Shown here: in pieces, positions 1 to 51,779 of the stretch | Numbering within the stretch: the stretch's first letter is position 1 | Layout of the letters: each line of letters begins with the position of its first letter | Source of the DNA: Blautia sp. | GTDB lineage: Bacteria > Bacillota > Clostridia > Lachnospirales > Lachnospiraceae | Length of the DNA: 51,779 nt | Assembly (NCBI GenBank): GCA_017515325.1 | Contig: JAFWGA010000045.1 | Location: 1 to 51,779 of the forward strand | Direction: 5' to 3' | The notes under the pieces: model-generated | Seen by the model: only the letters and a program-made list of their open reading frames with translations | Told to the model about the DNA's origin: nothing | Database searches by the model: none | Position numbers and translations under genes: made by a program

Positions 1-192
1 AGCGGGAGCTTCTTCTTCGGCAGCAGGCTCTTCAGCGGCCTCAGCCTCAGCGGGAGCTTCTTCTTCGGCAGCAGGCTCTTCAGCGGCCTCAGCCTCAGCG
101 GGAGCTTCTTCTTCGGCAGCAGGCTCTTCAGCGGCCTCAGCTTCAGCAGGAGCTTCTTCCTCGGCGGCAGGCTCTTCAGCGGCCTCAGCTTC
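1..192 (-). repeat. 48-bp in-frame tandem repeat (four copies visible)
   Basis: Copies lie at 1-48, 49-96, 97-144 and 145-192, followed by a degenerate partial copy to about 220. Copies one to three are almost identical; the fourth has a few third-position changes. Each unit encodes 16 residues rich in Glu, Ala and Pro. The array continues beyond the left edge, so the copy number is unknown. Confidence 0.95.
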
Positions 193-723
193 AGCAGCTT
201 CTTCTTCAGCGGCCTCAGCATCTTCTGTCATGTCGGCTGCTTCTGCATCGGCAAAATTCAGGGTTATGACAGCGCTGCCGGCTTTCTTGGCACGGAAAAT
301 AAACTGCTCCGTACCTGTTGTTCCCATGGCGGCATCAGATCCTTCCTCTGTTTCGCTGCCTTCCTGGATGGTCACTGCCTCAATATAGCTTTGAGACTCA
401 AGTCCAATGACGTCTTCGTCAGAAATGGCATAGACCCAGGAAGAACCGGGATCCTCCGCGGCGGCAAGTTCAATGATCAGGGCGTCTCCAGAAGCTTCCA
501 TGGAGGCCTCTACAGAGGACTCGCCGACGACATCTCCTGTTTCCTCTTCTGTGTTTTCCGCTTCAATTTCGCCAAATTCCTCATTGGATTCGGCAATAAC
601 CTCCTCTTCTGGAGCCACAGCGTCTTCAGCCGGTGAGGAAGTATCTTTTGGGGTTCCACAACCGGCAACAAGCAGACAGGAACTCAGGAGTAAGGCCATT
701 GCTAATGCTGTTTTCTTCTTCAT
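1..723 (-). CDS. Lipoprotein with chagasin-like (I42) domain and tandem acidic tail, 3' end outside window
   Basis: The reading frame starts at 723 after an AAAGGA ribosome binding site and stays open to base 1, so only the first 241 codons are visible. Residues 1-22 form a lipoprotein signal with lipobox LVAGC. An acidic linker follows, then a region with EDPGSSWVY and FIFRAKKAGSAVITLNF. These resemble the tryptophan/tyrosine loop and the final strand of the chagasin/I42 cysteine-protease inhibitor fold (family knowledge). The C-terminal part becomes a Glu/Ala/Pro repeat of 16 residues (EAEAAEEPAAEEEAPA) that runs off the edge. Likely an exported, membrane-anchored protein that could inhibit secreted cysteine proteases; the I42 match is by motif only. 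The acidic tail is not typical of I42 proteins. Confidence 0.75.
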   Translation of the reverse strand, partial: MKKKTALAMALLLSSCLLVAGCGTPKDTSSPAEDAVAPEEEVIAESNEEFGEIEAENTEEETGDVVGESSVEASMEASGDALIIELAAAEDPGSSWVYAISDEDVIGLESQSYIEAVTIQEGSETEEGSDAAMGTTGTEQFIFRAKKAGSAVITLNFADAEAADMTEDAEAAEEEAAEAEAAEEPAAEEEAPAEAEAAEEPAAEEEAPAEAEAAEEPAAEEEAPAEAEAAEEPAAEEEAPA

Positions 724-1085
724 AGTAAAATCCTTTCTTTCCATACGTTGCGTTTTTCGCTGGGGTTTCGTTCTGACTCGTTGTCTGCGCCGATGTTACG
801 CTCTGCAAACAGAAAAGCCTGCAATCTGTGTCTGCGTATAGGATAGCGACAGTGCAGCGATTCAGAAGCGGTGATTCGAAGTTAACAATAGTTACGTACA
901 TACCGGTTGCAATAAACAGAGCGTCCTGTCACAGTTGCAGCTCGCGGCAAGTGTGAGGTGCTGACGGAACGGGTATCGACAGAGCAACTATTGTAATTAT
1001 AGCATAGAAAATCAGCTCCGTAAACAGAAGGCTTAGACACTGTAAGGAGAAAATGCTGCTGAACAAGGAAAATCGTTCGGCGAAG
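724..1085. other. Gene-free region with long leader and inverted repeat
   Basis: No convincing gene. It contains the putative minus-strand promoter for the I42 lipoprotein (996-1024), giving an untranslated leader of about 265 bases. An inverted repeat, TAACAATAGTT at 883-893 and its near-complement at 986-996 (10 of 11), bounds most of this leader. The segment also carries the short string TGACGGAAC that recurs in other gaps (1939, 34332, 43072). Confidence 0.5.
996..1024 (-). promoter_or_regulatory. Putative sigma-A promoter for the I42 lipoprotein gene
   Basis: On the minus strand TTTACG (1019-1024) is followed after 17 bases by a perfect TATAAT (996-1001). It points towards the lipoprotein start at 723. 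Confidence 0.6.
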
Positions 1086-1817
1086 TCAGGGAGCAATAAG
1101 GGAGTCACTGTTTATCGGGAAGGTAAAATAGGTATCGGTAAACGGCTCGTCCTCAAGGGTGAAGTGCCACCATTCTTCGACGAGAGGCTTAAATCCGTGT
1201 GCCAGCATGGCTTCGCGCAGGATCATGCGGTTGGCGTACTGCTCTTCGGTGATGTCGGTGTAATCAGGATGGGAGAGTTGGCCGAAATAATCGAAGGTGC
1301 CGCCCATGTCGACCTCTTTTTCCGTCGTCATGTCAAACAGCGTAAGATCCACGGTGCTGCCGCGGCTGTGCCCGGAATGCTCCGCAATGTAGCCTTGGGG
1401 GAAGAGAACGTCCTTTTCCAGTTCAGGATAGAAATATTCCTTCATCCTGGTGTCCTCCGGATCCAAAGCCCAGTTCATGAAATGGGTGACAGCCTTCTGG
1501 GGGCGATAGGCATCAAAAATCTTCAGGCGGTATCCTTTTTCGATCAGTTCATCGCTGACCTCCCTGAGGGCGGCGGCGGCTTCCTTGGTCAGAAAGGCCA
1601 GGGGCTCTTCATAGCCGTCGATCCGATCTCCGACAAAGTTGTAGGTGGAATAGTAGCGGATCTCCAAAATGGCATCTGGAACCGCCTCGCTGAGCAGTAC
1701 AAAATCGGAGGAATCATTAGAAAGAATGACATCATCCGTCTGGGCGGCAGGCACTGCAGCGGAAGAGAAAAGCACAGCCAGGGTGCAAATTATCGCAATC
1801 AATTTCCGGGATTTCAT
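1086..1817 (-). CDS. Exported VanX-like D-alanyl-D-alanine dipeptidase (M15D)
   Basis: Encodes 243 residues from the ATG at 1817, chosen because GAAAGG sits just upstream of it; the ATG 24 bases earlier lacks such a site. Residues 1-26 are a signal peptide without a lipobox. The M15D zinc and catalytic signature is intact: H150 and D157 in SGHSRGSTVDLTL, and E215 plus H218 in EEWWHF; FDAYRPQ near residue 101-107 carries the substrate-binding Arg. The family cleaves D-Ala-D-Ala or related D,D-dipeptides. As the protein is exported, it more likely recycles wall-derived dipeptides than confers vancomycin resistance as cytoplasmic VanX does; no vanA, vanH or vanRS genes are nearby. It lies between two exported-lipoprotein genes on the same strand but with gaps over 200 bp, so it is probably transcribed alone. 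Confidence 0.88.
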   Translation of the reverse strand: MKSRKLIAIICTLAVLFSSAAVPAAQTDDVILSNDSSDFVLLSEAVPDAILEIRYYSTYNFVGDRIDGYEEPLAFLTKEAAAALREVSDELIEKGYRLKIFDAYRPQKAVTHFMNWALDPEDTRMKEYFYPELEKDVLFPQGYIAEHSGHSRGSTVDLTLFDMTTEKEVDMGGTFDYFGQLSHPDYTDITEEQYANRMILREAMLAHGFKPLVEEWWHFTLEDEPFTDTYFTFPINSDSLIAP

Positions 1818-2062
1818 AGACTTTTTCCTTTCTTTGAACATAAACGATGGTACTCTTATTTCAGTGGGGATTCGTTAAGGACCTGTCCTTGGTTATTCGT
1901 CTTTAGCAGCACCCACACCGCAGCAGAGTATAAGGTATTGACGGAACAGTTATGAGAAAGTCGCCAATCGTCCTGCAGACTCCCCCGGCTTTCTCAGCAA
2001 CTCGGTCTGGCAAGGCGGAAAAGCACTTCAGGCGTTTTCCCGATTGGTGGGAGGGGGAAGGA

Positions 2063-2707
2063 TCAGTCCAGCAGTCCTTTGTCAATGATCTGGAAATTAG
2101 CCCTGTGAATGTACAAGGCTTTCCCATCAACCATAAGTTTCGTGAAGCGGGGAAGGTCTTCCTCTACCTCCCAGTATACCTTTTTCCCGGAAAAGGCGTA
2201 AATGGGCATACCGGTCTGGGACTTGATGATCACTACCATGGGTTTGCCAAAGGCATTTTTGATCTTGTTTACCTTGCCGGCAATCAGCGTGGAATCAAGA
2301 AGCCCGGAGGAATCGCTGTCCACCTTGTCCAGATAAAACTCGTAATCCGGCTTCAGGTCGGTATCATAGAAAATACAGGTATCCCCGCAGCTGATCATCT
2401 GCTTTCCATCGATGGTAATGGTGATGACAGAGCTGAGGGATTTTTCGGATATCCATCCGTCAGAGGCGGAGGAATAGACTTTTTCCTCGATGATATTGTT
2501 GTCGATATCGATCTTCTTTCCGTGGGTTCGCAAGGTGCGGATTCCATCGTTGTCAAAGGTGTCAATATAGTATTCGTTGCCGAAAATACTCCCGTGAAGC
2601 TCATGTACGCCACTCTGGAGCTTGGCACAGCCGGAGAGTGAGGTTATGGCCAGTATCAGAATCAAGGCAAGAGCCAGCTTACGGGGTGCAGATCTTTTTG
2701 TTTTCAT
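2063..2707 (-). CDS. DUF5052-type lipoprotein
   Basis: A 214-residue protein with signal sequence and lipobox SLSGC (Cys about residue 27), so it is probably anchored to the outer face of the membrane. The body (IDTFDNDGIRTLRTHGKK, SSVITITIDGKQMISCGDTC, KKVYWEVEEDLPRFTKLMVDGKALYIHRANFQIIDKGLL) matches my memory of the clostridial DUF5052 family, whose function is unknown. Two Cys lie in the body close to each other region-wise (C in ISCGDTC), which could form a disulfide. The start is preceded by GGAGGAATAAC. No obvious operon partner; the upstream 290 bp holds dispersed repeats. Confidence 0.8.
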   Translation of the reverse strand: MKTKRSAPRKLALALILILAITSLSGCAKLQSGVHELHGSIFGNEYYIDTFDNDGIRTLRTHGKKIDIDNNIIEEKVYSSASDGWISEKSLSSVITITIDGKQMISCGDTCIFYDTDLKPDYEFYLDKVDSDSSGLLDSTLIAGKVNKIKNAFGKPMVVIIKSQTGMPIYAFSGKKVYWEVEEDLPRFTKLMVDGKALYIHRANFQIIDKGLLD

Positions 2708-2730
2708 GTTATTCCTCCGTTGGTCGGATA

Positions 2731-2750
2731 CATTCCGACCTTTTCGGCTG
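2731..2750. repeat. Short perfect inverted repeat upstream of the DUF5052 gene
   Basis: GGTCGGA and TCCGACC flank a five-base loop, about 25 bp before the start codon of the DUF5052 lipoprotein on the minus strand. It could be an operator or an RNA hairpin in the leader. Confidence 0.45.
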
Positions 2751-2752
2751 CT

Positions 2753-2796
2753 AAAGTGACCGATATCAACGGCATTCGCAGAATCCGTGCTTCGCG
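2753..2796. repeat. Dispersed 44-bp repeat, copy 1
   Basis: Matches 30242-30285 in 40 of 44 positions, same orientation (AAAGTGACCGATATCAACG then CATTCGCA). Both copies are in gaps between genes. No coding sense; family of short intergenic repeats. Confidence 0.8.
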
Positions 2797-2872
2797 TTAA
2801 TCAGCTGCTGCGCATAGGTCGAAACATTCATGACGCGGCTTGAGGATAATGAGGCAGATGGCGTCTCTACCA

Positions 2873-2908
2873 TAATAAAAGGATAGCACCGGCAAGCCGG
2901 CGCTATCC
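2873..2908 (-). terminator. Intrinsic terminator of the AarF/DUF308 operon
   Basis: Read on the minus strand, GGATAGCGCCGG and CCGGTGCTATCC form a stem with one mismatch around CTTG, followed by TTTTATTAT. It lies about 95 bp after the stop codon of the kinase-like gene. Confidence 0.75.
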
Positions 2909-2954
2909 CATCATCCGCATCAATTGTGGTTCAGAACTACTCAGGCCGACGGCC

Positions 2955-2990
2955 CGCACTGGCTGCGAGCTGCGTATGCGACTGTATGGG
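2955..2990. repeat. Dispersed 36-bp repeat, copy 1
   Basis: Similar to 35247-35282 in about 31 of 36 positions (CGCACTGGCTGCGAGCTG then GTATG...GTATGG). In the second copy the left part pairs into a clean hairpin; in this copy the left arm has diverged. Related text is seen at 30427-30455. Confidence 0.6.
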
Positions 2991-2999
2991 TAGTGGTTT

Positions 3000-4910
3000 T
3001 TATTTTTTCGGCGTCATTTTTATAATCGTATAGATGCCCAGGGCAATGGAGAAGATAAAGCCGATAAAGGAGATGATCGGCATCCCAAAGAGCATCTTTG
3101 GCTCAATATCGGAAAGACACATGATGCTCGACCCGAAAAACAGCACACAGGAGAAGACGGCGAGGACGATGTTCCTTGTGGTCTCCTGGAGAGAATCCAC
3201 AATGTCCTGATAGCCGGTCAGCTCCAGATTGAGCTTCATCCTTCCTTTGACAAGGTTCTTTAAAGCGTCTGCGGCAAATACCGGTATCTTCGCGGTTTTC
3301 TTTCCGAGTGAGAGGGCTTCCTTCCCCGCGCTCAGAAGGGATTGCTGAAGATCGAAATTCTGCTTCATCCGATCCATCATCTTGTTGGACAGCTTCTCAA
3401 AGAGATTGAGATCTGGGCAAAGCTCCTCAAGAACGCCCTCGAAGGTGGCAAGGGAACGAACCAGCATGGTGTATTCGGAAGGAAGGGTGATGTAGTTGGC
3501 AGCCGCAACATCCATCAGATCGCCCAACAGAACAGCGGTATCCAGCTCGGCAAGGTTTGTCACGTTCATATACCGGTCAAGGAAGGCTTCCGCGTCCTCG
3601 ATCAGCTTGGAACGGTTGGTCTTGGGAGAAGCGGCGCCCATGGACATGACTGATGAAACGAGGGTCTCCGTATCCCCCTCAATGAGGGCAATAATCAAAT
3701 CCTGGATCAGATTGATATTGGAATCGGAAATATGGCCGATCATACCGAAATCAATCCAACATGGCTTACCCTGGGTGACCATGATATTTCCCTGATGGGG
3801 ATCCCCATGGAAGGTGCCTACATCCAGAACCTGATGGATATAATTGTCGATGAGAACCATTCCCAGTTCATTGACATCATAACCATCCTGTATCAGGAGA
3901 TCCCTATGGGAGACGGAATAGCCGTCCACGAAGGTCATCGTCATAATGCGCTCGGTAGAGAGCTCGTCTATGATGGTAGGACAGGTGATTTTTTCTTCGT
4001 CTTCAATACAGTTTTCCTTGAAGAAACGGGTATGGTCTGCCTCAACACGGAAATCCAGCTCTTCCTCGGTAACTGCTTCCAGCTCTTCCAGGACAGAGAC
4101 CAGATCCAGCTGATTGTCATCATCGCCTGAGACACCGCTGACCAGGCCGGCAAGCTTTTTCAGAAGGACAAAATCCTTTCTCATCATATCAGCGATGAGA
4201 GGCCGCTGCACCTTGGTCACAACTCTGGTACCGTCGAGGAGAACACCATAGTGGGCCTGTCCGATGGAAGCGGAGCCGAGAGGCTCATCCTGGAATTCAC
4301 GGAATATTTCTTCGATTTTTTTGCCTGTTTCCTGCTCGATCACGGCGCGGGCGATGGCAGGATCCAGAGGCTTAACATTCTGACGCAGGGACTGCAGCTC
4401 CTGGCAGTAGCTTTCCGGCAAAAGATCCACACGGCTGGACATGATCTGGCCGATCTTTACGTAAGTAGGACCGAGATCCTCCAGGGTGGTGCGCAGCTCC
4501 AGCGGAGTAAAGCCGCCTGCGTAAAAATTGTGCTTTGCGAAAATGCTGAGGATCTCTCCGGAACGCTTCTTTTCCCTTTTCTGCATGGAGGAAATATCTC
4601 CCGCCAGCAGGCGTTTCAGATCCTCGCTCAGCTCCTGTATGTTTTGCTGATACTGATTTGCCACCATTTCCTTTTTGAGCTCTCTTTTTTCCTGGCGGGT
4701 CTTGTTAAGCTGCCTTTGGAGCTCTTTCTTTTCCTGGGCGTTTTTTTCCTTGAGATTTTTCTGCAGCTCTACCTTTTCCTGGGCGTTCCGCTGCAGCTCT
4801 TCTTCCAATTCTTTTCTCTTCTGCTCTCGAAGCTCCAGCTCTTCCTGCAGTCTCTGCTTTTCCTCGGAGAAATCCGTTGTTCTCCTGCCGCTGTCTTTTC
4901 TCTTTGCCAT
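3000..4910 (-). CDS. AarF/UbiB (ABC1) kinase-like protein with N-terminal coiled coil
   Basis: A 636-residue protein. Residues 1-100 are a Lys/Glu/Gln-rich coiled coil, which is not part of the core family. The ABC1/UbiB core follows: KIGQ at 152-155, the alanine/glycine loop GSASIGQAH at 212-220, K233, HGDPHQGN at 368-375 and DFG at 387-389. Two hydrophobic segments close the protein (about 575-600 and 608-632). UbiB proteins are atypical ATPases or kinases of the inner membrane, linked to isoprenoid lipid handling in organisms that make quinones; a quinone role is doubtful in a fermentative anaerobe (inference). It is the last gene of a three-gene operon, 15 bp after the DUF308 gene, and is followed by a terminator. 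Confidence 0.9.
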   Translation of the reverse strand: MAKRKDSGRRTTDFSEEKQRLQEELELREQKRKELEEELQRNAQEKVELQKNLKEKNAQEKKELQRQLNKTRQEKRELKKEMVANQYQQNIQELSEDLKRLLAGDISSMQKREKKRSGEILSIFAKHNFYAGGFTPLELRTTLEDLGPTYVKIGQIMSSRVDLLPESYCQELQSLRQNVKPLDPAIARAVIEQETGKKIEEIFREFQDEPLGSASIGQAHYGVLLDGTRVVTKVQRPLIADMMRKDFVLLKKLAGLVSGVSGDDDNQLDLVSVLEELEAVTEEELDFRVEADHTRFFKENCIEDEEKITCPTIIDELSTERIMTMTFVDGYSVSHRDLLIQDGYDVNELGMVLIDNYIHQVLDVGTFHGDPHQGNIMVTQGKPCWIDFGMIGHISDSNINLIQDLIIALIEGDTETLVSSVMSMGAASPKTNRSKLIEDAEAFLDRYMNVTNLAELDTAVLLGDLMDVAAANYITLPSEYTMLVRSLATFEGVLEELCPDLNLFEKLSNKMMDRMKQNFDLQQSLLSAGKEALSLGKKTAKIPVFAADALKNLVKGRMKLNLELTGYQDIVDSLQETTRNIVLAVFSCVLFFGSSIMCLSDIEPKMLFGMPIISFIGFIFSIALGIYTIIKMTPKK

Positions 4911-4925
4911 TCTTAGATCCCCCCT

Positions 4926-5474
4926 TTATTCACTCTTGATCGGCCAGACCCAAATCAGGCGCAGCGCACTAACCAAAGAAGAAAACAGCAACACCCATCC
5001 GATGGAATTCAACAGTGCGTTCAGCGTATCCCACCAGGGATTGTTAAAGATAATAAGCCCCAGCACGATCAGGGAGATGGAAAGCAGTACCATGATCCAC
5101 CATCCCTTTCGGCCGGAACGCCTGGCAAATACCAGAGAGTGGATCACGCCGTGGATTCCGTCAATCAGGAGGAATCCGCCGAACAGCAAGCTGAGGATAT
5201 GCAGGGTGTTCAGATCGTAAAGGATGGCGTAAATTCCGGCGATGGCCAGCACCAGGGCTACCGTCAGAAAAACAAAGTCCATCAAAGACCTTTGGCTGCT
5301 GAGAAAATTAAAAATGAGGACGATAGAGATGATCAACAAAACCGACCCTAGAACATCGATCAGTATTTTGGCATATTCGTCCGGAAAGATGATCAGTATA
5401 ATGCCGAAGGCCATCAGAATGATCGAGTTCATGATCGATCGGCTTCGCAATTTGTTTAATCCTTGAAAGAGCAT
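4926..5474 (-). CDS. DUF308/HdeD-like integral membrane protein
   Basis: A 182-residue protein with about six hydrophobic segments, made of repeated pairs of helices with short loops (for example IILMAFGIILIIFPDEYAKILIDVLGSVLLIISIVLIF), the pattern of DUF308 short-repeat proteins such as HdeD. A basic N-terminus precedes the first helix. Middle gene of the operon: 20 bp after the coiled-coil gene and 15 bp before the AarF-like gene. Its function is unknown; the neighbours suggest that it forms a membrane platform with the kinase-like protein (inference). Confidence 0.85.
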   Translation of the reverse strand: MLFQGLNKLRSRSIMNSIILMAFGIILIIFPDEYAKILIDVLGSVLLIISIVLIFNFLSSQRSLMDFVFLTVALVLAIAGIYAILYDLNTLHILSLLFGGFLLIDGIHGVIHSLVFARRSGRKGWWIMVLLSISLIVLGLIIFNNPWWDTLNALLNSIGWVLLFSSLVSALRLIWVWPIKSE

Positions 5475-5494
5475 CTAAAACCCTCCTTTATTAC

Positions 5495-6013
5495 TCATTC
5501 TGCTTCCGCTTTGTCATCTGCAGGAGCGGTCTCCCCTTCTTGCTTTGTCTGAGCGGTTTCCTCTTCCTGTACTTCAGTCTCAGTGCCGGCAGTCGCGAAT
5601 CTTTCATTATACTCTTCCACGGCCGCCGTGACCTCGAGAATAGAAAGCTTTGCGTCACTGATCAGATAATCGATGGTCTCATAGACGTCGGCGATATGCA
5701 GGTACATATCGTCGATATATCTCTCAAGAAGCTTTTTGTCATGGGCTTCTTTCTTATCCTGGAGTTTCGCTTCCAAGGTCATCTGCAGTTTGATCAGGTT
5801 GCTGCCGAGTTTGCTCTTTTTCTCTTCCCCGGCGATACGGATCCTCTCCTGCAAGGCGACAACATCGCCCTTGGCCGTGCTGATCTTGTCCCTGATCGTT
5901 TCTTCCCGCAGTTCACGTGCTGCTTTTGTCTCTTCGGCGGCTTTGGCTGCCTTTTCACTAAGGACTGCCAGATTGGCGCTTAACCTGGCAAGCCTTTCGT
6001 CCATCTTGGCCAT
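5495..6013 (-). CDS. Coiled-coil protein of unknown function
   Basis: A 172-residue soluble protein, almost entirely helical, with Ala/Glu/Lys heptad-like sequence over residues 1-130 and a disordered, acidic Glu/Thr/Ala tail from about 142. No signal peptide or membrane segment. I do not recognise a family. The start at 6013 has AGGAAAGGAG five bases upstream. First gene of an operon with DUF308 and AarF-like genes. Since the AarF-like protein also has a long N-terminal coiled coil, a physical interaction between the two is plausible (inference). Confidence 0.85.
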   Translation of the reverse strand: MAKMDERLARLSANLAVLSEKAAKAAEETKAARELREETIRDKISTAKGDVVALQERIRIAGEEKKSKLGSNLIKLQMTLEAKLQDKKEAHDKKLLERYIDDMYLHIADVYETIDYLISDAKLSILEVTAAVEEYNERFATAGTETEVQEEETAQTKQEGETAPADDKAEAE

Positions 6014-6066
6014 AAGGACTCCTTTCCTAAATAATAAATAAAATAAAAAGAAATTCGTTACTTAAA

Positions 6067-6095
6067 TTTATAGCATAGGGCAATTGTTCTGTCAA
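6067..6095 (-). promoter_or_regulatory. Sigma-A promoter of the coiled-coil/DUF308/AarF operon
   Basis: On the minus strand a perfect TTGACA (6090-6095) is followed after exactly 17 bases by TATAAA (6067-6072), about 55 bp before the start codon at 6013. The leader is very A/T-rich. Confidence 0.8.
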
Positions 6096-6130
6096 GGAAG
6101 TTAGGGGCTTCGGGCATGGTGAACAGATCG

Positions 6131-6159
6131 TTGAAAATTAACAGCAAACATGTTAGACT
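6131..6159 (+). promoter_or_regulatory. Putative sigma-A promoter for the Mbeg1-like/nagA pair
   Basis: TTGAAA (6131-6136), a 17-base spacer and TAGACT (6154-6159) lie about 50 bp before the ATG at 6208. It diverges from the promoter at 6067-6095. Confidence 0.55.
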
Positions 6160-6207
6160 GCCTGATGGGCTTGAATACAAACTACAGATAAAGGGTGATG
6201 GAAAATC

Positions 6208-7329
6208 ATGGCGAATATGAATGACTATCTGGATTGGCGCGGTGACCTGACCTTCTATCAGGATCCTTTCTGCGAGGTGGACAATCTGATCCTGGCTCAG
6301 CTGGCTTATACCGATTTTGACGGGATTGTGCCGGATTTGGCCAGTGGGGAGAAGATATCCCTCCGTGATGTATTTAACCAATATTATAAGCTTCACACGG
6401 CCGAAGAAATCCTGCACAGGGTCTCTTTCGTCAAGCTGGCTCCCTTTTTGATGGATAAGCTGGTACAGACTGCTCGTTTCCAGAATATCCGGCTGATGGC
6501 CTATGAAAATCATATCAATCAGGAAAAGGGTTCTCAGTTTTCAGCCATTACATATGAACTGGGAGACGGTTCCTTGTGCATTGCCTATCGCGGAACGGAT
6601 GACACCTTTACAGGCTGGAAGGAGGATTTCAAGTTCAGCTATCAGGATGAGACAATCGGTCAGGGGGTGGCTGTGGATTATCTCAATGCCATAGCCAGCG
6701 GCGCGGGGAAAAAACGCCTGAGGGTCTGCGGCCACTCCAAGGGAGGAAACTTTGCCGTCTATGCCGCGGCTATGGCTGAGCCGGAGTTTCAGCAGTGTCT
6801 GGACGCTGTCTATACCAATGACGGGCCTGGCTTCAGGGGAAAGCTGCTCCGGAACGCAGGCTATCACAGAGTTCTGCCCTTGATCCATAGCTTTATCCCG
6901 GAGGATTCCGTGATCGGTCTGCTGCTGGAGAATATGTTTACCCACACTGTAGTCAAATGCAAGGGGATCGGAATCATGCAGCATGATGCCATGAACTGGG
7001 AGGTACTGGGACATCGTTTTGTCAGAGTGGCAGCCCCTTCGGAGACAAGCCGGTTCTTTCAGGAGACCTTCCGGCGCTGGATCGATGGGATGAGTGACAG
7101 GCAGAGGGAGGAATTTGTCCATTCCCTTTTTTCCATCGTGGAAGCCACAGGCGCCAGGACAATTGGGGAGATAAAGAAAGAAGGGCTGATCTCGGTGGGT
7201 GAGATGCTTCGCAAGATGTGGGAGATGCCGAAGGAGAAGCAGGCGGATTTCCTTGGCGCATGGGGAAGGCTGATTGCCAGCGCAAAGGATACGCTGGAAA
7301 GGGAAAGGGAAGGGGAATCAGAAGAGTGA
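6208..7329 (+). CDS. Mbeg1-like (DUF2974) alpha/beta hydrolase
   Basis: A 373-residue cytoplasmic protein without signal peptide. The lipase-type nucleophile elbow GHSKGGN lies around residue 177-183, and AYRGTDDTFTGWKEDF around residue 128-143 is the conserved oxyanion/Thr-Asp region of the DUF2974 family, which is annotated as lipase-like. The C-terminal 100 residues are helical and charged. The substrate is unknown. Its TGA overlaps the GTG start of nagA by four bases (GTGA), so the two are translationally coupled although no metabolic link is obvious. Confidence 0.85.
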   Translation: MANMNDYLDWRGDLTFYQDPFCEVDNLILAQLAYTDFDGIVPDLASGEKISLRDVFNQYYKLHTAEEILHRVSFVKLAPFLMDKLVQTARFQNIRLMAYENHINQEKGSQFSAITYELGDGSLCIAYRGTDDTFTGWKEDFKFSYQDETIGQGVAVDYLNAIASGAGKKRLRVCGHSKGGNFAVYAAAMAEPEFQQCLDAVYTNDGPGFRGKLLRNAGYHRVLPLIHSFIPEDSVIGLLLENMFTHTVVKCKGIGIMQHDAMNWEVLGHRFVRVAAPSETSRFFQETFRRWIDGMSDRQREEFVHSLFSIVEATGARTIGEIKKEGLISVGEMLRKMWEMPKEKQADFLGAWGRLIASAKDTLEREREGESEE

Positions 7330-8480
7330 CAGTATTTACAAATGCCTGTCTGTTTCAGGGAAAAAAAGGATTTGTCAAGGGCAGTCTTCGTGTCGAGGAT
7401 AAGCGTATCGTGGGGATTGTGCCTGAGGAACAGGAAGCAGCCGGGGCAAAAAAGGACGAGGAGAGAAAAGACCTTGGGGGAATGTATGTGCTGCCGGGGC
7501 TTGTGGATATCCATACGCATGGCAATTCTGGCTGTGATTTTTCGGACGGCAGTGTAGAAGGGCTGACACAGATGGGGAAGTATCTTGCCTCCCACGGGAT
7601 CACATCCTTTGCGCCGACATCCATGACATTGCCCTATGACAGGCTGGAAGCAGCCTTTGCCACCGCGGTAGACTATGGTAAGGATCGACCGGAGGCGGGG
7701 GCCAGAATCATCGGGATCAACATGGAAGGCCCTTATTTTTCGGAGAAGAAAAAGGGAGCCCAGAACAGCAGATATCTGAAGCTTCCGGATGCCAAAGGGT
7801 TTCTGGCTCTGCAGGAAGGCTGCAAAGGGCTGGTCCGCATTGTGGACATCGCCCCGGAACTGGAAGGGGCAGAGGCCTTTATCCGTGAGATATCACCCCG
7901 ATGCCGGGTGTCTGTGGCCCATACTGACGCCTCCTACGAGGAGGCTGTGCGGGCCTTTGAAGCCGGGGCCTCCCATGTCACCCATCTGTTTAACGCCATG
8001 CCTTTGCTCCACCATCGTAATCCAGGAGTGATCGGAGCGGCGTGGGAAAGAGACGATGTGACGGCGGAGCTGATCTGCGATGGCCTGCATGTGCATCCCA
8101 GCATGGTCCGGCTGGCCTTCAGAATGTTCCCGGGAAGAATCTGCCTGATCTCGGATTCGCTGCGCTGCTGCGGTATGCCCGACGGAGTATATGAGCTGGG
8201 GGGACAGGAGGTTATCCTCAAGGACGGTCAGGCCCGGCTGGCCAACGGGACTCTGGCAGGAGCGTCCTCGGATCTGTTTGAGGATATGGTAAATGCCATC
8301 CGTTTTGGCATTCCCCGGGAGGAAGCGATCATGGCCGCAACGATCAGGCCGGCACAGCAAGTGGGAGCAGATACCGAGGCAGGCAGCCTTGAGGTGGGAA
8401 AAAGGGCGGATTTTATCGTCTGTGATGAAAACTGGAGCCTGAAGGGGGTGTACATAGACGGGATCCGCATCCAGCTATAA
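7326..8480 (+). CDS. nagA: N-acetylglucosamine-6-phosphate deacetylase
   Basis: Encodes 384 residues from a GTG at 7326 overlapping the preceding stop; AAGGGG lies about 10 bases upstream, and the length fits the family (about 380). Longer in-frame extensions upstream would lie inside the previous gene. The amidohydrolase signature is complete: HTH at 63-65 (VDIHTHG), metal-binding E134 (NMEGPYF), HLFNAMPLLHHRNPG, LICDGLHVHP and LISDSL with the catalytic Asp. The enzyme removes acetate from GlcNAc-6-P in amino-sugar and cell-wall recycling. No nagB or nagR is seen next to it. It is followed by a hairpin terminator at 8500-8546. Confidence 0.93.
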   Translation: MTVFTNACLFQGKKGFVKGSLRVEDKRIVGIVPEEQEAAGAKKDEERKDLGGMYVLPGLVDIHTHGNSGCDFSDGSVEGLTQMGKYLASHGITSFAPTSMTLPYDRLEAAFATAVDYGKDRPEAGARIIGINMEGPYFSEKKKGAQNSRYLKLPDAKGFLALQEGCKGLVRIVDIAPELEGAEAFIREISPRCRVSVAHTDASYEEAVRAFEAGASHVTHLFNAMPLLHHRNPGVIGAAWERDDVTAELICDGLHVHPSMVRLAFRMFPGRICLISDSLRCCGMPDGVYELGGQEVILKDGQARLANGTLAGASSDLFEDMVNAIRFGIPREEAIMAATIRPAQQVGADTEAGSLEVGKRADFIVCDENWSLKGVYIDGIRIQL

Positions 8481-8499
8481 TATATGATTCCAGTGCAAA

Positions 8500-8546
8500 A
8501 AGCCTGTTCCCACGGCAAGCTCGCTTGCCGGTGGGGGCGAGGCTTT
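8500..8546 (+). terminator. Long hairpin, probable nagA terminator
   Basis: A nested stem, AAGCCT/AGGCTT, TTCCCAC/GTGGGGG (with wobble pairs) and GGCAAGC/GCTTGCC around TC, ends in TTTATTG. The U-tract is short, so termination could be partial. The sequence just before it (ATGATTCCAGTGCAAAAAGCC) recurs at 11618. Confidence 0.6.
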
Positions 8547-8576
8547 ATTGCACGCCCCTATATGAGCATGAAGTGG

Positions 8577-8614
8577 GTTGCTGCGTGCCAGTGGCACGCG
8601 TTCAGCAACGACCG
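8577..8614 (+). repeat. Compound-hairpin repeat, copy 1
   Basis: Outer stem GTTGCTG (8577-8583) with CAGCAAC (8603-8609); inner stem CGTGCC (8584-8589) with GGCACG (8593-8598); loop AGT; bulge CGTT (8599-8602); tail GACCG. The same architecture recurs at 8614-8653 and 51733-51772 with different paired bases. GAAGTGG precedes it, as at 30300. Confidence 0.8.
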
Positions 8615-8653
8615 GTTCTGATGCCCGGTGGGCATCGTTCAGAACCGACCGAG
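8614..8653 (+). repeat. Compound-hairpin repeat, copy 2
   Basis: Outer stem GGTTCTG (8614-8620) with CAGAACC (8640-8646); inner stem ATGCCC (8621-8626) with GGGCAT (8630-8635); loop GGT; bulge CGTT (8636-8639); tail GACCGAG (8647-8653). It abuts copy 1 directly. Confidence 0.8.
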
Positions 8654-8693
8654 CCGAGAGGCGAGACCCGGCAGGCTGCTCAAATCCAATGCA

Positions 8694-8724
8694 GTAAACG
8701 AACCAAATGGTTTTGTTCGTTTAC
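8694..8724. promoter_or_regulatory. Perfect 10-bp inverted repeat upstream of modABC
   Basis: GTAAACGAAC and GTTCGTTTAC flank an 11-base loop. It lies about 250 bp before modA and could be an operator or an RNA hairpin. It has no U-tract for a terminator. Regulator unknown. Confidence 0.5.
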
Positions 8725-8976
8725 GATAGTACCAGTGGGAATATGCATAGAAAGGAGGACCGAGAGGTAACCAGGCAATTTACATTTCCCTGTGAAGAGG
8801 TTCTGTGTGAAGAGGACGGACGGGGAAGCATAACTGACAACCCAATAAGAAAAAAACGGAAGAGCCTTTACCGGTGATTTGGGCATTTCAACAGGATTCC
8901 TTCTGAAAGACGAAGGAAATCCGGGATGGGTAGACCGGCAAGGGCAGATCCCTGAGAGACGGGATAGGAGTGAAAA
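8725..8976 (+). other. Gene-free leader of the modABC operon
   Basis: No credible gene. The segment can form hairpins: TTCCTTC with GAAGGAA at about 8899-8920, and GGGAT with ATCCC at about 8925-8954, close to the modA ribosome binding site. Molybdate genes are sometimes preceded by the Moco riboswitch, but I cannot recognise its conserved core here, so the leader is left unassigned. Confidence 0.4.
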
Positions 8977-9804
8977 ATGAGAAAAACAGGTAAAATGAGA
9001 ATGCTTGTGCCGACGATACTGGCAGTAATCCTGACAACGAGTGTGTGTTCGGCTGCGTCCGATGCTAAGGAGCTGACGGTCTTTGCCGCGGCTTCCATGA
9101 CGGAGACCCTGACGCAGATCAAGGAGCTTTATGAAGCGGAGAACCCGGACATCGTGCTGACCTTTAACTTTGACTCATCGGGTACCTTAAAGACCCAGAT
9201 CGAGGAAGGGGCAGACTGTGACGTCTTTATTTCCGCCGGGCAGAAGCAGATGAATGAACTGGATATTTCTGCAGGCGAAGAGAAGAATCCGGACCAGCTT
9301 GACTTTGTGTTGGAGGGTTCCCGCATCGATCTTCTGGAGAACAAGGTGGTACTGGTGGTGCCGGAAGGGAATCCCAGGGGAATTGAGAGCTTTGACTCTC
9401 TGGCAGAGCTTTTGAAGGAGGGCGAGATCCTCCTGGCTATGGGAAACGCTGATGTCCCGGTGGGACAGTATACCCAGAAGATCCTGGCCTACTATGGGCT
9501 GGACGAGGCTGAACTTGCCGCAGCAGGCAAGATCACCTATGGGACAAATGTGAAAGAAGTGACCACACAGGTAGTTGAGGGAAGTGTGGACTGCGGTGTG
9601 GTTTATGGAACGGATGCCTTCAGCGCGGGGCTGGAGCCTGTGGACAGGGCAACGGCCGAAATGTGCGGACAGGTGATCTATCCGGCAGCTGTGATGAAGA
9701 ACAGTACGGCTGTAGACGATGCCCAGGCATTCCTGGATTATCTGGGCAGCGATGAGGCAATGGCAGTATTTGAAGGAGTCGGTTTCTCTCAGGTGGCAGA
9801 ATAA
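8977..9804 (+). CDS. modA: Molybdate ABC transporter, substrate-binding protein
   Basis: A 275-residue exported protein that captures molybdate (or tungstate) outside the cell and hands it to ModB. After a signal peptide (about residues 1-29) the mature part begins KELTVFAAASMTETL, the conserved ModA N-terminus with the oxyanion-binding Ser, and continues with FDSSGTLKTQIEEGADCDVFISA, typical of the family. The signal region has a Cys (TSVCSA), but Val before it is not a standard lipobox, so lipid anchoring is uncertain. TAGGAG precedes the start. First gene of modABC, 19 bp before modB. Confidence 0.93.
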   Translation: MRKTGKMRMLVPTILAVILTTSVCSAASDAKELTVFAAASMTETLTQIKELYEAENPDIVLTFNFDSSGTLKTQIEEGADCDVFISAGQKQMNELDISAGEEKNPDQLDFVLEGSRIDLLENKVVLVVPEGNPRGIESFDSLAELLKEGEILLAMGNADVPVGQYTQKILAYYGLDEAELAAAGKITYGTNVKEVTTQVVEGSVDCGVVYGTDAFSAGLEPVDRATAEMCGQVIYPAAVMKNSTAVDDAQAFLDYLGSDEAMAVFEGVGFSQVAE

Positions 9805-9823
9805 CGGATAAGGAGAGCGAGGC

Positions 9824-10525
9824 ATGGACTGGTATCCGCTCTATAATTCCCTGCGGATTGCAGCAATCAGCTGTGGAATCGTTTTTTTTGCGGGAATCGC
9901 TGCTGCCAGCTTTGCAGCCAGGCTCCCCAGATGGCTGAAGGGGATTCTTGACGTTGTTTTCACTCTTCCCATGGTACTGCCCCCAACCGTCTGCGGCTAT
10001 TTTCTTCTTCTGCTGTTTGGAGTGCGGCGTCCTTTGGGTCGTCTTCTCCTGCGATATGGAATCAGGCTGGTGATGAACTGGCCGGGCGGTGTGGTTGCGG
10101 CTTCAGTGGTAGCCTTTCCCCTGATGTACCGTACCGCAAGGGGGGCCTTTGAGAGCTTTGACGACAATCTGGCCTGGGCGGGACAGACCCTGGGGCTTGG
10201 CAATATCTGGATTTTCTGGCGGGTGAAAATGCCTGCCTGCCGGCAGGGAATCCTGGCGGCTACCGTTCTTGCCTTTGCCAGGGCGCTGGGAGAATATGGC
10301 GCAACGAGCATGCTGATCGGTTATACGCCAGGAAAAACGGCGACGGTTTCCACGACGGTTTATCAGCTCTGGAGGACCAATGATGAAGCCGGCGCCTTTT
10401 TCTGGGTGATGGTCAATCTCGCCATCTCCACCGTGGTTCTGCTGGTCGTCAATCTGCTGGAGGACAGGCAGAAGACAGGCGGCAGGAGAAGGGAGGAGCT
10501 TCGTGGCACTGGAAGTGGACATTGA
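9824..10525 (+). CDS. modB: Molybdate ABC transporter, permease
   Basis: A 233-residue membrane protein with five to six hydrophobic segments. The permease-ATPase contact loop is present (ARALGEYGATSMLIGYTPGKT around residues 150-170), as is the ModB motif TLPMVLPPTVCGYFLL. It forms the membrane channel for molybdate with ModA and ModC. AAGGAG precedes the start; its last 23 bases overlap modC, indicating translational coupling. Confidence 0.93.
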   Translation: MDWYPLYNSLRIAAISCGIVFFAGIAAASFAARLPRWLKGILDVVFTLPMVLPPTVCGYFLLLLFGVRRPLGRLLLRYGIRLVMNWPGGVVAASVVAFPLMYRTARGAFESFDDNLAWAGQTLGLGNIWIFWRVKMPACRQGILAATVLAFARALGEYGATSMLIGYTPGKTATVSTTVYQLWRTNDEAGAFFWVMVNLAISTVVLLVVNLLEDRQKTGGRRREELRGTGSGH

Positions 10526-11543
10526 AAAGAGAGCAGGCGGCTTTCATTTACAGACGGCATTTTCCTGTCGGGAGGAGATAATGGGAATTCTGGGTTCTTC
10601 CGGCAGTGGAAAAAGTATGACCCTGAAGTGTATTGCGGGGATTGAGAAGCCGGACAGGGGAAGGATCGTACTGGACGGGAGGATCCTTTTTGATTCACAG
10701 CGCAGGATCAATCTGCCTCCGCAGAAGCGCCACGTGGGTTACCTGTTTCAGAATTACGCCCTTTTTCCCAATATGACGGTAGAGCAGAACATCCTGTGCG
10801 GCCTGCATGGGGAAAGGGACAGGAAAAGAAGGAAAGAGGAAGCCGGAAGGGTCATGAAGCTGCTGCAGATCAACGAGCTGGCTTCCCTGCGGCCGGCCCA
10901 GCTTTCGGGAGGGCAGGCTCAGAGAGCGGCTCTGGGGCGTATCCTGGTGAATCAGCCCGGTCTTCTGATGCTGGATGAGCCCTTTTCCGCCTTGGACGCC
11001 TTTCTGAGGCTGAGGCTGCAGATGGAGCTGAAGGAGCTGCTGGCATCCTATGGCAAGACTATCCTGATGGTGACGCATGACCGGGATGAGGCCTTTCATA
11101 TGTGTGGCAGGCTTGGGGTGATGGAGAGGGGAAGAATGCTGGCGGTCAAGGAAACCAAGGCATTGTTTGCCGATCCGGGAACCAGGGAGGCGGCCATCAT
11201 GACAGGCTGCAAAAACATCGCTCCGGCCGAAAAGACCGGAGAGCATGAGGTCTTTGTCCCGGACTGGGGGATTCATCTGCGTACCGGGAAAAGAGTGGAG
11301 GAAGGGCTTTCTGCCATCGGTATCCGCGCCCACTATTTTCATCCGACTTCTCCCCAGAATACCTATACGATCAGATACGTGGGGGAAATGGAGGAGCCCT
11401 TTGCCTGGGTCGCACAGTTCCGCTATGAGGGGCAGGCTTCGGAAAGCCCGGCTCTGTGGTGGCGTTACCCTAAGGAGAAACGGCCTGCAGTCTTCCCGGA
11501 AAAACTGGGCGTGGCACCGGCCAATATCCTGCTTTTATATTGA
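10503..11543 (+). CDS. modC: Molybdate ABC transporter, ATP-binding protein
   Basis: A 346-residue ATPase starting at a GTG with GGAGGAG four bases upstream. Walker A GSSGSGKS at 31-38, Q-loop LFQNYALFPNM, signature LSGGQAQRAALGR, Walker B LLMLDEPFSALD and switch His in VTHDRDEAF are all present. The C-terminal 100 residues are a regulatory-type extension with no obvious full Mop domain. It powers ModB and the reading frame overlaps it by 23 bp. A strong terminator follows at 11561. Confidence 0.93.
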   Translation: MALEVDIEKRAGGFHLQTAFSCREEIMGILGSSGSGKSMTLKCIAGIEKPDRGRIVLDGRILFDSQRRINLPPQKRHVGYLFQNYALFPNMTVEQNILCGLHGERDRKRRKEEAGRVMKLLQINELASLRPAQLSGGQAQRAALGRILVNQPGLLMLDEPFSALDAFLRLRLQMELKELLASYGKTILMVTHDRDEAFHMCGRLGVMERGRMLAVKETKALFADPGTREAAIMTGCKNIAPAEKTGEHEVFVPDWGIHLRTGKRVEEGLSAIGIRAHYFHPTSPQNTYTIRYVGEMEEPFAWVAQFRYEGQASESPALWWRYPKEKRPAVFPEKLGVAPANILLLY

Positions 11544-11560
11544 GAAATAATTCGCCATAG

Positions 11561-11596
11561 AAAAAGACCTTCGGGGATTACCGAAGGTCTTTTTTG
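11561..11596. terminator. Bidirectional intrinsic terminator between modC and the GH13 gene
   Basis: AAAAAGACCTTCGG and CCGAAGGTCTTTTT form a perfect 14-bp stem with a six-base loop. There is a U-tract in both directions, so it can serve modABC on the plus strand and the convergent GH13 gene on the minus strand. Confidence 0.9.
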
Positions 11597-11709
11597 TCGT
11601 CAGACTATCGTCAAACGTATGATTCCGGTGCAAAAAGCCCGCTTTTTCTCTCTGACGGATGCCTGTCCGGTGGTCTGTTCACCAGCCGCAGTCTGCGCGG
11701 GATGAGACG

Positions 11710-13251
11710 TTATTTCAGGACAACAAAAGACTGTCCGGCCAGGGTCAGGCTGCCTTCTTTGCAGGAAGCAGACCCGATCTGGTAAAGAATGCGGTTTTGA
11801 GTAAAGGCGGCCTTGACCGTCTTGGAGGCGCTGTCCGGATTGACAGCCAGCAGGAGACTGCCACGCTGATAGACGAAGGGCTTTCCGGGTTCGCTGCAGA
11901 TCACCCGGAAGGGGGCGTCTGCCTGCAGATCCTCCTGACTGTGACGAAGAGCCAGGATTTCCTTAACCGTATGGTAAAGGGAATCCGGATCCGCCTCCTG
12001 GGAAGCAACGGTCGGCGCATCCTCGGCATCGTCTACGGGCAGGTAGAGGTCTTCGGCGCAGCCAGTGGAAAAACCGAGGTTTGCGCTCCTGTCCCACTGC
12101 ATGGGTGTCCGGGAACCGGTACGGAAATAGCCGCCTTCCTTGGTAGGGATGTTCTGGTATCTCATGCCGATTTCATCCCCGTAGTAGAGGAAGGGCACGC
12201 CCGGGAGGGTATAGAGGAAGGCATAGGCCAGCTTCAGCTCGGATTCATCCATATTGTAGCGGGGGCGGAGGGTATCGTGATTGCAGGACAGCAGGGAAAT
12301 ATAGCCGATATCCTTTGTATCCTGGTACCACTGCAGATACTGGTCGAGGAAACGGTTGATATTTCCGCCGGCATCCTTCTTAAAGTAGCTGTGGTCCTCT
12401 CCCTGGTGGTTCTCATAATCACGGAAAAGGGTGGAGTATCCGTTCCCTCTCTCATTGAGGTAGAAATCCATGTCATAGCCTGCCCGAAGGGCAAGGGGAG
12501 GATTGCTCCATTCCGCTACCATGGCAGCATCCGGGAATTCCAGATCCAGCATCCGGCGGATATCCAGCCAGACCGCGCTGGTACCGCTCTTTTTCTCGTC
12601 GTCATTCTTGACCAGGGAGGCAGCCATATCTACCCGGAAACCATCGCAGCCATGGCTGAGCCAGAACCTCATGACATCCTTCATGGCCTCACGGGTTGCG
12701 AGGGCGGCAGGGTGATGGATCGGCAGCTGCCAGTGCTTTGTCACCTGACGGAAGCCATAGTTCAGGGCCGGCTGGCATTTGAAAAAGTTCAGCATATAGG
12801 TGGCGCTGCGCTCGCTCTCGCCACCGACATAGGGGAAGCCTTCGGCTCCCTCAAAGCAGAAGGTAGTCCAGATATAGCGGTCGGAATATTCGTTTTTCTC
12901 CGCCTTCTGGCTTTGCCGGAACCATTCGTGTTCCTCGGAGGTATGTCCGGGAACCAGATCCAGCAGAACCCGGATGCCCTTTTTGTGGGCTTCTTCAAAC
13001 AGGCGGTAGAGGTCTTCGTTGGTCCCGTACCGGTCGGCGACCTTCTTGTAGTCCCGGACATCATAGCCGGCATCCTTGAAGGGCGAATCGAAGCAGGGAT
13101 TGATCCACAGAGCGTTGCAGCCCAGATCCTTGATATAGTCCAGCTTTTCGATGATTCCTTTGATATCTCCGATCCCGTCTCCGTTTGTGTCATAAAAGGA
13201 CTGAGGGTAAATCTCGTAAAAGACAGTATCCTTTAACCATGCTGCTGACAT
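11710..13251 (-). CDS. GH13 alpha-glucosidase/oligo-1,6-glucosidase-like enzyme
   Basis: A 513-residue cytoplasmic protein without signal peptide. GH13 regions are clear: VFYEIYPQSFYDTNGDGIGD at the N-terminus, DLVPGHTS (region I), GFRVDMAAS with the nucleophile Asp (II), VAEWSNP with the acid/base Glu (III) and SCNHDTLR with the third Asp (IV). The calcium-loop type start DTNGDGIGD is seen in the oligo-1,6-glucosidase/trehalulose group. It probably hydrolyses imported malto- or isomalto-oligosaccharides; exact specificity cannot be read. AAGGAG precedes the start. It diverges from an AraC-type regulator that probably controls it (inference). Confidence 0.9.
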   Translation of the reverse strand: MSAAWLKDTVFYEIYPQSFYDTNGDGIGDIKGIIEKLDYIKDLGCNALWINPCFDSPFKDAGYDVRDYKKVADRYGTNEDLYRLFEEAHKKGIRVLLDLVPGHTSEEHEWFRQSQKAEKNEYSDRYIWTTFCFEGAEGFPYVGGESERSATYMLNFFKCQPALNYGFRQVTKHWQLPIHHPAALATREAMKDVMRFWLSHGCDGFRVDMAASLVKNDDEKKSGTSAVWLDIRRMLDLEFPDAAMVAEWSNPPLALRAGYDMDFYLNERGNGYSTLFRDYENHQGEDHSYFKKDAGGNINRFLDQYLQWYQDTKDIGYISLLSCNHDTLRPRYNMDESELKLAYAFLYTLPGVPFLYYGDEIGMRYQNIPTKEGGYFRTGSRTPMQWDRSANLGFSTGCAEDLYLPVDDAEDAPTVASQEADPDSLYHTVKEILALRHSQEDLQADAPFRVICSEPGKPFVYQRGSLLLAVNPDSASKTVKAAFTQNRILYQIGSASCKEGSLTLAGQSFVVLK

Positions 13252-13338
13252 TTTTTTCTCCTTAATCTCTATCTGTAAACTGTGGAAGTGATTGCTCTTT
13301 GCTTTTTCTGATGATAGAATACTACTTGGAACCTATTA

Positions 13339-13371
13339 TTTCTTACACAATTGGATTATTTTCTAACACAA
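13339..13371. promoter_or_regulatory. Tandem direct repeats, putative AraC-family operator
   Basis: TTTCTTACACAA (13339-13350) and TTTCTAACACAA (13360-13371) match in 11 of 12 positions at a 21-bp period, that is two helical turns on the same face. They lie in the gap between the GH13 gene and the AraC-type gene, the geometry used by AraC regulators. Confidence 0.55.
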
Positions 13372-13380
13372 AACTATGAA

Positions 13381-14376
13381 ATGAAAGAAGAAACGATTTT
13401 ATCAGCGATATGGGAGCAGAAGGAACAGGCCAGGCATGGGGATATTTTTCTGCCGGTGGGAAGCTATCATTGCCTTGTCCCGGATACCTATACCGAATTG
13501 TCCCTTCATTGGCATGAGGAGATGGAGATTACTCTGATCAGGGAAGGGATTTCCAATTACAGAGTCGGGCAGCAGTCTTTCCAGGCCAGGGAGGGGGATC
13601 TGATTCTGGTACCTCCCTATATCCTGCATTCTGCCATGGAAATCCCTGGCCAGGGTATGGTATCCGACAGCCTGGTTTTTCATCTGGATTTTCTTGGCGC
13701 TTCCCAGCCGGATCTTTCTGCGTCCCGCTACGTAAGACCTCTTCTGCAGGGACAGCTTCATATGCCGGCAAGGCTCTGCCGGGGGGACATGGGATATGAA
13801 AAGCTGTGCGGCACTTTTCTGGAGGCTTTTGCCTGCTTTCATGAAAAAAAAGCCTATTATGAGCTGGCGCTCAAGGAGCTTTTGCTTCATATTCTTTACC
13901 TGCTTTTTTCCTCCGGTCATATCACGGATCTGAAGACCAGTAAGGCAGAGCAGGAGAATTACCAGCAGTTTCACAAAGCCCTGCGCTTTATCAGCGAGCA
14001 TTATCGGGAGCATCTTACCATCTCAGAGCTTGCCAGGGTCAGCGGCTTCTCGGAAAGCTATTTCATGAGCCTTTTTAAGAAAAAAGCCGGAATGACATGC
14101 GTACAGTATATTAATCTTTTCCGTATCCAGAAGGCGGCAGAGGCTTTGGAAAACTCCAGCCAGCCTGTGATGGAAGTAGCTATGGATCATGGCTTTGACA
14201 ATATTTCTTATTTCAATCTGCAGTTCAGACGGCGATTTGGGATGACGCCCAGAGCATTTCGCATGCTGAAGCAGAGGGAAAGGGGAAGGAGGGGCATCCC
14301 AAATTGCCTTGACAACGATGGGGGTGAATCTTATACTTTCTCTGAAAAACAGCAGGTTCAGGAACGAGAAAGCTAA
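13381..14376 (+). CDS. AraC-family transcriptional regulator
   Basis: About 331 residues from the ATG at 13381; a TTG at 13351 in frame is possible, but the operator-like repeats would then lie in the coding region, and neither start has a good ribosome binding site. The N-terminal cupin sensor is visible (LHWHEEMEITLIREGISNYRVG, GDLILVPPYILHSAME). The C-terminal double helix-turn-helix spans about the last 110 residues (LTISELARVSGFSESYFMSLFKK, then VMEVAMDHGFDNISYFNLQFRRRFGMTP). Such proteins usually respond to a sugar and activate neighbouring glycoside genes, here the divergent GH13 gene. Confidence 0.9.
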   Translation: MKEETILSAIWEQKEQARHGDIFLPVGSYHCLVPDTYTELSLHWHEEMEITLIREGISNYRVGQQSFQAREGDLILVPPYILHSAMEIPGQGMVSDSLVFHLDFLGASQPDLSASRYVRPLLQGQLHMPARLCRGDMGYEKLCGTFLEAFACFHEKKAYYELALKELLLHILYLLFSSGHITDLKTSKAEQENYQQFHKALRFISEHYREHLTISELARVSGFSESYFMSLFKKKAGMTCVQYINLFRIQKAAEALENSSQPVMEVAMDHGFDNISYFNLQFRRRFGMTPRAFRMLKQRERGRRGIPNCLDNDGGESYTFSEKQQVQERES

Positions 14377-14454
14377 GGGGTCTGCCACAGAACCCTTGCC
14401 ATTCGCTGAGAGCAGGATTCAAAGAGGGTAACGTTTACCAAAAGAGGGTATACT

Positions 14455-15987
14455 ATGGATTTTAAAAACAACCCGTTTCGCAGCCGTTTGTTTGTGATTG
14501 TTTCCAGCGCGGTTTTCTGGGGGATTCTGGCTCATGGAATGGCGCTTTTTAACAAATTTTCCTATCATGATGACACTTCTGCCTTCAACGGGGTAGGGGT
14601 CACCTATGACATCGGCAGATGGGCCCTTGCTCTGATGGGAGATAGCTACCGAAAACTGACGGGGGGGTATTTATATAGTATTCCTCTGATTAATGGCATG
14701 ACTACGATTGTGTGTATCGGTCTTATCCTTTTTCTGGTCTACAGGATGATGGATTTTACCGATCCTTTCATTGGGATTCTTGTCACCGGTATTTTTGTCA
14801 CCTTTCCCTCTGTTACCAGTGTCTTCGGTTATATGTTTACCGCGCCTTACTATTATTTCGGATTATTGCTGGGGGTTTGGGGGATATCGATCTATGACAG
14901 AAGGAAATCTATCCTTTCGATGGCAGCATGCATTGCACTGTTATGCTTCTCGACAGGAGTCTACCAGGCTAACCTGCCTTGTTGTGTCAGCGTAATGGTG
15001 CTCTTGTTGATCCGTGATGTTTCGCAGTCAGAATGTCGGTTCAGCGATTTTTTGAAAAAAGCCGTCACAGCCCTTTTGCTTGCCCTGGCTTCCCTTTTGC
15101 TGTATCTTGGTCTGAATCGGTTTTTCCTGAAACAGCAGGGGATAAGCCTGATCGCTGATCACAGAGGTTTGGACACGATGGGAATGACGGATCTGTCCGG
15201 TTATCTGTCAAGGATGGCCAAAGCCTACAAGGAGTTCTTTTTCCCTACGGCAGGCAGTGCTGAAAATATGTTTCCTTTCACTTCCCGATATCTGCATATG
15301 GCCATCATTGCAGTTTGCCTTATTCTTGCCGTTATGTTCCTGGTCAAGGTATATCGGGAGAATATTCTGAAGGGTCTTGAACTGTCCATTCTTCTTGCCC
15401 TTTACCCTTTGGCGGCATACCTGATTTTTGTGATAGTGAATATCAACGGGATTCACAGTCTGATGACATTCGGGGAAGTCTTTACTTTTTTATTGGCTGT
15501 CTGGCTATATGAAAAGGTCAAAATCAGTCATAGATTGATCCGGATCCTGAAGAAAAGTATGATCGTTTTGATCTCATTACTGCTCTTTATGAATATCCGC
15601 TTCAGCAATCTGTGCTATTTAAAAGCGGATGTCCTGCAATCCCAGGTGATCAGCTATTATACTACGTTGGCCGCCCGCATTCGATCCGTCAAGCAATACA
15701 CAGACGAGACCCCTGTCGTATACATTAACGCCAGCAAAAAACATGAGGTTTCCCTGGCCGGGGCAGACCCTTGGTTTAAATCGATAGAGCTTTTGCCTTA
15801 TAATTTTTCCACCCTCATCAATAATTATGAATGGAAAAACAATATGGCTTTCTGGACCGGCTTCAATCCTATAGTTGCTTCGTCCGAGCCGTTTCTGAAA
15901 TCCCCGATCGTGGCGGTTATGCCATCCTATCCTGATAATGGTTCGATCAAGTATATCGATGGATGTATTGTGGTAAAATTCTCGTAA
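14455..15987 (+). CDS. GtrII-like glucosyltransferase-domain membrane protein
   Basis: A 510-residue protein with about ten transmembrane segments. The first extracytoplasmic loop carries FSYHDDTSAF with acidic D39 and D40, followed by GRWAL, the pattern of the GtrII/Glucos_trans_II family, which modifies surface polysaccharides using a polyprenyl-linked sugar. After the last helix (about residue 395) comes a soluble C-terminal domain of roughly 110 residues. AGAGGG precedes the start. The next gene, 72 bp on, encodes a secreted protein, so the pair may act on or be displayed at the cell surface. Codon use is slightly more A/T-rich than in neighbours, which could hint at transfer (impression only). 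Confidence 0.75.
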   Translation: MDFKNNPFRSRLFVIVSSAVFWGILAHGMALFNKFSYHDDTSAFNGVGVTYDIGRWALALMGDSYRKLTGGYLYSIPLINGMTTIVCIGLILFLVYRMMDFTDPFIGILVTGIFVTFPSVTSVFGYMFTAPYYYFGLLLGVWGISIYDRRKSILSMAACIALLCFSTGVYQANLPCCVSVMVLLLIRDVSQSECRFSDFLKKAVTALLLALASLLLYLGLNRFFLKQQGISLIADHRGLDTMGMTDLSGYLSRMAKAYKEFFFPTAGSAENMFPFTSRYLHMAIIAVCLILAVMFLVKVYRENILKGLELSILLALYPLAAYLIFVIVNINGIHSLMTFGEVFTFLLAVWLYEKVKISHRLIRILKKSMIVLISLLLFMNIRFSNLCYLKADVLQSQVISYYTTLAARIRSVKQYTDETPVVYINASKKHEVSLAGADPWFKSIELLPYNFSTLINNYEWKNNMAFWTGFNPIVASSEPFLKSPIVAVMPSYPDNGSIKYIDGCIVVKFS

Positions 15988-16030
15988 TTGTGTAGGGACA
16001 GGGGACGCGGCAGACAGACGCATCGTATCG

Positions 16031-16046
16031 TAAATTCGTGCACATA
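16031..16046 (+). repeat. TAAATTCGTGCrCATA motif, copy 1
   Basis: TAAATTCGTGCACATA; near-identical 16-mers occur at 22431-22446 and 46527-46542, always in gaps between genes and in the same orientation. Confidence 0.5.
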
Positions 16047-16059
16047 AGGAGGAAATCAG

Positions 16060-17400
16060 TTGAAGCTCAAAATTGTCGTGGGAGCCCTGGCGATTGTCTT
16101 TATTTTGGGGATCACCCCTGTTTTGGCAGCTGACATAGATGTAGCAGAGCGACTGACTCAGATCAAAGAGGAGATTGCTCTTTTGCAGACAGAGCTGGCC
16201 GAGCTGGAGAAGGAATACTATCCTGAAGCCCAAATGCAGGAGGCTGCCCCGGATTTTACAAATGCTGATGACGCGCCCTTAAATTCGGTCTATCACATCA
16301 GCGCTGCCGACACCATAGAAAACACTCCTTATGGGAATGGCATTTCCTCAGGGGCAGGTTATTATTCCGAGTTCCGATCAATGACGGGTTATCTGGAAGG
16401 AATCCTCTCCACTGTTGGTCCGTCGGAGACGATGAAGACGCAGACCTTTGTATCCATCAATCCTTCTTCTCCATCCTCGCCGGAACCCTCACTGGTCTAT
16501 TTCAGGTCGTCAAACGGCGGTGTATGGACGAGATGGCACAGGTTATCCGATGATCTGTCCCTGAGCTCCTCCAATATCGCCATACGGAAAAAGATGATCT
16601 GCAGGTATGTCGATGACGACGGAAATCCGACAGCCGAGGATACGGGAACCCTGAATCCGCAGTATATGGTGGATGACAGATACATATTCTCGGACTTTAA
16701 TAATGCCCCCAAAAACAGTATTTATCAGATTGATATGGACTGTGATGCTACGGTGATGGCCAACAATCCGCTGGCCGGAAAATCCTGTATCCTTATCACG
16801 ACCGGTTTTTCCTATTCATCCCGGCACGGCCAGATCCAGCTCTGCATGGGACTGGACGGCAGGGGAACTTCTATGTATTATCGTTATGGCTATTACCAGA
16901 CCCTCGAAGATTACCGGTGGTCGCCCTGGGAAAAGGTCGCAGTTCCATCGAATCCAGGGCTTACCCTTGCCTCGGGCTCACCGGACGAGGTCACCATCAG
17001 CGCGAAAGAGTTCCGGATCCTTCTGGATGAAGTAAGGCAGGCTTATACAGCCGTAACAGACGGATTCCTGGAAATCGCTCCCTCGGGTATGGAACAGGGC
17101 TCCTATGCTTATTCCGCAAAGATAGATTACCCCGGGCGTATTCGATGCAAAAAGGCTTTTAAAGTGCCGGAAGGCGCCAAGGTTGTCTTCTCGAATCCCA
17201 CGTTAAATGTCTATTTCGGCCTGATGGAAAGTCCGACATCGCAGGGATATCTTCAGTATACCGGATGGATCGGGGCGGGAAATGTTGCCGCGGAATACGA
17301 TATCATGTTTGACGGATATCTGAATATTATTTTTGAATCGCCAGACGGAAGGGAGATCACACCCGCCGATTATGACGGGTATGTAAAACTGATATATTAA
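16060..17400 (+). CDS. Secreted protein with two pyocin-knob-like modules
   Basis: A 446-residue protein starting at TTG with GGAGGAAA nine bases upstream. A signal peptide (about 1-25, ending VLA-A) is followed by a short coiled coil (residues 29-52). Two similar modules then occur at about 68-160 (DAPLNSVYHI ... WTRWHRL) and 212-293 (NAPKNSIYQI ... WSPWEKV). Each has the N-x-P...N...Y...I start and W..W end seen in the pyocin-knob/tail-fibre family, which in phages and tailocins binds glycans. The last 130 residues are beta-rich and unrecognised. It follows a GtrII-like gene, so a surface-glycan context is likely (inference). Not a phage region: no other tail genes are present. Confidence 0.65.
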   Translation: MKLKIVVGALAIVFILGITPVLAADIDVAERLTQIKEEIALLQTELAELEKEYYPEAQMQEAAPDFTNADDAPLNSVYHISAADTIENTPYGNGISSGAGYYSEFRSMTGYLEGILSTVGPSETMKTQTFVSINPSSPSSPEPSLVYFRSSNGGVWTRWHRLSDDLSLSSSNIAIRKKMICRYVDDDGNPTAEDTGTLNPQYMVDDRYIFSDFNNAPKNSIYQIDMDCDATVMANNPLAGKSCILITTGFSYSSRHGQIQLCMGLDGRGTSMYYRYGYYQTLEDYRWSPWEKVAVPSNPGLTLASGSPDEVTISAKEFRILLDEVRQAYTAVTDGFLEIAPSGMEQGSYAYSAKIDYPGRIRCKKAFKVPEGAKVVFSNPTLNVYFGLMESPTSQGYLQYTGWIGAGNVAAEYDIMFDGYLNIIFESPDGREITPADYDGYVKLIY

Positions 17401-17417
17401 AAAGCTTCAAAAAGCTA

Positions 17418-17446
17418 TTGACAAGCGGAATTCAGTGTGGTATTAA
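17418..17446 (+). promoter_or_regulatory. Sigma-A promoter of the trp operon
   Basis: TTGACA (17418-17423), a 17-base spacer and TATTAA (17441-17446), immediately upstream of the T-box leader. Confidence 0.85.
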
Positions 17447-17454
17447 TTTAATGC

Positions 17455-17744
17455 ATTAAAGTAAACCGTTGAGAAAGAGTGAGTAAGTGGTTTCCCTGTC
17501 ACTCCAGAGAGCTGCGGATGGTGGGATCGCAGTGTGATATACTTCACCGAATGGACTTTCGAGGGCGCGGAAGAAGGGGTTCTGTGTATTCTGCGACGCT
17601 GCAGGCAGGCGTTATCTGCCGGGGATATGCTGGTATCCTGCTAAGTGCGCGGTTTTTGCCGTGAATTCAAGGTGGCACCGCGGATAGGTTGAGTTCATCT
17701 ATTCGTCCTTGACAGAAAGCATAATTCTGCCAAGGACTTTTTTT
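17455..17744 (+). promoter_or_regulatory. Tryptophan T-box riboswitch with terminator
   Basis: The T-box sequence AAGGTGGCACCGCGG lies at about 17669-17683. The stem I specifier reads GAATGGAC, with the UGG (Trp) codon at 17552-17554. The terminator is GTCCTTGACAGAA (17705-17717) paired to TTCTGCCAAGGAC (17725-17737) with seven T. Uncharged tRNA-Trp would pair with UGG and with the antiterminator bulge, allowing readthrough into trpDBA when tryptophan is short. The leader starts after the promoter at 17418-17446. Confidence 0.93.
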
Positions 17745-17766
17745 GCGACAGGGTTGCCGCATAATC

Positions 17767-17806
17767 CTCCTTTGGCAGAAGATATCAATGCCGAAGGAGT
17801 TTTTTT
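17767..17806 (+). terminator. Second intrinsic terminator between T-box and trpD
   Basis: CTCCTTTGGCA (17767-17777) pairs with TGCCGAAGGAG (17789-17799) with one T/G-type mismatch, followed by seven T. It lies 23 bp after the T-box terminator and 47 bp before trpD, so transcripts must pass two terminators. Confidence 0.8.
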
Positions 17807-17852
17807 GTTTGGGGGAGATGTCAGCCTCTCCCGTCTAAGGAGGAAGGAAGCT

Positions 17853-18875
17853 ATGATCAAAGAAGCTATCGTGAAGATCGTAAACAAAGAGGACCTGACT
17901 TATGATGAAGCCTATACCGTTATGAATGAGATCATGAGCGGGGAGACCACACCGACTCAGAATGCGGCATTTTTAGCAGCTCTGTCGACAAAGAGCGCCA
18001 GGGCCGAGACAAGGGATGAGATTGCGGGATGTGCGGCGGCCATGCGTTCGCATGCGATCCGGGTTGAGACAGACATGGAGTTGTTTGAGATCGTGGGGAC
18101 GGGAGGGGATAACGCCCAAAGCTTCAATATCTCCACCACCTCTGCCCTTGTGGCCGCGGCAGGAGGGGTAAAGGTGGCCAAGCACGGAAACAGGGCGGCT
18201 TCATCCCAGTGTGGAACGGCGGACTGTCTGGAAGCCCTGGGGGTGAATATCCAGCAGAGCCCGGACAGATGCCGGGAGCTTTTGAGGGAAGTGGGTATGT
18301 GTTTTTTCTTTGCCCAGAAGTACCATACCTCTATGAAATATGTTGGAGCCATCCGCAGAGAACTCGGGTTTCGCACGGTCTTTAATATTTTAGGTCCTCT
18401 GACCAATCCGGGAACCCCTTCCATGCAGCTTCTCGGTGTCTATGATGATTATCTGGTAGAGCCGTTGGCACAGGTTCTGGTGAGCCTTGGCGTAAAAAGG
18501 GGCATGGTGGTATACGGCCTGGATAAGCTTGACGAGATTTCCATGAGCGCCCCGACCAAGGTCTGCGAGATCCGTGACGGATGGTTTCGGTCGACTGTGA
18601 TCCGGCCGGAAGACTTTGGCTTTACCAGCTGCAGCAAGGATGAGCTTAAGGGGGGCACGCCACAGGAGAACGCAGCGATCACCAGAGCCATTCTGGCAGG
18701 GGAGAAGGGGCCGAAAAGAAATGCCGTTCTTCTGAATGCCGGAGCATCCCTGTATATCGGCGGGAAGGCCCAGACCATGAAGGAGGGAGTGGCTCTGGCC
18801 GCTGAGCTGATCGATTCCGGCAAGGCAGCCCAGACACTGGAAAAACTGATTGAGGTCAGCAACAGACCGGAGTGA
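17853..18875 (+). CDS. trpD: Anthranilate phosphoribosyltransferase
   Basis: Encodes 340 residues from the ATG at 17853, which has AAGGAGGAAGG upstream; an in-frame extension further upstream would run through the T-box terminators. The enzyme joins anthranilate to PRPP, the second step of tryptophan synthesis. The diagnostic glycine loop [17 protein letters not shown] and [21 protein letters not shown] are present, as are the anthranilate-binding region and the [19 protein letters not shown] motif. First gene of trpDBA, 14 bp before trpB. No trpG fusion at the N-terminus. Confidence 0.95.
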
Positions 18876-18889
18876 GGAGGGAAGAAAAA

Positions 18890-20074
18890 ATGAGTCAGGG
18901 AAGATTTGGCATTCATGGAGGGCAGTATATACCGGAAACCCTGATGAATGCCGTCATAGAACTGGAGGAGGCTTACAACCATTATAAACAGGACCCGGAT
19001 TTCAACCGTGAGCTTACTGAGCTTTTGAATGAATACGCGGGACGGCCATCCCGTCTGTACTTTGCCAGGAAGATGACCAGGGATCTGGGCGGAGCCAAAA
19101 TCTATCTGAAACGGGAAGACTTAAACCATACCGGAGCGCACAAGATCAACAATGTTTTGGGCCAGGCGCTCCTGGCGAAAAAGATGGGAAAGACCCGCCT
19201 GATTGCGGAGACGGGGGCCGGCCAGCATGGCGTGGCCACGGCCACGGCTGCCGCACTGCTTGACATGGAATGTGTCGTCTTTATGGGGGTGGAGGATACG
19301 GTCCGCCAGGCTCTCAACGTGTACAGGATGCGCCTGCTTGGCGCGGAGGTGATTCCGGTTGCGACAGGAACCGGCACCCTTAAGGATGCGGTGTCTGAGG
19401 CCATGAGAGAATGGACCTCCCGGATCAGTGACACGCATTACTGCCTGGGCTCAGTCATGGGACCCCACCCCTTCCCCACCATCGTCCGGGATTTTCAGGC
19501 TGTTATCTCCAGGGAGATCAGGGAAGAGATGCTGAAGAAGGAGGGAAGGCTTCCGGACGCCGTGATTGCCTGTGTGGGGGGAGGCTCCAACGCCATCGGC
19601 AGCTTTTACCATTTTATCGGGGACGAGAGCGTCAGGCTGATCGGATGTGAGGCGGCAGGCAGGGGAGTCGATACCTTTGAAACAGCCGCGACCATCGCTA
19701 CCGGAAGGGTGGGCATTTTCCATGGCATGAAATCCTACTTCTGTCAGGATGAGGACGGGCAGATCGCTCCTGTATATTCGATCTCGGCAGGCCTTGACTA
19801 TCCCGGAGTAGGGCCGGAGCACGCGTATCTTCATGATATTGGCAGGGCTGAGTATGTCCCGGTGACAGACGATGAGGCAGTCAATGCCTTTGAATATCTG
19901 GCCAGAATGGAGGGGATCATCCCGGCGATCGAATCGGCTCACGCTGTTTCCTACGCCATGAAGCTTGCTCCTGCCATGTCAGAGGATAAGATCATAGTGA
20001 TTACGATATCCGGACGGGGAGATAAGGACTGTGCGGCGATTGCCCGCTATAGAGGGGAGGATATCCATGAGTAA
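18890..20074 (+). CDS. trpB: Tryptophan synthase beta chain
   Basis: Encodes 394 residues from the ATG at 18890, preceded by GGAGGGAAG. The PLP lysine is K85 in HTGAHKINN, and the phosphate-binding glycine loop [10 protein letters not shown] is present, so this is the TrpB1 type that pairs with TrpA. It condenses indole with serine. It overlaps trpA by eight bases (its stop lies at 20072-20074), as expected for subunits made in equal amounts. Confidence 0.96.
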
Positions 20075-20879
20075 AATAAAAGAAGCCTTCAGAAAGGGCA
20101 AGGCATTCATTCCCTTTATCACCTGCGGGGATCCGGATCTGGAGACAACCGCTGCCCTGGTCCGGGCTGCCGTGGCAAACGGGGCAGACCTGATCGAGCT
20201 GGGAATTCCCTTTTCCGATCCTACGGCGGAGGGACCGGTGATACAGGCGGCCAACATCCGAGCCCTGTCGGGCGGGATCAAAACGGATCAGATTTTTGAA
20301 TTCGTGCGGGACATGCGCAGGGATATCACCGTTCCCATGGTCTTTATGACCTATGCCAACGTGGTATTTTCCTACGGGGCAGCAGGCTTTATCTCAACCT
20401 GCCGGGAGCTGGGGATAGACGGTCTGATTCTGCCGGATCTTCCTTTTGAGGAGAAGGGGGAATTCCTACCCCTGTGCAGGGAACAGGGGGTAGATCTGAT
20501 CTCTATGATCGCTCCGACCTCCGAGGACCGGATCGGGATGATTGCCCGGGAGGCGGAAGGATTTATTTACCTGGTCTCCAGCCTGGGCGTGACCGGTGTG
20601 AGGAGCCGGATCACAACCGACCTTTCCGCTATTGTGCAGGTGATCCGGGAGAATACCAGCGTCCCGGTGGCTGTCGGCTTTGGTATCTCGACACCGGACC
20701 AGGCGAAAAAAATGGCCGCAGTGGCAGACGGCGTCATCGTAGGATCTGCGATCATCAAGCTGATGGAGCAGTACGGTAAGGAATCGGCCGAGCCGGTAGG
20801 GGCATACATCAAAAGTATGAAAGAAGCAGTGAGCCAGGCGGCCGCGCATCCAGACCTGCCTGCAGGTCCGGATGTGTGA
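20067..20879 (+). CDS. trpA: Tryptophan synthase alpha chain
   Basis: A 270-residue TIM barrel starting at the ATG at 20067 inside the end of trpB, with GGGGAGG upstream. Catalytic residues are E44 in [16 protein letters not shown] and D124 in LPDLPFEE. It cleaves indole-3-glycerol phosphate to indole, passed to TrpB. Usual length (about 265). Last gene of the operon; its final codons can form a hairpin (CATCC...GGATG, 20847-20875), but there is no U-tract. The MATE gene converges from the other side, 47 bp away. Confidence 0.95.
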
Positions 20880-20926
20880 ACATCTGGCGAACGCTCCAAC
20901 ATCACACACCTTTATGTGCGATAGAA

Positions 20927-22288
20927 CTACGATCTGATTTTCCACCGTCCGGAAAGATAGAAGCTGCCGCCGATGATGAAGGGCATGAAACCGGCCAGGG
21001 CATCGCCATACCAGAAGCCCTGGCTGCCCATAGAGAAGGCGAAGCCCAGCAAGGCGGCCATACCAACCCGCCCGATCACGCCATCGATGATGGCGACCAG
21101 GAGATTAAGCCTGGAGTTTCCTGAGCCGTTGATGATGGAGAAGGCACCGGAACGGGTGGCGGCACCATAAAAATTCAGAACCATAGGGACGATGATCAGG
21201 GAAGACTCCGCCAGGACCGCTGCATCGTTGGTAAAGATTTCGCAGATGGCCTGGGGGAAGGCAAGCAGCAGGATGGAGGCGACCGTGGATATGCCCAGGC
21301 CGATGCCCAGGACAACACCCAGGATTCTGGGAACCCTGTCATACCGTTTGGCTCCCAGCGTCTGGCCTACCATAGAGCTGCCGGCAGTGGTGAAGGAATT
21401 GGAAACGATTCCTATCATCATTCCCGTCTTGTTGTAGATACCGGACAGAGCGGAATAGATGACGCCCTCCTGATTGATCCAGGCCATCAGTACGATCTTT
21501 GAGATATTGATGGCGGCAGACTGGATGGCCATGGGGATGCCGAGGGAGAGCAGGGGCCTGAGGATATCTGTGTCGATCCGGAAGCTGGACAGGCGAAAAT
21601 CAAAGCCGAAGCTTTCCCGATTCCGGTAGAGATAGATCAGGGAAATGATAAAGCTGACTCCCTGTCCGATCACTGTGGCGAGGGCGGCACCGAAAACCTC
21701 CAGGCCGAGGAAACCGACAAAAAGGATATCCAGCACCATGTTGAGGACCGCCGCAATGGCGATGAAAATGAAAGGCCGGCGGGAATCTCCCATACCGCGA
21801 AGGATGGCGGAAACAATGTTATAGCCGTAGATAAAGGGCAGGCCCACCACACAGGTCATCATGTAGTCCATGGTGAAGGCGTAGGATTCGGCGGGCGTAT
21901 TCAGCCAGTCCAGGATGGGATGACGGATGAAGGTGCACAGAAGGGAAATCAGAATGGAGATTCCCAGGAGGAAGGTAAACATGGTGCCGATGAGCCGACG
22001 GACAGGCTCACTTTTTTTTGCCCCTACAAACTGGGCTATGATGACCTGGCCGGCAGAGGAAAAGCCCATGGCCAGGAAGGTGAGCAGGTGGAGCACATCG
22101 CCGCCGATGGAGACGGCGGACATGCCGGGCCCGCCGATAACCTGGCCGACGACCACCATGTCCACCAGGTTGTAGACGGCCTGGAGGGCGTTGGCCACAA
22201 AAAGAGGCATGGCAAAGAGGAGCAGCTGGCGGGTCACACTCCCGCTGGTAAGATCAGTTATCATCGATTGGGAACGAGTGTTTTTCAT
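20927..22288 (-). CDS. MATE-family multidrug/cation efflux transporter
   Basis: Encodes 453 residues from the ATG at 22288 with AGGAGAAG upstream; an upstream in-frame ATG at 22360 lacks a site. Twelve hydrophobic segments in two halves; the N-terminal half begins GSVTRQLLLFAMPLFVANALQAVYNLVDMVVVGQ, typical of NorM/DinF-like MATE proteins, and the second half repeats the pattern (LLSLGIPMAIQSAAINISKIVLMAWIN). It would export drugs or metabolites using Na+ or H+ gradients; the substrate is not predictable. Transcribed alone, convergent with trpA. Confidence 0.92.
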   Translation of the reverse strand: MKNTRSQSMITDLTSGSVTRQLLLFAMPLFVANALQAVYNLVDMVVVGQVIGGPGMSAVSIGGDVLHLLTFLAMGFSSAGQVIIAQFVGAKKSEPVRRLIGTMFTFLLGISILISLLCTFIRHPILDWLNTPAESYAFTMDYMMTCVVGLPFIYGYNIVSAILRGMGDSRRPFIFIAIAAVLNMVLDILFVGFLGLEVFGAALATVIGQGVSFIISLIYLYRNRESFGFDFRLSSFRIDTDILRPLLSLGIPMAIQSAAINISKIVLMAWINQEGVIYSALSGIYNKTGMMIGIVSNSFTTAGSSMVGQTLGAKRYDRVPRILGVVLGIGLGISTVASILLLAFPQAICEIFTNDAAVLAESSLIIVPMVLNFYGAATRSGAFSIINGSGNSRLNLLVAIIDGVIGRVGMAALLGFAFSMGSQGFWYGDALAGFMPFIIGGSFYLSGRWKIRS

Positions 22289-22386
22289 GATTGGACTTCT
22301 CCTGTGACTGTATGGAAACCTTCGACTGAACAATAGCTGGAATAAATCTGCGAAGCGCAAAGAGCTGAGCAGTTACGCTGGAATAT

Positions 22387-22415
22387 AAGGTAGCATGTTT
22401 TGAAAAAAAGGTCAA
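22387..22415 (-). promoter_or_regulatory. Putative promoter of the MATE gene
   Basis: On the minus strand TTGACC (22410-22415), 17 bases, then TACCTT (22387-22392). The -10 box is weak; a neighbouring TTATAT is an alternative. Confidence 0.4.
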
Positions 22416-22430
22416 TTTATGATTCCCCGG

Positions 22431-22446
22431 TAAATTCGTGCGCATA
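22431..22446 (+). repeat. TAAATTCGTGCrCATA motif, copy 2
   Basis: TAAATTCGTGCGCATA, identical to 46527-46542 and one base different from 16031-16046. Confidence 0.5.
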
Positions 22447-22478
22447 TGAGACAAACGGACAAAAAAGCAGATTTTCGA

Positions 22479-22508
22479 TTTACAGGCTTTGTGGGAATAT
22501 GGTACAAT
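22479..22508 (+). promoter_or_regulatory. Sigma-A promoter of the branched-chain amino acid transporter operon
   Basis: TTTACA (22479-22484), an 18-base spacer and TACAAT (22503-22508) with an extended TGG just before the -10 box. The leader is about 85 bases. Confidence 0.75.
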
Positions 22509-22600
22509 ACATGAGTTGTAAAAACACTCTGTCGGGAGACAGATCTATTTCAGAAACAAAAAGGAAAAAACAGGAAAAGTTTATTTGGAGGAAAAGAAAA

Positions 22601-23746
22601 ATGAAGAAGTACTTCGCCCTGTTGCTTGCTGCTTTGATGACAGCTTCTGCCTTTGCCTCTGGCGTGTCGGCAGATGTGACAGCCCAGTCAGATACGATCA
22701 AGGTTGCGCTTGTAGCTCCCCTTTCAGGAAATAATGCCACCTACGGCGTTAAGCAGGAAAACGGCTATCGTCTGGCCATGGACGAGATTAATGCGGCCGG
22801 CGGCGTTTACGGCGCACAGATCGAGCTCGTAACCTATGATGATACCGGCGATCCTCAGACTGCGGCTGCCGGTACCCAGAAATTTGTGGATGATGAGGAT
22901 GTGATGGTTCTGGGCGGTTCCTGTCTGACATCCTGTACGGCAGTCATGCTGCCCATCACGGGTGACAGTGAGCTGGCACAGATGGTTGTCTCCTCCAGTG
23001 CGGCTTCCCTGACCGGCCTTTCTCCCTATTTCTTCCGGATGGCGGTTCAGGACGCCCAGGTGGGTCCGCAGATTGCCAAGGTCTTTGCGGGAATGGGAGA
23101 TAAGACTGCTGTCGCTCTGTATCCCAACAATGATTTCGGTATCGGCCTGAAGAATTCTTTTGTAGAACAGTTCCAGGCAGATGGCGGCGAGGTGCTGGAT
23201 ACCATCGAATATCAGGATACGGACCAGGATTTCTCCGCAATCCTGACCAAGGTTGCTTCCCTGGCTCCGGACTGCATCGCTCTTTGCGGAACCACCACCG
23301 ATGGCGCTACCATAGTCAAGCAGGCCCGTCAGATGGATATTGCCGCCCACATCATGGGACAGCCTGGCCTTTATAACCAGAATGTCATCGATATTGCCGG
23401 TGAATACGCAGAAGGCCTTTTTGCCTGCGGCGTGTTTATCGCTTCCAATCCTGACAAGAAGGTACAGGAATACGTCCAGAAATATCAGGACCGCTTTGAT
23501 GAGACGCCGGATCATTTCTCTGCTCTGGCCTATGACCAGATGTATGTGATCGCAGACGCGGCTGCCCGCGCCATGGAAGCCAATGACGGCGAGCTGACCC
23601 GTGAGACCATGATAGAGGCTCTTCAGCTGACTGAGTATGATGGCGTGACCGGCCATGTCAATTTCGATGAAAATGGCGACTGGGTGCGTGATTATCTGAC
23701 CCTCACTGTCCAGGACGGCCAGTATGTACTCTATACGGAAGAATAA
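22601..23746 (+). CDS. Branched-chain amino acid ABC transporter, substrate-binding protein
   Basis: Encodes 381 residues from the ATG at 22601 with GGAGGAAAAG upstream. After a signal peptide (about 1-24, ending SADVTAQSD) the mature protein starts IKVALVAPLSGNNATYGVKQENGYRLAMDEINAAGGV, the hallmark of the Leu/Ile/Val (Peripla_BP_6) family. There is no lipobox Cys, unlike most Gram-positive binding proteins. It delivers branched-chain or related amino acids to LivHM. First gene of the five-gene operon; a hairpin lies between it and livH, which usually lets the binding protein be made in excess. Confidence 0.92.
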   Translation: MKKYFALLLAALMTASAFASGVSADVTAQSDTIKVALVAPLSGNNATYGVKQENGYRLAMDEINAAGGVYGAQIELVTYDDTGDPQTAAAGTQKFVDDEDVMVLGGSCLTSCTAVMLPITGDSELAQMVVSSSAASLTGLSPYFFRMAVQDAQVGPQIAKVFAGMGDKTAVALYPNNDFGIGLKNSFVEQFQADGGEVLDTIEYQDTDQDFSAILTKVASLAPDCIALCGTTTDGATIVKQARQMDIAAHIMGQPGLYNQNVIDIAGEYAEGLFACGVFIASNPDKKVQEYVQKYQDRFDETPDHFSALAYDQMYVIADAAARAMEANDGELTRETMIEALQLTEYDGVTGHVNFDENGDWVRDYLTLTVQDGQYVLYTEE

Positions 23747-23754
23747 AAAGATAG

Positions 23755-23791
23755 CGTAACTCCTTGGCACTTTGTGCTTTGCAGTTACCAG
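23755..23791. repeat. Intergenic hairpin of the GTAAC...GTTAC type
   Basis: GTAACT and AGTTAC enclose an inner GCAC/GTGC stem with loop TTT. Similar outlines occur at 41190-41222 and, in part, 22350-22376. It sits directly after the binding-protein stop. Confidence 0.5.
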
Positions 23792-23813
23792 GCAACAGTG
23801 ATTTTATAGGATA

Positions 23814-23843
23814 AAGGGGGACGCACTCGTCAGCGTCCCCCTT
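23814..23843 (+). other. Intercistronic GC-rich hairpin without U-tract
   Basis: AAGGGGGACGC (23814-23824) and GCGTCCCCCTT (23833-23843) form a perfect 11-bp stem with an eight-base loop. Without a T-run it is better read as an mRNA-stabilising or processing hairpin protecting the binding-protein message than as a terminator. Confidence 0.7.
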
Positions 23844-23877
23844 CCAATTTCAAAAATGGAACGGTGGTGAATACTGA

Positions 23878-24774
23878 ATGGTTGATTTCCTGCAGCAGGT
23901 CATCAACGGCCTTGCCCAGGGCGGGATCTATTCCCTGATCGCAATCGGCTGGACGACTGTATTTGGTATTGTAGGCATCATCAACTGGACCCACGGTGAG
24001 ATTTATATGCTCGGCGCTTATGCGGGATGGCTGATCACAACCTATGCCCATCTTCCCATCATACCGTCGCTGCTTCTTTCCATGGTGCTGGGAGCTTTCA
24101 TCGCGATGGCGGTAGATGAAATCGGGTATCGTCCTCTCCGCAAAAAAGGTGTGCTGGCTGCAACCGGCTTCATCACGGCGCTCGGCCTGTCCCAGACAAT
24201 CCGCTACAGCGCCAGCGCGGGATTCAGCCCCAACCCCAAGGCCTATCCCGTACTGGTGAACCAGGAGCTGATCACGCTTGTCAGTATCGGAGATAAAAAG
24301 ATCACGATCAGCTCTGTCCATCTGATCGTTCTGTTTTCTGCCGTTGTGATCATGAGCCTTCTTGAACTCTTTATGAAAAAGACATTGACGGGAAAGGCTA
24401 TGCTGGCAGCTTCACAGGATATGCAGACCCTTCGTCTGATGGGTGTCAATGCGGAAAGCCTGATCAAGATTACATTTGCCATCAGCGGGGCCCTTGGCGC
24501 TGCGGCAGGCTTCTTTATCGGGATGCTCTACTATATCAACCCCATGATGGGGGCTCTGGCCGGCCTGAAGGGATGGTCCTGCGCTATCCTGGGCGGTATC
24601 GGCTCCATAGCCGGCTCTTTGGTGGGAGGGATTATCCTCGGCATCGTCGAAAATCTGACAGCCGGCTATATTTCCACCGGCTACAAGGATGCGATTGGCT
24701 TTATGGTTATGATCCTGGTGCTTCTGATCAGGCCATCCGGCCTGATGGGGTATCGGTTTGAGGAAAAGGTGTAG
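23878..24774 (+). CDS. livH: Branched-chain amino acid ABC transporter, permease LivH
   Basis: A 298-residue membrane protein with about eight hydrophobic segments. It starts FLQQVINGLAQGGIYSLIAIGWTTVFGIVGIINWTHGEIYMLGAY, the canonical LivH N-terminus, and contains GLKGWSCAILGGIGSIAGSLVGG, the loop that contacts the ATPases. Start preceded by GGTGGTGA. Eleven bases separate its stop from livM. Confidence 0.95.
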   Translation: MVDFLQQVINGLAQGGIYSLIAIGWTTVFGIVGIINWTHGEIYMLGAYAGWLITTYAHLPIIPSLLLSMVLGAFIAMAVDEIGYRPLRKKGVLAATGFITALGLSQTIRYSASAGFSPNPKAYPVLVNQELITLVSIGDKKITISSVHLIVLFSAVVIMSLLELFMKKTLTGKAMLAASQDMQTLRLMGVNAESLIKITFAISGALGAAAGFFIGMLYYINPMMGALAGLKGWSCAILGGIGSIAGSLVGGIILGIVENLTAGYISTGYKDAIGFMVMILVLLIRPSGLMGYRFEEKV

Positions 24775-24784
24775 GAGGCAGACA

Positions 24785-25819
24785 ATGGAAAGTAAGAAGA
24801 AGGCGTCCGCCCATAAGACGGACTGGTTTTTCGGCCTGAACGGCACGGCAACCTTCTTTGTGAGCCTTGTGCTGATCCTGGTTGTCTGCTATATCAACAA
24901 TACCATCAAGAATGCGGTTCCTACCTATTTCCAGCATGTCATCGTCAATTGCCTGCTGAATGCGGTACTTGCCCTTGGCCTGAACTTTATCTCTGGCTAT
25001 CTTGGCCAGACCTCCCTGGGTCATGCGGTCTTTTTCGGGATCGGGGCATACACCACGGCCTGTCTGCTTAAGTATACAGGACTGAACTTTTGGGTATCGA
25101 TTCCTGTCGGAATGATCGCGGCCGCTCTCGCCGCTGTGCCGCTGGCTTTATCCTCTCTGCGTGTCAAGGGGCAGTTTCTGATCGTGATCACGTATGCTTT
25201 CTGTGAGATCTTCCGGTACATCTGTATCAATACCCCTGCGCTGGGCGGGAACGGCGGACTGGCGGGAATCCAGTCTCCCCTGGTCTTTGGCACAAAGATC
25301 ACCAAGATTGCGGCGACCAATAAGGGAGGGTATATGATCCTCCTGTTTCTCATGGTTTCTGCGGTCAGCTATTTCACCTGGCGCGTGGAGCGGTCGCGGA
25401 CCGGGTATGCCTTCCATGCCATCCGTGAGGATGAGATTGCGGCACGGGCAATGGGCATCAATATTAAGTATTTCAAGGTCCTGGCGATGATGATCTCTGC
25501 CACCATCTGTGCCATGGCCGGCAGTGTACAGGCTGCCTTTGCCACCATGGTTTCTCCTGAGCTTTTCTCATCGGCAAAGTCCATCCAGATCCTTACCTTT
25601 GTCGTGATCGGCGGACGGATGAGCATCAAGGGCGTCATACTCGGTGCCGCCCTGCTTACTATCCTGCCGGAGTTTCTGCACTCCATCAAGGATATGTTCT
25701 CCATGAGCTTTGATCCATGGACCATCCTGTATGGCATCCTGCTGGTTGTCATGATGCGCGTCCGTCCACAGGGCTTCTGGGGCAAAAAGGACGTGGAAGC
25801 AGAGGAAGAGGAGGCGTAG
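24785..25819 (+). CDS. livM: Branched-chain amino acid ABC transporter, permease LivM
   Basis: Encodes 344 residues from the ATG at 24785 with TAGGAGG upstream. About nine hydrophobic segments; ALGLNFISGYLGQTSLGHAVFFGIGAYTTA and the AIREDEIAARAMGIN coupling region are diagnostic for LivM. A charged Lys-rich N-terminus precedes the first helix, and the C-terminus is acidic (DVEAEEEEA). It pairs with LivH to form the channel. Two bases separate it from livG. Confidence 0.95.
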   Translation: MESKKKASAHKTDWFFGLNGTATFFVSLVLILVVCYINNTIKNAVPTYFQHVIVNCLLNAVLALGLNFISGYLGQTSLGHAVFFGIGAYTTACLLKYTGLNFWVSIPVGMIAAALAAVPLALSSLRVKGQFLIVITYAFCEIFRYICINTPALGGNGGLAGIQSPLVFGTKITKIAATNKGGYMILLFLMVSAVSYFTWRVERSRTGYAFHAIREDEIAARAMGINIKYFKVLAMMISATICAMAGSVQAAFATMVSPELFSSAKSIQILTFVVIGGRMSIKGVILGAALLTILPEFLHSIKDMFSMSFDPWTILYGILLVVMMRVRPQGFWGKKDVEAEEEEA

Positions 25820-25821
25820 CC

Positions 25822-26598
25822 ATGCTGCTGGAAACACAGAAAATCGTAAAAGCCTTCGGAGGCCTGATGGCAAATCATGAGATCGATTTTCATATCGATG
25901 AGGGAGAGATCGTTGCGGTGATCGGCCCCAATGGGTCCGGCAAGACGACCTTCTACAACGTCATCACGGGCATCACTCCGGCAACCTCCGGGAGGGTTAT
26001 TTTCAGGGGTAAGGATATTACCAGGATAAGCCCTGAGAAAATCACCTCGATGGGGATGGCCCGCACCTTCCAGAACATCCGCCTTTTCGGCAATATGACA
26101 GTGGCGGACAATATTGTCATTGCCCGCCACTGCCGCAGAAATACCGGGCTCTTTGATGCTCTGATCCATTCCGGCAGGCAGAAGAAGGAAGAGGCGGAGG
26201 CGGAGGAAGCTGTCAGGAAATGCCTGGATTATGTGGGGATCTATGACAAGCGTAACTGGAAGGCCAAAAATCTGCCCTATGGGATGCAGCGCAAGCTGGA
26301 GATTGCCCGTGCCCTGGCTACGGAACCGAGCCTGATCCTGCTGGATGAGCCTGCAGCCGGCATGAACCCGAGGGAGAAGGAAGAACTGATGGAAATCATC
26401 CGCCGTCTGAAGGAGGATAAGTATACCATCATCCTGATCGAGCATGCCATGCGGATGGTCATGAATATCGCTGAGCGTATCGTGGTGTTCGATCATGGAC
26501 AGAAAATCGCAGAGGGGCTTCCCAGGGAGATCTGTGACAATCCGATCGTCATCGAAAGCTATCTGGGCAAGGAGGATGTATGTCATGGCTATGCTTGA
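25822..26598 (+). CDS. livG: Branched-chain amino acid ABC transporter, ATPase LivG
   Basis: A 258-residue ATPase starting at 25822, GGAGG upstream inside the livM end. Walker A GPNGSGKTT, LivG-type MARTFQNIRLFGNMTVADN, the atypical signature LPYGMQRKLEIARAL, Walker B LILLDEPAAGMNP and switch His (LIEHAMRMVMNIAERIVVFDHG) are present. It overlaps livF by 14 bases. Confidence 0.95.
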   Translation: MLLETQKIVKAFGGLMANHEIDFHIDEGEIVAVIGPNGSGKTTFYNVITGITPATSGRVIFRGKDITRISPEKITSMGMARTFQNIRLFGNMTVADNIVIARHCRRNTGLFDALIHSGRQKKEEAEAEEAVRKCLDYVGIYDKRNWKAKNLPYGMQRKLEIARALATEPSLILLDEPAAGMNPREKEELMEIIRRLKEDKYTIILIEHAMRMVMNIAERIVVFDHGQKIAEGLPREICDNPIVIESYLGKEDVCHGYA

Positions 26599-27295
26599 AG
26601 TCAGAGATCTGAACGTCTATTATGGAAAGATCCACGCGCTGCAGGGCATTAGTATTGATGTGAGCGAGGGAGAGATCGTTTCCCTGATCGGTGCGAACGG
26701 CGCGGGGAAGACGACTCTGCTGACGGCCATCATGCATCAGCTTCCTTACAGCGGTACAGTGCGTTTTATGGGAGAGGATCTGACGAAGACCGATGTCAAG
26801 GATATCGTGAATCTGGGCATGACCATGGTACCGGAGGGACGAAAGGTTTTTGCCCGGACTTCGGTACAGGACAATCTCCTGCTGGGCTCCTATGTGCGCA
26901 GGAAGGATCAGACCAGTGTTAGGGAGGATCTGGAAAAGGTCTACAGCCTTTTTCCGCGGCTCGAGGAAAGAAAAAAGCAGCTTGCCGGCAGTCTTTCCGG
27001 TGGTGAGCAGCAGATGCTGGCTATCGGCCGCGCTCTGATGAGCCGTCCCAGGCTGCTGCTTCTGGATGAACCCTCCATGGGCCTGTCGCCGATCCTGGTG
27101 GATACTGTGTTTGATACCATCAGCCACATCAGCAAGACAGGAACGACAATCCTGCTGGTGGAGCAGAATGCCCGTAAGGCGCTCAAGATCGCCGGGCGGG
27201 GCTATGTGATCGAGACAGGCCAGCTGTATCTGGCGGATACCAGTGAAAACCTGCTGAACGACTCGAGGGTGAAGGAAGCCTACCTGGGTGGGTGA
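26585..27295 (+). CDS. livF: Branched-chain amino acid ABC transporter, ATPase LivF
   Basis: Encodes 236 residues from the ATG at 26585, chosen because AAGGAGG lies nine bases upstream; the ATG at 26576 is too close to it. Motifs: Walker A GANGAGKTT, LSGGEQQMLAIGRALMSRPRLLLLDEPSMGLSP, and LVEQNARKALKIAGRGYVIETG. Last gene of the operon, followed by a terminator at 27319. Confidence 0.95.
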   Translation: MAMLEVRDLNVYYGKIHALQGISIDVSEGEIVSLIGANGAGKTTLLTAIMHQLPYSGTVRFMGEDLTKTDVKDIVNLGMTMVPEGRKVFARTSVQDNLLLGSYVRRKDQTSVREDLEKVYSLFPRLEERKKQLAGSLSGGEQQMLAIGRALMSRPRLLLLDEPSMGLSPILVDTVFDTISHISKTGTTILLVEQNARKALKIAGRGYVIETGQLYLADTSENLLNDSRVKEAYLGG

Positions 27296-27318
27296 AAAAA
27301 GATTCTACCTGAAGATGT

Positions 27319-27353
27319 CCTCTCATGACCCGACTTCATGAGGGGATTTTCTT
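27319..27353 (+). terminator. Intrinsic terminator of the liv operon
   Basis: CCTCTCATGA (27319-27328) pairs with TCATGAGGGG (27336-27345) including wobble pairs, followed by ATTTTCTTT. Confidence 0.8.
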
Positions 27354-27371
27354 TATGATGAGGAAAAGTAA

Positions 27372-27446
27372 CATCGCCAACTGATGACAACGCGGCAGAT
27401 GCTTGCGAAGACAAGTCAGAGGGCGGAGGAATTTAATTACAGGGCC
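27372..27446 (+). mobile_element. MITE-like element, right-half copy
   Basis: Seventy-five bases matching the right half of the element at 34150-34303, from CATCGCCAACTG to the terminal ATTTAATTACAGGGCC, followed by TAA as in the full copy. The left half and left terminal repeat are absent. Confidence 0.75.
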
Positions 27447-27471
27447 TAAACACGAAAAGGATGGATAAAGG

Positions 27472-28530
27472 ATGAAGCTGATACAGACCGTAGATGCAGA
27501 AGGCGCAGTGTTGTGTCATGATATCACACAGATTATTAAGGGGGTGACAAAGGACGCCGTCTTTCGTAAGGGGCATATCGTGACAAAGGAGGATATCCCT
27601 GTCCTTTTGAGTGTAGGGAAAGACCAGCTCTATGTCTGGGAGAAGAAGGAGGGGATTCTCCATGAAAACGAGGCGGCAGAGATTCTCTGCAGGTTATGCC
27701 TGAACGAAAACATGGAGCGGTCAGAGGTGAAAGAAGGAAAGATCGAGCTGCTGGCGACCTGCGATGGGCTTTTGAAGGTGAATGCAGCGGGGATCAAGGC
27801 TGTCAATGGCTTTGGGCAGATGATGATTGCCTCCCGTCATGGCAATTTTCCGGTGAAGAAAGGGGACAAGCTGGCGGGAACCCGGATCATCCCCCTTGTG
27901 ATCGAGGAGGAGAAGATGAGAGCTGCTTCCCGCGCCTGCCTTTCGGCAACGGAGGGGAGACCTGTTTTCCGCCTGCTGCCCTTTAAGCATAAGAAGGTTG
28001 GGATCGTGACAACCGGCAACGAGGTTTATTACGGCAGGATCAAGGATACCTTTACTCCGGTAATCGAGGAGAAGATAGGAGCCTTTGATACGCAGATCGT
28101 GGGCCATGAAACCTGGAATGATGATGACAGGCAGGTGACAGCGGCTGTCATGAGAATGATTGAAGCCGGGGCGGATATTGTCTGCTGTACAGGCGGGATG
28201 AGTGTGGATCCGGATGACAAGACACCCTTGGCGATTAAGAATACGGGAGCCGAAATCGTCTCCTATGGAGCCCCGGTGCTGCCGGGAGCTATGTTTCTGC
28301 TGGCTTACTATGAGGTAAAGGAAGGGCCGTGCCCCAGAACGGTGACAATCATGGGACTGCCGGGCTGCGTCATGTACGCAAAGAGAACCATCTTTGACCT
28401 GGTGCTGCCGCGGGTGATGGCAGATGACAGGGTGACCGGGGAGGAGCTGGCCAGCCTTGGAGAAGGCGGACTATGTCTGAACTGCCCGGTCTGCAGCTTC
28501 CCGAACTGCGGGTTCGGGAAGGGCTGGTGA
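27472..28530 (+). CDS. Molybdopterin-binding (MoeA/MoCF-domain) protein with Cys-rich tail
   Basis: A 352-residue cytoplasmic protein. The N-terminal 160 residues resemble the MoeA linker region; the MoCF_biosynth/MogA-like domain follows (GIVTTGNEVYYGRIKDTFTP, ICCTGGMS-type motif at DIVCCTGGMSVDPDDKTP, and GAPVLPGAMFLL). The last 19 residues hold C335, C338, C341 and C346 in CLNCPVCSFPNC, a possible metal or Fe-S site. Such proteins occur in Clostridia with molybdenum hydroxylases; none is visible here, but modABC is 16 kb away. AAAGGATG precedes the start. It converges on bioY with 17 bp between the stops. Confidence 0.8.
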   Translation: MKLIQTVDAEGAVLCHDITQIIKGVTKDAVFRKGHIVTKEDIPVLLSVGKDQLYVWEKKEGILHENEAAEILCRLCLNENMERSEVKEGKIELLATCDGLLKVNAAGIKAVNGFGQMMIASRHGNFPVKKGDKLAGTRIIPLVIEEEKMRAASRACLSATEGRPVFRLLPFKHKKVGIVTTGNEVYYGRIKDTFTPVIEEKIGAFDTQIVGHETWNDDDRQVTAAVMRMIEAGADIVCCTGGMSVDPDDKTPLAIKNTGAEIVSYGAPVLPGAMFLLAYYEVKEGPCPRTVTIMGLPGCVMYAKRTIFDLVLPRVMADDRVTGEELASLGEGGLCLNCPVCSFPNCGFGKGW

Positions 28531-28547
28531 GGAACGGGATTCCTTCT

Positions 28548-29096
28548 TCACGCTAAGGCTTTTGCCGCTGTCTTTACTCTTGAGGCTACCGTTACAGCAA
28601 GGGCGAGCTTGATCAGGTCTGGAACGATAAAGGGCAGGACACACCATGACAAAACCGTGGTCAGACCAACGGGCCCTGACTTTCCGGCGTAGACCACCAT
28701 AAACCATGCAGTTCCAAAAGCATAGCACAGGATCAGTCCCCCGACCATGGAGACAATCGCTGTATAGAGCTTTGCCCCAAACAGTGTTTCTGCCATCCAG
28801 TATAGTAACCCCATAAAGATGAAGCCGATAATATAGCCGCCGGTTGAACCAAGGAGAACGCCGGGACCGCCGGAAAAGCCGGAAAAAACGGGGACACCGA
28901 TGGCTCCCAACAGGATATAAAGGATGATGGAGAGAGTTCCTTTTTTCCCTCCCAGTGTATGCAGGACACAGAATACAGCGAAGGTCTGCATGGTAAAGGG
29001 AACCACAGTTGGGATGCTGATCCAGGAACAGATCGCGGTCAGAACGGCTCCCAATGCGATATGAACGAGGTCCCTGGTGCTGAGTGCGTGTTTCAT
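28548..29096 (-). CDS. bioY: Biotin transporter, ECF S component BioY
   Basis: A 182-residue membrane protein with six hydrophobic segments. The BioY signature VPFTMQTFAVFCVLHTLGGKKG and FSGGPGVLLGSTGGYIIGF are present. It binds biotin and imports it with an energy-coupling module (EcfAA'T) that must be encoded elsewhere. GGAGGAAAAGAAC precedes the start. It lies 98 bp downstream of birA on the same strand, probably one transcript under BirA control. Confidence 0.95.
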   Translation of the reverse strand: MKHALSTRDLVHIALGAVLTAICSWISIPTVVPFTMQTFAVFCVLHTLGGKKGTLSIILYILLGAIGVPVFSGFSGGPGVLLGSTGGYIIGFIFMGLLYWMAETLFGAKLYTAIVSMVGGLILCYAFGTAWFMVVYAGKSGPVGLTTVLSWCVLPFIVPDLIKLALAVTVASRVKTAAKALA

Positions 29097-29194
29097 CGTT
29101 GTTCTTTTCCTCCTTCTGAACGGGCCTAAGGTGACGCAATGTCTGCGTATGACGAATTTGCCGCCCGGGCAATGTGAACTGCAGCAGGATCATG

Positions 29195-30166
29195 CTATAC
29201 CGGCCTGATGCTGATTTCACCTCCGGTCAGGGCTTCTTCCCGTCCGTCCGCGTAGCGTACCAGTAAATTGTAATTTTCCAGGATGCCTATGGCTTCAGCA
29301 GGGATTTTCTCTTCTTTTTTTAAAACAAATACAGGTTTTCCCAGGATGAAGCATCTGTGCGCATATTCCTCATGCAGATCCGGTGATTTGAGATTCCGGC
29401 AGATATCATAGAAGGCGAGCAGGAAGGCAGATGCCAGGCGGGAACGGAGATTCCTCTGTCTTTTTTCTGTGATGGATCCTGCAATCCCTGTCAGCTCTTC
29501 GGGAAATCCTTCGTCCGGCGTATAGACATTGAGTCCGATTCCGACCACCACATAATCCGGAGTTCCGGTTTCGTAGTTCACGGATGCTTCCGTGAGAATG
29601 CCGCAGACCTTGCGCCCTTTGACAAATACATCGTTTACCCATTTGATCTGTGCCTGTGCCTGGGTACATGATTCTATGGCACGGCAGGCAGCGATTGCGG
29701 CAGCAGTGGTAAGGAGTCCGGCGTCTGTATATGCGATATTCTGTTTTAATAAAACACTAAGATAGACGCCGGAATCTGCGGGAGAAAAAAAGCTCCGTCC
29801 TCTTCGGCCCCGCCCCATCGACTGAGCTCCGGCTACAACGACAGACCAGTGAGGGGATTGACGGGCCTGTTCCATCAGACAGGCATTGGTGGATGTGATG
29901 GTGGGATACACCTGCAGATCAAAAAGACTGATCTGCTCGCCCAGATAATATCCTACGGTTTCCTGCCGCACGACATCACTGTCAGGTACCAGCCGGTATC
30001 CTCTGTTCGTAATCGCTTCGATCTGATATCCTTCCCTTTCAAGGACTTTTATATTTTTCCATACAGCGGCACGGGAGATCTGAAACCTTTCTGCCAGGAC
30101 AGAGCCTGATATGAATTCATCTCCACTCGCCAGAAGCATCCTGATGAGCCTGTCTTTGGTTCTCAT
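29195..30166 (-). CDS. birA: Bifunctional biotin-protein ligase and biotin operon repressor
   Basis: A 323-residue protein of the long, DNA-binding BirA class. Residues 1-60 are a winged helix-turn-helix (GSVLAERFQISRAAVWKNIKVLEREGY). The ligase domain has the biotinyl-AMP loop GRGRRGRSF at 118-126 and KWVNDVFVKGRKVCGILTE. A C-terminal SH3-like domain ends the protein. It attaches biotin to carboxylase carrier proteins and, loaded with biotinyl-AMP, represses biotin genes. A matching operator and promoter lie upstream at 30366-30418, so it appears to repress itself and bioY. Confidence 0.95.
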   Translation of the reverse strand: MRTKDRLIRMLLASGDEFISGSVLAERFQISRAAVWKNIKVLEREGYQIEAITNRGYRLVPDSDVVRQETVGYYLGEQISLFDLQVYPTITSTNACLMEQARQSPHWSVVVAGAQSMGRGRRGRSFFSPADSGVYLSVLLKQNIAYTDAGLLTTAAAIAACRAIESCTQAQAQIKWVNDVFVKGRKVCGILTEASVNYETGTPDYVVVGIGLNVYTPDEGFPEELTGIAGSITEKRQRNLRSRLASAFLLAFYDICRNLKSPDLHEEYAHRCFILGKPVFVLKKEEKIPAEAIGILENYNLLVRYADGREEALTGGEISIRPV

Positions 30167-30226
30167 GACATTCCTTTCCCAGTGCTTGACACCTGTTTTA
30201 TTATCATTCCAGTATAAAAAAACTCG

Positions 30227-30240
30227 TCCTGTGCGGTCAC
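30227..30240 (+). repeat. CTGTGCGGTCAC motif copy
   Basis: TCCTGTGCGGTCAC, shared with 44079-44091 and 46623-46635. Here it forms a small hairpin, CGGTCAC/GTGACCG around GAAA, running into the 44-bp repeat. Confidence 0.45.
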
Positions 30241-30241
30241 G

Positions 30242-30285
30242 AAAGTGACCGATATCAACGTCATTCGCAAAATCCGCGCTGCGCG
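30242..30285. repeat. Dispersed 44-bp repeat, copy 2
   Basis: Forty of 44 bases match 2753-2796. It lies inside the birA leader. Confidence 0.8.
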
Positions 30286-30306
30286 CTCTCTATGAAAAAG
30301 AAGTGG

Positions 30307-30330
30307 GTTGCTGTGTGCCGGTGGCACGCG
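30307..30330 (+). repeat. Compound-hairpin repeat, truncated copy
   Basis: GTTGCTG (30307-30313), inner stem TGTGCC (30314-30319) with GGCACG (30323-30328) around GGT, and the first two bases of the CGTT bulge. The closing outer arm is missing. The 5' flank GAAGTGG is the same as before copy 1 at 8577. Confidence 0.65.
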
Positions 30331-30365
30331 AATCAAAACGCAGTCATTTCAGTCTGGTTACGATC

Positions 30366-30394
30366 AGTATAATGATTGCGCCTTGAAATGTCAA
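30366..30394 (-). promoter_or_regulatory. Sigma-A promoter of birA-bioY
   Basis: On the minus strand a perfect TTGACA (30389-30394), a 17-base spacer and TATACT (30366-30371). The leader to birA is about 190 bases. Confidence 0.85.
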
Positions 30395-30418
30395 CTAAGT
30401 TTAACAACGTGGTTTACA
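30389..30418. promoter_or_regulatory. BirA operator overlapping the birA-bioY promoter
   Basis: TGTCAACT, 14 bases, GGTTTACA. This matches the Firmicute BirA palindrome (TGTnAAC-N14/15-GTTnACA as known from published comparative work). The left half contains the -35 box of the promoter, so binding would block RNA polymerase. Confidence 0.8.
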
Positions 30419-30485
30419 TTTGGCATGAGCTGCGTATGTGCCAATATTTGTAGTGGGCAGGAGGCGCAGCTCCCGGATTCTTTTG

Positions 30486-30514
30486 TTGCTTTTTCCGGGG
30501 TGCTATAGTATAAT
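30486..30514 (+). promoter_or_regulatory. Sigma-A promoter of the phosphosugar mutase gene
   Basis: TTGCTT (30486-30491), 17 bases and a perfect TATAAT (30509-30514), about 80 bp before the start codon. Confidence 0.75.
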
Positions 30515-30592
30515 AACCTCACGTAATTGTGCAATACCACGATAATCTTTGTTGCTCCATTTGACGCGTTGTGAAAAAAGAGGTGGATGAAT

Positions 30593-32275
30593 ATGTATCA
30601 GGATGAATACAAACGCTGGCTGGAAGCGGATCTGTTGGATGTTGACCTTGGCACAGAGCTGAGAAAGATCGAAGGGGATGACGACGCAATCAAAGAACGC
30701 TTTGCCGTGGCTTTGAAGTTCGGTACGGCAGGCCTTCGCGGTACTCTTGGCGCAGGAACGAACCGGATGAACATCTGGGTGGTCCGCCAGGCAACGCAGG
30801 GCGTGGCTGACTGGGTTCTGACCCAGGGTGGGACCCAGACGGTGGCAATCAGCTATGACAGCCGTCTGAAGGGATGGAACTTTGCCCGTGATGCTGCCGG
30901 CGTTCTGGCAGCCAATGGGATCCATGTGCGGATCTACGATGAGCTGATGCCGGTTCCGGCATTGTCTTTTGCCACCAGATACTATAAATGCAATGCCGGG
31001 ATTATGGTTACGGCTTCCCACAATCCTGCCCAGTACAACGGCTACAAGGCCTATGGGCCGGACGGCTGCCAGATGACTGACGACGCGGCAGCCATTGTCT
31101 ATGACTCCATCCAGAAAACAGATGTTCTGACCGGCGCCAAGTACATGAGCTTTGCCGAAGGGGTGGAGAAGGGATTGATCAAGTTCGTCGGCGACGACTG
31201 CAAAGAAGCCCTCTATGAAGCGATCGAAGCCAGACAGGTAAGGCCGGGACTGTGCAAGACCGCAGGCCTGAAGCTGGTCTATTCTCCGCTGAACGGCACA
31301 GGCCTCGTTCCGGTAACGAGAATCCTGAAGGATATGGGCATCACGGACATCACGATTGTCCCGGAGCAGGAGTATCCCAACGGGTACTTTACCACCTGCT
31401 CTTATCCGAACCCGGAGATCTTTGCCGCCCTTGAGAAAGGCCTTGAACTGGCCAAGGAGGTCGGCGCAGACCTTATGCTTGCCACAGACCCTGACGCAGA
31501 CCGCGTTGGTATCGCCATGAAGTGCCCGGATGGCTCCTACGAGCTGGTCAGTGGCAATGAGATGGGTGTCCTGCTTCTGGACTATATCTGTGCAGGCCGT
31601 ATCGAAAAGGGCACGATGCCGAAGAACCCGGTAGCGGTGAAATCCATCGTTTCCACTCCGCTGGCAGACGCGGTAGCCGCACACTACGGCGTGGAGATGC
31701 GCAATGTTCTGACCGGCTTTAAGTGGATCGGAGATCAGATCGCCCAGCTTGAAGCGGCAGGAGAGGTTGACCGCTTTATCTTTGGCTTCGAGGAGAGCTA
31801 TGGCTACCTGGCCGGTCCTTACGTCAGAGACAAGGATGCCATCATCGGCTCCATGCTGATCTGTGAAATGGCCGCTTACTATCGTTCCATCGGCTCAAGC
31901 ATTAAGCAGCGCCTTGAGGAGATTTATGCCGAGTATGGCAGATACCTGAACAAGGTAGACAGCTTTGAATTCCCTGGCCTTTCCGGCATGGACAAGATGG
32001 CAGGAATCATGGACGGCCTCCGCAAGGAGCCCCCGACGGCTTTCGCCGGCAAGAAGGTTGTCAAGGCGACCGATTATGCGAAGCCGGAGGAAACCGGTCT
32101 TCCCAAGGCAAATGTCCTCATCTATGGTCTGGAGGACGGCGCAACCGTTGTGGTTCGTCCTTCCGGAACAGAGCCGAAGATCAAGACCTATTTCACGACC
32201 CTTGGCAAGGATCTGGCAGAAGCCCAGGCAGAGAAGGATGCCCTGGCAGAGGCGATCAAGCCGATTCTTTCCTGA
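30593..32275 (+). CDS. pgcA: Phosphoglucomutase/phosphomannomutase family enzyme
   Basis: Encodes 560 residues from the ATG at 30593, nine bases after GAGG; the ATG at 30587 is too close to that site. It interconverts glucose-1-P and glucose-6-P (or mannose phosphates) through a phosphoserine, supplying UDP-glucose and wall or capsule precursors. The active-site serine is S142 in TASHNP, the Mg loop is DPDADRVGIA, the sugar-binding loop GFEESYGYL, and the phosphate-binding loop RPSGTEPKIKTY. Length and motifs fit the B. subtilis PgcA-like class. Transcribed alone from its own promoter. Confidence 0.93.
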   Translation: MYQDEYKRWLEADLLDVDLGTELRKIEGDDDAIKERFAVALKFGTAGLRGTLGAGTNRMNIWVVRQATQGVADWVLTQGGTQTVAISYDSRLKGWNFARDAAGVLAANGIHVRIYDELMPVPALSFATRYYKCNAGIMVTASHNPAQYNGYKAYGPDGCQMTDDAAAIVYDSIQKTDVLTGAKYMSFAEGVEKGLIKFVGDDCKEALYEAIEARQVRPGLCKTAGLKLVYSPLNGTGLVPVTRILKDMGITDITIVPEQEYPNGYFTTCSYPNPEIFAALEKGLELAKEVGADLMLATDPDADRVGIAMKCPDGSYELVSGNEMGVLLLDYICAGRIEKGTMPKNPVAVKSIVSTPLADAVAAHYGVEMRNVLTGFKWIGDQIAQLEAAGEVDRFIFGFEESYGYLAGPYVRDKDAIIGSMLICEMAAYYRSIGSSIKQRLEEIYAEYGRYLNKVDSFEFPGLSGMDKMAGIMDGLRKEPPTAFAGKKVVKATDYAKPEETGLPKANVLIYGLEDGATVVVRPSGTEPKIKTYFTTLGKDLAEAQAEKDALAEAIKPILS

Positions 32276-32555
32276 TCCGCAACTGCTGCCTGACGCTTTT
32301 TGTCTGGCAGTAACCATGTCCCGGGGATAAAACGGTTATAGGATGCAGGCCTTTTTTGCAGTGCTTTTCCAACATAGTCGTTAAGGAGTAAGAGGCGGTA
32401 TTGAGCTGCATCCTGTGGATCAGGGATGTGGCACAATGCCGCCTTCTTCGGGCTCTGAAGTGGAGCAATGATGAATCGTGAAAGGAAAGAGAAGGGAAAC
32501 ATTTCTGGAAACTTGCGAAGGAATCATAATGGATTCTGATTGAATGGAGGCAAGA
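32276..32555. other. Gene-free gap after the phosphosugar mutase
   Basis: No gene. A hairpin CTGCCTGAC/GTCTGGCAG with one mismatch follows the mutase stop (32286-32311) but lacks a U-tract. Further on AGGATGCAG (32340-32348) and CTGCATCCT (about 32408-32416) could pair over a loop of about 60 bases. Function unknown. Confidence 0.4.
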
Positions 32556-33386
32556 ATGAAACTGATCACATTTCAGTATCAAGAGGAAGAACTGATAGGT
32601 ATTGTCCAGGAAAATGAAGTGGCGCCCCTGAGGGAATTCGCCACAATGGAGGCTCTGATTCGCGCCGGCCTTCCTGAAGCCTTGCCGGAGGAGAGGATCC
32701 CTCTCTCCCAGGTAAAGCTGCTCGCGCCGATTCCCCGCCCCTCCCAGGATGTGATCTGCCTGGGAATGAACTTTGCGGACCATTCCAAGGAAGCCGCCCG
32801 GTTCAGCGACACCATGAAACGGGAAAACTATGCCGTGTATTTTTCCAAGAGAGTCAATGAAGCGGTGGCAGACAAGGGAGAGGTGGACAGCCATCCGGAG
32901 GTTACCAGCCAGCTGGACTATGAGGCGGAGATCGCCTTTGTCATCGGGAAAGACGCCTACCAGGTTCCCAGAGAAAAGGTGAAGGATTATATTTTCGGCT
33001 ATACCATCATCAACGATGTCAGCGCCAGGGAGGCGCAGACCCTGCATAAGCAGTTCTACTTCGGCAAGAGTCTTGACACCTTTACCCCCATGGGTCCCTG
33101 CCTTGTCACCAGCGATGAGTTTTCATTCCCGCCGGAAATCAATATACGCTGCTACGTAAACGAGGAGCTGCGTCAGGACGGCAATACCCGCCAGTGGATT
33201 TTTGGGATTGAGGACGTGGTCAGCGAGCTTTCTGCCGGCATGACACTGAAAGCCGGAACCATCGTTGCCATGGGTACTCCCGCAGGCGTGGGAATGGGCT
33301 TTACTCCTCCCAGATTTCTGAAGAAACAGGATATCGTCCGCTGTGAAGCGGACGGGATCGGAAGCCTGACAAATACAATTAAGTAA
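32556..33386 (+). CDS. Fumarylacetoacetate hydrolase family protein
   Basis: Encodes 276 residues from the ATG at 32556 with GGAGG seven bases upstream. The C-terminal catalytic domain has the family signature: DVICLGMNFADHSKEA, the metal ligands in DYEAEIAFVIGK, GYTIINDVSARE and GKSLDTFTPMGPCLV, and MGTPAGVGMGF. Members hydrolyse or decarboxylate 2-keto-diacid compounds or act as oxaloacetate decarboxylase/acylpyruvase; substrate cannot be read. Alone, with no catabolic cluster around it. Confidence 0.9.
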   Translation: MKLITFQYQEEELIGIVQENEVAPLREFATMEALIRAGLPEALPEERIPLSQVKLLAPIPRPSQDVICLGMNFADHSKEAARFSDTMKRENYAVYFSKRVNEAVADKGEVDSHPEVTSQLDYEAEIAFVIGKDAYQVPREKVKDYIFGYTIINDVSAREAQTLHKQFYFGKSLDTFTPMGPCLVTSDEFSFPPEINIRCYVNEELRQDGNTRQWIFGIEDVVSELSAGMTLKAGTIVAMGTPAGVGMGFTPPRFLKKQDIVRCEADGIGSLTNTIK

Positions 33387-33459
33387 AAATATGCTATCCG
33401 GCTTTACTCACAAGGAAAAGAAAAAGAAAAAAAGGAAATAAAGGAACGGAGGTCAGAGT

Positions 33460-34077
33460 ATGAATTTTGATGCCAAAATGATAATCGAGATGGTAGGTTA
33501 TGCCGGCTCCCTGCTGGTGGTTGTTTCCATGCTTATGACATCGGTGAAGCGACTGCGCATTGTCAACAGCATTGGCAGCGTGATCTTTATGATCTATGCG
33601 TTGATCATCAAGTCCTATCCTACCGCACTGATGAATTTTTGCCTGGTTTCCATCAACGTTTACCAGTTGATACAGCTGTCAAAAACAGAACGTCATTTCC
33701 AGATGGTAGAAGCACCCACAGGAGAAAACAGCATCCAGTTCTTCTTTGATTACTATGCGGAAGATATCAGAAAATTTTTCCCCAGGGCCAACAAGGAGAC
33801 GGTAAAAGCCTGCAATACGGCCTACCTCGTCCTGTGCGATGCTGCACCCGCCGGCTTGCTGATCGGCAATAAAGCCCCGGACGGTACCCTGGATATCTGT
33901 CTGGATTACTCCACTCTTGTATATCGGGACTGCTCCGTCGGAACCTATCTCTACAGCCAGCTTCCCCAATATGGGATCCACAGGTTAACCTTCTCCGGGG
34001 AATCTGTCGATCACAAGGAATACCTCGACAAGATGGGCTTCACTCAGAATAACGGCGTATACGTCAAAGAGGTCTGA
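33460..34077 (+). CDS. YgjV-like membrane protein with C-terminal acyltransferase-like domain
   Basis: A 205-residue protein. Residues 1-72 contain three hydrophobic segments with basic linkers (MIIEMVGYAGSLLVVVSMLMTSVKRLRIVNSIGSVIFMIYALIIKSYPTALMNF in outline), as in YgjV/SemiSWEET-like half-transporters. Residues 85-205 look like a GNAT acetyltransferase-type fold, ending KEYLDKMGFTQNNGVYVKEV. The fusion is odd but the join is in frame with no disruption. GGAGG precedes the start. It is followed by a MITE-like element and a strong terminator. Confidence 0.7.
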   Translation: MNFDAKMIIEMVGYAGSLLVVVSMLMTSVKRLRIVNSIGSVIFMIYALIIKSYPTALMNFCLVSINVYQLIQLSKTERHFQMVEAPTGENSIQFFFDYYAEDIRKFFPRANKETVKACNTAYLVLCDAAPAGLLIGNKAPDGTLDICLDYSTLVYRDCSVGTYLYSQLPQYGIHRLTFSGESVDHKEYLDKMGFTQNNGVYVKEV

Positions 34078-34149
34078 CAAGCTGCTGCGTCGCATCCTGT
34101 CATTGCAGGGGCAGCTCCCGGCATGATCGTGCGAGACCCATGTGACTAA

Positions 34150-34303
34150 GGCACTGTAATTAAATAACTTAGCCATATGACGCAGTATTCGTAAGCATAT
34201 GCAAGGCGGAGGAAGGCGGCGATGCGGGCATCGCCAACTGACGACAACGCGGCAGATGATTGCGAAGACAAGTCAGAGGGCGGAGGAATTTAATTACAGG
34301 GCC
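34150..34303 (+). mobile_element. MITE-like element with 16-bp terminal inverted repeats
   Basis: Ends GGCACTGTAATTAAAT (34150-34165) and ATTTAATTACAGGGCC (34288-34303) are inverted repeats with one mismatch, flanked on both sides by TAA (possible 3-bp target duplication). The body is non-coding and contains the perfect hairpin GGCGATG/CATCGCC with loop CGGG, and CTGAC/GTCAG arms. Partial copies at 27372-27446 and 51640-51732. A short open frame on the minus strand (MAKLFNYSAL) is only the terminal repeat read backwards. Confidence 0.85.
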
Positions 34304-34357
34304 TAAAGACGGATAGCTGAAATGGAGCTCGTGACGGAACAGTGGCGAAGCATGTAA

Positions 34358-34416
34358 CCAGGCTGTTTTCCGGTTTTCCCATAGCTGGGAGCTGACCGGA
34401 AAACAGCCTGGTTTTT
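34358..34416 (+). terminator. Strong intrinsic terminator
   Basis: CCAGGCTGTTTTCCGGT (34358-34374) and ACCGGAAAACAGCCTGG (34395-34411) form a perfect 17-bp stem, with a small inner CCCA/TGGG stem, followed by TTTTTC. It closes the YgjV-like transcript and separates it from the convergent LRR gene. Confidence 0.88.
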
Positions 34417-34430
34417 CTTGGCCGTGTGGC

Positions 34431-35207
34431 TTAAAGATCAAATGCCGGCCGGCTCTTTTTATTCCGTCGATGATGGAAATCCATCAGAAACCCTATACAG
34501 GCGGTATCCTGCTGCCTGTGAAATAAATCCAGGGCCTTGTCAAAATGCTCCGACAGATACGACTCATAAACAAGCCTGTACTCCTCAGTCAGAGAATAGG
34601 GATATCTGAGCCGCCCGGTCACAAGACGGAGAAGAAAGCTTTCCTTTTCCTGGCCAATGGCGTAGGGAAAGCGCTTATCATATTCCGGGAACTGCAGTTT
34701 ACGATGAATAAAGCAATTTCTGTAGAAAAGTCCGCTCCCATGCGTATGATGTTCTATAATACGTGCCGGGGTATTCTCCACGCCCTCTTCATAGTATTCA
34801 GGAAACATCAGGAGGGCTGTCATGCCATGGCATCGATAGACAAGGGTAAGCTCTTCGGAAACCTCCATCAGAACCTCTCTTAAGGCTGAGGTTTCATCCT
34901 CTCCCAGGTCGACATTCAGCTGCCTGATCCTGTGGCAGCCGGTAAAGGCGCCAGCCCCGAAATCGGTCAGGCCGCCATAAAAGGACAGCTCACACAGGGA
35001 ATGGCATTGGTACAGGGCGTAACGCCCCAATCTCCGCAGAGATTCCGGGAGAGAAAGATGAGTGATGGCTGTCTGGGAAAAGGCATAGTCTCCGATCCCG
35101 GTGACGGCATGACCCTCGATATGGCCAGGCACCTCCACCCTGGCTTCGTCTCCGGTGTATTTTGTGATAAGAATTTCGGAAGAATCCATTACGATATATT
35201 CAAACAT
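34431..35207 (-). CDS. Leucine-rich-repeat (BspA-type) cytoplasmic protein
   Basis: A 258-residue protein without signal peptide. Residues 15-115 contain BspA-type LRR units (VTGIGDYAFSQTAITHLSLPESLRRLGRYALYQCHSLCELSFYGG, then DFGAGAFTGCHRIRQLNV). The remainder is mixed and ends in a basic tail (HHRRNKKSR). Function unknown. It is divergent from the VWA/MoxR pair with 160 bp between, and the gene trio could be one system (inference). Confidence 0.7.
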   Translation of the reverse strand: MFEYIVMDSSEILITKYTGDEARVEVPGHIEGHAVTGIGDYAFSQTAITHLSLPESLRRLGRYALYQCHSLCELSFYGGLTDFGAGAFTGCHRIRQLNVDLGEDETSALREVLMEVSEELTLVYRCHGMTALLMFPEYYEEGVENTPARIIEHHTHGSGLFYRNCFIHRKLQFPEYDKRFPYAIGQEKESFLLRLVTGRLRYPYSLTEEYRLVYESYLSEHFDKALDLFHRQQDTACIGFLMDFHHRRNKKSRPAFDL

Positions 35208-35241
35208 GATTTAGAACCCTTGTCAGTAGTTTTCTGGTCAG

Positions 35242-35282
35242 CAGCTCGCACTTGCTGCGAGCTGGGCATGAGACAGTATGGA
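35242..35282. repeat. Dispersed 36-bp repeat, copy 2, with hairpin
   Basis: CAGCTCGCA (35242-35250) and TGCGAGCTG (35256-35264) form a perfect 9-bp stem with loop CTTGC; 35247-35282 resembles 2955-2990 (about 31 of 36). Confidence 0.6.
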
Positions 35283-35299
35283 TACCCGAGCATAAGCAT

Positions 35300-35328
35300 T
35301 TGACGGTTGAACAGGAAGCTGATATAGT
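35300..35328 (+). promoter_or_regulatory. Sigma-A promoter of the VWA/MoxR pair
   Basis: TTGACG (35300-35305), 17 bases and TATAGT (35323-35328), 40 bp before the start codon of the VWA gene. Confidence 0.75.
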
Positions 35329-35367
35329 AAAGAAAAAATTCTGCTTCCAGGATTATAGAGGAAATCA

Positions 35368-36747
35368 ATGAAAAACGCAATCTATAAGGAAAAACAGAAG
35401 GAGCTGCTGCTGGAGGATCTGGCTAAGGAGGTGCTGGCTAACGCCAGGAATGAACTCTACCTGAATCTTCGCTTTATGGATGCGGCTCTTAACAGCCTCA
35501 GGTTTTCATCGGATGGCGGCATTTGCCTCCTGGGCACAGACGGGCTTCTCCTGGCCTATCGGACACAGGATATTCTGGATCTTTTCAAGGCTGACCGTCG
35601 CTTCTTAAACAGAGCCTATCTGCACACTCTGATGCATTGTCTCTTTCATCATCTCTACAGTTTTCCGGAGAGAAACAGGCGAGACCAGGAATCAGACCGG
35701 AAGCGGAGGCTCTGGGATCTGGCCTGTGATATCACGGCGGAATATCTGGTGGATGGACTTTATCTGCCCTGTCTTCACCATAGCAAATCGGCTTTGCGCC
35801 AACAGACATACCAGCGTCTGAAAAAAGACCTGAAGGCGGTCACCGCCCAAGGGGTCTATTCTCTGCTCCTTCACCCGGAAAAGGAAGGCTTCTACACCGA
35901 AAATGCAGAGGGTCTTTTCAAGGACTTTATCGTGGACGACCACTCCCTTTGGGATAAGCCTTTGTCCCCCAGGGCAGAGGAACAGCAGAAGAAATGGGAC
36001 GAGATCCGTGAGAAAATGCAGACCGAACTGGAGACCTTTGCCAAGGAGGCTTCAGCAGATACCCAGTGTCTGCATGAGATGCTGGCCATCGCTAACCGCA
36101 GGCGCTATGATTATCGGAAATTTCTGAGACGGTTTTCTGTTTTGCGGGAAGAGACGGTGGTAGATCCGGATTCCTTTGACTATATTTTTTATCATTACGG
36201 AATGGAGCTTTATGGGAACATGCCCTTGATCGAGCCTTTGGAAACAAAGGAAGTTCACAGGATTGAGGATTTTGTCATTGTTCTGGACACTTCCATGTCC
36301 TGCTCCGGCAAGCTGATCCGGTGCTTTCTGGAGGAGACACTGAGTATTCTCCTGCAGGAGGATACCTATGGCAGACAGGTCCGGATCCGCCTGATCCAGT
36401 GCGACGACAGGGTGCAAAAGGATACCTTGATCACCAGGCTGGAGGAATTGGAAACCTATATGGAAAGCTTTGAGATTGTGGGATTGGGCGGGACAGATTT
36501 CAGACCGGCCTTTGCCTATGTCGACCGGCTGCAGGCGGAGGGAAGCTTTCACCGACTGAAGGGGCTGCTATATTTTACGGACGGTTATGGCATCTTTCCT
36601 GTCAGACGACCCAATTATGATACCGCCTTTATCTTCATGAAGGGCGATTACCGGGATGTGGATGTTCCACCCTGGGCGATGAAGGTGATCCTGTCGCCGG
36701 AGGAGCTTGAAGAGAGGCAGCCTGCCAGACTGGAACGCTCATTCTAA
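35368..36747 (+). CDS. VWA-like protein with DUF2201-type metallopeptidase-like N-terminus
   Basis: A 459-residue cytoplasmic protein. The N-terminal region has HTLMHCLFHH at residues 86-95, aligned with the HExxH zinc motif of the DUF2201_N family but with Thr in place of the catalytic Glu. A Lys/Glu-rich linker follows (about 205-235), then a VWA-like domain with the MIDAS residues D307-x-S-x-S (DTSMS), GGTDFRP and YFTDGYG. Such proteins usually work with a MoxR AAA ATPase, which is encoded 15 bp downstream. GAGGAAAT precedes the start. Confidence 0.85.
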   Translation: MKNAIYKEKQKELLLEDLAKEVLANARNELYLNLRFMDAALNSLRFSSDGGICLLGTDGLLLAYRTQDILDLFKADRRFLNRAYLHTLMHCLFHHLYSFPERNRRDQESDRKRRLWDLACDITAEYLVDGLYLPCLHHSKSALRQQTYQRLKKDLKAVTAQGVYSLLLHPEKEGFYTENAEGLFKDFIVDDHSLWDKPLSPRAEEQQKKWDEIREKMQTELETFAKEASADTQCLHEMLAIANRRRYDYRKFLRRFSVLREETVVDPDSFDYIFYHYGMELYGNMPLIEPLETKEVHRIEDFVIVLDTSMSCSGKLIRCFLEETLSILLQEDTYGRQVRIRLIQCDDRVQKDTLITRLEELETYMESFEIVGLGGTDFRPAFAYVDRLQAEGSFHRLKGLLYFTDGYGIFPVRRPNYDTAFIFMKGDYRDVDVPPWAMKVILSPEELEERQPARLERSF

Positions 36748-36762
36748 AAGGAGAAAAGATCT

Positions 36763-38298
36763 ATGAATATAAAAAGAGCCAAGGAAGAAATCATAGACGC
36801 CATAGAAGCTTACCTTTTGAAGGATGAATATGGAGATTATGTCATTCCGGTCATCCACCAAAGACCGATCCTGCTCTTAGGGGCTCCCGGCATCGGCAAA
36901 ACGCAGATCATGGAGCAAATCGCCAGACAATGCAATATCGCCTTAGTGGCTTATACGATCACCCACCATACCCGTCAGAGCGCCATCGGTCTTCCTTTTG
37001 TGGCGAAGGAGACCTTCCAGCAGAAATCCTATACCATAACGGAATATACCATGAGCGAGATTGTGGCCTCTCTTTACAGCAAGATGGAAAAGACAGGGCT
37101 TATGGAAGGAATTCTCTTTATCGATGAGATCAATTGCGTTTCAGAGACCCTTGCGCCGGCCATGCTGCAGTTCCTTCAGTATAAGTCCTTTGGCAATCAC
37201 CAGATCCCCCCCGGCTGGATCATCGTCGCGGCAGGAAATCCTCCGGAATACAACAGGTCCGTCAGGGAGTTTGACCTGGTGACCATGGACAGGGTCAAAA
37301 AAATCGAGGTGGAGCCGGACTTCGATGTCTGGAAGGAGTATGCCATTGATGCCGCGGTACATCCGGCCATCCTGGCTTACCTCAATACGAAACCCCTGAA
37401 CTTCTATCAGATGGAAACGACAGTGGACGGAAAGTTTTTTGCCACTCCCCGAGGCTGGGAGGATCTTTCCCGGATGCTGTGTGTATATGAGAAATTATCG
37501 AAGAAAATGGATCAGGAGGTGGTGGTTCAGTACATCCAGTATCCCCAGATCGCCAAAGACTTTGCCAATTATCTGGAGCTCTATGAAAAATATGAAGCGG
37601 ACTATCAGATTGACGAGGTATTTCAGGGAAACATACCGGATATTCTGATCCAAAAGACAGCGCATGCCTCCTTCGACGAGAAGCTCAGCCTGATCGGCCT
37701 GCTGCTGGCCAGATGCTCCAATGGATTCCGGGATTACTGTGGTCAGGAGGATTATCTGTCCATGCTTCATGGCACCGTGTTACGGGCAAAGGAGCTCTTG
37801 TACTCAGAACAGGATATGTTCGGGCTTACCCTGATGGTAGATGTGCTGCAGGCACTTGTCCGGGAGCGGGAGGACAGGATGAAATCAGAGCTGCTGACCC
37901 AGGAGGAAAAAAGAACCAGGCTGAAGGTGGAGGATTTCTGGGAGAAGGCGATCATAAGGCTGCGGTTGGAAGCCGGCCGTACAGGGGAGGAGCAGGATAA
38001 AAGCAGCCATGACCAGATCTATGAGCTTCTGAAGAAACGGTTTGCCGTGGAAAAGGAAGGATATGACGCGGCCTGGGCCAGGGCGGGAGAAAACCTGGAG
38101 CACGCCTTCGATTTTCTGGAGGCCGCCTTTGGGACAGGGCAGGAGCTGGTCATCTTCCTGACCGAGCTGAATCGGAACCGACAGAGCCTTAGGTTCCTGG
38201 AAAGCTATGACTGTGAACGCTACTATTGGTATAACAAGGAGCTGCTCTATGAGGACCGCAGCCGGGCTCTTCTGAGAAAGCTGGAGGAACTGTCCTGA
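36763..38298 (+). CDS. MoxR-type AAA ATPase
   Basis: A 511-residue protein. Walker A GAPGIGKT at 40-47, Walker B FIDEINCV near 125, sensor 1 in IIVAAGNPPEYN near 160 and the arginine-finger region VTMDRVKKIEV near 180 define the MoxR/RavA family. Residues 280-511 are a long helical C-terminal extension with no recognised domain. It lies 15 bp after the VWA gene, preceded by AAAGGAG; the pair probably forms a chaperone or metal-insertion machine (inference from the MoxR-VWA rule). Confidence 0.9.
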   Translation: MNIKRAKEEIIDAIEAYLLKDEYGDYVIPVIHQRPILLLGAPGIGKTQIMEQIARQCNIALVAYTITHHTRQSAIGLPFVAKETFQQKSYTITEYTMSEIVASLYSKMEKTGLMEGILFIDEINCVSETLAPAMLQFLQYKSFGNHQIPPGWIIVAAGNPPEYNRSVREFDLVTMDRVKKIEVEPDFDVWKEYAIDAAVHPAILAYLNTKPLNFYQMETTVDGKFFATPRGWEDLSRMLCVYEKLSKKMDQEVVVQYIQYPQIAKDFANYLELYEKYEADYQIDEVFQGNIPDILIQKTAHASFDEKLSLIGLLLARCSNGFRDYCGQEDYLSMLHGTVLRAKELLYSEQDMFGLTLMVDVLQALVREREDRMKSELLTQEEKRTRLKVEDFWEKAIIRLRLEAGRTGEEQDKSSHDQIYELLKKRFAVEKEGYDAAWARAGENLEHAFDFLEAAFGTGQELVIFLTELNRNRQSLRFLESYDCERYYWYNKELLYEDRSRALLRKLEELS

Positions 38299-38314
38299 GA
38301 ATCTGTCACTGCTG

Positions 38315-38377
38315 CGTCCTGTATTCCTTCTCAGTTGTCTTTCTTCAGGATTTTAGGATCCGAAGGAATACAGGACG
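38315..38377. other. Long perfect inverted repeat after the MoxR gene
   Basis: CGTCCTGTATTCCTTC (38315-38330) and its exact complement (38362-38377) enclose a 31-base loop. It is followed by GAAAAATCTGAATCTTTTC, not a clean U-tract. It may end the VWA/MoxR transcript or be part of an intergenic repeat. Confidence 0.6.
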
Positions 38378-38536
38378 GAAAAATCTGAATCTTTTCTATC
38401 CCTTTGCCTGGATTTATGATACTATGGTTATATGTCCTTGATGGGCACTCTGAAAGCTTTTGACAGAAAGTCTTTCCCTGACGAAAAGGATATTCGGCAG
38501 AGGAAAGCAGCAGACATATATAGAATAGGAGACAGG

Positions 38537-41194
38537 ATGAAGAAAACAGATTTTAATCAGGGGTGGGAGTACCGTTGCCTGACAAAACGGGAGGTTTTCC
38601 GGCCGGTATCTCTTCCCCATGACGCCATGATCTCAGAGCCCAGAACGCAGGAAAGTGCCGGAGGGAATAACATTGGCTGGTATGCAGCCTTTGACTATGA
38701 GTACAGAAAACGCTGGTTTGTTCCCGCAAGCGATAAGGGGAAGAGCCTGATCCTGGAATTTGAAGGGATTTACCGGAATGCAGAGGTATTTGTCAACGGA
38801 AAAAAGGCCGCTTTCCGCCCCTATGGCTATACGAATTTTTATCTGGAGCTTACCGACTTTCTGGAATACGGTGACAGAAATGAGATCCGTATTACGGTGA
38901 AAAATTCCGACCAGCCCAACAGCCGTTGGTATTCCGGAACCGGCATATACCGACCGGTCTGGCTGTATGAAGGGAAGGGTCCCCATATTCCGGTAAACGG
39001 ACTTAGGATCCGAACGCTGGAATATGAACACCGCAGGGTTATGGTCAGCGTAAAGACCTCGGAGCCGGCCGGCGTAGCCGTTGAGATCTTTCCCTTATCC
39101 GCAGGAGAAAAGCCTGCGGCAGGGCCTTGCATCCTGAAGATTGATGCCATGGCTAACCAGGGAGAGGCTCATTTTTCCCTGGAGATTCCGCGAGGGAGAC
39201 TTTGGAGCTGTGACAGACCCCATCTCTATCTTTGCCGAGCCACCTGTGGGGAAGACGTGGCGGAGGAGGTTTTCGGGATCCGTTCTCTGTCCTGGGAGGC
39301 GGGGAAGGGATTGCTCCTCAATGGTTCCCGGGTGATCCTCAGGGGAGCCTGTATCCATCATGACAACGGTTTGCTGGGAGCCTGTGCTTTTCCTGAGGCG
39401 GAGGAGAGGAAGATACGCCTTCTGAGGGAAAACGGCTACAATGCCATCCGCTCTGCCCACAATCCCTGCTCAAAGGCTTTGCTCGATGCCTGTGACCGCC
39501 TGGGAATGCTGGTTCTGGATGAGTATACCGATACCTGGTTTATCCATAAGACCAGGTATGACTATGCAGATTATGTCAAAGAATGGTGGCGGCAGGATCT
39601 GAAGGATATGGTGGAAAAGGATTGGAATCACCCCAGCGTGATCCTTTATTCCATTGGAAACGAGGTCTCAGAGACGGCCAGGGAAGAGGGAATTGAACTG
39701 ACCGCCCAGATGACGGACTATCTGCATTCCCTGGACAATACCCGGCCGGTTACCTGCGGCATCAACATTTTCTTCAATGTGCTGAATTCCGCTGGTGTCA
39801 GTGTGTTTGAAGAGGAAAAGGCAGTCAAGGCGGCTGAGGCGGCAGAACGCAAGGAAGCCAGGACAGTGGTGAGGCAAGAGCGCAGGGAAAGGATGCAGGG
39901 CATTGTTGCGAAGATCAATGAAAAGAGAGCCCAGAGAAATCTCTCCGGGGAAGGAGAGATAAAGGAGAAAGCATCAGAGCAGCAGGTTGGCTCACAGAAG
40001 ACAGAGCAGAGTCAGGAAGCCTTCTCAGGCAGCAATTCCGACACCGGCTCGGACTACTTCTACGAGCAGTATGCTGGCAACTGGCCCTTTGGCCGTTCCG
40101 CCAGGGATGGCGCTGACAGTCAGGGCCGGAGAAGGCAGGGGCGCATGTCGGACCGTCTGGGAGACCGGGTGATGAAATTCGGCGCATCCCTCAGATCGGG
40201 TGACAGAAAGACCAGAGATGCCTTTGCCAGCCTGGACATAGCCGGCTATAACTATGGGATCCGCCGCTATGAGCATGACATGAAAAAGTATCCTGATCGT
40301 CTTATCCTGGGAACTGAGAGCTTCTGCAAGGATGCCTACGTTTTCTGGGAAATGGCAAAGACACACCCCAGTCTGATCGGAGATTTTGCCTGGACAGGGA
40401 TGGACTATATCGGAGAGACAGGCGAGGGAGCAGCGGAATTTGCGGATTATTATCTGCCTCAGCCTGAGACCAGGATGACAGGAGGATATGGCAGCCTGAA
40501 CCTTCTGGGCAGGCCAAAGGCGGAGGCTGCCTATACCAGGGTAGCGTTTGAACAGGAAAAGGGTCCCTTCATCTTTGTTTCTCCCGTCTACGAGAAGGAG
40601 AAGGTTACCCTGAATGGCTGGCAGATGTCGAAAGCCCTGGAAAGCTGGGCCTGGCGGGGGTATACCGGAGAACGGGTCACCGTGGATGTCTATGCCAGGG
40701 CGGCCGAGGTGGAGCTTCAGATCAACGGCAGGGCCTGCGGCAGGAAGAAACTCAGGGACAGCTGCCTGGCCCGCTTCCATGGAAGCTACGAGGAAGGTGA
40801 GGTCACGGCTGTCATTTATGACGAGAAGGGGGAGGAGATCGGCAGAAAAACGCTGGTTTCCGACAAAGAGGATGCCGTACTGCGGCTGATACCGGAGACG
40901 GAAACCGTCAGGAAAAACGGCCTGGTCTTTGTGAACTTACGGTACACAGACTGGGAAGGAACCTGGAAGCCCATGGAACACCATCGACTGAAGGCGTGTG
41001 TGGAAAACGGGAAACTTCTGGGCTTCGGGAGTGCCTGTCCCTATGTCAGAGGAAATTACACAGATGAAGTGGCAGATACCTATTTTGGCGAAGCGATGGC
41101 TGTTATCCGGGCAAACGGCCTGGGAGATGTGGAACTGACCATTTCCGATATTGAAACTGACGAGAAAACAAAGGTTGTGGTTCCCTTGGCGTAA
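38537..41194 (+). CDS. GH2 beta-galactosidase/beta-glucuronidase-like enzyme with large charged insert
   Basis: Encodes 885 residues from the ATG at 38537 with ATAGGAG upstream; the frame is open further upstream but without a site. No signal peptide. GH2 layout: sugar-binding domain (SLPHDAMISEPRTQESAGGNNIGWYA...), Ig-like domain, TIM barrel with acid/base E376 in GNEVSE and nucleophile E594 in GTESF, then C-terminal Ig domains. The two catalytic Glu are 218 residues apart, against 76 in E. coli LacZ. The extra sequence, about residues 423-563, is Lys/Glu/Arg/Gln/Ser-rich and looks coiled or disordered. Substrate uncertain: galactose or another beta-linked sugar. Confidence 0.9.
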   Translation: MKKTDFNQGWEYRCLTKREVFRPVSLPHDAMISEPRTQESAGGNNIGWYAAFDYEYRKRWFVPASDKGKSLILEFEGIYRNAEVFVNGKKAAFRPYGYTNFYLELTDFLEYGDRNEIRITVKNSDQPNSRWYSGTGIYRPVWLYEGKGPHIPVNGLRIRTLEYEHRRVMVSVKTSEPAGVAVEIFPLSAGEKPAAGPCILKIDAMANQGEAHFSLEIPRGRLWSCDRPHLYLCRATCGEDVAEEVFGIRSLSWEAGKGLLLNGSRVILRGACIHHDNGLLGACAFPEAEERKIRLLRENGYNAIRSAHNPCSKALLDACDRLGMLVLDEYTDTWFIHKTRYDYADYVKEWWRQDLKDMVEKDWNHPSVILYSIGNEVSETAREEGIELTAQMTDYLHSLDNTRPVTCGINIFFNVLNSAGVSVFEEEKAVKAAEAAERKEARTVVRQERRERMQGIVAKINEKRAQRNLSGEGEIKEKASEQQVGSQKTEQSQEAFSGSNSDTGSDYFYEQYAGNWPFGRSARDGADSQGRRRQGRMSDRLGDRVMKFGASLRSGDRKTRDAFASLDIAGYNYGIRRYEHDMKKYPDRLILGTESFCKDAYVFWEMAKTHPSLIGDFAWTGMDYIGETGEGAAEFADYYLPQPETRMTGGYGSLNLLGRPKAEAAYTRVAFEQEKGPFIFVSPVYEKEKVTLNGWQMSKALESWAWRGYTGERVTVDVYARAAEVELQINGRACGRKKLRDSCLARFHGSYEEGEVTAVIYDEKGEEIGRKTLVSDKEDAVLRLIPETETVRKNGLVFVNLRYTDWEGTWKPMEHHRLKACVENGKLLGFGSACPYVRGNYTDEVADTYFGEAMAVIRANGLGDVELTISDIETDEKTKVVVPLA

Positions 41195-41222
41195 CGACGA
41201 AGCACAAGTGCTGAGTAGTTAC
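41190..41222. repeat. Intergenic hairpin of the GTAAC...GTTAC type
   Basis: GTAAC and GTTAC enclose AGCAC/GTGCT; it overlaps the GH2 stop codon. The 3' part (GCTGAGTAGTTAC) resembles 22364-22376. A second short stem, CCCCT/AGGGG, follows at about 41222-41240. Confidence 0.5.
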
Positions 41223-41303
41223 CCCTTGGCTATGAGGGGGTAGACTGACTGGTAACTGTTTGCTCATGTCTAAGGCAAATACAGATAAAGGGAGGTTGAA
41301 TCA

Positions 41304-42008
41304 ATGATGAAAAAACCAGCTTTGCTTGGACTGGCAGCGGCCGTTTTCATAGCCGCGGGTCCGGTTCATGCTATGACATTTATCTCCTATGACGGAGTAT
41401 TATCCATTCAGGCACCCTCTGATAGATGGAAGGTTATCTCAGATCCTCTTTACTGGTTTGCTATGTCGGACGGTGCCAACGTGATCACCATCAATCACCT
41501 GCGGAACGGGGAGACGCTCTCTGATCCGGACGTTGCCGGTCCTAGCTATGCAGCGGTCTGCCAGATCTATGCCTCCACGCCAAACGAGGTATTTGTGGTG
41601 AGAGGAGCTGCCCTGAAGGAAGAGGGTCTCGAAGAAATTATGAAGGCATTGGGGACAGTCAAGGTATTGAAGTACGATACCCTTTCGGCTGTGAAGGAGA
41701 TCCAGAGTAGCGATGCCGTATACAGCATGAGAGCCATGTCCATCCAATGCCATGTGAAGGCGGATCTTCTGAATGTCAGATCGGGTTGTTCCCTGGATGA
41801 CGCTATCATTGGATCCCTTAGTATGGGGGATATCGTAAATATTATCAGCTATGTGACCAAGGACGGATCCGATTACGGCTGGTGCCAGATCGATTATGGC
41901 GGTACCGTTGGCTATGTTGGCTCTGAGTTCCTTGAAGTGGACTCCGCTTCCGGCAATGCGGTGGAGGATTATTCCTACACCTGGAAGCAGGAAGGGGTTC
42001 CGGATTGA
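41304..42008 (+). CDS. Secreted protein with C-terminal SH3b domain
   Basis: A 234-residue exported protein: signal peptide (about 1-24, AGPVHA-M), an unknown beta-rich domain (25-145), and a bacterial SH3 domain at about 152-213 (ADLLNVRSG, GSLSMGDIVNI, GWCQIDYGGTVGYVGSEFLEV). SH3b modules usually bind peptidoglycan peptides or partner proteins. GGGAGG precedes the start. First of three consecutive secreted-protein genes (41 bp to the next). Confidence 0.8.
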   Translation: MMKKPALLGLAAAVFIAAGPVHAMTFISYDGVLSIQAPSDRWKVISDPLYWFAMSDGANVITINHLRNGETLSDPDVAGPSYAAVCQIYASTPNEVFVVRGAALKEEGLEEIMKALGTVKVLKYDTLSAVKEIQSSDAVYSMRAMSIQCHVKADLLNVRSGCSLDDAIIGSLSMGDIVNIISYVTKDGSDYGWCQIDYGGTVGYVGSEFLEVDSASGNAVEDYSYTWKQEGVPD

Positions 42009-42048
42009 TGATCTATACAAATCAGGAAAGGAAAGAAGTTTAAAAGAT

Positions 42049-43062
42049 ATGAGAAAATTACTGTGTGTGATGCTTGCTGCTCTTTTGCTTGCCGCAGTGC
42101 CGGTATCAGCTGACGGGGAGAATCAGCTGAATTGCCCGGAGTCCGGTATCACTTTATTTTTTCCGGAGATCTTTCAGAACATGAAAGGCAGTCTGATTCC
42201 CCTGGGAGGCATGGAGGCAGAGGAAGGCAGCGGGATCTATTTCACAGTTATTTATTATCTGGCCATGTCGCAGGAAGAATACATGGATATCGCCTTAAAG
42301 GAAGAGCATACGCTTGAGGATCAGCAGAGAGTCGACAATGCTATGTTTATGCTTTTCCAGGTGTTTGCCATAGACGGCGGCAGGACTTTTTCGGATATCA
42401 ATGTCTGGCTGGAGAGCCTTTACGGTCCCGAGGCAGTTATGGATGAGAACTATGCAAGGGAACTGACAAGAGTGGGGGACATCACCTTCTACCGCTATGA
42501 TGATCCTGAAGGGTCGAATAACGGGCAAGGGATCGATCCTGTCTATGCTGACGAATTCAGAACCTTATCCGCAGAGGTGGATAGTATCCTGGCTAATGCC
42601 AGCTACTATGTACCGGTCAGCGAATATGGACAGCTTGTCGGCCGGACAATTGATTTTGAAACCATGGATATCTATGGCAATCCAGTCAGCAGCAGGGATC
42701 TGTTTGGACAGCATGCATGTACCATGCTGAATATCTGGACTACCTCGAGTGACTTTTGTATCGATGAGATGAGCGAGCTGGAGGCAATCCATCAGCGGTT
42801 GGCCGGAAAGGATTGTGGCGTCGTCGGCCTGCTCTACGACGGAACCACGGATGAACTCATCACCCTGGGGAGAAATATCATGAATGAGCACGGGATCAGC
42901 TATCCGGTTATTCTCCCTCCGGACAACGTGGACACGTTATTGCCGGTGGAAGGCTTTCCGACTACCTATTATATCGACAGGGAAGGCAGAATCATGGGAG
43001 AACCCACGGTAGGATCCAAGGCAAATGATTATGAAGGTGTGATTGATTCCTTGCTGGGCTAA
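42049..43062 (+). CDS. Secreted TlpA/redoxin-like protein with a single active-site Cys
   Basis: Encodes 338 residues from the ATG at 42049. Signal peptide (about 1-22, VPVSA-D), an unknown domain (25-195), then a TlpA-like thioredoxin fold from about 205 (FETMDIYGNPVSSRDLFGQHACTMLNIWTTSSDFC ... GFPTTYYIDREGRIMG in outline). The usual W-x-x-W-C-x-x-C site reads W230-T-T-S-S-D-F-C237, so the first Cys is Ser and only C237 is left. Either it acts as a single-Cys isomerase/peroxidase or it has lost redox function. Second of the secreted trio. Confidence 0.8.
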   Translation: MRKLLCVMLAALLLAAVPVSADGENQLNCPESGITLFFPEIFQNMKGSLIPLGGMEAEEGSGIYFTVIYYLAMSQEEYMDIALKEEHTLEDQQRVDNAMFMLFQVFAIDGGRTFSDINVWLESLYGPEAVMDENYARELTRVGDITFYRYDDPEGSNNGQGIDPVYADEFRTLSAEVDSILANASYYVPVSEYGQLVGRTIDFETMDIYGNPVSSRDLFGQHACTMLNIWTTSSDFCIDEMSELEAIHQRLAGKDCGVVGLLYDGTTDELITLGRNIMNEHGISYPVILPPDNVDTLLPVEGFPTTYYIDREGRIMGEPTVGSKANDYEGVIDSLLG

Positions 43063-43109
43063 AGATTTTGTGTGACGGAACTGTTGTGCTTTTCCGAAAG
43101 GATGACAAT

Positions 43110-44069
43110 ATGAAAAGGAAAAAGATGAGAGCACTGGCGGGGATGGTTCTTCTGACCGGAGCCCTGGGAATGAACAGCTCCCTGGCAAGGGCGGAGCTTT
43201 CCTTTCAGGAGCTTGAGGGAGTGGAATTCAGCTTTGCCAGCGGAGCAGGCGCATGGTCAACGGATCTGACGATCCATGAAGACGGAAGCTTTGCGGGAAT
43301 CTACCATGATTCCGATATGGGGGACTCAGGAGAGGGCTATCCTCACGGAACTCTGTATCTGTGCCGTTTTTCCGGGCTTTTTTCAGAACCGGAAAAGGTG
43401 GATGAAAATACCTATGTTTTTCGCATCGAATCTATAGAACAGGAGCAGCCGGCCGGGAAGAAGGAGATCATCGATGAAACCCTCTATGTGTATTCCGATC
43501 CATATGGTCTGAATGATGCCGAGGAACTTTACCTGTATCTGCCGGGAACGCCTCTGGAAATTCTTCCCGAGGAGTACCTCAGCTGGGTGGGATATCATGA
43601 TCTGTCTCAAACGGAGGATACGACCCTGCCCTTCTATGGACTTTACAATGTGAATGCGCAGCAAGGCTTTTCCAGCTATAAGCCGGAACCGCTTTCTGAA
43701 CAGGAAGGCTATATCCGGAGTCAGGCTGCCCTGGCGGATCAGCAGTCAGCCCCGCTGGAGGAGGAAGTGAAAAACGCTGATCTGTCTCAACTGGAGCTGA
43801 ATATGAAATCAGCCGAGCTCTATCAGATCTGGGACGACGCACTGAATCGGATCTGGAGATTTCTGCTGGAAAACCTGGATCCCGAATCCATGGATGCTCT
43901 GACTCTGGAAGAGCTGGACTGGATCGCGGAAAAGGAAGCCAGCGCTGCCCAGGAAGGGGAAGCCTATGAGGGAGGCAGCATGCAGCCCTTGATTGAAAAC
44001 ATGGTTTTGTTTGAGCGGACAAGGGACAGAGTCTACGAGCTGGTTCAGAGATACGGGTATCTGCAGTAA
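43110..44069 (+). CDS. Secreted protein with C-terminal LprI-like domain
   Basis: Encodes 319 residues from the ATG at 43110 (AAAGGATG upstream). Signal peptide about 1-28. Residues 30-200 are an unrecognised beta-rich domain found, as far as I recall, with extracytoplasmic proteins of Clostridia. Residues 231-319 follow the LprI/lysozyme-inhibitor pattern (N...LY..WD..LN..W..L, EELDWIAEKEASAAQEG, GGSMQPLIENMVLFERTRDRVYEL). The Cys typical of LprI are absent. Last of the trio; its stop codon is the first part of a terminator. Confidence 0.65.
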   Translation: MKRKKMRALAGMVLLTGALGMNSSLARAELSFQELEGVEFSFASGAGAWSTDLTIHEDGSFAGIYHDSDMGDSGEGYPHGTLYLCRFSGLFSEPEKVDENTYVFRIESIEQEQPAGKKEIIDETLYVYSDPYGLNDAEELYLYLPGTPLEILPEEYLSWVGYHDLSQTEDTTLPFYGLYNVNAQQGFSSYKPEPLSEQEGYIRSQAALADQQSAPLEEEVKNADLSQLELNMKSAELYQIWDDALNRIWRFLLENLDPESMDALTLEELDWIAEKEASAAQEGEAYEGGSMQPLIENMVLFERTRDRVYELVQRYGYLQ

Positions 44070-44110
44070 AAGAATCGACCTGTGCGGTCACCGCACAGGT
44101 CGATTCTTTC
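44069..44110 (+). terminator. Intrinsic terminator with 19-bp perfect stem
   Basis: AAAGAATCGACCTGTGCGG (44069-44087) pairs perfectly with 44091-44109 around TCA, ending TTT then C. The stem begins at the stop codon of the LprI-like gene. It contains the CTGTGCGGTCAC motif also seen at 30229 and 46624. Confidence 0.8.
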
Positions 44111-44184
44111 GGGAATGAGGAAGAAGTCCGTGACAGAATGAGCAGAAGGGGCGACGAAAAAGAAAAATCAGATGAGGTAAGAAA

Positions 44185-45366
44185 ATGCATTACAGAAATA
44201 ACAAAAATCAGGAGCCGCTTTCCGTGCTTGGATTTGGCTGTATGAGGTTTGCCCGTAAGGGCAACGGGATCGACATGGACGAGACGCAGAAACAGATTCT
44301 TCTTGCCATTGAGAGGGGAGTAAACTATTTTGATACGGCCTATATTTATCCCGGCAGTGAAGCGGCCTTGGGAGAGATTCTTTCCCGCACCGGGATGCGA
44401 GACAAAGTCAATATCGCGACCAAGCTGCCCCAGTATCTGATCCGCAACAGGGCTGGGATCGATAAATATTTCCTGGAAGAGCTTGGCCGTCTGAAGACAG
44501 ATCATGTGGATTATTATCTGATGCATATGCTTACCGATCTGGAGGCATGGAACAAGCTGGTGAAGCTGGGGATAGAGGATTGGATCCGGGAAAAGAAGGA
44601 AAGCGGAGCGATCCGCAATATCGGATTTTCTTTCCACGGAAATACGGAAATGTTCATCCGTATCCTGCATGCCTATGACTGGGATTTCTGCCAGGTACAG
44701 TATAACTATATGGATGAATACTCCCAGGCCGGGCGTGAAGGTGTGGGAGAGGCAGCCAGGCTGGGAATCCCTGTCATCATCATGGAGCCTCTGCGGGGAG
44801 GAAAGCTGGTCAGTCTGCTGCCGGCAAAGGCCAAGGAGCTGATCGCTGCCGATCCTAAGGGCAGAAGCGCCGCCGAGCTGGCCTTTTCCTGGCTGTGGAA
44901 CCAGCCCCAGGTGACTACTGTCTTGTCCGGCATGAATACACTGGAGATGGTGGAGGAAAACTGCCGCATTGCAGATAAGGCAGTGCCGGGAATGCTTGCC
45001 CCGGAGGATGAGGAGCTGGTGGACAAGGTCAGGGCTTTGATCAATGAAAAGCTGCTGGTGGGCTGCACCGGCTGCGGTTACTGTATGCCATGTCCCCATG
45101 GGGTAGATATTCCAGGAGCCTTCCGCTGCTACAATGAAATGTCCATGGAGAGCAAGAGCGTAGGACGGAACGAGTATTTCCAGGTAGTGTCCTTGCGCAA
45201 GAAACCGGCCTTCCCCTCTCAGTGTGTGGGCTGTGGCAGATGTGAGAAGCATTGCCCTCAGCATATTTCCATCATAGAAGAACTGAAAAAGGCGGACCGT
45301 GCCCTGCGCCCCTTCCCCTACCGAGTGGCATCCATGGTGGCGCGGCGGTTCGCCCTCAAATCCTGA
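44185..45366 (+). CDS. Aldo/keto reductase with C-terminal [4Fe-4S] domain
   Basis: A 393-residue cytoplasmic protein. The AKR barrel has the catalytic tetrad region: Asp and Tyr in YFDTAYIYPGSE, Lys in NIATKLP and His in YYLMHML. The C-terminal ferredoxin-like part has CTGCGYCMPCP and CVGCGRCEKHCP, enough Cys for two clusters. Such proteins reduce aldehydes or keto compounds in anaerobes with electrons from ferredoxin or NADPH; substrate unknown. Alone, with a terminator on each side. Confidence 0.92.
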   Translation: MHYRNNKNQEPLSVLGFGCMRFARKGNGIDMDETQKQILLAIERGVNYFDTAYIYPGSEAALGEILSRTGMRDKVNIATKLPQYLIRNRAGIDKYFLEELGRLKTDHVDYYLMHMLTDLEAWNKLVKLGIEDWIREKKESGAIRNIGFSFHGNTEMFIRILHAYDWDFCQVQYNYMDEYSQAGREGVGEAARLGIPVIIMEPLRGGKLVSLLPAKAKELIAADPKGRSAAELAFSWLWNQPQVTTVLSGMNTLEMVEENCRIADKAVPGMLAPEDEELVDKVRALINEKLLVGCTGCGYCMPCPHGVDIPGAFRCYNEMSMESKSVGRNEYFQVVSLRKKPAFPSQCVGCGRCEKHCPQHISIIEELKKADRALRPFPYRVASMVARRFALKS

Positions 45367-45382
45367 TATTGGTGCTGTACTG

Positions 45383-45423
45383 TCCGGCGGCAGGGAGTTT
45401 TACTCTGCCGTCGGATTTTTTTT
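45383..45423 (+). terminator. Intrinsic terminator of the aldo/keto reductase gene
   Basis: TCCGGCGGCAGGGAG (45383-45397) and CTCTGCCGTCGGA (45403-45415) pair around TTTTA, followed by eight T. It overlaps the last codons of the convergent DUF4349 gene. Confidence 0.85.
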
Positions 45424-46473
45424 CTCTTTTTTTCCTCCCTTTGCTCTGCGCGCAATCAGCCTTTTGATCAACCTGACCAGTAGCCAGATGACAAAGACAG
45501 CGACAAGAATATCAAGGAAATTGCCCACCAGCCAGATGCAGAGGTCCTCAAGGCTCCTTTTGAAACCGGCTAGGCCATTGGTAAAGGAATCTGAAAGCTT
45601 TTCGGTAAAGGAGGTTGCCTCCGGCTCGGAGTAGAAGCCTACCTCCCGGATGCTGATGCTTACAGTGGAATATGCGACGTCAGTATCCATGGCGGAGAGA
45701 CTGTTGCGGTATTGCTTGAGATAACCCTGGACTTCGGAAAGACGTCCTTCGATCTCCAGCATATCGGAGACACGGGTGGCATTCTCCATCATCTCCAGGA
45801 GCCTGCGTTCCTGGATTTCATAGGATTCGATGGTGGTGGCTGTCTCGGAATACTGTCTGCTGATATTATCGACATTTACCGAGCGGTTGGTGACCCTGGC
45901 TCCCTCGCCCTCGACACCGTCCATGAATTCGTAGAAGCTTCCGGAGGGAATGCGGGCCTGAATGTAGGCGGATAAGGTGGAAGAGGATTTGCTGTAGCTT
46001 TCCAGGTACCAGCCGTAAGCATTGTCAGAATCATTTTCAGATTCTATGAAGCCGCCCAGATCCGTAATCATCTGCCTGATCCGGGAGAGGGTGGAGTCGA
46101 AGCCGATGGTTTCCACAGTCAGGCTGCCGGTGTAGACCAGCTTCTCGGGCCGGATTTCTCCGGATTCTTCTGTTACCGGCGAGGATGTTTCCGCTTCAAC
46201 GGCAGTGGATGAGCCTGAGTAAACATCTTCATCATAGGCAGCTTCATCAAAGTATGCCTCCTCCATCGCGTAGGAGCCGGATGCAGAGGAATCGGCGTAG
46301 CCCCTGTTGGGTGATGATTTGGCAAAATACAAGCCGTTAGCTGAAGTGTCGGCCTCGAAAGCCATCGGTTCTGACGGCGGGCTTTGGGTCTGGCTGGGAC
46401 GGCTGCATCCTGTCAGGCTTATTGTCAGAAGGACGAGAGCGAGGGAAAAAGAGTTGCTTTTGTGTACTCTCAT
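45400..46473 (-). CDS. DUF4349 lipoprotein
   Basis: Encodes 357 residues from the ATG at 46473 with AAAGGTGG upstream. Lipobox SLTGC near residue 22. A low-complexity Ser/Glu/Tyr region (25-105) leads to the DUF4349 domain (about 111-300: KLVYTGSLTVETIGFDSTL, LGGFIES, coiled-coil middle with EIQERRLLEMMENATRVSDMLEIEGRLSEVQGYL in outline), then a transmembrane helix (about 312-335) and a Lys/Arg-rich end facing the cytoplasm. The function of DUF4349 is unknown. Transcribed alone. Confidence 0.88.
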   Translation of the reverse strand: MRVHKSNSFSLALVLLTISLTGCSRPSQTQSPPSEPMAFEADTSANGLYFAKSSPNRGYADSSASGSYAMEEAYFDEAAYDEDVYSGSSTAVEAETSSPVTEESGEIRPEKLVYTGSLTVETIGFDSTLSRIRQMITDLGGFIESENDSDNAYGWYLESYSKSSSTLSAYIQARIPSGSFYEFMDGVEGEGARVTNRSVNVDNISRQYSETATTIESYEIQERRLLEMMENATRVSDMLEIEGRLSEVQGYLKQYRNSLSAMDTDVAYSTVSISIREVGFYSEPEATSFTEKLSDSFTNGLAGFKRSLEDLCIWLVGNFLDILVAVFVIWLLVRLIKRLIARRAKGGKKEKKNPTAE

Positions 46474-46526
46474 GGGATACCACCTTTCTTTTTTGCTTTT
46501 TTCATGACAACTGGCTATATTTATAG

Positions 46527-46542
46527 TAAATTCGTGCGCATA
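46527..46542 (+). repeat. TAAATTCGTGCrCATA motif, copy 3
   Basis: Identical to 22431-22446. It lies in the DUF4349 leader, next to its promoter. Confidence 0.5.
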
Positions 46543-46548
46543 CATTAT

Positions 46549-46578
46549 ACTATACTTTAGCAGGGCTGAATCGGTCAA
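46549..46578 (-). promoter_or_regulatory. Putative promoter of the DUF4349 gene
   Basis: On the minus strand TTGACC (46573-46578), 18 bases and TATAGT (46549-46554); a TATAAT five bases further on (46544-46549) is an alternative -10 but badly spaced. Confidence 0.5.
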
Positions 46579-46662
46579 CTGATTCAAAGCATTATCATAG
46601 AGAAACTTTATAAACAGTTCGACCTGTGCGGTCACTCAAATCATTTTTAGAGAGGATAGAAC

Positions 46663-46908
46663 ATGAACTATGTATATCTCCTGCGATGCAGTGATAACAC
46701 TCTTTATTGCGGATGGACAACAGATTTGAGCAAGCGCATTTTAGTTCATAATTCCGGACATGGGGCAAAATATACCCGGTCGCGGCTGCCGGTAGAGCTG
46801 GTATATTTTGAAGAGTATGAAGAACGCAGCAAAGCCCTGAGTCGGGAATGGCAGATTAAAAAGCTGAGCAGGCGGGAAAAAATGGAACTGGCGGGTCTGT
46901 CCTTTTAG
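46663..46908 (+). CDS. GIY-YIG domain protein (UPF0213 type)
   Basis: An 81-residue protein consisting of one GIY-YIG nuclease-like domain: YVYLLRC and YCGWTTDLSKRILVHNSGHGAKYTRSR, with the conserved Arg and a Glu in LSREWQIKKLSRREK. Standalone proteins of this size are common in bacteria, and their role (possibly DNA processing or repair) is not settled. AGAGAGG precedes the start. It sits alone between a lipoprotein and a large secreted-protein gene. Confidence 0.9.
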   Translation: MNYVYLLRCSDNTLYCGWTTDLSKRILVHNSGHGAKYTRSRLPVELVYFEEYEERSKALSREWQIKKLSRREKMELAGLSF

Positions 46909-46914
46909 AAAGGG

Positions 46915-46943
46915 TAGAAAATGTCGTTTTTTTTCTGTATAAT
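46915..46943 (+). promoter_or_regulatory. Putative promoter of the large secreted-protein gene
   Basis: TAGAAA (46915-46920), a 17-base spacer rich in T, and a perfect TATAAT (46938-46943). Confidence 0.55.
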
Positions 46944-47001
46944 GAAAGGCGATAGCTGCAAACGGGATAAGGAAAACAGTAAAGTGGGAAAGGAGGAGAG
47001 A

Positions 47002-50000
47002 ATGATGAGGCGCTTTGGAGCAATTGGTATTTCTCTGGTTCTGGCAGTTGTCACTTTTGTGGGATCCCAGACGTGGGGAGAAAACATGGATCCGTTTATC
47101 TCGGGAAGTGTGGATACGGATATTTTTTCAGGGTATAGTCAAGATTCCGGTGATCCGGACATTTTCGGATCGGGAAAGGAATACACAGAAGATGAGGGGC
47201 TTATTCCCGTACGGGAAGATCCGGCAGAGGTTTTCCTTCATCCGGATGCTCCCAGACAGGAGGAGCTTTTTTCCGGAGGAGAAGGGAATCCTTCATTTAC
47301 AGAAGGCAATGCGGAAAACACCTATCCTGAAAGCCCTGCTTCAGGGGAGCCGGGAGAGGTCTCTTTGTTTCAGGCACCGGATCCTTTGGCGGGAATCCAG
47401 GAGCAGTCAGCATTGTTTCAGGCGGGGGATGTTGAGACGGAAAAAGAAGAGGACTATGCCGACAGTACGACATCCTTTCTGCCCTTGGCAGGCCAGGTCG
47501 TCATGCCTGTAGAGGAGCCGCCTTATTATGCTGGAGCAACGCTTGGCTCAGTACAGGCATCTGAAATCAGGACAAACTGCGATACCTATGCCGGAAGCAA
47601 CGTAGACGGGCATTCGTATCTCTATCAGAACTTCAGCAAGGTGCATCAATCTTTCCTGGAAATACTGCCTGACGGAACATTGATGCGGATTCAGGCAAAT
47701 GCCATAGAGGGATATCTTCTGGCTGAATATTATGATGATCAGCTGAATTATATCAGGAAGACAGTGATTCCTTATACGATGCCTTTATTTGGCGGGTTTT
47801 ATTATACGGATGATGCCTATTTCCTGCTGACCGGTCAGGATGATGCAGAGCAGGATTATGGGAAGGTTGTCTATCGGCTGGAGAAATATTCTGCGGATTG
47901 GTCTCTGCTGGGAAGGGCTGACATTACGGCAGGCCAGGCCAGAATCGACAGCAGCAACTGGGGAGCCGACACGGACGATACTTCTACGGAAAAACCATTC
48001 GACGCATCGGGAGTTTCTTTTGCCCAAAATGGCCGATTTCTGATTGCCCGTATGGGACGGCAGATGTTTAACGGCCATCAGAGCAATATGACTCTCGAAT
48101 GTAACATGGATACGATGGAGGTTCTGTGTTCGACACCGGTAGGATATATCAGTCATTCCTTTAACTCCATTCCACTGATTGAAGGCTCGGATTTTGTCTC
48201 TATGGATCATGGAGATGCTTATGACAGAGGCCTGATCCTGCAGAGCTTCGCTTTTGATCCTGTCACCGGAAAAATCGGTGTGGATGGTTATAATCCGGCC
48301 CTTACAAAGATCAATCTGTTTGGTTTCCCCGGTGAATTGGGAGACAATTATACAGGGGCATCCCTGGGAGGTTTTTCTTCCTCCGATTCCTGCTATCTGA
48401 CAGCAGGAACCTATGACGCTGAATATGGAGACGGTGCTTGCCGAAACGTATTTGTGGCAGCCTTGGCCAAGGGGGAAACGGAACCGACCATCCATTGGTA
48501 TTCCAATTATGGGGGAACAGGAGCTACAGCCTCCAATCCTTATTTGGTCAAGCTGGGAAGCAATGACTTTATGCTTTTGTGGTCGAGCGGCCGGATCGTG
48601 TATTATGTCCGGCTGGATGGTACAGGGGCAGCGATAAGCTCTGTTTACAGTATGGAAGGAAATCTTTCCGACTGTGTGCCTGTGGTGTATGGTCAGAGTG
48701 TCATCTGGTATGCCTGGGCGGATGAGACGGTGGTCTTTTATCAACTGGATCTGACAGATCTGTCTCAAAACGCAGCAGTAAAAATTGTTAACGGGCATCA
48801 GTTTGTGTATGGAGGACCTGTAAACGGGGAGGTCGTCAGAACATGTACTGCCTGTGGAAAACAGGAGACGGTTGCGGTACCGACCAGCTTCAGCAGAATC
48901 TGGTGGCATGGAAAGGAGTCGGAGGAGTATACCTATTCCACGGCGTATGATACTACCCTGCAGCCCGGGGATTATTATGAGATCATAGTGGAATGGGTAT
49001 TTTCTTCTTCTCTGACAGATCAGGCCGGAGAGCTTGAACTGGTGTCTTCGGACCCTGCCGTTATATCAGTGGATATGGTGGAAGGAAATCAGGCAAGGAT
49101 TACGGCACAGTCCTTTGGAAATGCGGATCTGATTATTCAGGCAAAGAATAATCCTTCTGTACAAAGGAAAGTGACTTTTTCTGTTCCTGATCCAACATGG
49201 ACGCCATCGCCCACGCCCACGCCTACACCTACACCTACACCTACACCCAAGCCCACGTCTACACCTACACCTACACCAACACCAAAGCCGACAGCGACAC
49301 CTACACCTACCCCTACCCCTACCCCTACACCTACAGCGACGCCAAGACCGACAGCGACGCCAAGGCCGACAGCGACACCTACACCTACAGCAACGCCAAG
49401 ACCGACAGCGACGCCAAGGCCGACAGCGACACCTACACCTACAGCAACGCCAAGACCGACAGCGACGCCAAGGCCGACAGCGACACCTACACCTAAACCG
49501 ACAGCAACGCCAAGGCCGACAGCGACACCTACACCTACAGCAACGCCAAGACCGACAGCGACGCCAAGGCCGACAGCGACACCTACACCCAAACCGACAG
49601 TAACGCCAAGGCCGACAGCAACACCTGTCCCTTCTGCCAGACTGGCAAGAATTTCCACACCAGCCGTAGTGAATCTGGCAGGTGGCATCAAGCTCAGTTG
49701 GAAAGCGGTTCCTTACGCGCGTTATTATGGCATCTATCGGGGGGTAAATGGTAAAGTAACCCCCCTTGCGAAAACAACTGCCGTGACATTTGCAGACGCA
49801 AGTACTATCAATGGGAATATGTATACGTATTATGTGCAGGCGCTGGGGTACAAAACCTCCAGGCAAGTATTCCTGGCCGGTACCAGATCGGCAGTGGCAC
49901 CCATATTCCGGTTATCAGGAGGCAGACTGAAGGCAAGTTCTCTCAAAGCAAGGACGGCCACGCTTCTATGGGAGCGAAATGCAAAGGCAGGGGGATACCA

Positions 50001-50196
50001 GATTCGGATGTCCTTCAACAGAAGCTTTACCAACAGCAGAAGTATCGGAATTACGAACCCCGCTATAGGAAGAAAGGTCATCAGTAATCTGACCTCCGGA
50101 AAGACCTATTTCTTCCAAATCCGAAGCTATAAGCTTGTGAGTGGAAAGCGGTATTTCGGCTCATGGAGCAGTATTGTTTCCGTAAAGATAAAATAG
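47002..50196 (+). CDS. Large secreted multidomain protein with Pro/Thr-repeat linker and Fn3-like domains
   Basis: Encodes 1064 residues from the ATG at 47002 (next ATG at 47005), with AAGGAGGAGAG upstream. A signal peptide (about 1-25) is followed by an acidic low-complexity stretch to about 180. The 180-600 region has repeated beta-strand units suggestive of a propeller (unrecognised). RTCTACGKQ near 613 is a CxxC pair of the kind seen in clostridial surface proteins. An Ig-like domain (about 650-730) precedes a Thr/Pro/Arg/Ala linker (733-876) and two Fn3-like domains (about 880-970, 975-1064). No LPxTG or SLH anchor at the end. Likely an adhesin or a wall-spanning carbohydrate-binding protein (inference). 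Confidence 0.8.
49201..49626 (+). repeat. Pro/Thr linker-coding repeat with 54-bp units
   Basis: A first part of short ACACCT/ACGCCC units (PTPTPTP) leads into 54-bp units encoding [18 protein letters not shown], at about 49336, 49390 and 49444, then shortened variants with KPT. The units are nearly identical, so copy number probably varies by slippage or recombination. The open frame on the opposite strand here is only a by-product of the repeat. Confidence 0.92.
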
Positions 50197-50230
50197 GGAT
50201 CGATACCAAATCTGGAAAGAGAGAATAAAT

Positions 50231-50264
50231 GGCGGCAGGTAGCGGTGAACCTGCCGCTGTTTTC
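50231..50264 (+). terminator. Intrinsic terminator of the large secreted-protein gene
   Basis: GCGGCAGGT (50232-50240) pairs with ACCTGCCGC (50249-50257), followed by TGTTTTCTT. Confidence 0.82.
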
Positions 50265-50284
50265 TTGATGAAATGAGGAGAAAA

Positions 50285-51649
50285 ATGAGAAAAAATATCC
50301 AAATCGCCTATATTGGTGGCGGCTCCCGCGGCTGGGCATGGAATTTTATGACAGATCTGGCTATGGACGATGAGATTGGCGGCAGATTACGTCTGTATGA
50401 TATCGATGAAGAGGCAGCAGACAAGAATGCGAGGATCGGGGCACATCTGATGTCGCGTCCTGACGCGAAGGGGGAGTGGGAATTTTCCGTCTGCAAAAGT
50501 CTGGCGGAAGCCTTGGAGGGAAGCGACTTCGTGGTTATTTCCATATTGCCGGGCACCTTTGACGAAATGGCAGTGGATGTACATATGCCGGAAAGACTGG
50601 GGATTTATCAGTCTGTCGGAGATACGGCAGGACCTGGAGGCATGATCCGGGCCCTTCGCACCATCCCCATGTTTGTGGAGATTGCCGAAGCAGTAAGGGA
50701 ATATGCCCCGCAAGCCTGGGTAATCAATTATACGAATCCCATGTCACTGTGTGTAAAAACCTTGTACGAGGTTTATCCTGAGATCAAGGCTTTCGGTTGC
50801 TGCCATGAGGTATTCGGGACGCAGAAGGTTCTCAAAGGCATCTATGAAAGGCAGACAGGCGGGAAGATCGAGGATTGGCATGATGTTTTTGTGAATGTCA
50901 TCGGGATCAATCATTTTACCTGGTTTACCGAAGCATCCTATGGGGATATCGACCTTTTCCCCATCTACCGAGATTATATTGAAAGGCATTTTGAGGAGGG
51001 GTATGAGCTGGAGGGAGAGAACTGGCTGAACTCCCATTTTGCCTGCCGCCACAGGGTTAAAATGGATCTGTTTAAACGGTATGGTCTGATTGCAGCAGCC
51101 GGCGACAGACACCTGGCAGAGTTTATGCCGGGAGATGAATACCTGAAGGACCCCGAAACAGTAAAGAGCTGGAATTTCAGTCTGACAAGTGTTGACTGGA
51201 GAAAGAAGGATCTTCAGAACCGCCTGGCCAGAAGCCAGCGCCTGCTTACGGGAGCGGAGGAGATTCCCCTGGTAGAGACCGGCGAAGAAGGAGTTATGCT
51301 GATCAAAGCTTTGTGCGGTCTGTCCCGCAGCATCAGCAATGTGAATCTTCCCAACCGTGGCCTTCAGATCCCGAATCTGCCGGAAACTGCGGTTGTGGAA
51401 ACGAATGCTGTATTCAGCCGTGACTCCGTCCGTCCGATCCAGGCCGGCAAGGTTCCTCAGAAGGTAAAGGAGCTTCTAATGCCCCACATTGAAAATCATG
51501 ACAGGATTTACAATGCCGCGAGGAGACATGACGTCGAACTGGTCGTAGAGGCTTTTCTGCACGATCCACTGGTCATGGGGAAAAAATGTTCGGAGGAAGA
51601 CATCCGACTCCTGGTAAAGGATATGATAGCAGGAACTAAGGCACTGTAA
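50285..51649 (+). CDS. GH4-family NAD-dependent glycosidase
   Basis: Encodes 454 residues from the ATG at 50285, eight bases after GAGGAG; the ATG at 50273 has no site. The NAD-binding loop is GGGSRGW (11-17); the metal-site Cys/His are C172-C173-H174 in GCCHEVFGTQ, with NYTNPMS upstream and GINHFTW after it. GH4 enzymes cleave alpha- or beta-glycosides by a redox mechanism using NAD and Mn. Substrate (galactoside, glucoside, galacturonide) cannot be read. The final residues KAL and the stop lie inside a MITE-like element that begins at 51640, so the native C-terminus was probably altered by insertion. Confidence 0.9.
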   Translation: MRKNIQIAYIGGGSRGWAWNFMTDLAMDDEIGGRLRLYDIDEEAADKNARIGAHLMSRPDAKGEWEFSVCKSLAEALEGSDFVVISILPGTFDEMAVDVHMPERLGIYQSVGDTAGPGGMIRALRTIPMFVEIAEAVREYAPQAWVINYTNPMSLCVKTLYEVYPEIKAFGCCHEVFGTQKVLKGIYERQTGGKIEDWHDVFVNVIGINHFTWFTEASYGDIDLFPIYRDYIERHFEEGYELEGENWLNSHFACRHRVKMDLFKRYGLIAAAGDRHLAEFMPGDEYLKDPETVKSWNFSLTSVDWRKKDLQNRLARSQRLLTGAEEIPLVETGEEGVMLIKALCGLSRSISNVNLPNRGLQIPNLPETAVVETNAVFSRDSVRPIQAGKVPQKVKELLMPHIENHDRIYNAARRHDVELVVEAFLHDPLVMGKKCSEEDIRLLVKDMIAGTKAL

Positions 51650-51732
51650 TTAAATAACTTAGCCATATGACGCAGTATTCGTGAGCATATGCAAGGCGGA
51701 GGAAGGCGGCGATGCGGGCATCGCCAACTGAC
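51640..51732 (+). mobile_element. MITE-like element, left-part copy
   Basis: Matches 34150-34242 almost base for base (one A/G difference near 51683), starting with the same terminal repeat after TAA. It then leaves the element sequence at CTGACG and continues as compound hairpin copy 3. The right terminal repeat is not reached in the window. Confidence 0.85.
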
Positions 51733-51772
51733 GGCGCTGAGTGCCTGTGGCACTCGTTTAGCGCCGACCGAG
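51733..51772 (+). repeat. Compound-hairpin repeat, copy 3
   Basis: Outer stem GGCGCTG (51733-51739) with TAGCGCC (51759-51765, one G-T pair); inner stem AGTGCC (51740-51745) with GGCACT (51749-51754); loop TGT; bulge CGTT (51755-51758); tail GACCGAG (51766-51772), as in copy 2. Confidence 0.8.
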
Positions 51773-51779
51773 TCGGAAG

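What the first reader, a model, noticed from the sequence alone, without database searches (positions are those of the whole stretch)
8577..8653. Tandem compound hairpins whose stems co-vary while bulge, loop core and tail stay fixed
Two abutting hairpins here and a third at 51733-51772 share one plan: 7-bp outer stem, 6-bp inner stem, NGT loop, a CGTT bulge on the 3' side, then GACCG. The outer stems read GTTGCTG/CAGCAAC, GGTTCTG/CAGAACC and GGCGCTG/TAGCGCC; the inner stems CGTGCC/GGCACG, ATGCCC/GGGCAT and AGTGCC/GGCACT. Paired positions change together, unpaired ones do not. Copies of an ordinary dead repeat would lose pairing instead. This points to selection for a folded RNA or single-stranded DNA form, for instance a structured ncRNA, a protein-binding mRNA site, or a REP-like element recognised as a folded strand. 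I do not recognise a described family.
Basis: partly seen in the sequence, partly recalled or inferred. Interest (0 to 1): 0.75.

Follow-up and report, generated by a model that had tools for sequence, protein, structure and literature searches.

The report
Tiny mobile double-hairpin DNA insertion
A roughly 50-letter DNA element that folds into two hairpins appears to have inserted itself many times into unrelated repeats, structured RNA genes, tRNA remnants and some protein genes of gut bacteria (Lachnospiraceae and relatives), keeping its fold while its letters change; what moves it is unknown.

Summary
The compound hairpin is one half of a ~50-bp unit: hairpin 1 (7 + 6-7 bp, NGT loop, CGTT bulge), GACC, a mini-hairpin 2 mostly with a GNA/GNNA loop, then nearly always GA. 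A covariance model finds it in 47 of 64 genomes of the window's genus (55 copies in its own draft genome) and 48 of 295 sampled genomes of the order. Both hairpins co-vary. It sits in many unrelated hosts; the two window sites are different hosts: a truncated Clostridiales-1 RNA and a terminal-repeat element whose empty copy lies at 34145-34316 of the same window. Of 207 isolated distinct copies 60 have an empty-site relative among my loci (5 look like self-matches); the net gain is mostly 48-52 bp. One copy adds exactly 17 codons to a gene. One host hairpin holds it in both orientations; copies nest in copies. I conclude: a non-autonomous, REP/RPE-like mobile palindromic element, probably handled as a folded single strand. 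It lacks the GTAG and CGTC tags; no intact tyrosine-transposase gene examined is flanked by it. The enzyme is unidentified. A preference for hairpin loops as targets was not supported.

The parts
8480..8576 (+). 5' part of a truncated Clostridiales-1 RNA element (host of the first two hairpins)
   Evidence: Rfam RF01699 matches 8485-8637 with 39.4 bits, E 4.9e-7, below its gathering score of 48; related own-genome copies pass the threshold
8577..8609 (+). hairpin 1, first copy (GTTGCTG / CGTGCC AGT GGCACG / CGTT / CAGCAAC)
8610..8613 (+). GACC linker
8614..8646 (+). hairpin 1, second copy in tandem (GGTTCTG / ATGCCC GGT GGGCAT / CGTT / CAGAACC)
8647..8650 (+). GACC linker
8651..8664 (+). hairpin 2, type II (GA-GCC-GAGA-GGC-GA)
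   Evidence: sequence; family covariation
8665..8668 (+). GACC after hairpin 2; in empty sites GA or GAC often lies here in the host
51635..51732 (+). 5' part of a second host: a repeat with terminal inverted repeats
   Evidence: 99% identical to 34145-34243
51733..51765 (+). hairpin 1, third copy (GGCGCTG / AGTGCC TGT GGCACT / CGTT / TAGCGCC)
51766..51779 (+). GACC and the start of hairpin 2, cut by the contig end
34145..34316 (+). empty copy of the second host (ACTGAC^GACAACGC)
27372..27459 (+). partial empty copy of the second host
30307..30330 (+). truncated module: 5' outer arm and inner hairpin only

Best explanation
A non-autonomous mobile palindromic element of about 50 bp. SHOWN by comparison: it is a unit with sharp ends, [hairpin 1]-GACC-[hairpin 2], next to a host GA; it is present or absent at homologous sites; it occurs in many unrelated hosts, in both orientations in one host hairpin, nested in itself and in tandem; its stems are conserved as pairing, not as sequence, while bulge, most of the loop and the GACC are fixed. 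INFERRED: a trans-acting enzyme recognises the folded single strand (bulge plus GACC, hairpin 2 closing the 3' end) and inserts it, typically 5' of a host GA. Single-stranded DNA is more likely than RNA, because outside one fixed G.T pair the wobble G.T is no commoner than A.C, and because hairpin 2 mostly has the GNA/GNNA loops of very stable, nuclease-resistant DNA mini-hairpins. Copies also multiply when their host repeat multiplies. NOT SHOWN: the enzyme, present-day movement, or any benefit to the cell.
For: 47 of 64 genus genomes, 55 copies in the own genome. Covariation of hairpin 1 and hairpin 2 (119 of 121 type I stems paired, shuffled mean 89.3, maximum 96; 46 of 48 type II, shuffled mean 35.7, maximum 40). 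Empty relatives for 60 of 207 isolated distinct copies, 5 of them self-like; net gain 48-52 bp in 49 of 50 with a 33-nt hairpin 1 and 51-53 bp in 9 of 10 with a 35-nt one. Exactly 17 residues added in one gene against eight homologues. Both orientations in one host hairpin (L061 and others against L104, L091). Nesting in L251, L319 and L249. Watson-Crick 1406, G.T 15, A.C 17, other 19 outside pair 7, which is G.T in 107 of 119. GNA/GNNA mini-hairpins: passage in PMC4686876.
Against: No partner gene recurs beside it. No strain-level insertion was seen (one genome per species held). The hairpin-loop target idea failed (38 of 122 sites against 26.8% of control positions). Copy number correlates with Y1 transposases (rho 0.44; 0.25 after genome size, p 0.049), which may mean that a known enzyme family is involved. 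Some copies are decayed. The GNA loop classes were imposed by the parser: 48 of 239 distinct copies were not parsed, and at least six of those have other triloops such as AGA or AAA.
Confidence: 0.7

Rival explanations
1. It is a true REP, mobilised in trans on ssDNA by a REP-associated (RAYT) or IS200/IS605-type Y1 transposase.
For: Hairpin with a required-looking bulge and a tetranucleotide at its foot (GACC 3', that is GGTC 5' on the other strand); REPs also enter genes (PMC3733652 passages); 40 of 64 genus genomes have Y1_Tnp and copy number correlates with it. In G068 one module (L104) lies about 0.9 kb from a 31-residue Y1 fragment and an ORF with the HTH_OrfB_IS605 domain.
Against: No GTAG/GTGG foot. 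None of the 26 Y1 loci examined, a part of those listed, has an intact module by the scanner; one weak copy lies 2.5 kb from a Y1 fragment (L367). The own genome (55 copies, 88% complete) has no Y1 hit and G036 (65 copies) only a fragment at a contig end. After correction for genome size rho is 0.25.
Confidence: 0.22
2. It is a functional RNA domain (for example a protein-binding site) that is shuffled between RNAs and kept by selection in each host.
For: Two Rfam RNA families carry it (Clostridiales-1; GA-cis); the fold is conserved.
Against: It also sits inside coding genes, across the 3' end of a tRNA (L245), in either orientation in one host, and in itself; wobble pairs are not in excess; most Clostridiales-1 copies listed are of a length that leaves no room for it.
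Confidence: 0.1
3. No transposition of its own: it spreads only with host repeats and by recombination or template switching, and pairing is kept by palindrome-arm correction.
For: Many own-genome and G036 copies are identical composites at contig ends; arm correction is a known neutral process (general knowledge, not tested).
Against: Many unrelated hosts with a constant unit size; a protein gene hit by exactly one unit; an unpaired bulge and a fixed G.T stay constant.
Confidence: 0.13

Closest known systems
REP sequences, GTAG- and CGTC-tagged superfamilies (PMC3733652, PMC8266576, PMC6006769; passages read)
   Same: Short, multi-copy, mostly intergenic hairpins, sometimes in genes; a bulge in the stem and a tetranucleotide at the foot; thought to be handled as ssDNA.
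   Different: Foot is GACC 3' (GGTC on the other strand), not GTAG or CGTC; 7 + 6-7 bp around a 4-nt bulge with a 3-nt loop; a second mini-hairpin; no RAYT gene found flanked by it; those papers' passages name no Clostridia carrier ('clostrid' and 'firmicutes' occur 0 times in PMC3733652).
Rickettsia palindromic elements (RPE; review PMC10969869, passages)
   Same: Palindromic units without a known enzyme, inserted in frame in genes.
   Different: RPEs are about 150 bp in Rickettsia; this one is about 50 bp in Lachnospirales, mostly in non-coding hosts. Sequence relation was not tested.
Clostridiales-1 RNA, RF01699 (PMC2864571, passages)
   Same: It is the host of the first two hairpins and of many own-genome copies.
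   Different: The module is an insert in it and is missing from its best-scoring copies (L068; lengths).
GA-cis RNA, RF02987
   Same: Another Rfam family that carries the module.
   Different: Copies without the module exist (L333, L350, L356).
GNA/GNNA DNA mini-hairpins (PMC4686876, passages)
   Same: Hairpin 2 has that motif: GC-GNA-GC or GCC-GNNA-GGC; the paper says such a fragment at a 3' end resists 3' exonucleases.
   Different: Here it is a natural repeat with extra flanking GNA; its stability was not measured.

Membership tests
REP, GTAG-tagged | GTAG or GTGG directly 5' of the hairpin | tested here: not met
   205 distinct 5' flanks: position -3 is T in 33 only, -1 is G in 138; complement-strand foot is GGTC
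REP, GTAG-tagged | RAYT gene flanked by the repeat | tested here: not met
   26 Y1 loci, 0 with an intact module, one weak copy 2.5 kb away; one module 0.9 kb from a Y1 fragment elsewhere (L104); not all Y1 genes were examined
REP, CGTC-tagged | CGTC (TGTC, CCTC) at one end, 8-9 bp stem, 4-5 nt loop | tested here: not met
   foot GACC/GGTC, 13-14 bp compound stem, 3-nt loop; definition
Short mobile palindromic element (RPE-like) | Palindromic unit present or absent at homologous sites, also in frame in genes | tested here: met
Short mobile palindromic element (RPE-like) | Sequence relation to Rickettsia RPEs | not tested
   no RPE was fetched
MITE | Terminal inverted repeats and a target-site duplication | tested here: not met
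   the unit has no terminal repeats beyond hairpin 1 and no duplication is visible in the listed filled/empty pairs
Clostridiales-1 RNA (window copy) | Rfam gathering score of 48 bits | tested here: not met
   39.4 bits, truncated
Any Rfam family (module alone) | Match of the module to a curated model | tested here: not met
   no credible match in the scanned stretches; a sub-threshold microRNA match at 8608-8652 (18.3 bits against 61) is treated as chance

The most novel reading that the evidence does not exclude
A new class of mobile element that moves as a free ~50-nt single-stranded DNA: hairpin 1 with its bulge and GACC is the recognition site, a DNA-type GNA/GNNA mini-hairpin caps the 3' end, and an unknown enzyme, neither RAYT nor reverse transcriptase, inserts it before GA. 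It would be a continuing source of new segments in structured RNAs, tRNAs and proteins of the Lachnospirales.
Probability: 0.28. Interest if true: 0.9.

Novelty: new variant of a known kind. Interest (0 to 1): 0.7.

Why it matters
It is a precise, testable case of a very small mobile element whose fold, not sequence, is kept, in an abundant gut lineage for which my searches found no such element described. It accounts for large inserts in two Rfam RNA families of unknown function, whose models should be re-read without them. It shows in-frame insertion of a hairpin unit into a gene. The fixed bulge, GACC and mini-hairpin are handles for finding the enzyme.

Tried and rejected
(1) Module as part of a known RNA: no credible Rfam match; neighbours match Clostridiales-1, GA-cis, tRNA and one group II intron. 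(2) REP/RAYT proper: see rivals; RAYT-sized Y1 genes exist (L358, L359, L362) without modules in the stretch held. (3) Reverse transcriptase as a required partner: RVT_1 gives no hit in 9 of 20 genomes, among them high-copy G069, G070, G032, G058, G346 and the 98% complete G065. (4) A dedicated neighbour gene: ORF clusters within 2.5 kb of modules (199 loci examined) are mostly ABC transporters, regulators and the shared surroundings of one host. (5) Hairpin loops as targets: 38 of 122 sites against 26.8% of 1708 control positions and 27.9% of shuffles; not supported. (6) Phage or plasmid origin: 0 and 1 stretches in viral contigs for two patterns; three partial matches in unannotated faecal phage scaffolds; one 21-nt plasmid match. 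(7) Spread over the phylum: 10 of 398 genomes pass; three strongly, all of the same family; seven with E 3e-6 to 8.5e-4, treated as probable chance. (8) Print: no paper in the library held any of six module strings; searches with Lachnospiraceae, REP and MITE terms listed no such element (listings); searches for GA-cis gave no useful paper.

Limits. The copy scanner prefers paired hairpin 1, so its pairing was judged only. Searches use filters that lose weak copies. In one search, 349 copies were reduced to 207 (tandem, cut and redundant ones dropped). In one search, 7 of 126 copies were left out of the pair-type counts. The GA directly after the unit cannot be assigned with certainty to host or element.

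Full report
WHAT IS THERE. The three hairpins are as described. Each is the first half of a longer unit: hairpin 1 (33-35 nt), GACC, and a mini-hairpin 2, nearly always followed by GA (120 of 121 type I copies). Tandem copies are punctuated by GACC, as at 8577-8668: HP1-GACC-HP1'-GACC-HP2-GACC. The window's genome (G000, 3.3 Mb, 68 contigs, 88% complete) has 48 BLAST matches to the 221-nt stretch 8540-8760 and 55 matches to covariance model R1; many of the copies fetched lie at contig ends.

THE FOLD IS CONSTRAINED. On 25 hairpins of 15 genomes 99.4% of cells pair, 8 of 13 pairs change on both sides, and no shuffle of 500 reaches the double-change cells or the covariation score. A pattern that fixes only the 3' half gave 121 matches in 112 stretches, 120 with room for the 5' arm: 109 are fully paired; there are 58 distinct arm sets (48 fully paired) and 35 distinct inner arm pairs. 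A pattern fixing only GT of the loop, CGTT and GACCG found 126 distinct copies in the loci held, 119 with at most two unpaired positions. Pair 7 is G.T in 107 of 119. At the other pairs Watson-Crick is 1406, G.T 15, A.C 17, other 19: no excess of wobble, which I read (general knowledge) as unlike a typical RNA. Hairpin 2 co-varies too: GC/GC 79, AC/GT 21, GT/AC 16 of 121 type I tails (119 paired, shuffled mean 89.3); type II 46 of 48 paired (shuffled 35.7). Of 239 distinct copies, 121 have a GGA or GAA triloop, 22 a longer G..A loop, 48 are type II with G.A or G..A loops, and 48 were not parsed (tandem, cut or variant). The parser imposes these loop classes; the stem letters were free. GNA and GNNA loops on two or more G-C pairs are known as very heat-stable, nuclease-resistant DNA mini-hairpins (PMC4686876, passages).

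THE HOSTS. Copies sit in unrelated surroundings: Clostridiales-1 RNAs at two sites; GA-cis RNA, where L315 matches over 131 nt for an 88-position model with the module inside (7089-7121), and in L310 and L312 the module begins within sub-threshold matches, while L333, L350 and L356 are empty; the leader of a conserved 32-aa predicted peptide (no Pfam match), in both orientations; tRNA-like remnants near tRNA genes, and a tandem tRNA cluster whose last member, with its 3' end running into the module, scores 30 bits beside neighbours of 45-69 (L245); a TIR repeat (window 51635, empty copy 34145-34316); and coding genes. In L060 the unit adds exactly 17 residues where eight homologues have none, and the frame stays open. 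L292 also stays open, but its homologues vary too much there to give a length. In L250 the frame of an integrase-like gene ends in the module; L284 has the module at the same place with a changed downstream frame. Copies nest in copies (L251, L319; L249).

EMPTY SITES. Of 207 isolated distinct copies, 60 have a relative without the module among the loci I held; 5 of these are self-like matches in tandem regions. The commonest letters at the empty junction are GA or GAC; AAG, AA, GGA, GGCA, GAT and others also occur. The net gain is 48-52 bp in 49 of 50 pairs with a 33-nt hairpin 1, and 51-53 bp in 9 of 10 with a 35-nt one (before removing the 5). No target-site duplication is visible. I expected hairpin loops as targets; the test does not support it.

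DISTRIBUTION. 47 of 64 genus genomes; 48 of 295 in the order, 27 of 129 genera; 10 of 398 in the phylum, three strong. Phage and plasmid collections are almost free of it.

MECHANISM. Mobility follows from unrelated hosts, empty sites, constant size, both orientations and nesting. Recognition of a folded strand follows from covariation with fixed bulge, loop and tag. DNA rather than RNA is an inference from the wobble count and the loops of hairpin 2. The enzyme is unknown. Y1 transposases correlate with copy number (rho 0.44; 0.25, p 0.049 after genome size; 32 of 47 carriers and 8 of 17 non-carriers have Y1, Fisher p 0.15), are missing from the held part of the own genome, and have no intact module beside them in 26 examined loci. 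One module in G068 lies 0.9 kb from a Y1 fragment and an OrfB-type ORF, so this rival stays open. Reverse transcriptases are not found in several high-copy genomes.

COMPARISON. It works like REPs and RPEs but meets neither REP tag definition, shows no RAYT link, and adds hairpin 2; hence a new variant of a known kind. I found no such element in print by the searches, which cover open-licence PMC papers only and were seen as listings; passages were read in PMC2864571, PMC3733652, PMC12306157, PMC6006769, PMC4686876, PMC8266576 and PMC10969869. The 2010 table rates Clostridiales-1 a probable RNA, probably not cis-regulatory.

Noticed in passing
window 17460-17713 (+): T-box leader, RF00230, 97.4 bits.
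   Followed up: no
window 49156-49659, in ORF 46921-50196: Array of about 18-bp tandem repeats in a 1091-aa ORF.
   Followed up: no
window 8694-8724: Perfect-looking palindrome (14-nt arms, 93%) upstream of a solute-binding protein / permease / ATPase gene set at 8977-11543; may be an operator.
   Followed up: no
L018, L035, L053, L068 (Clostridiales-1 elements): The left end can pair with the 3' strand of the first hairpin or with the right end, and both partners seem to change together between subfamilies; read by eye only.
   Followed up: no
G318 chromosome, 2.53-2.82 Mb: 8 of 9 module matches of a complete 2.9-Mb genome lie in one 0.3-Mb stretch.
   Followed up: no
L131-L140, L157-L160, L164, L165, L184: A repeat family 'GCGTGCCC..GGGG [module] GGGCTTCGCAACTCTGAG..CCCC' in several genomes; three loci scanned gave no Rfam match.
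   Followed up: partly
L055, L056, L094, L163, L185, L224-L227, L260: Modules recur in duplicated 3' ends of tRNA-like sequences, perhaps old attachment sites.
   Followed up: partly
L358, L359, L362: RAYT-sized (248-277 aa) genes in the genus; L358 and L359 match Y1_Tnp in Pfam.
   Followed up: partly
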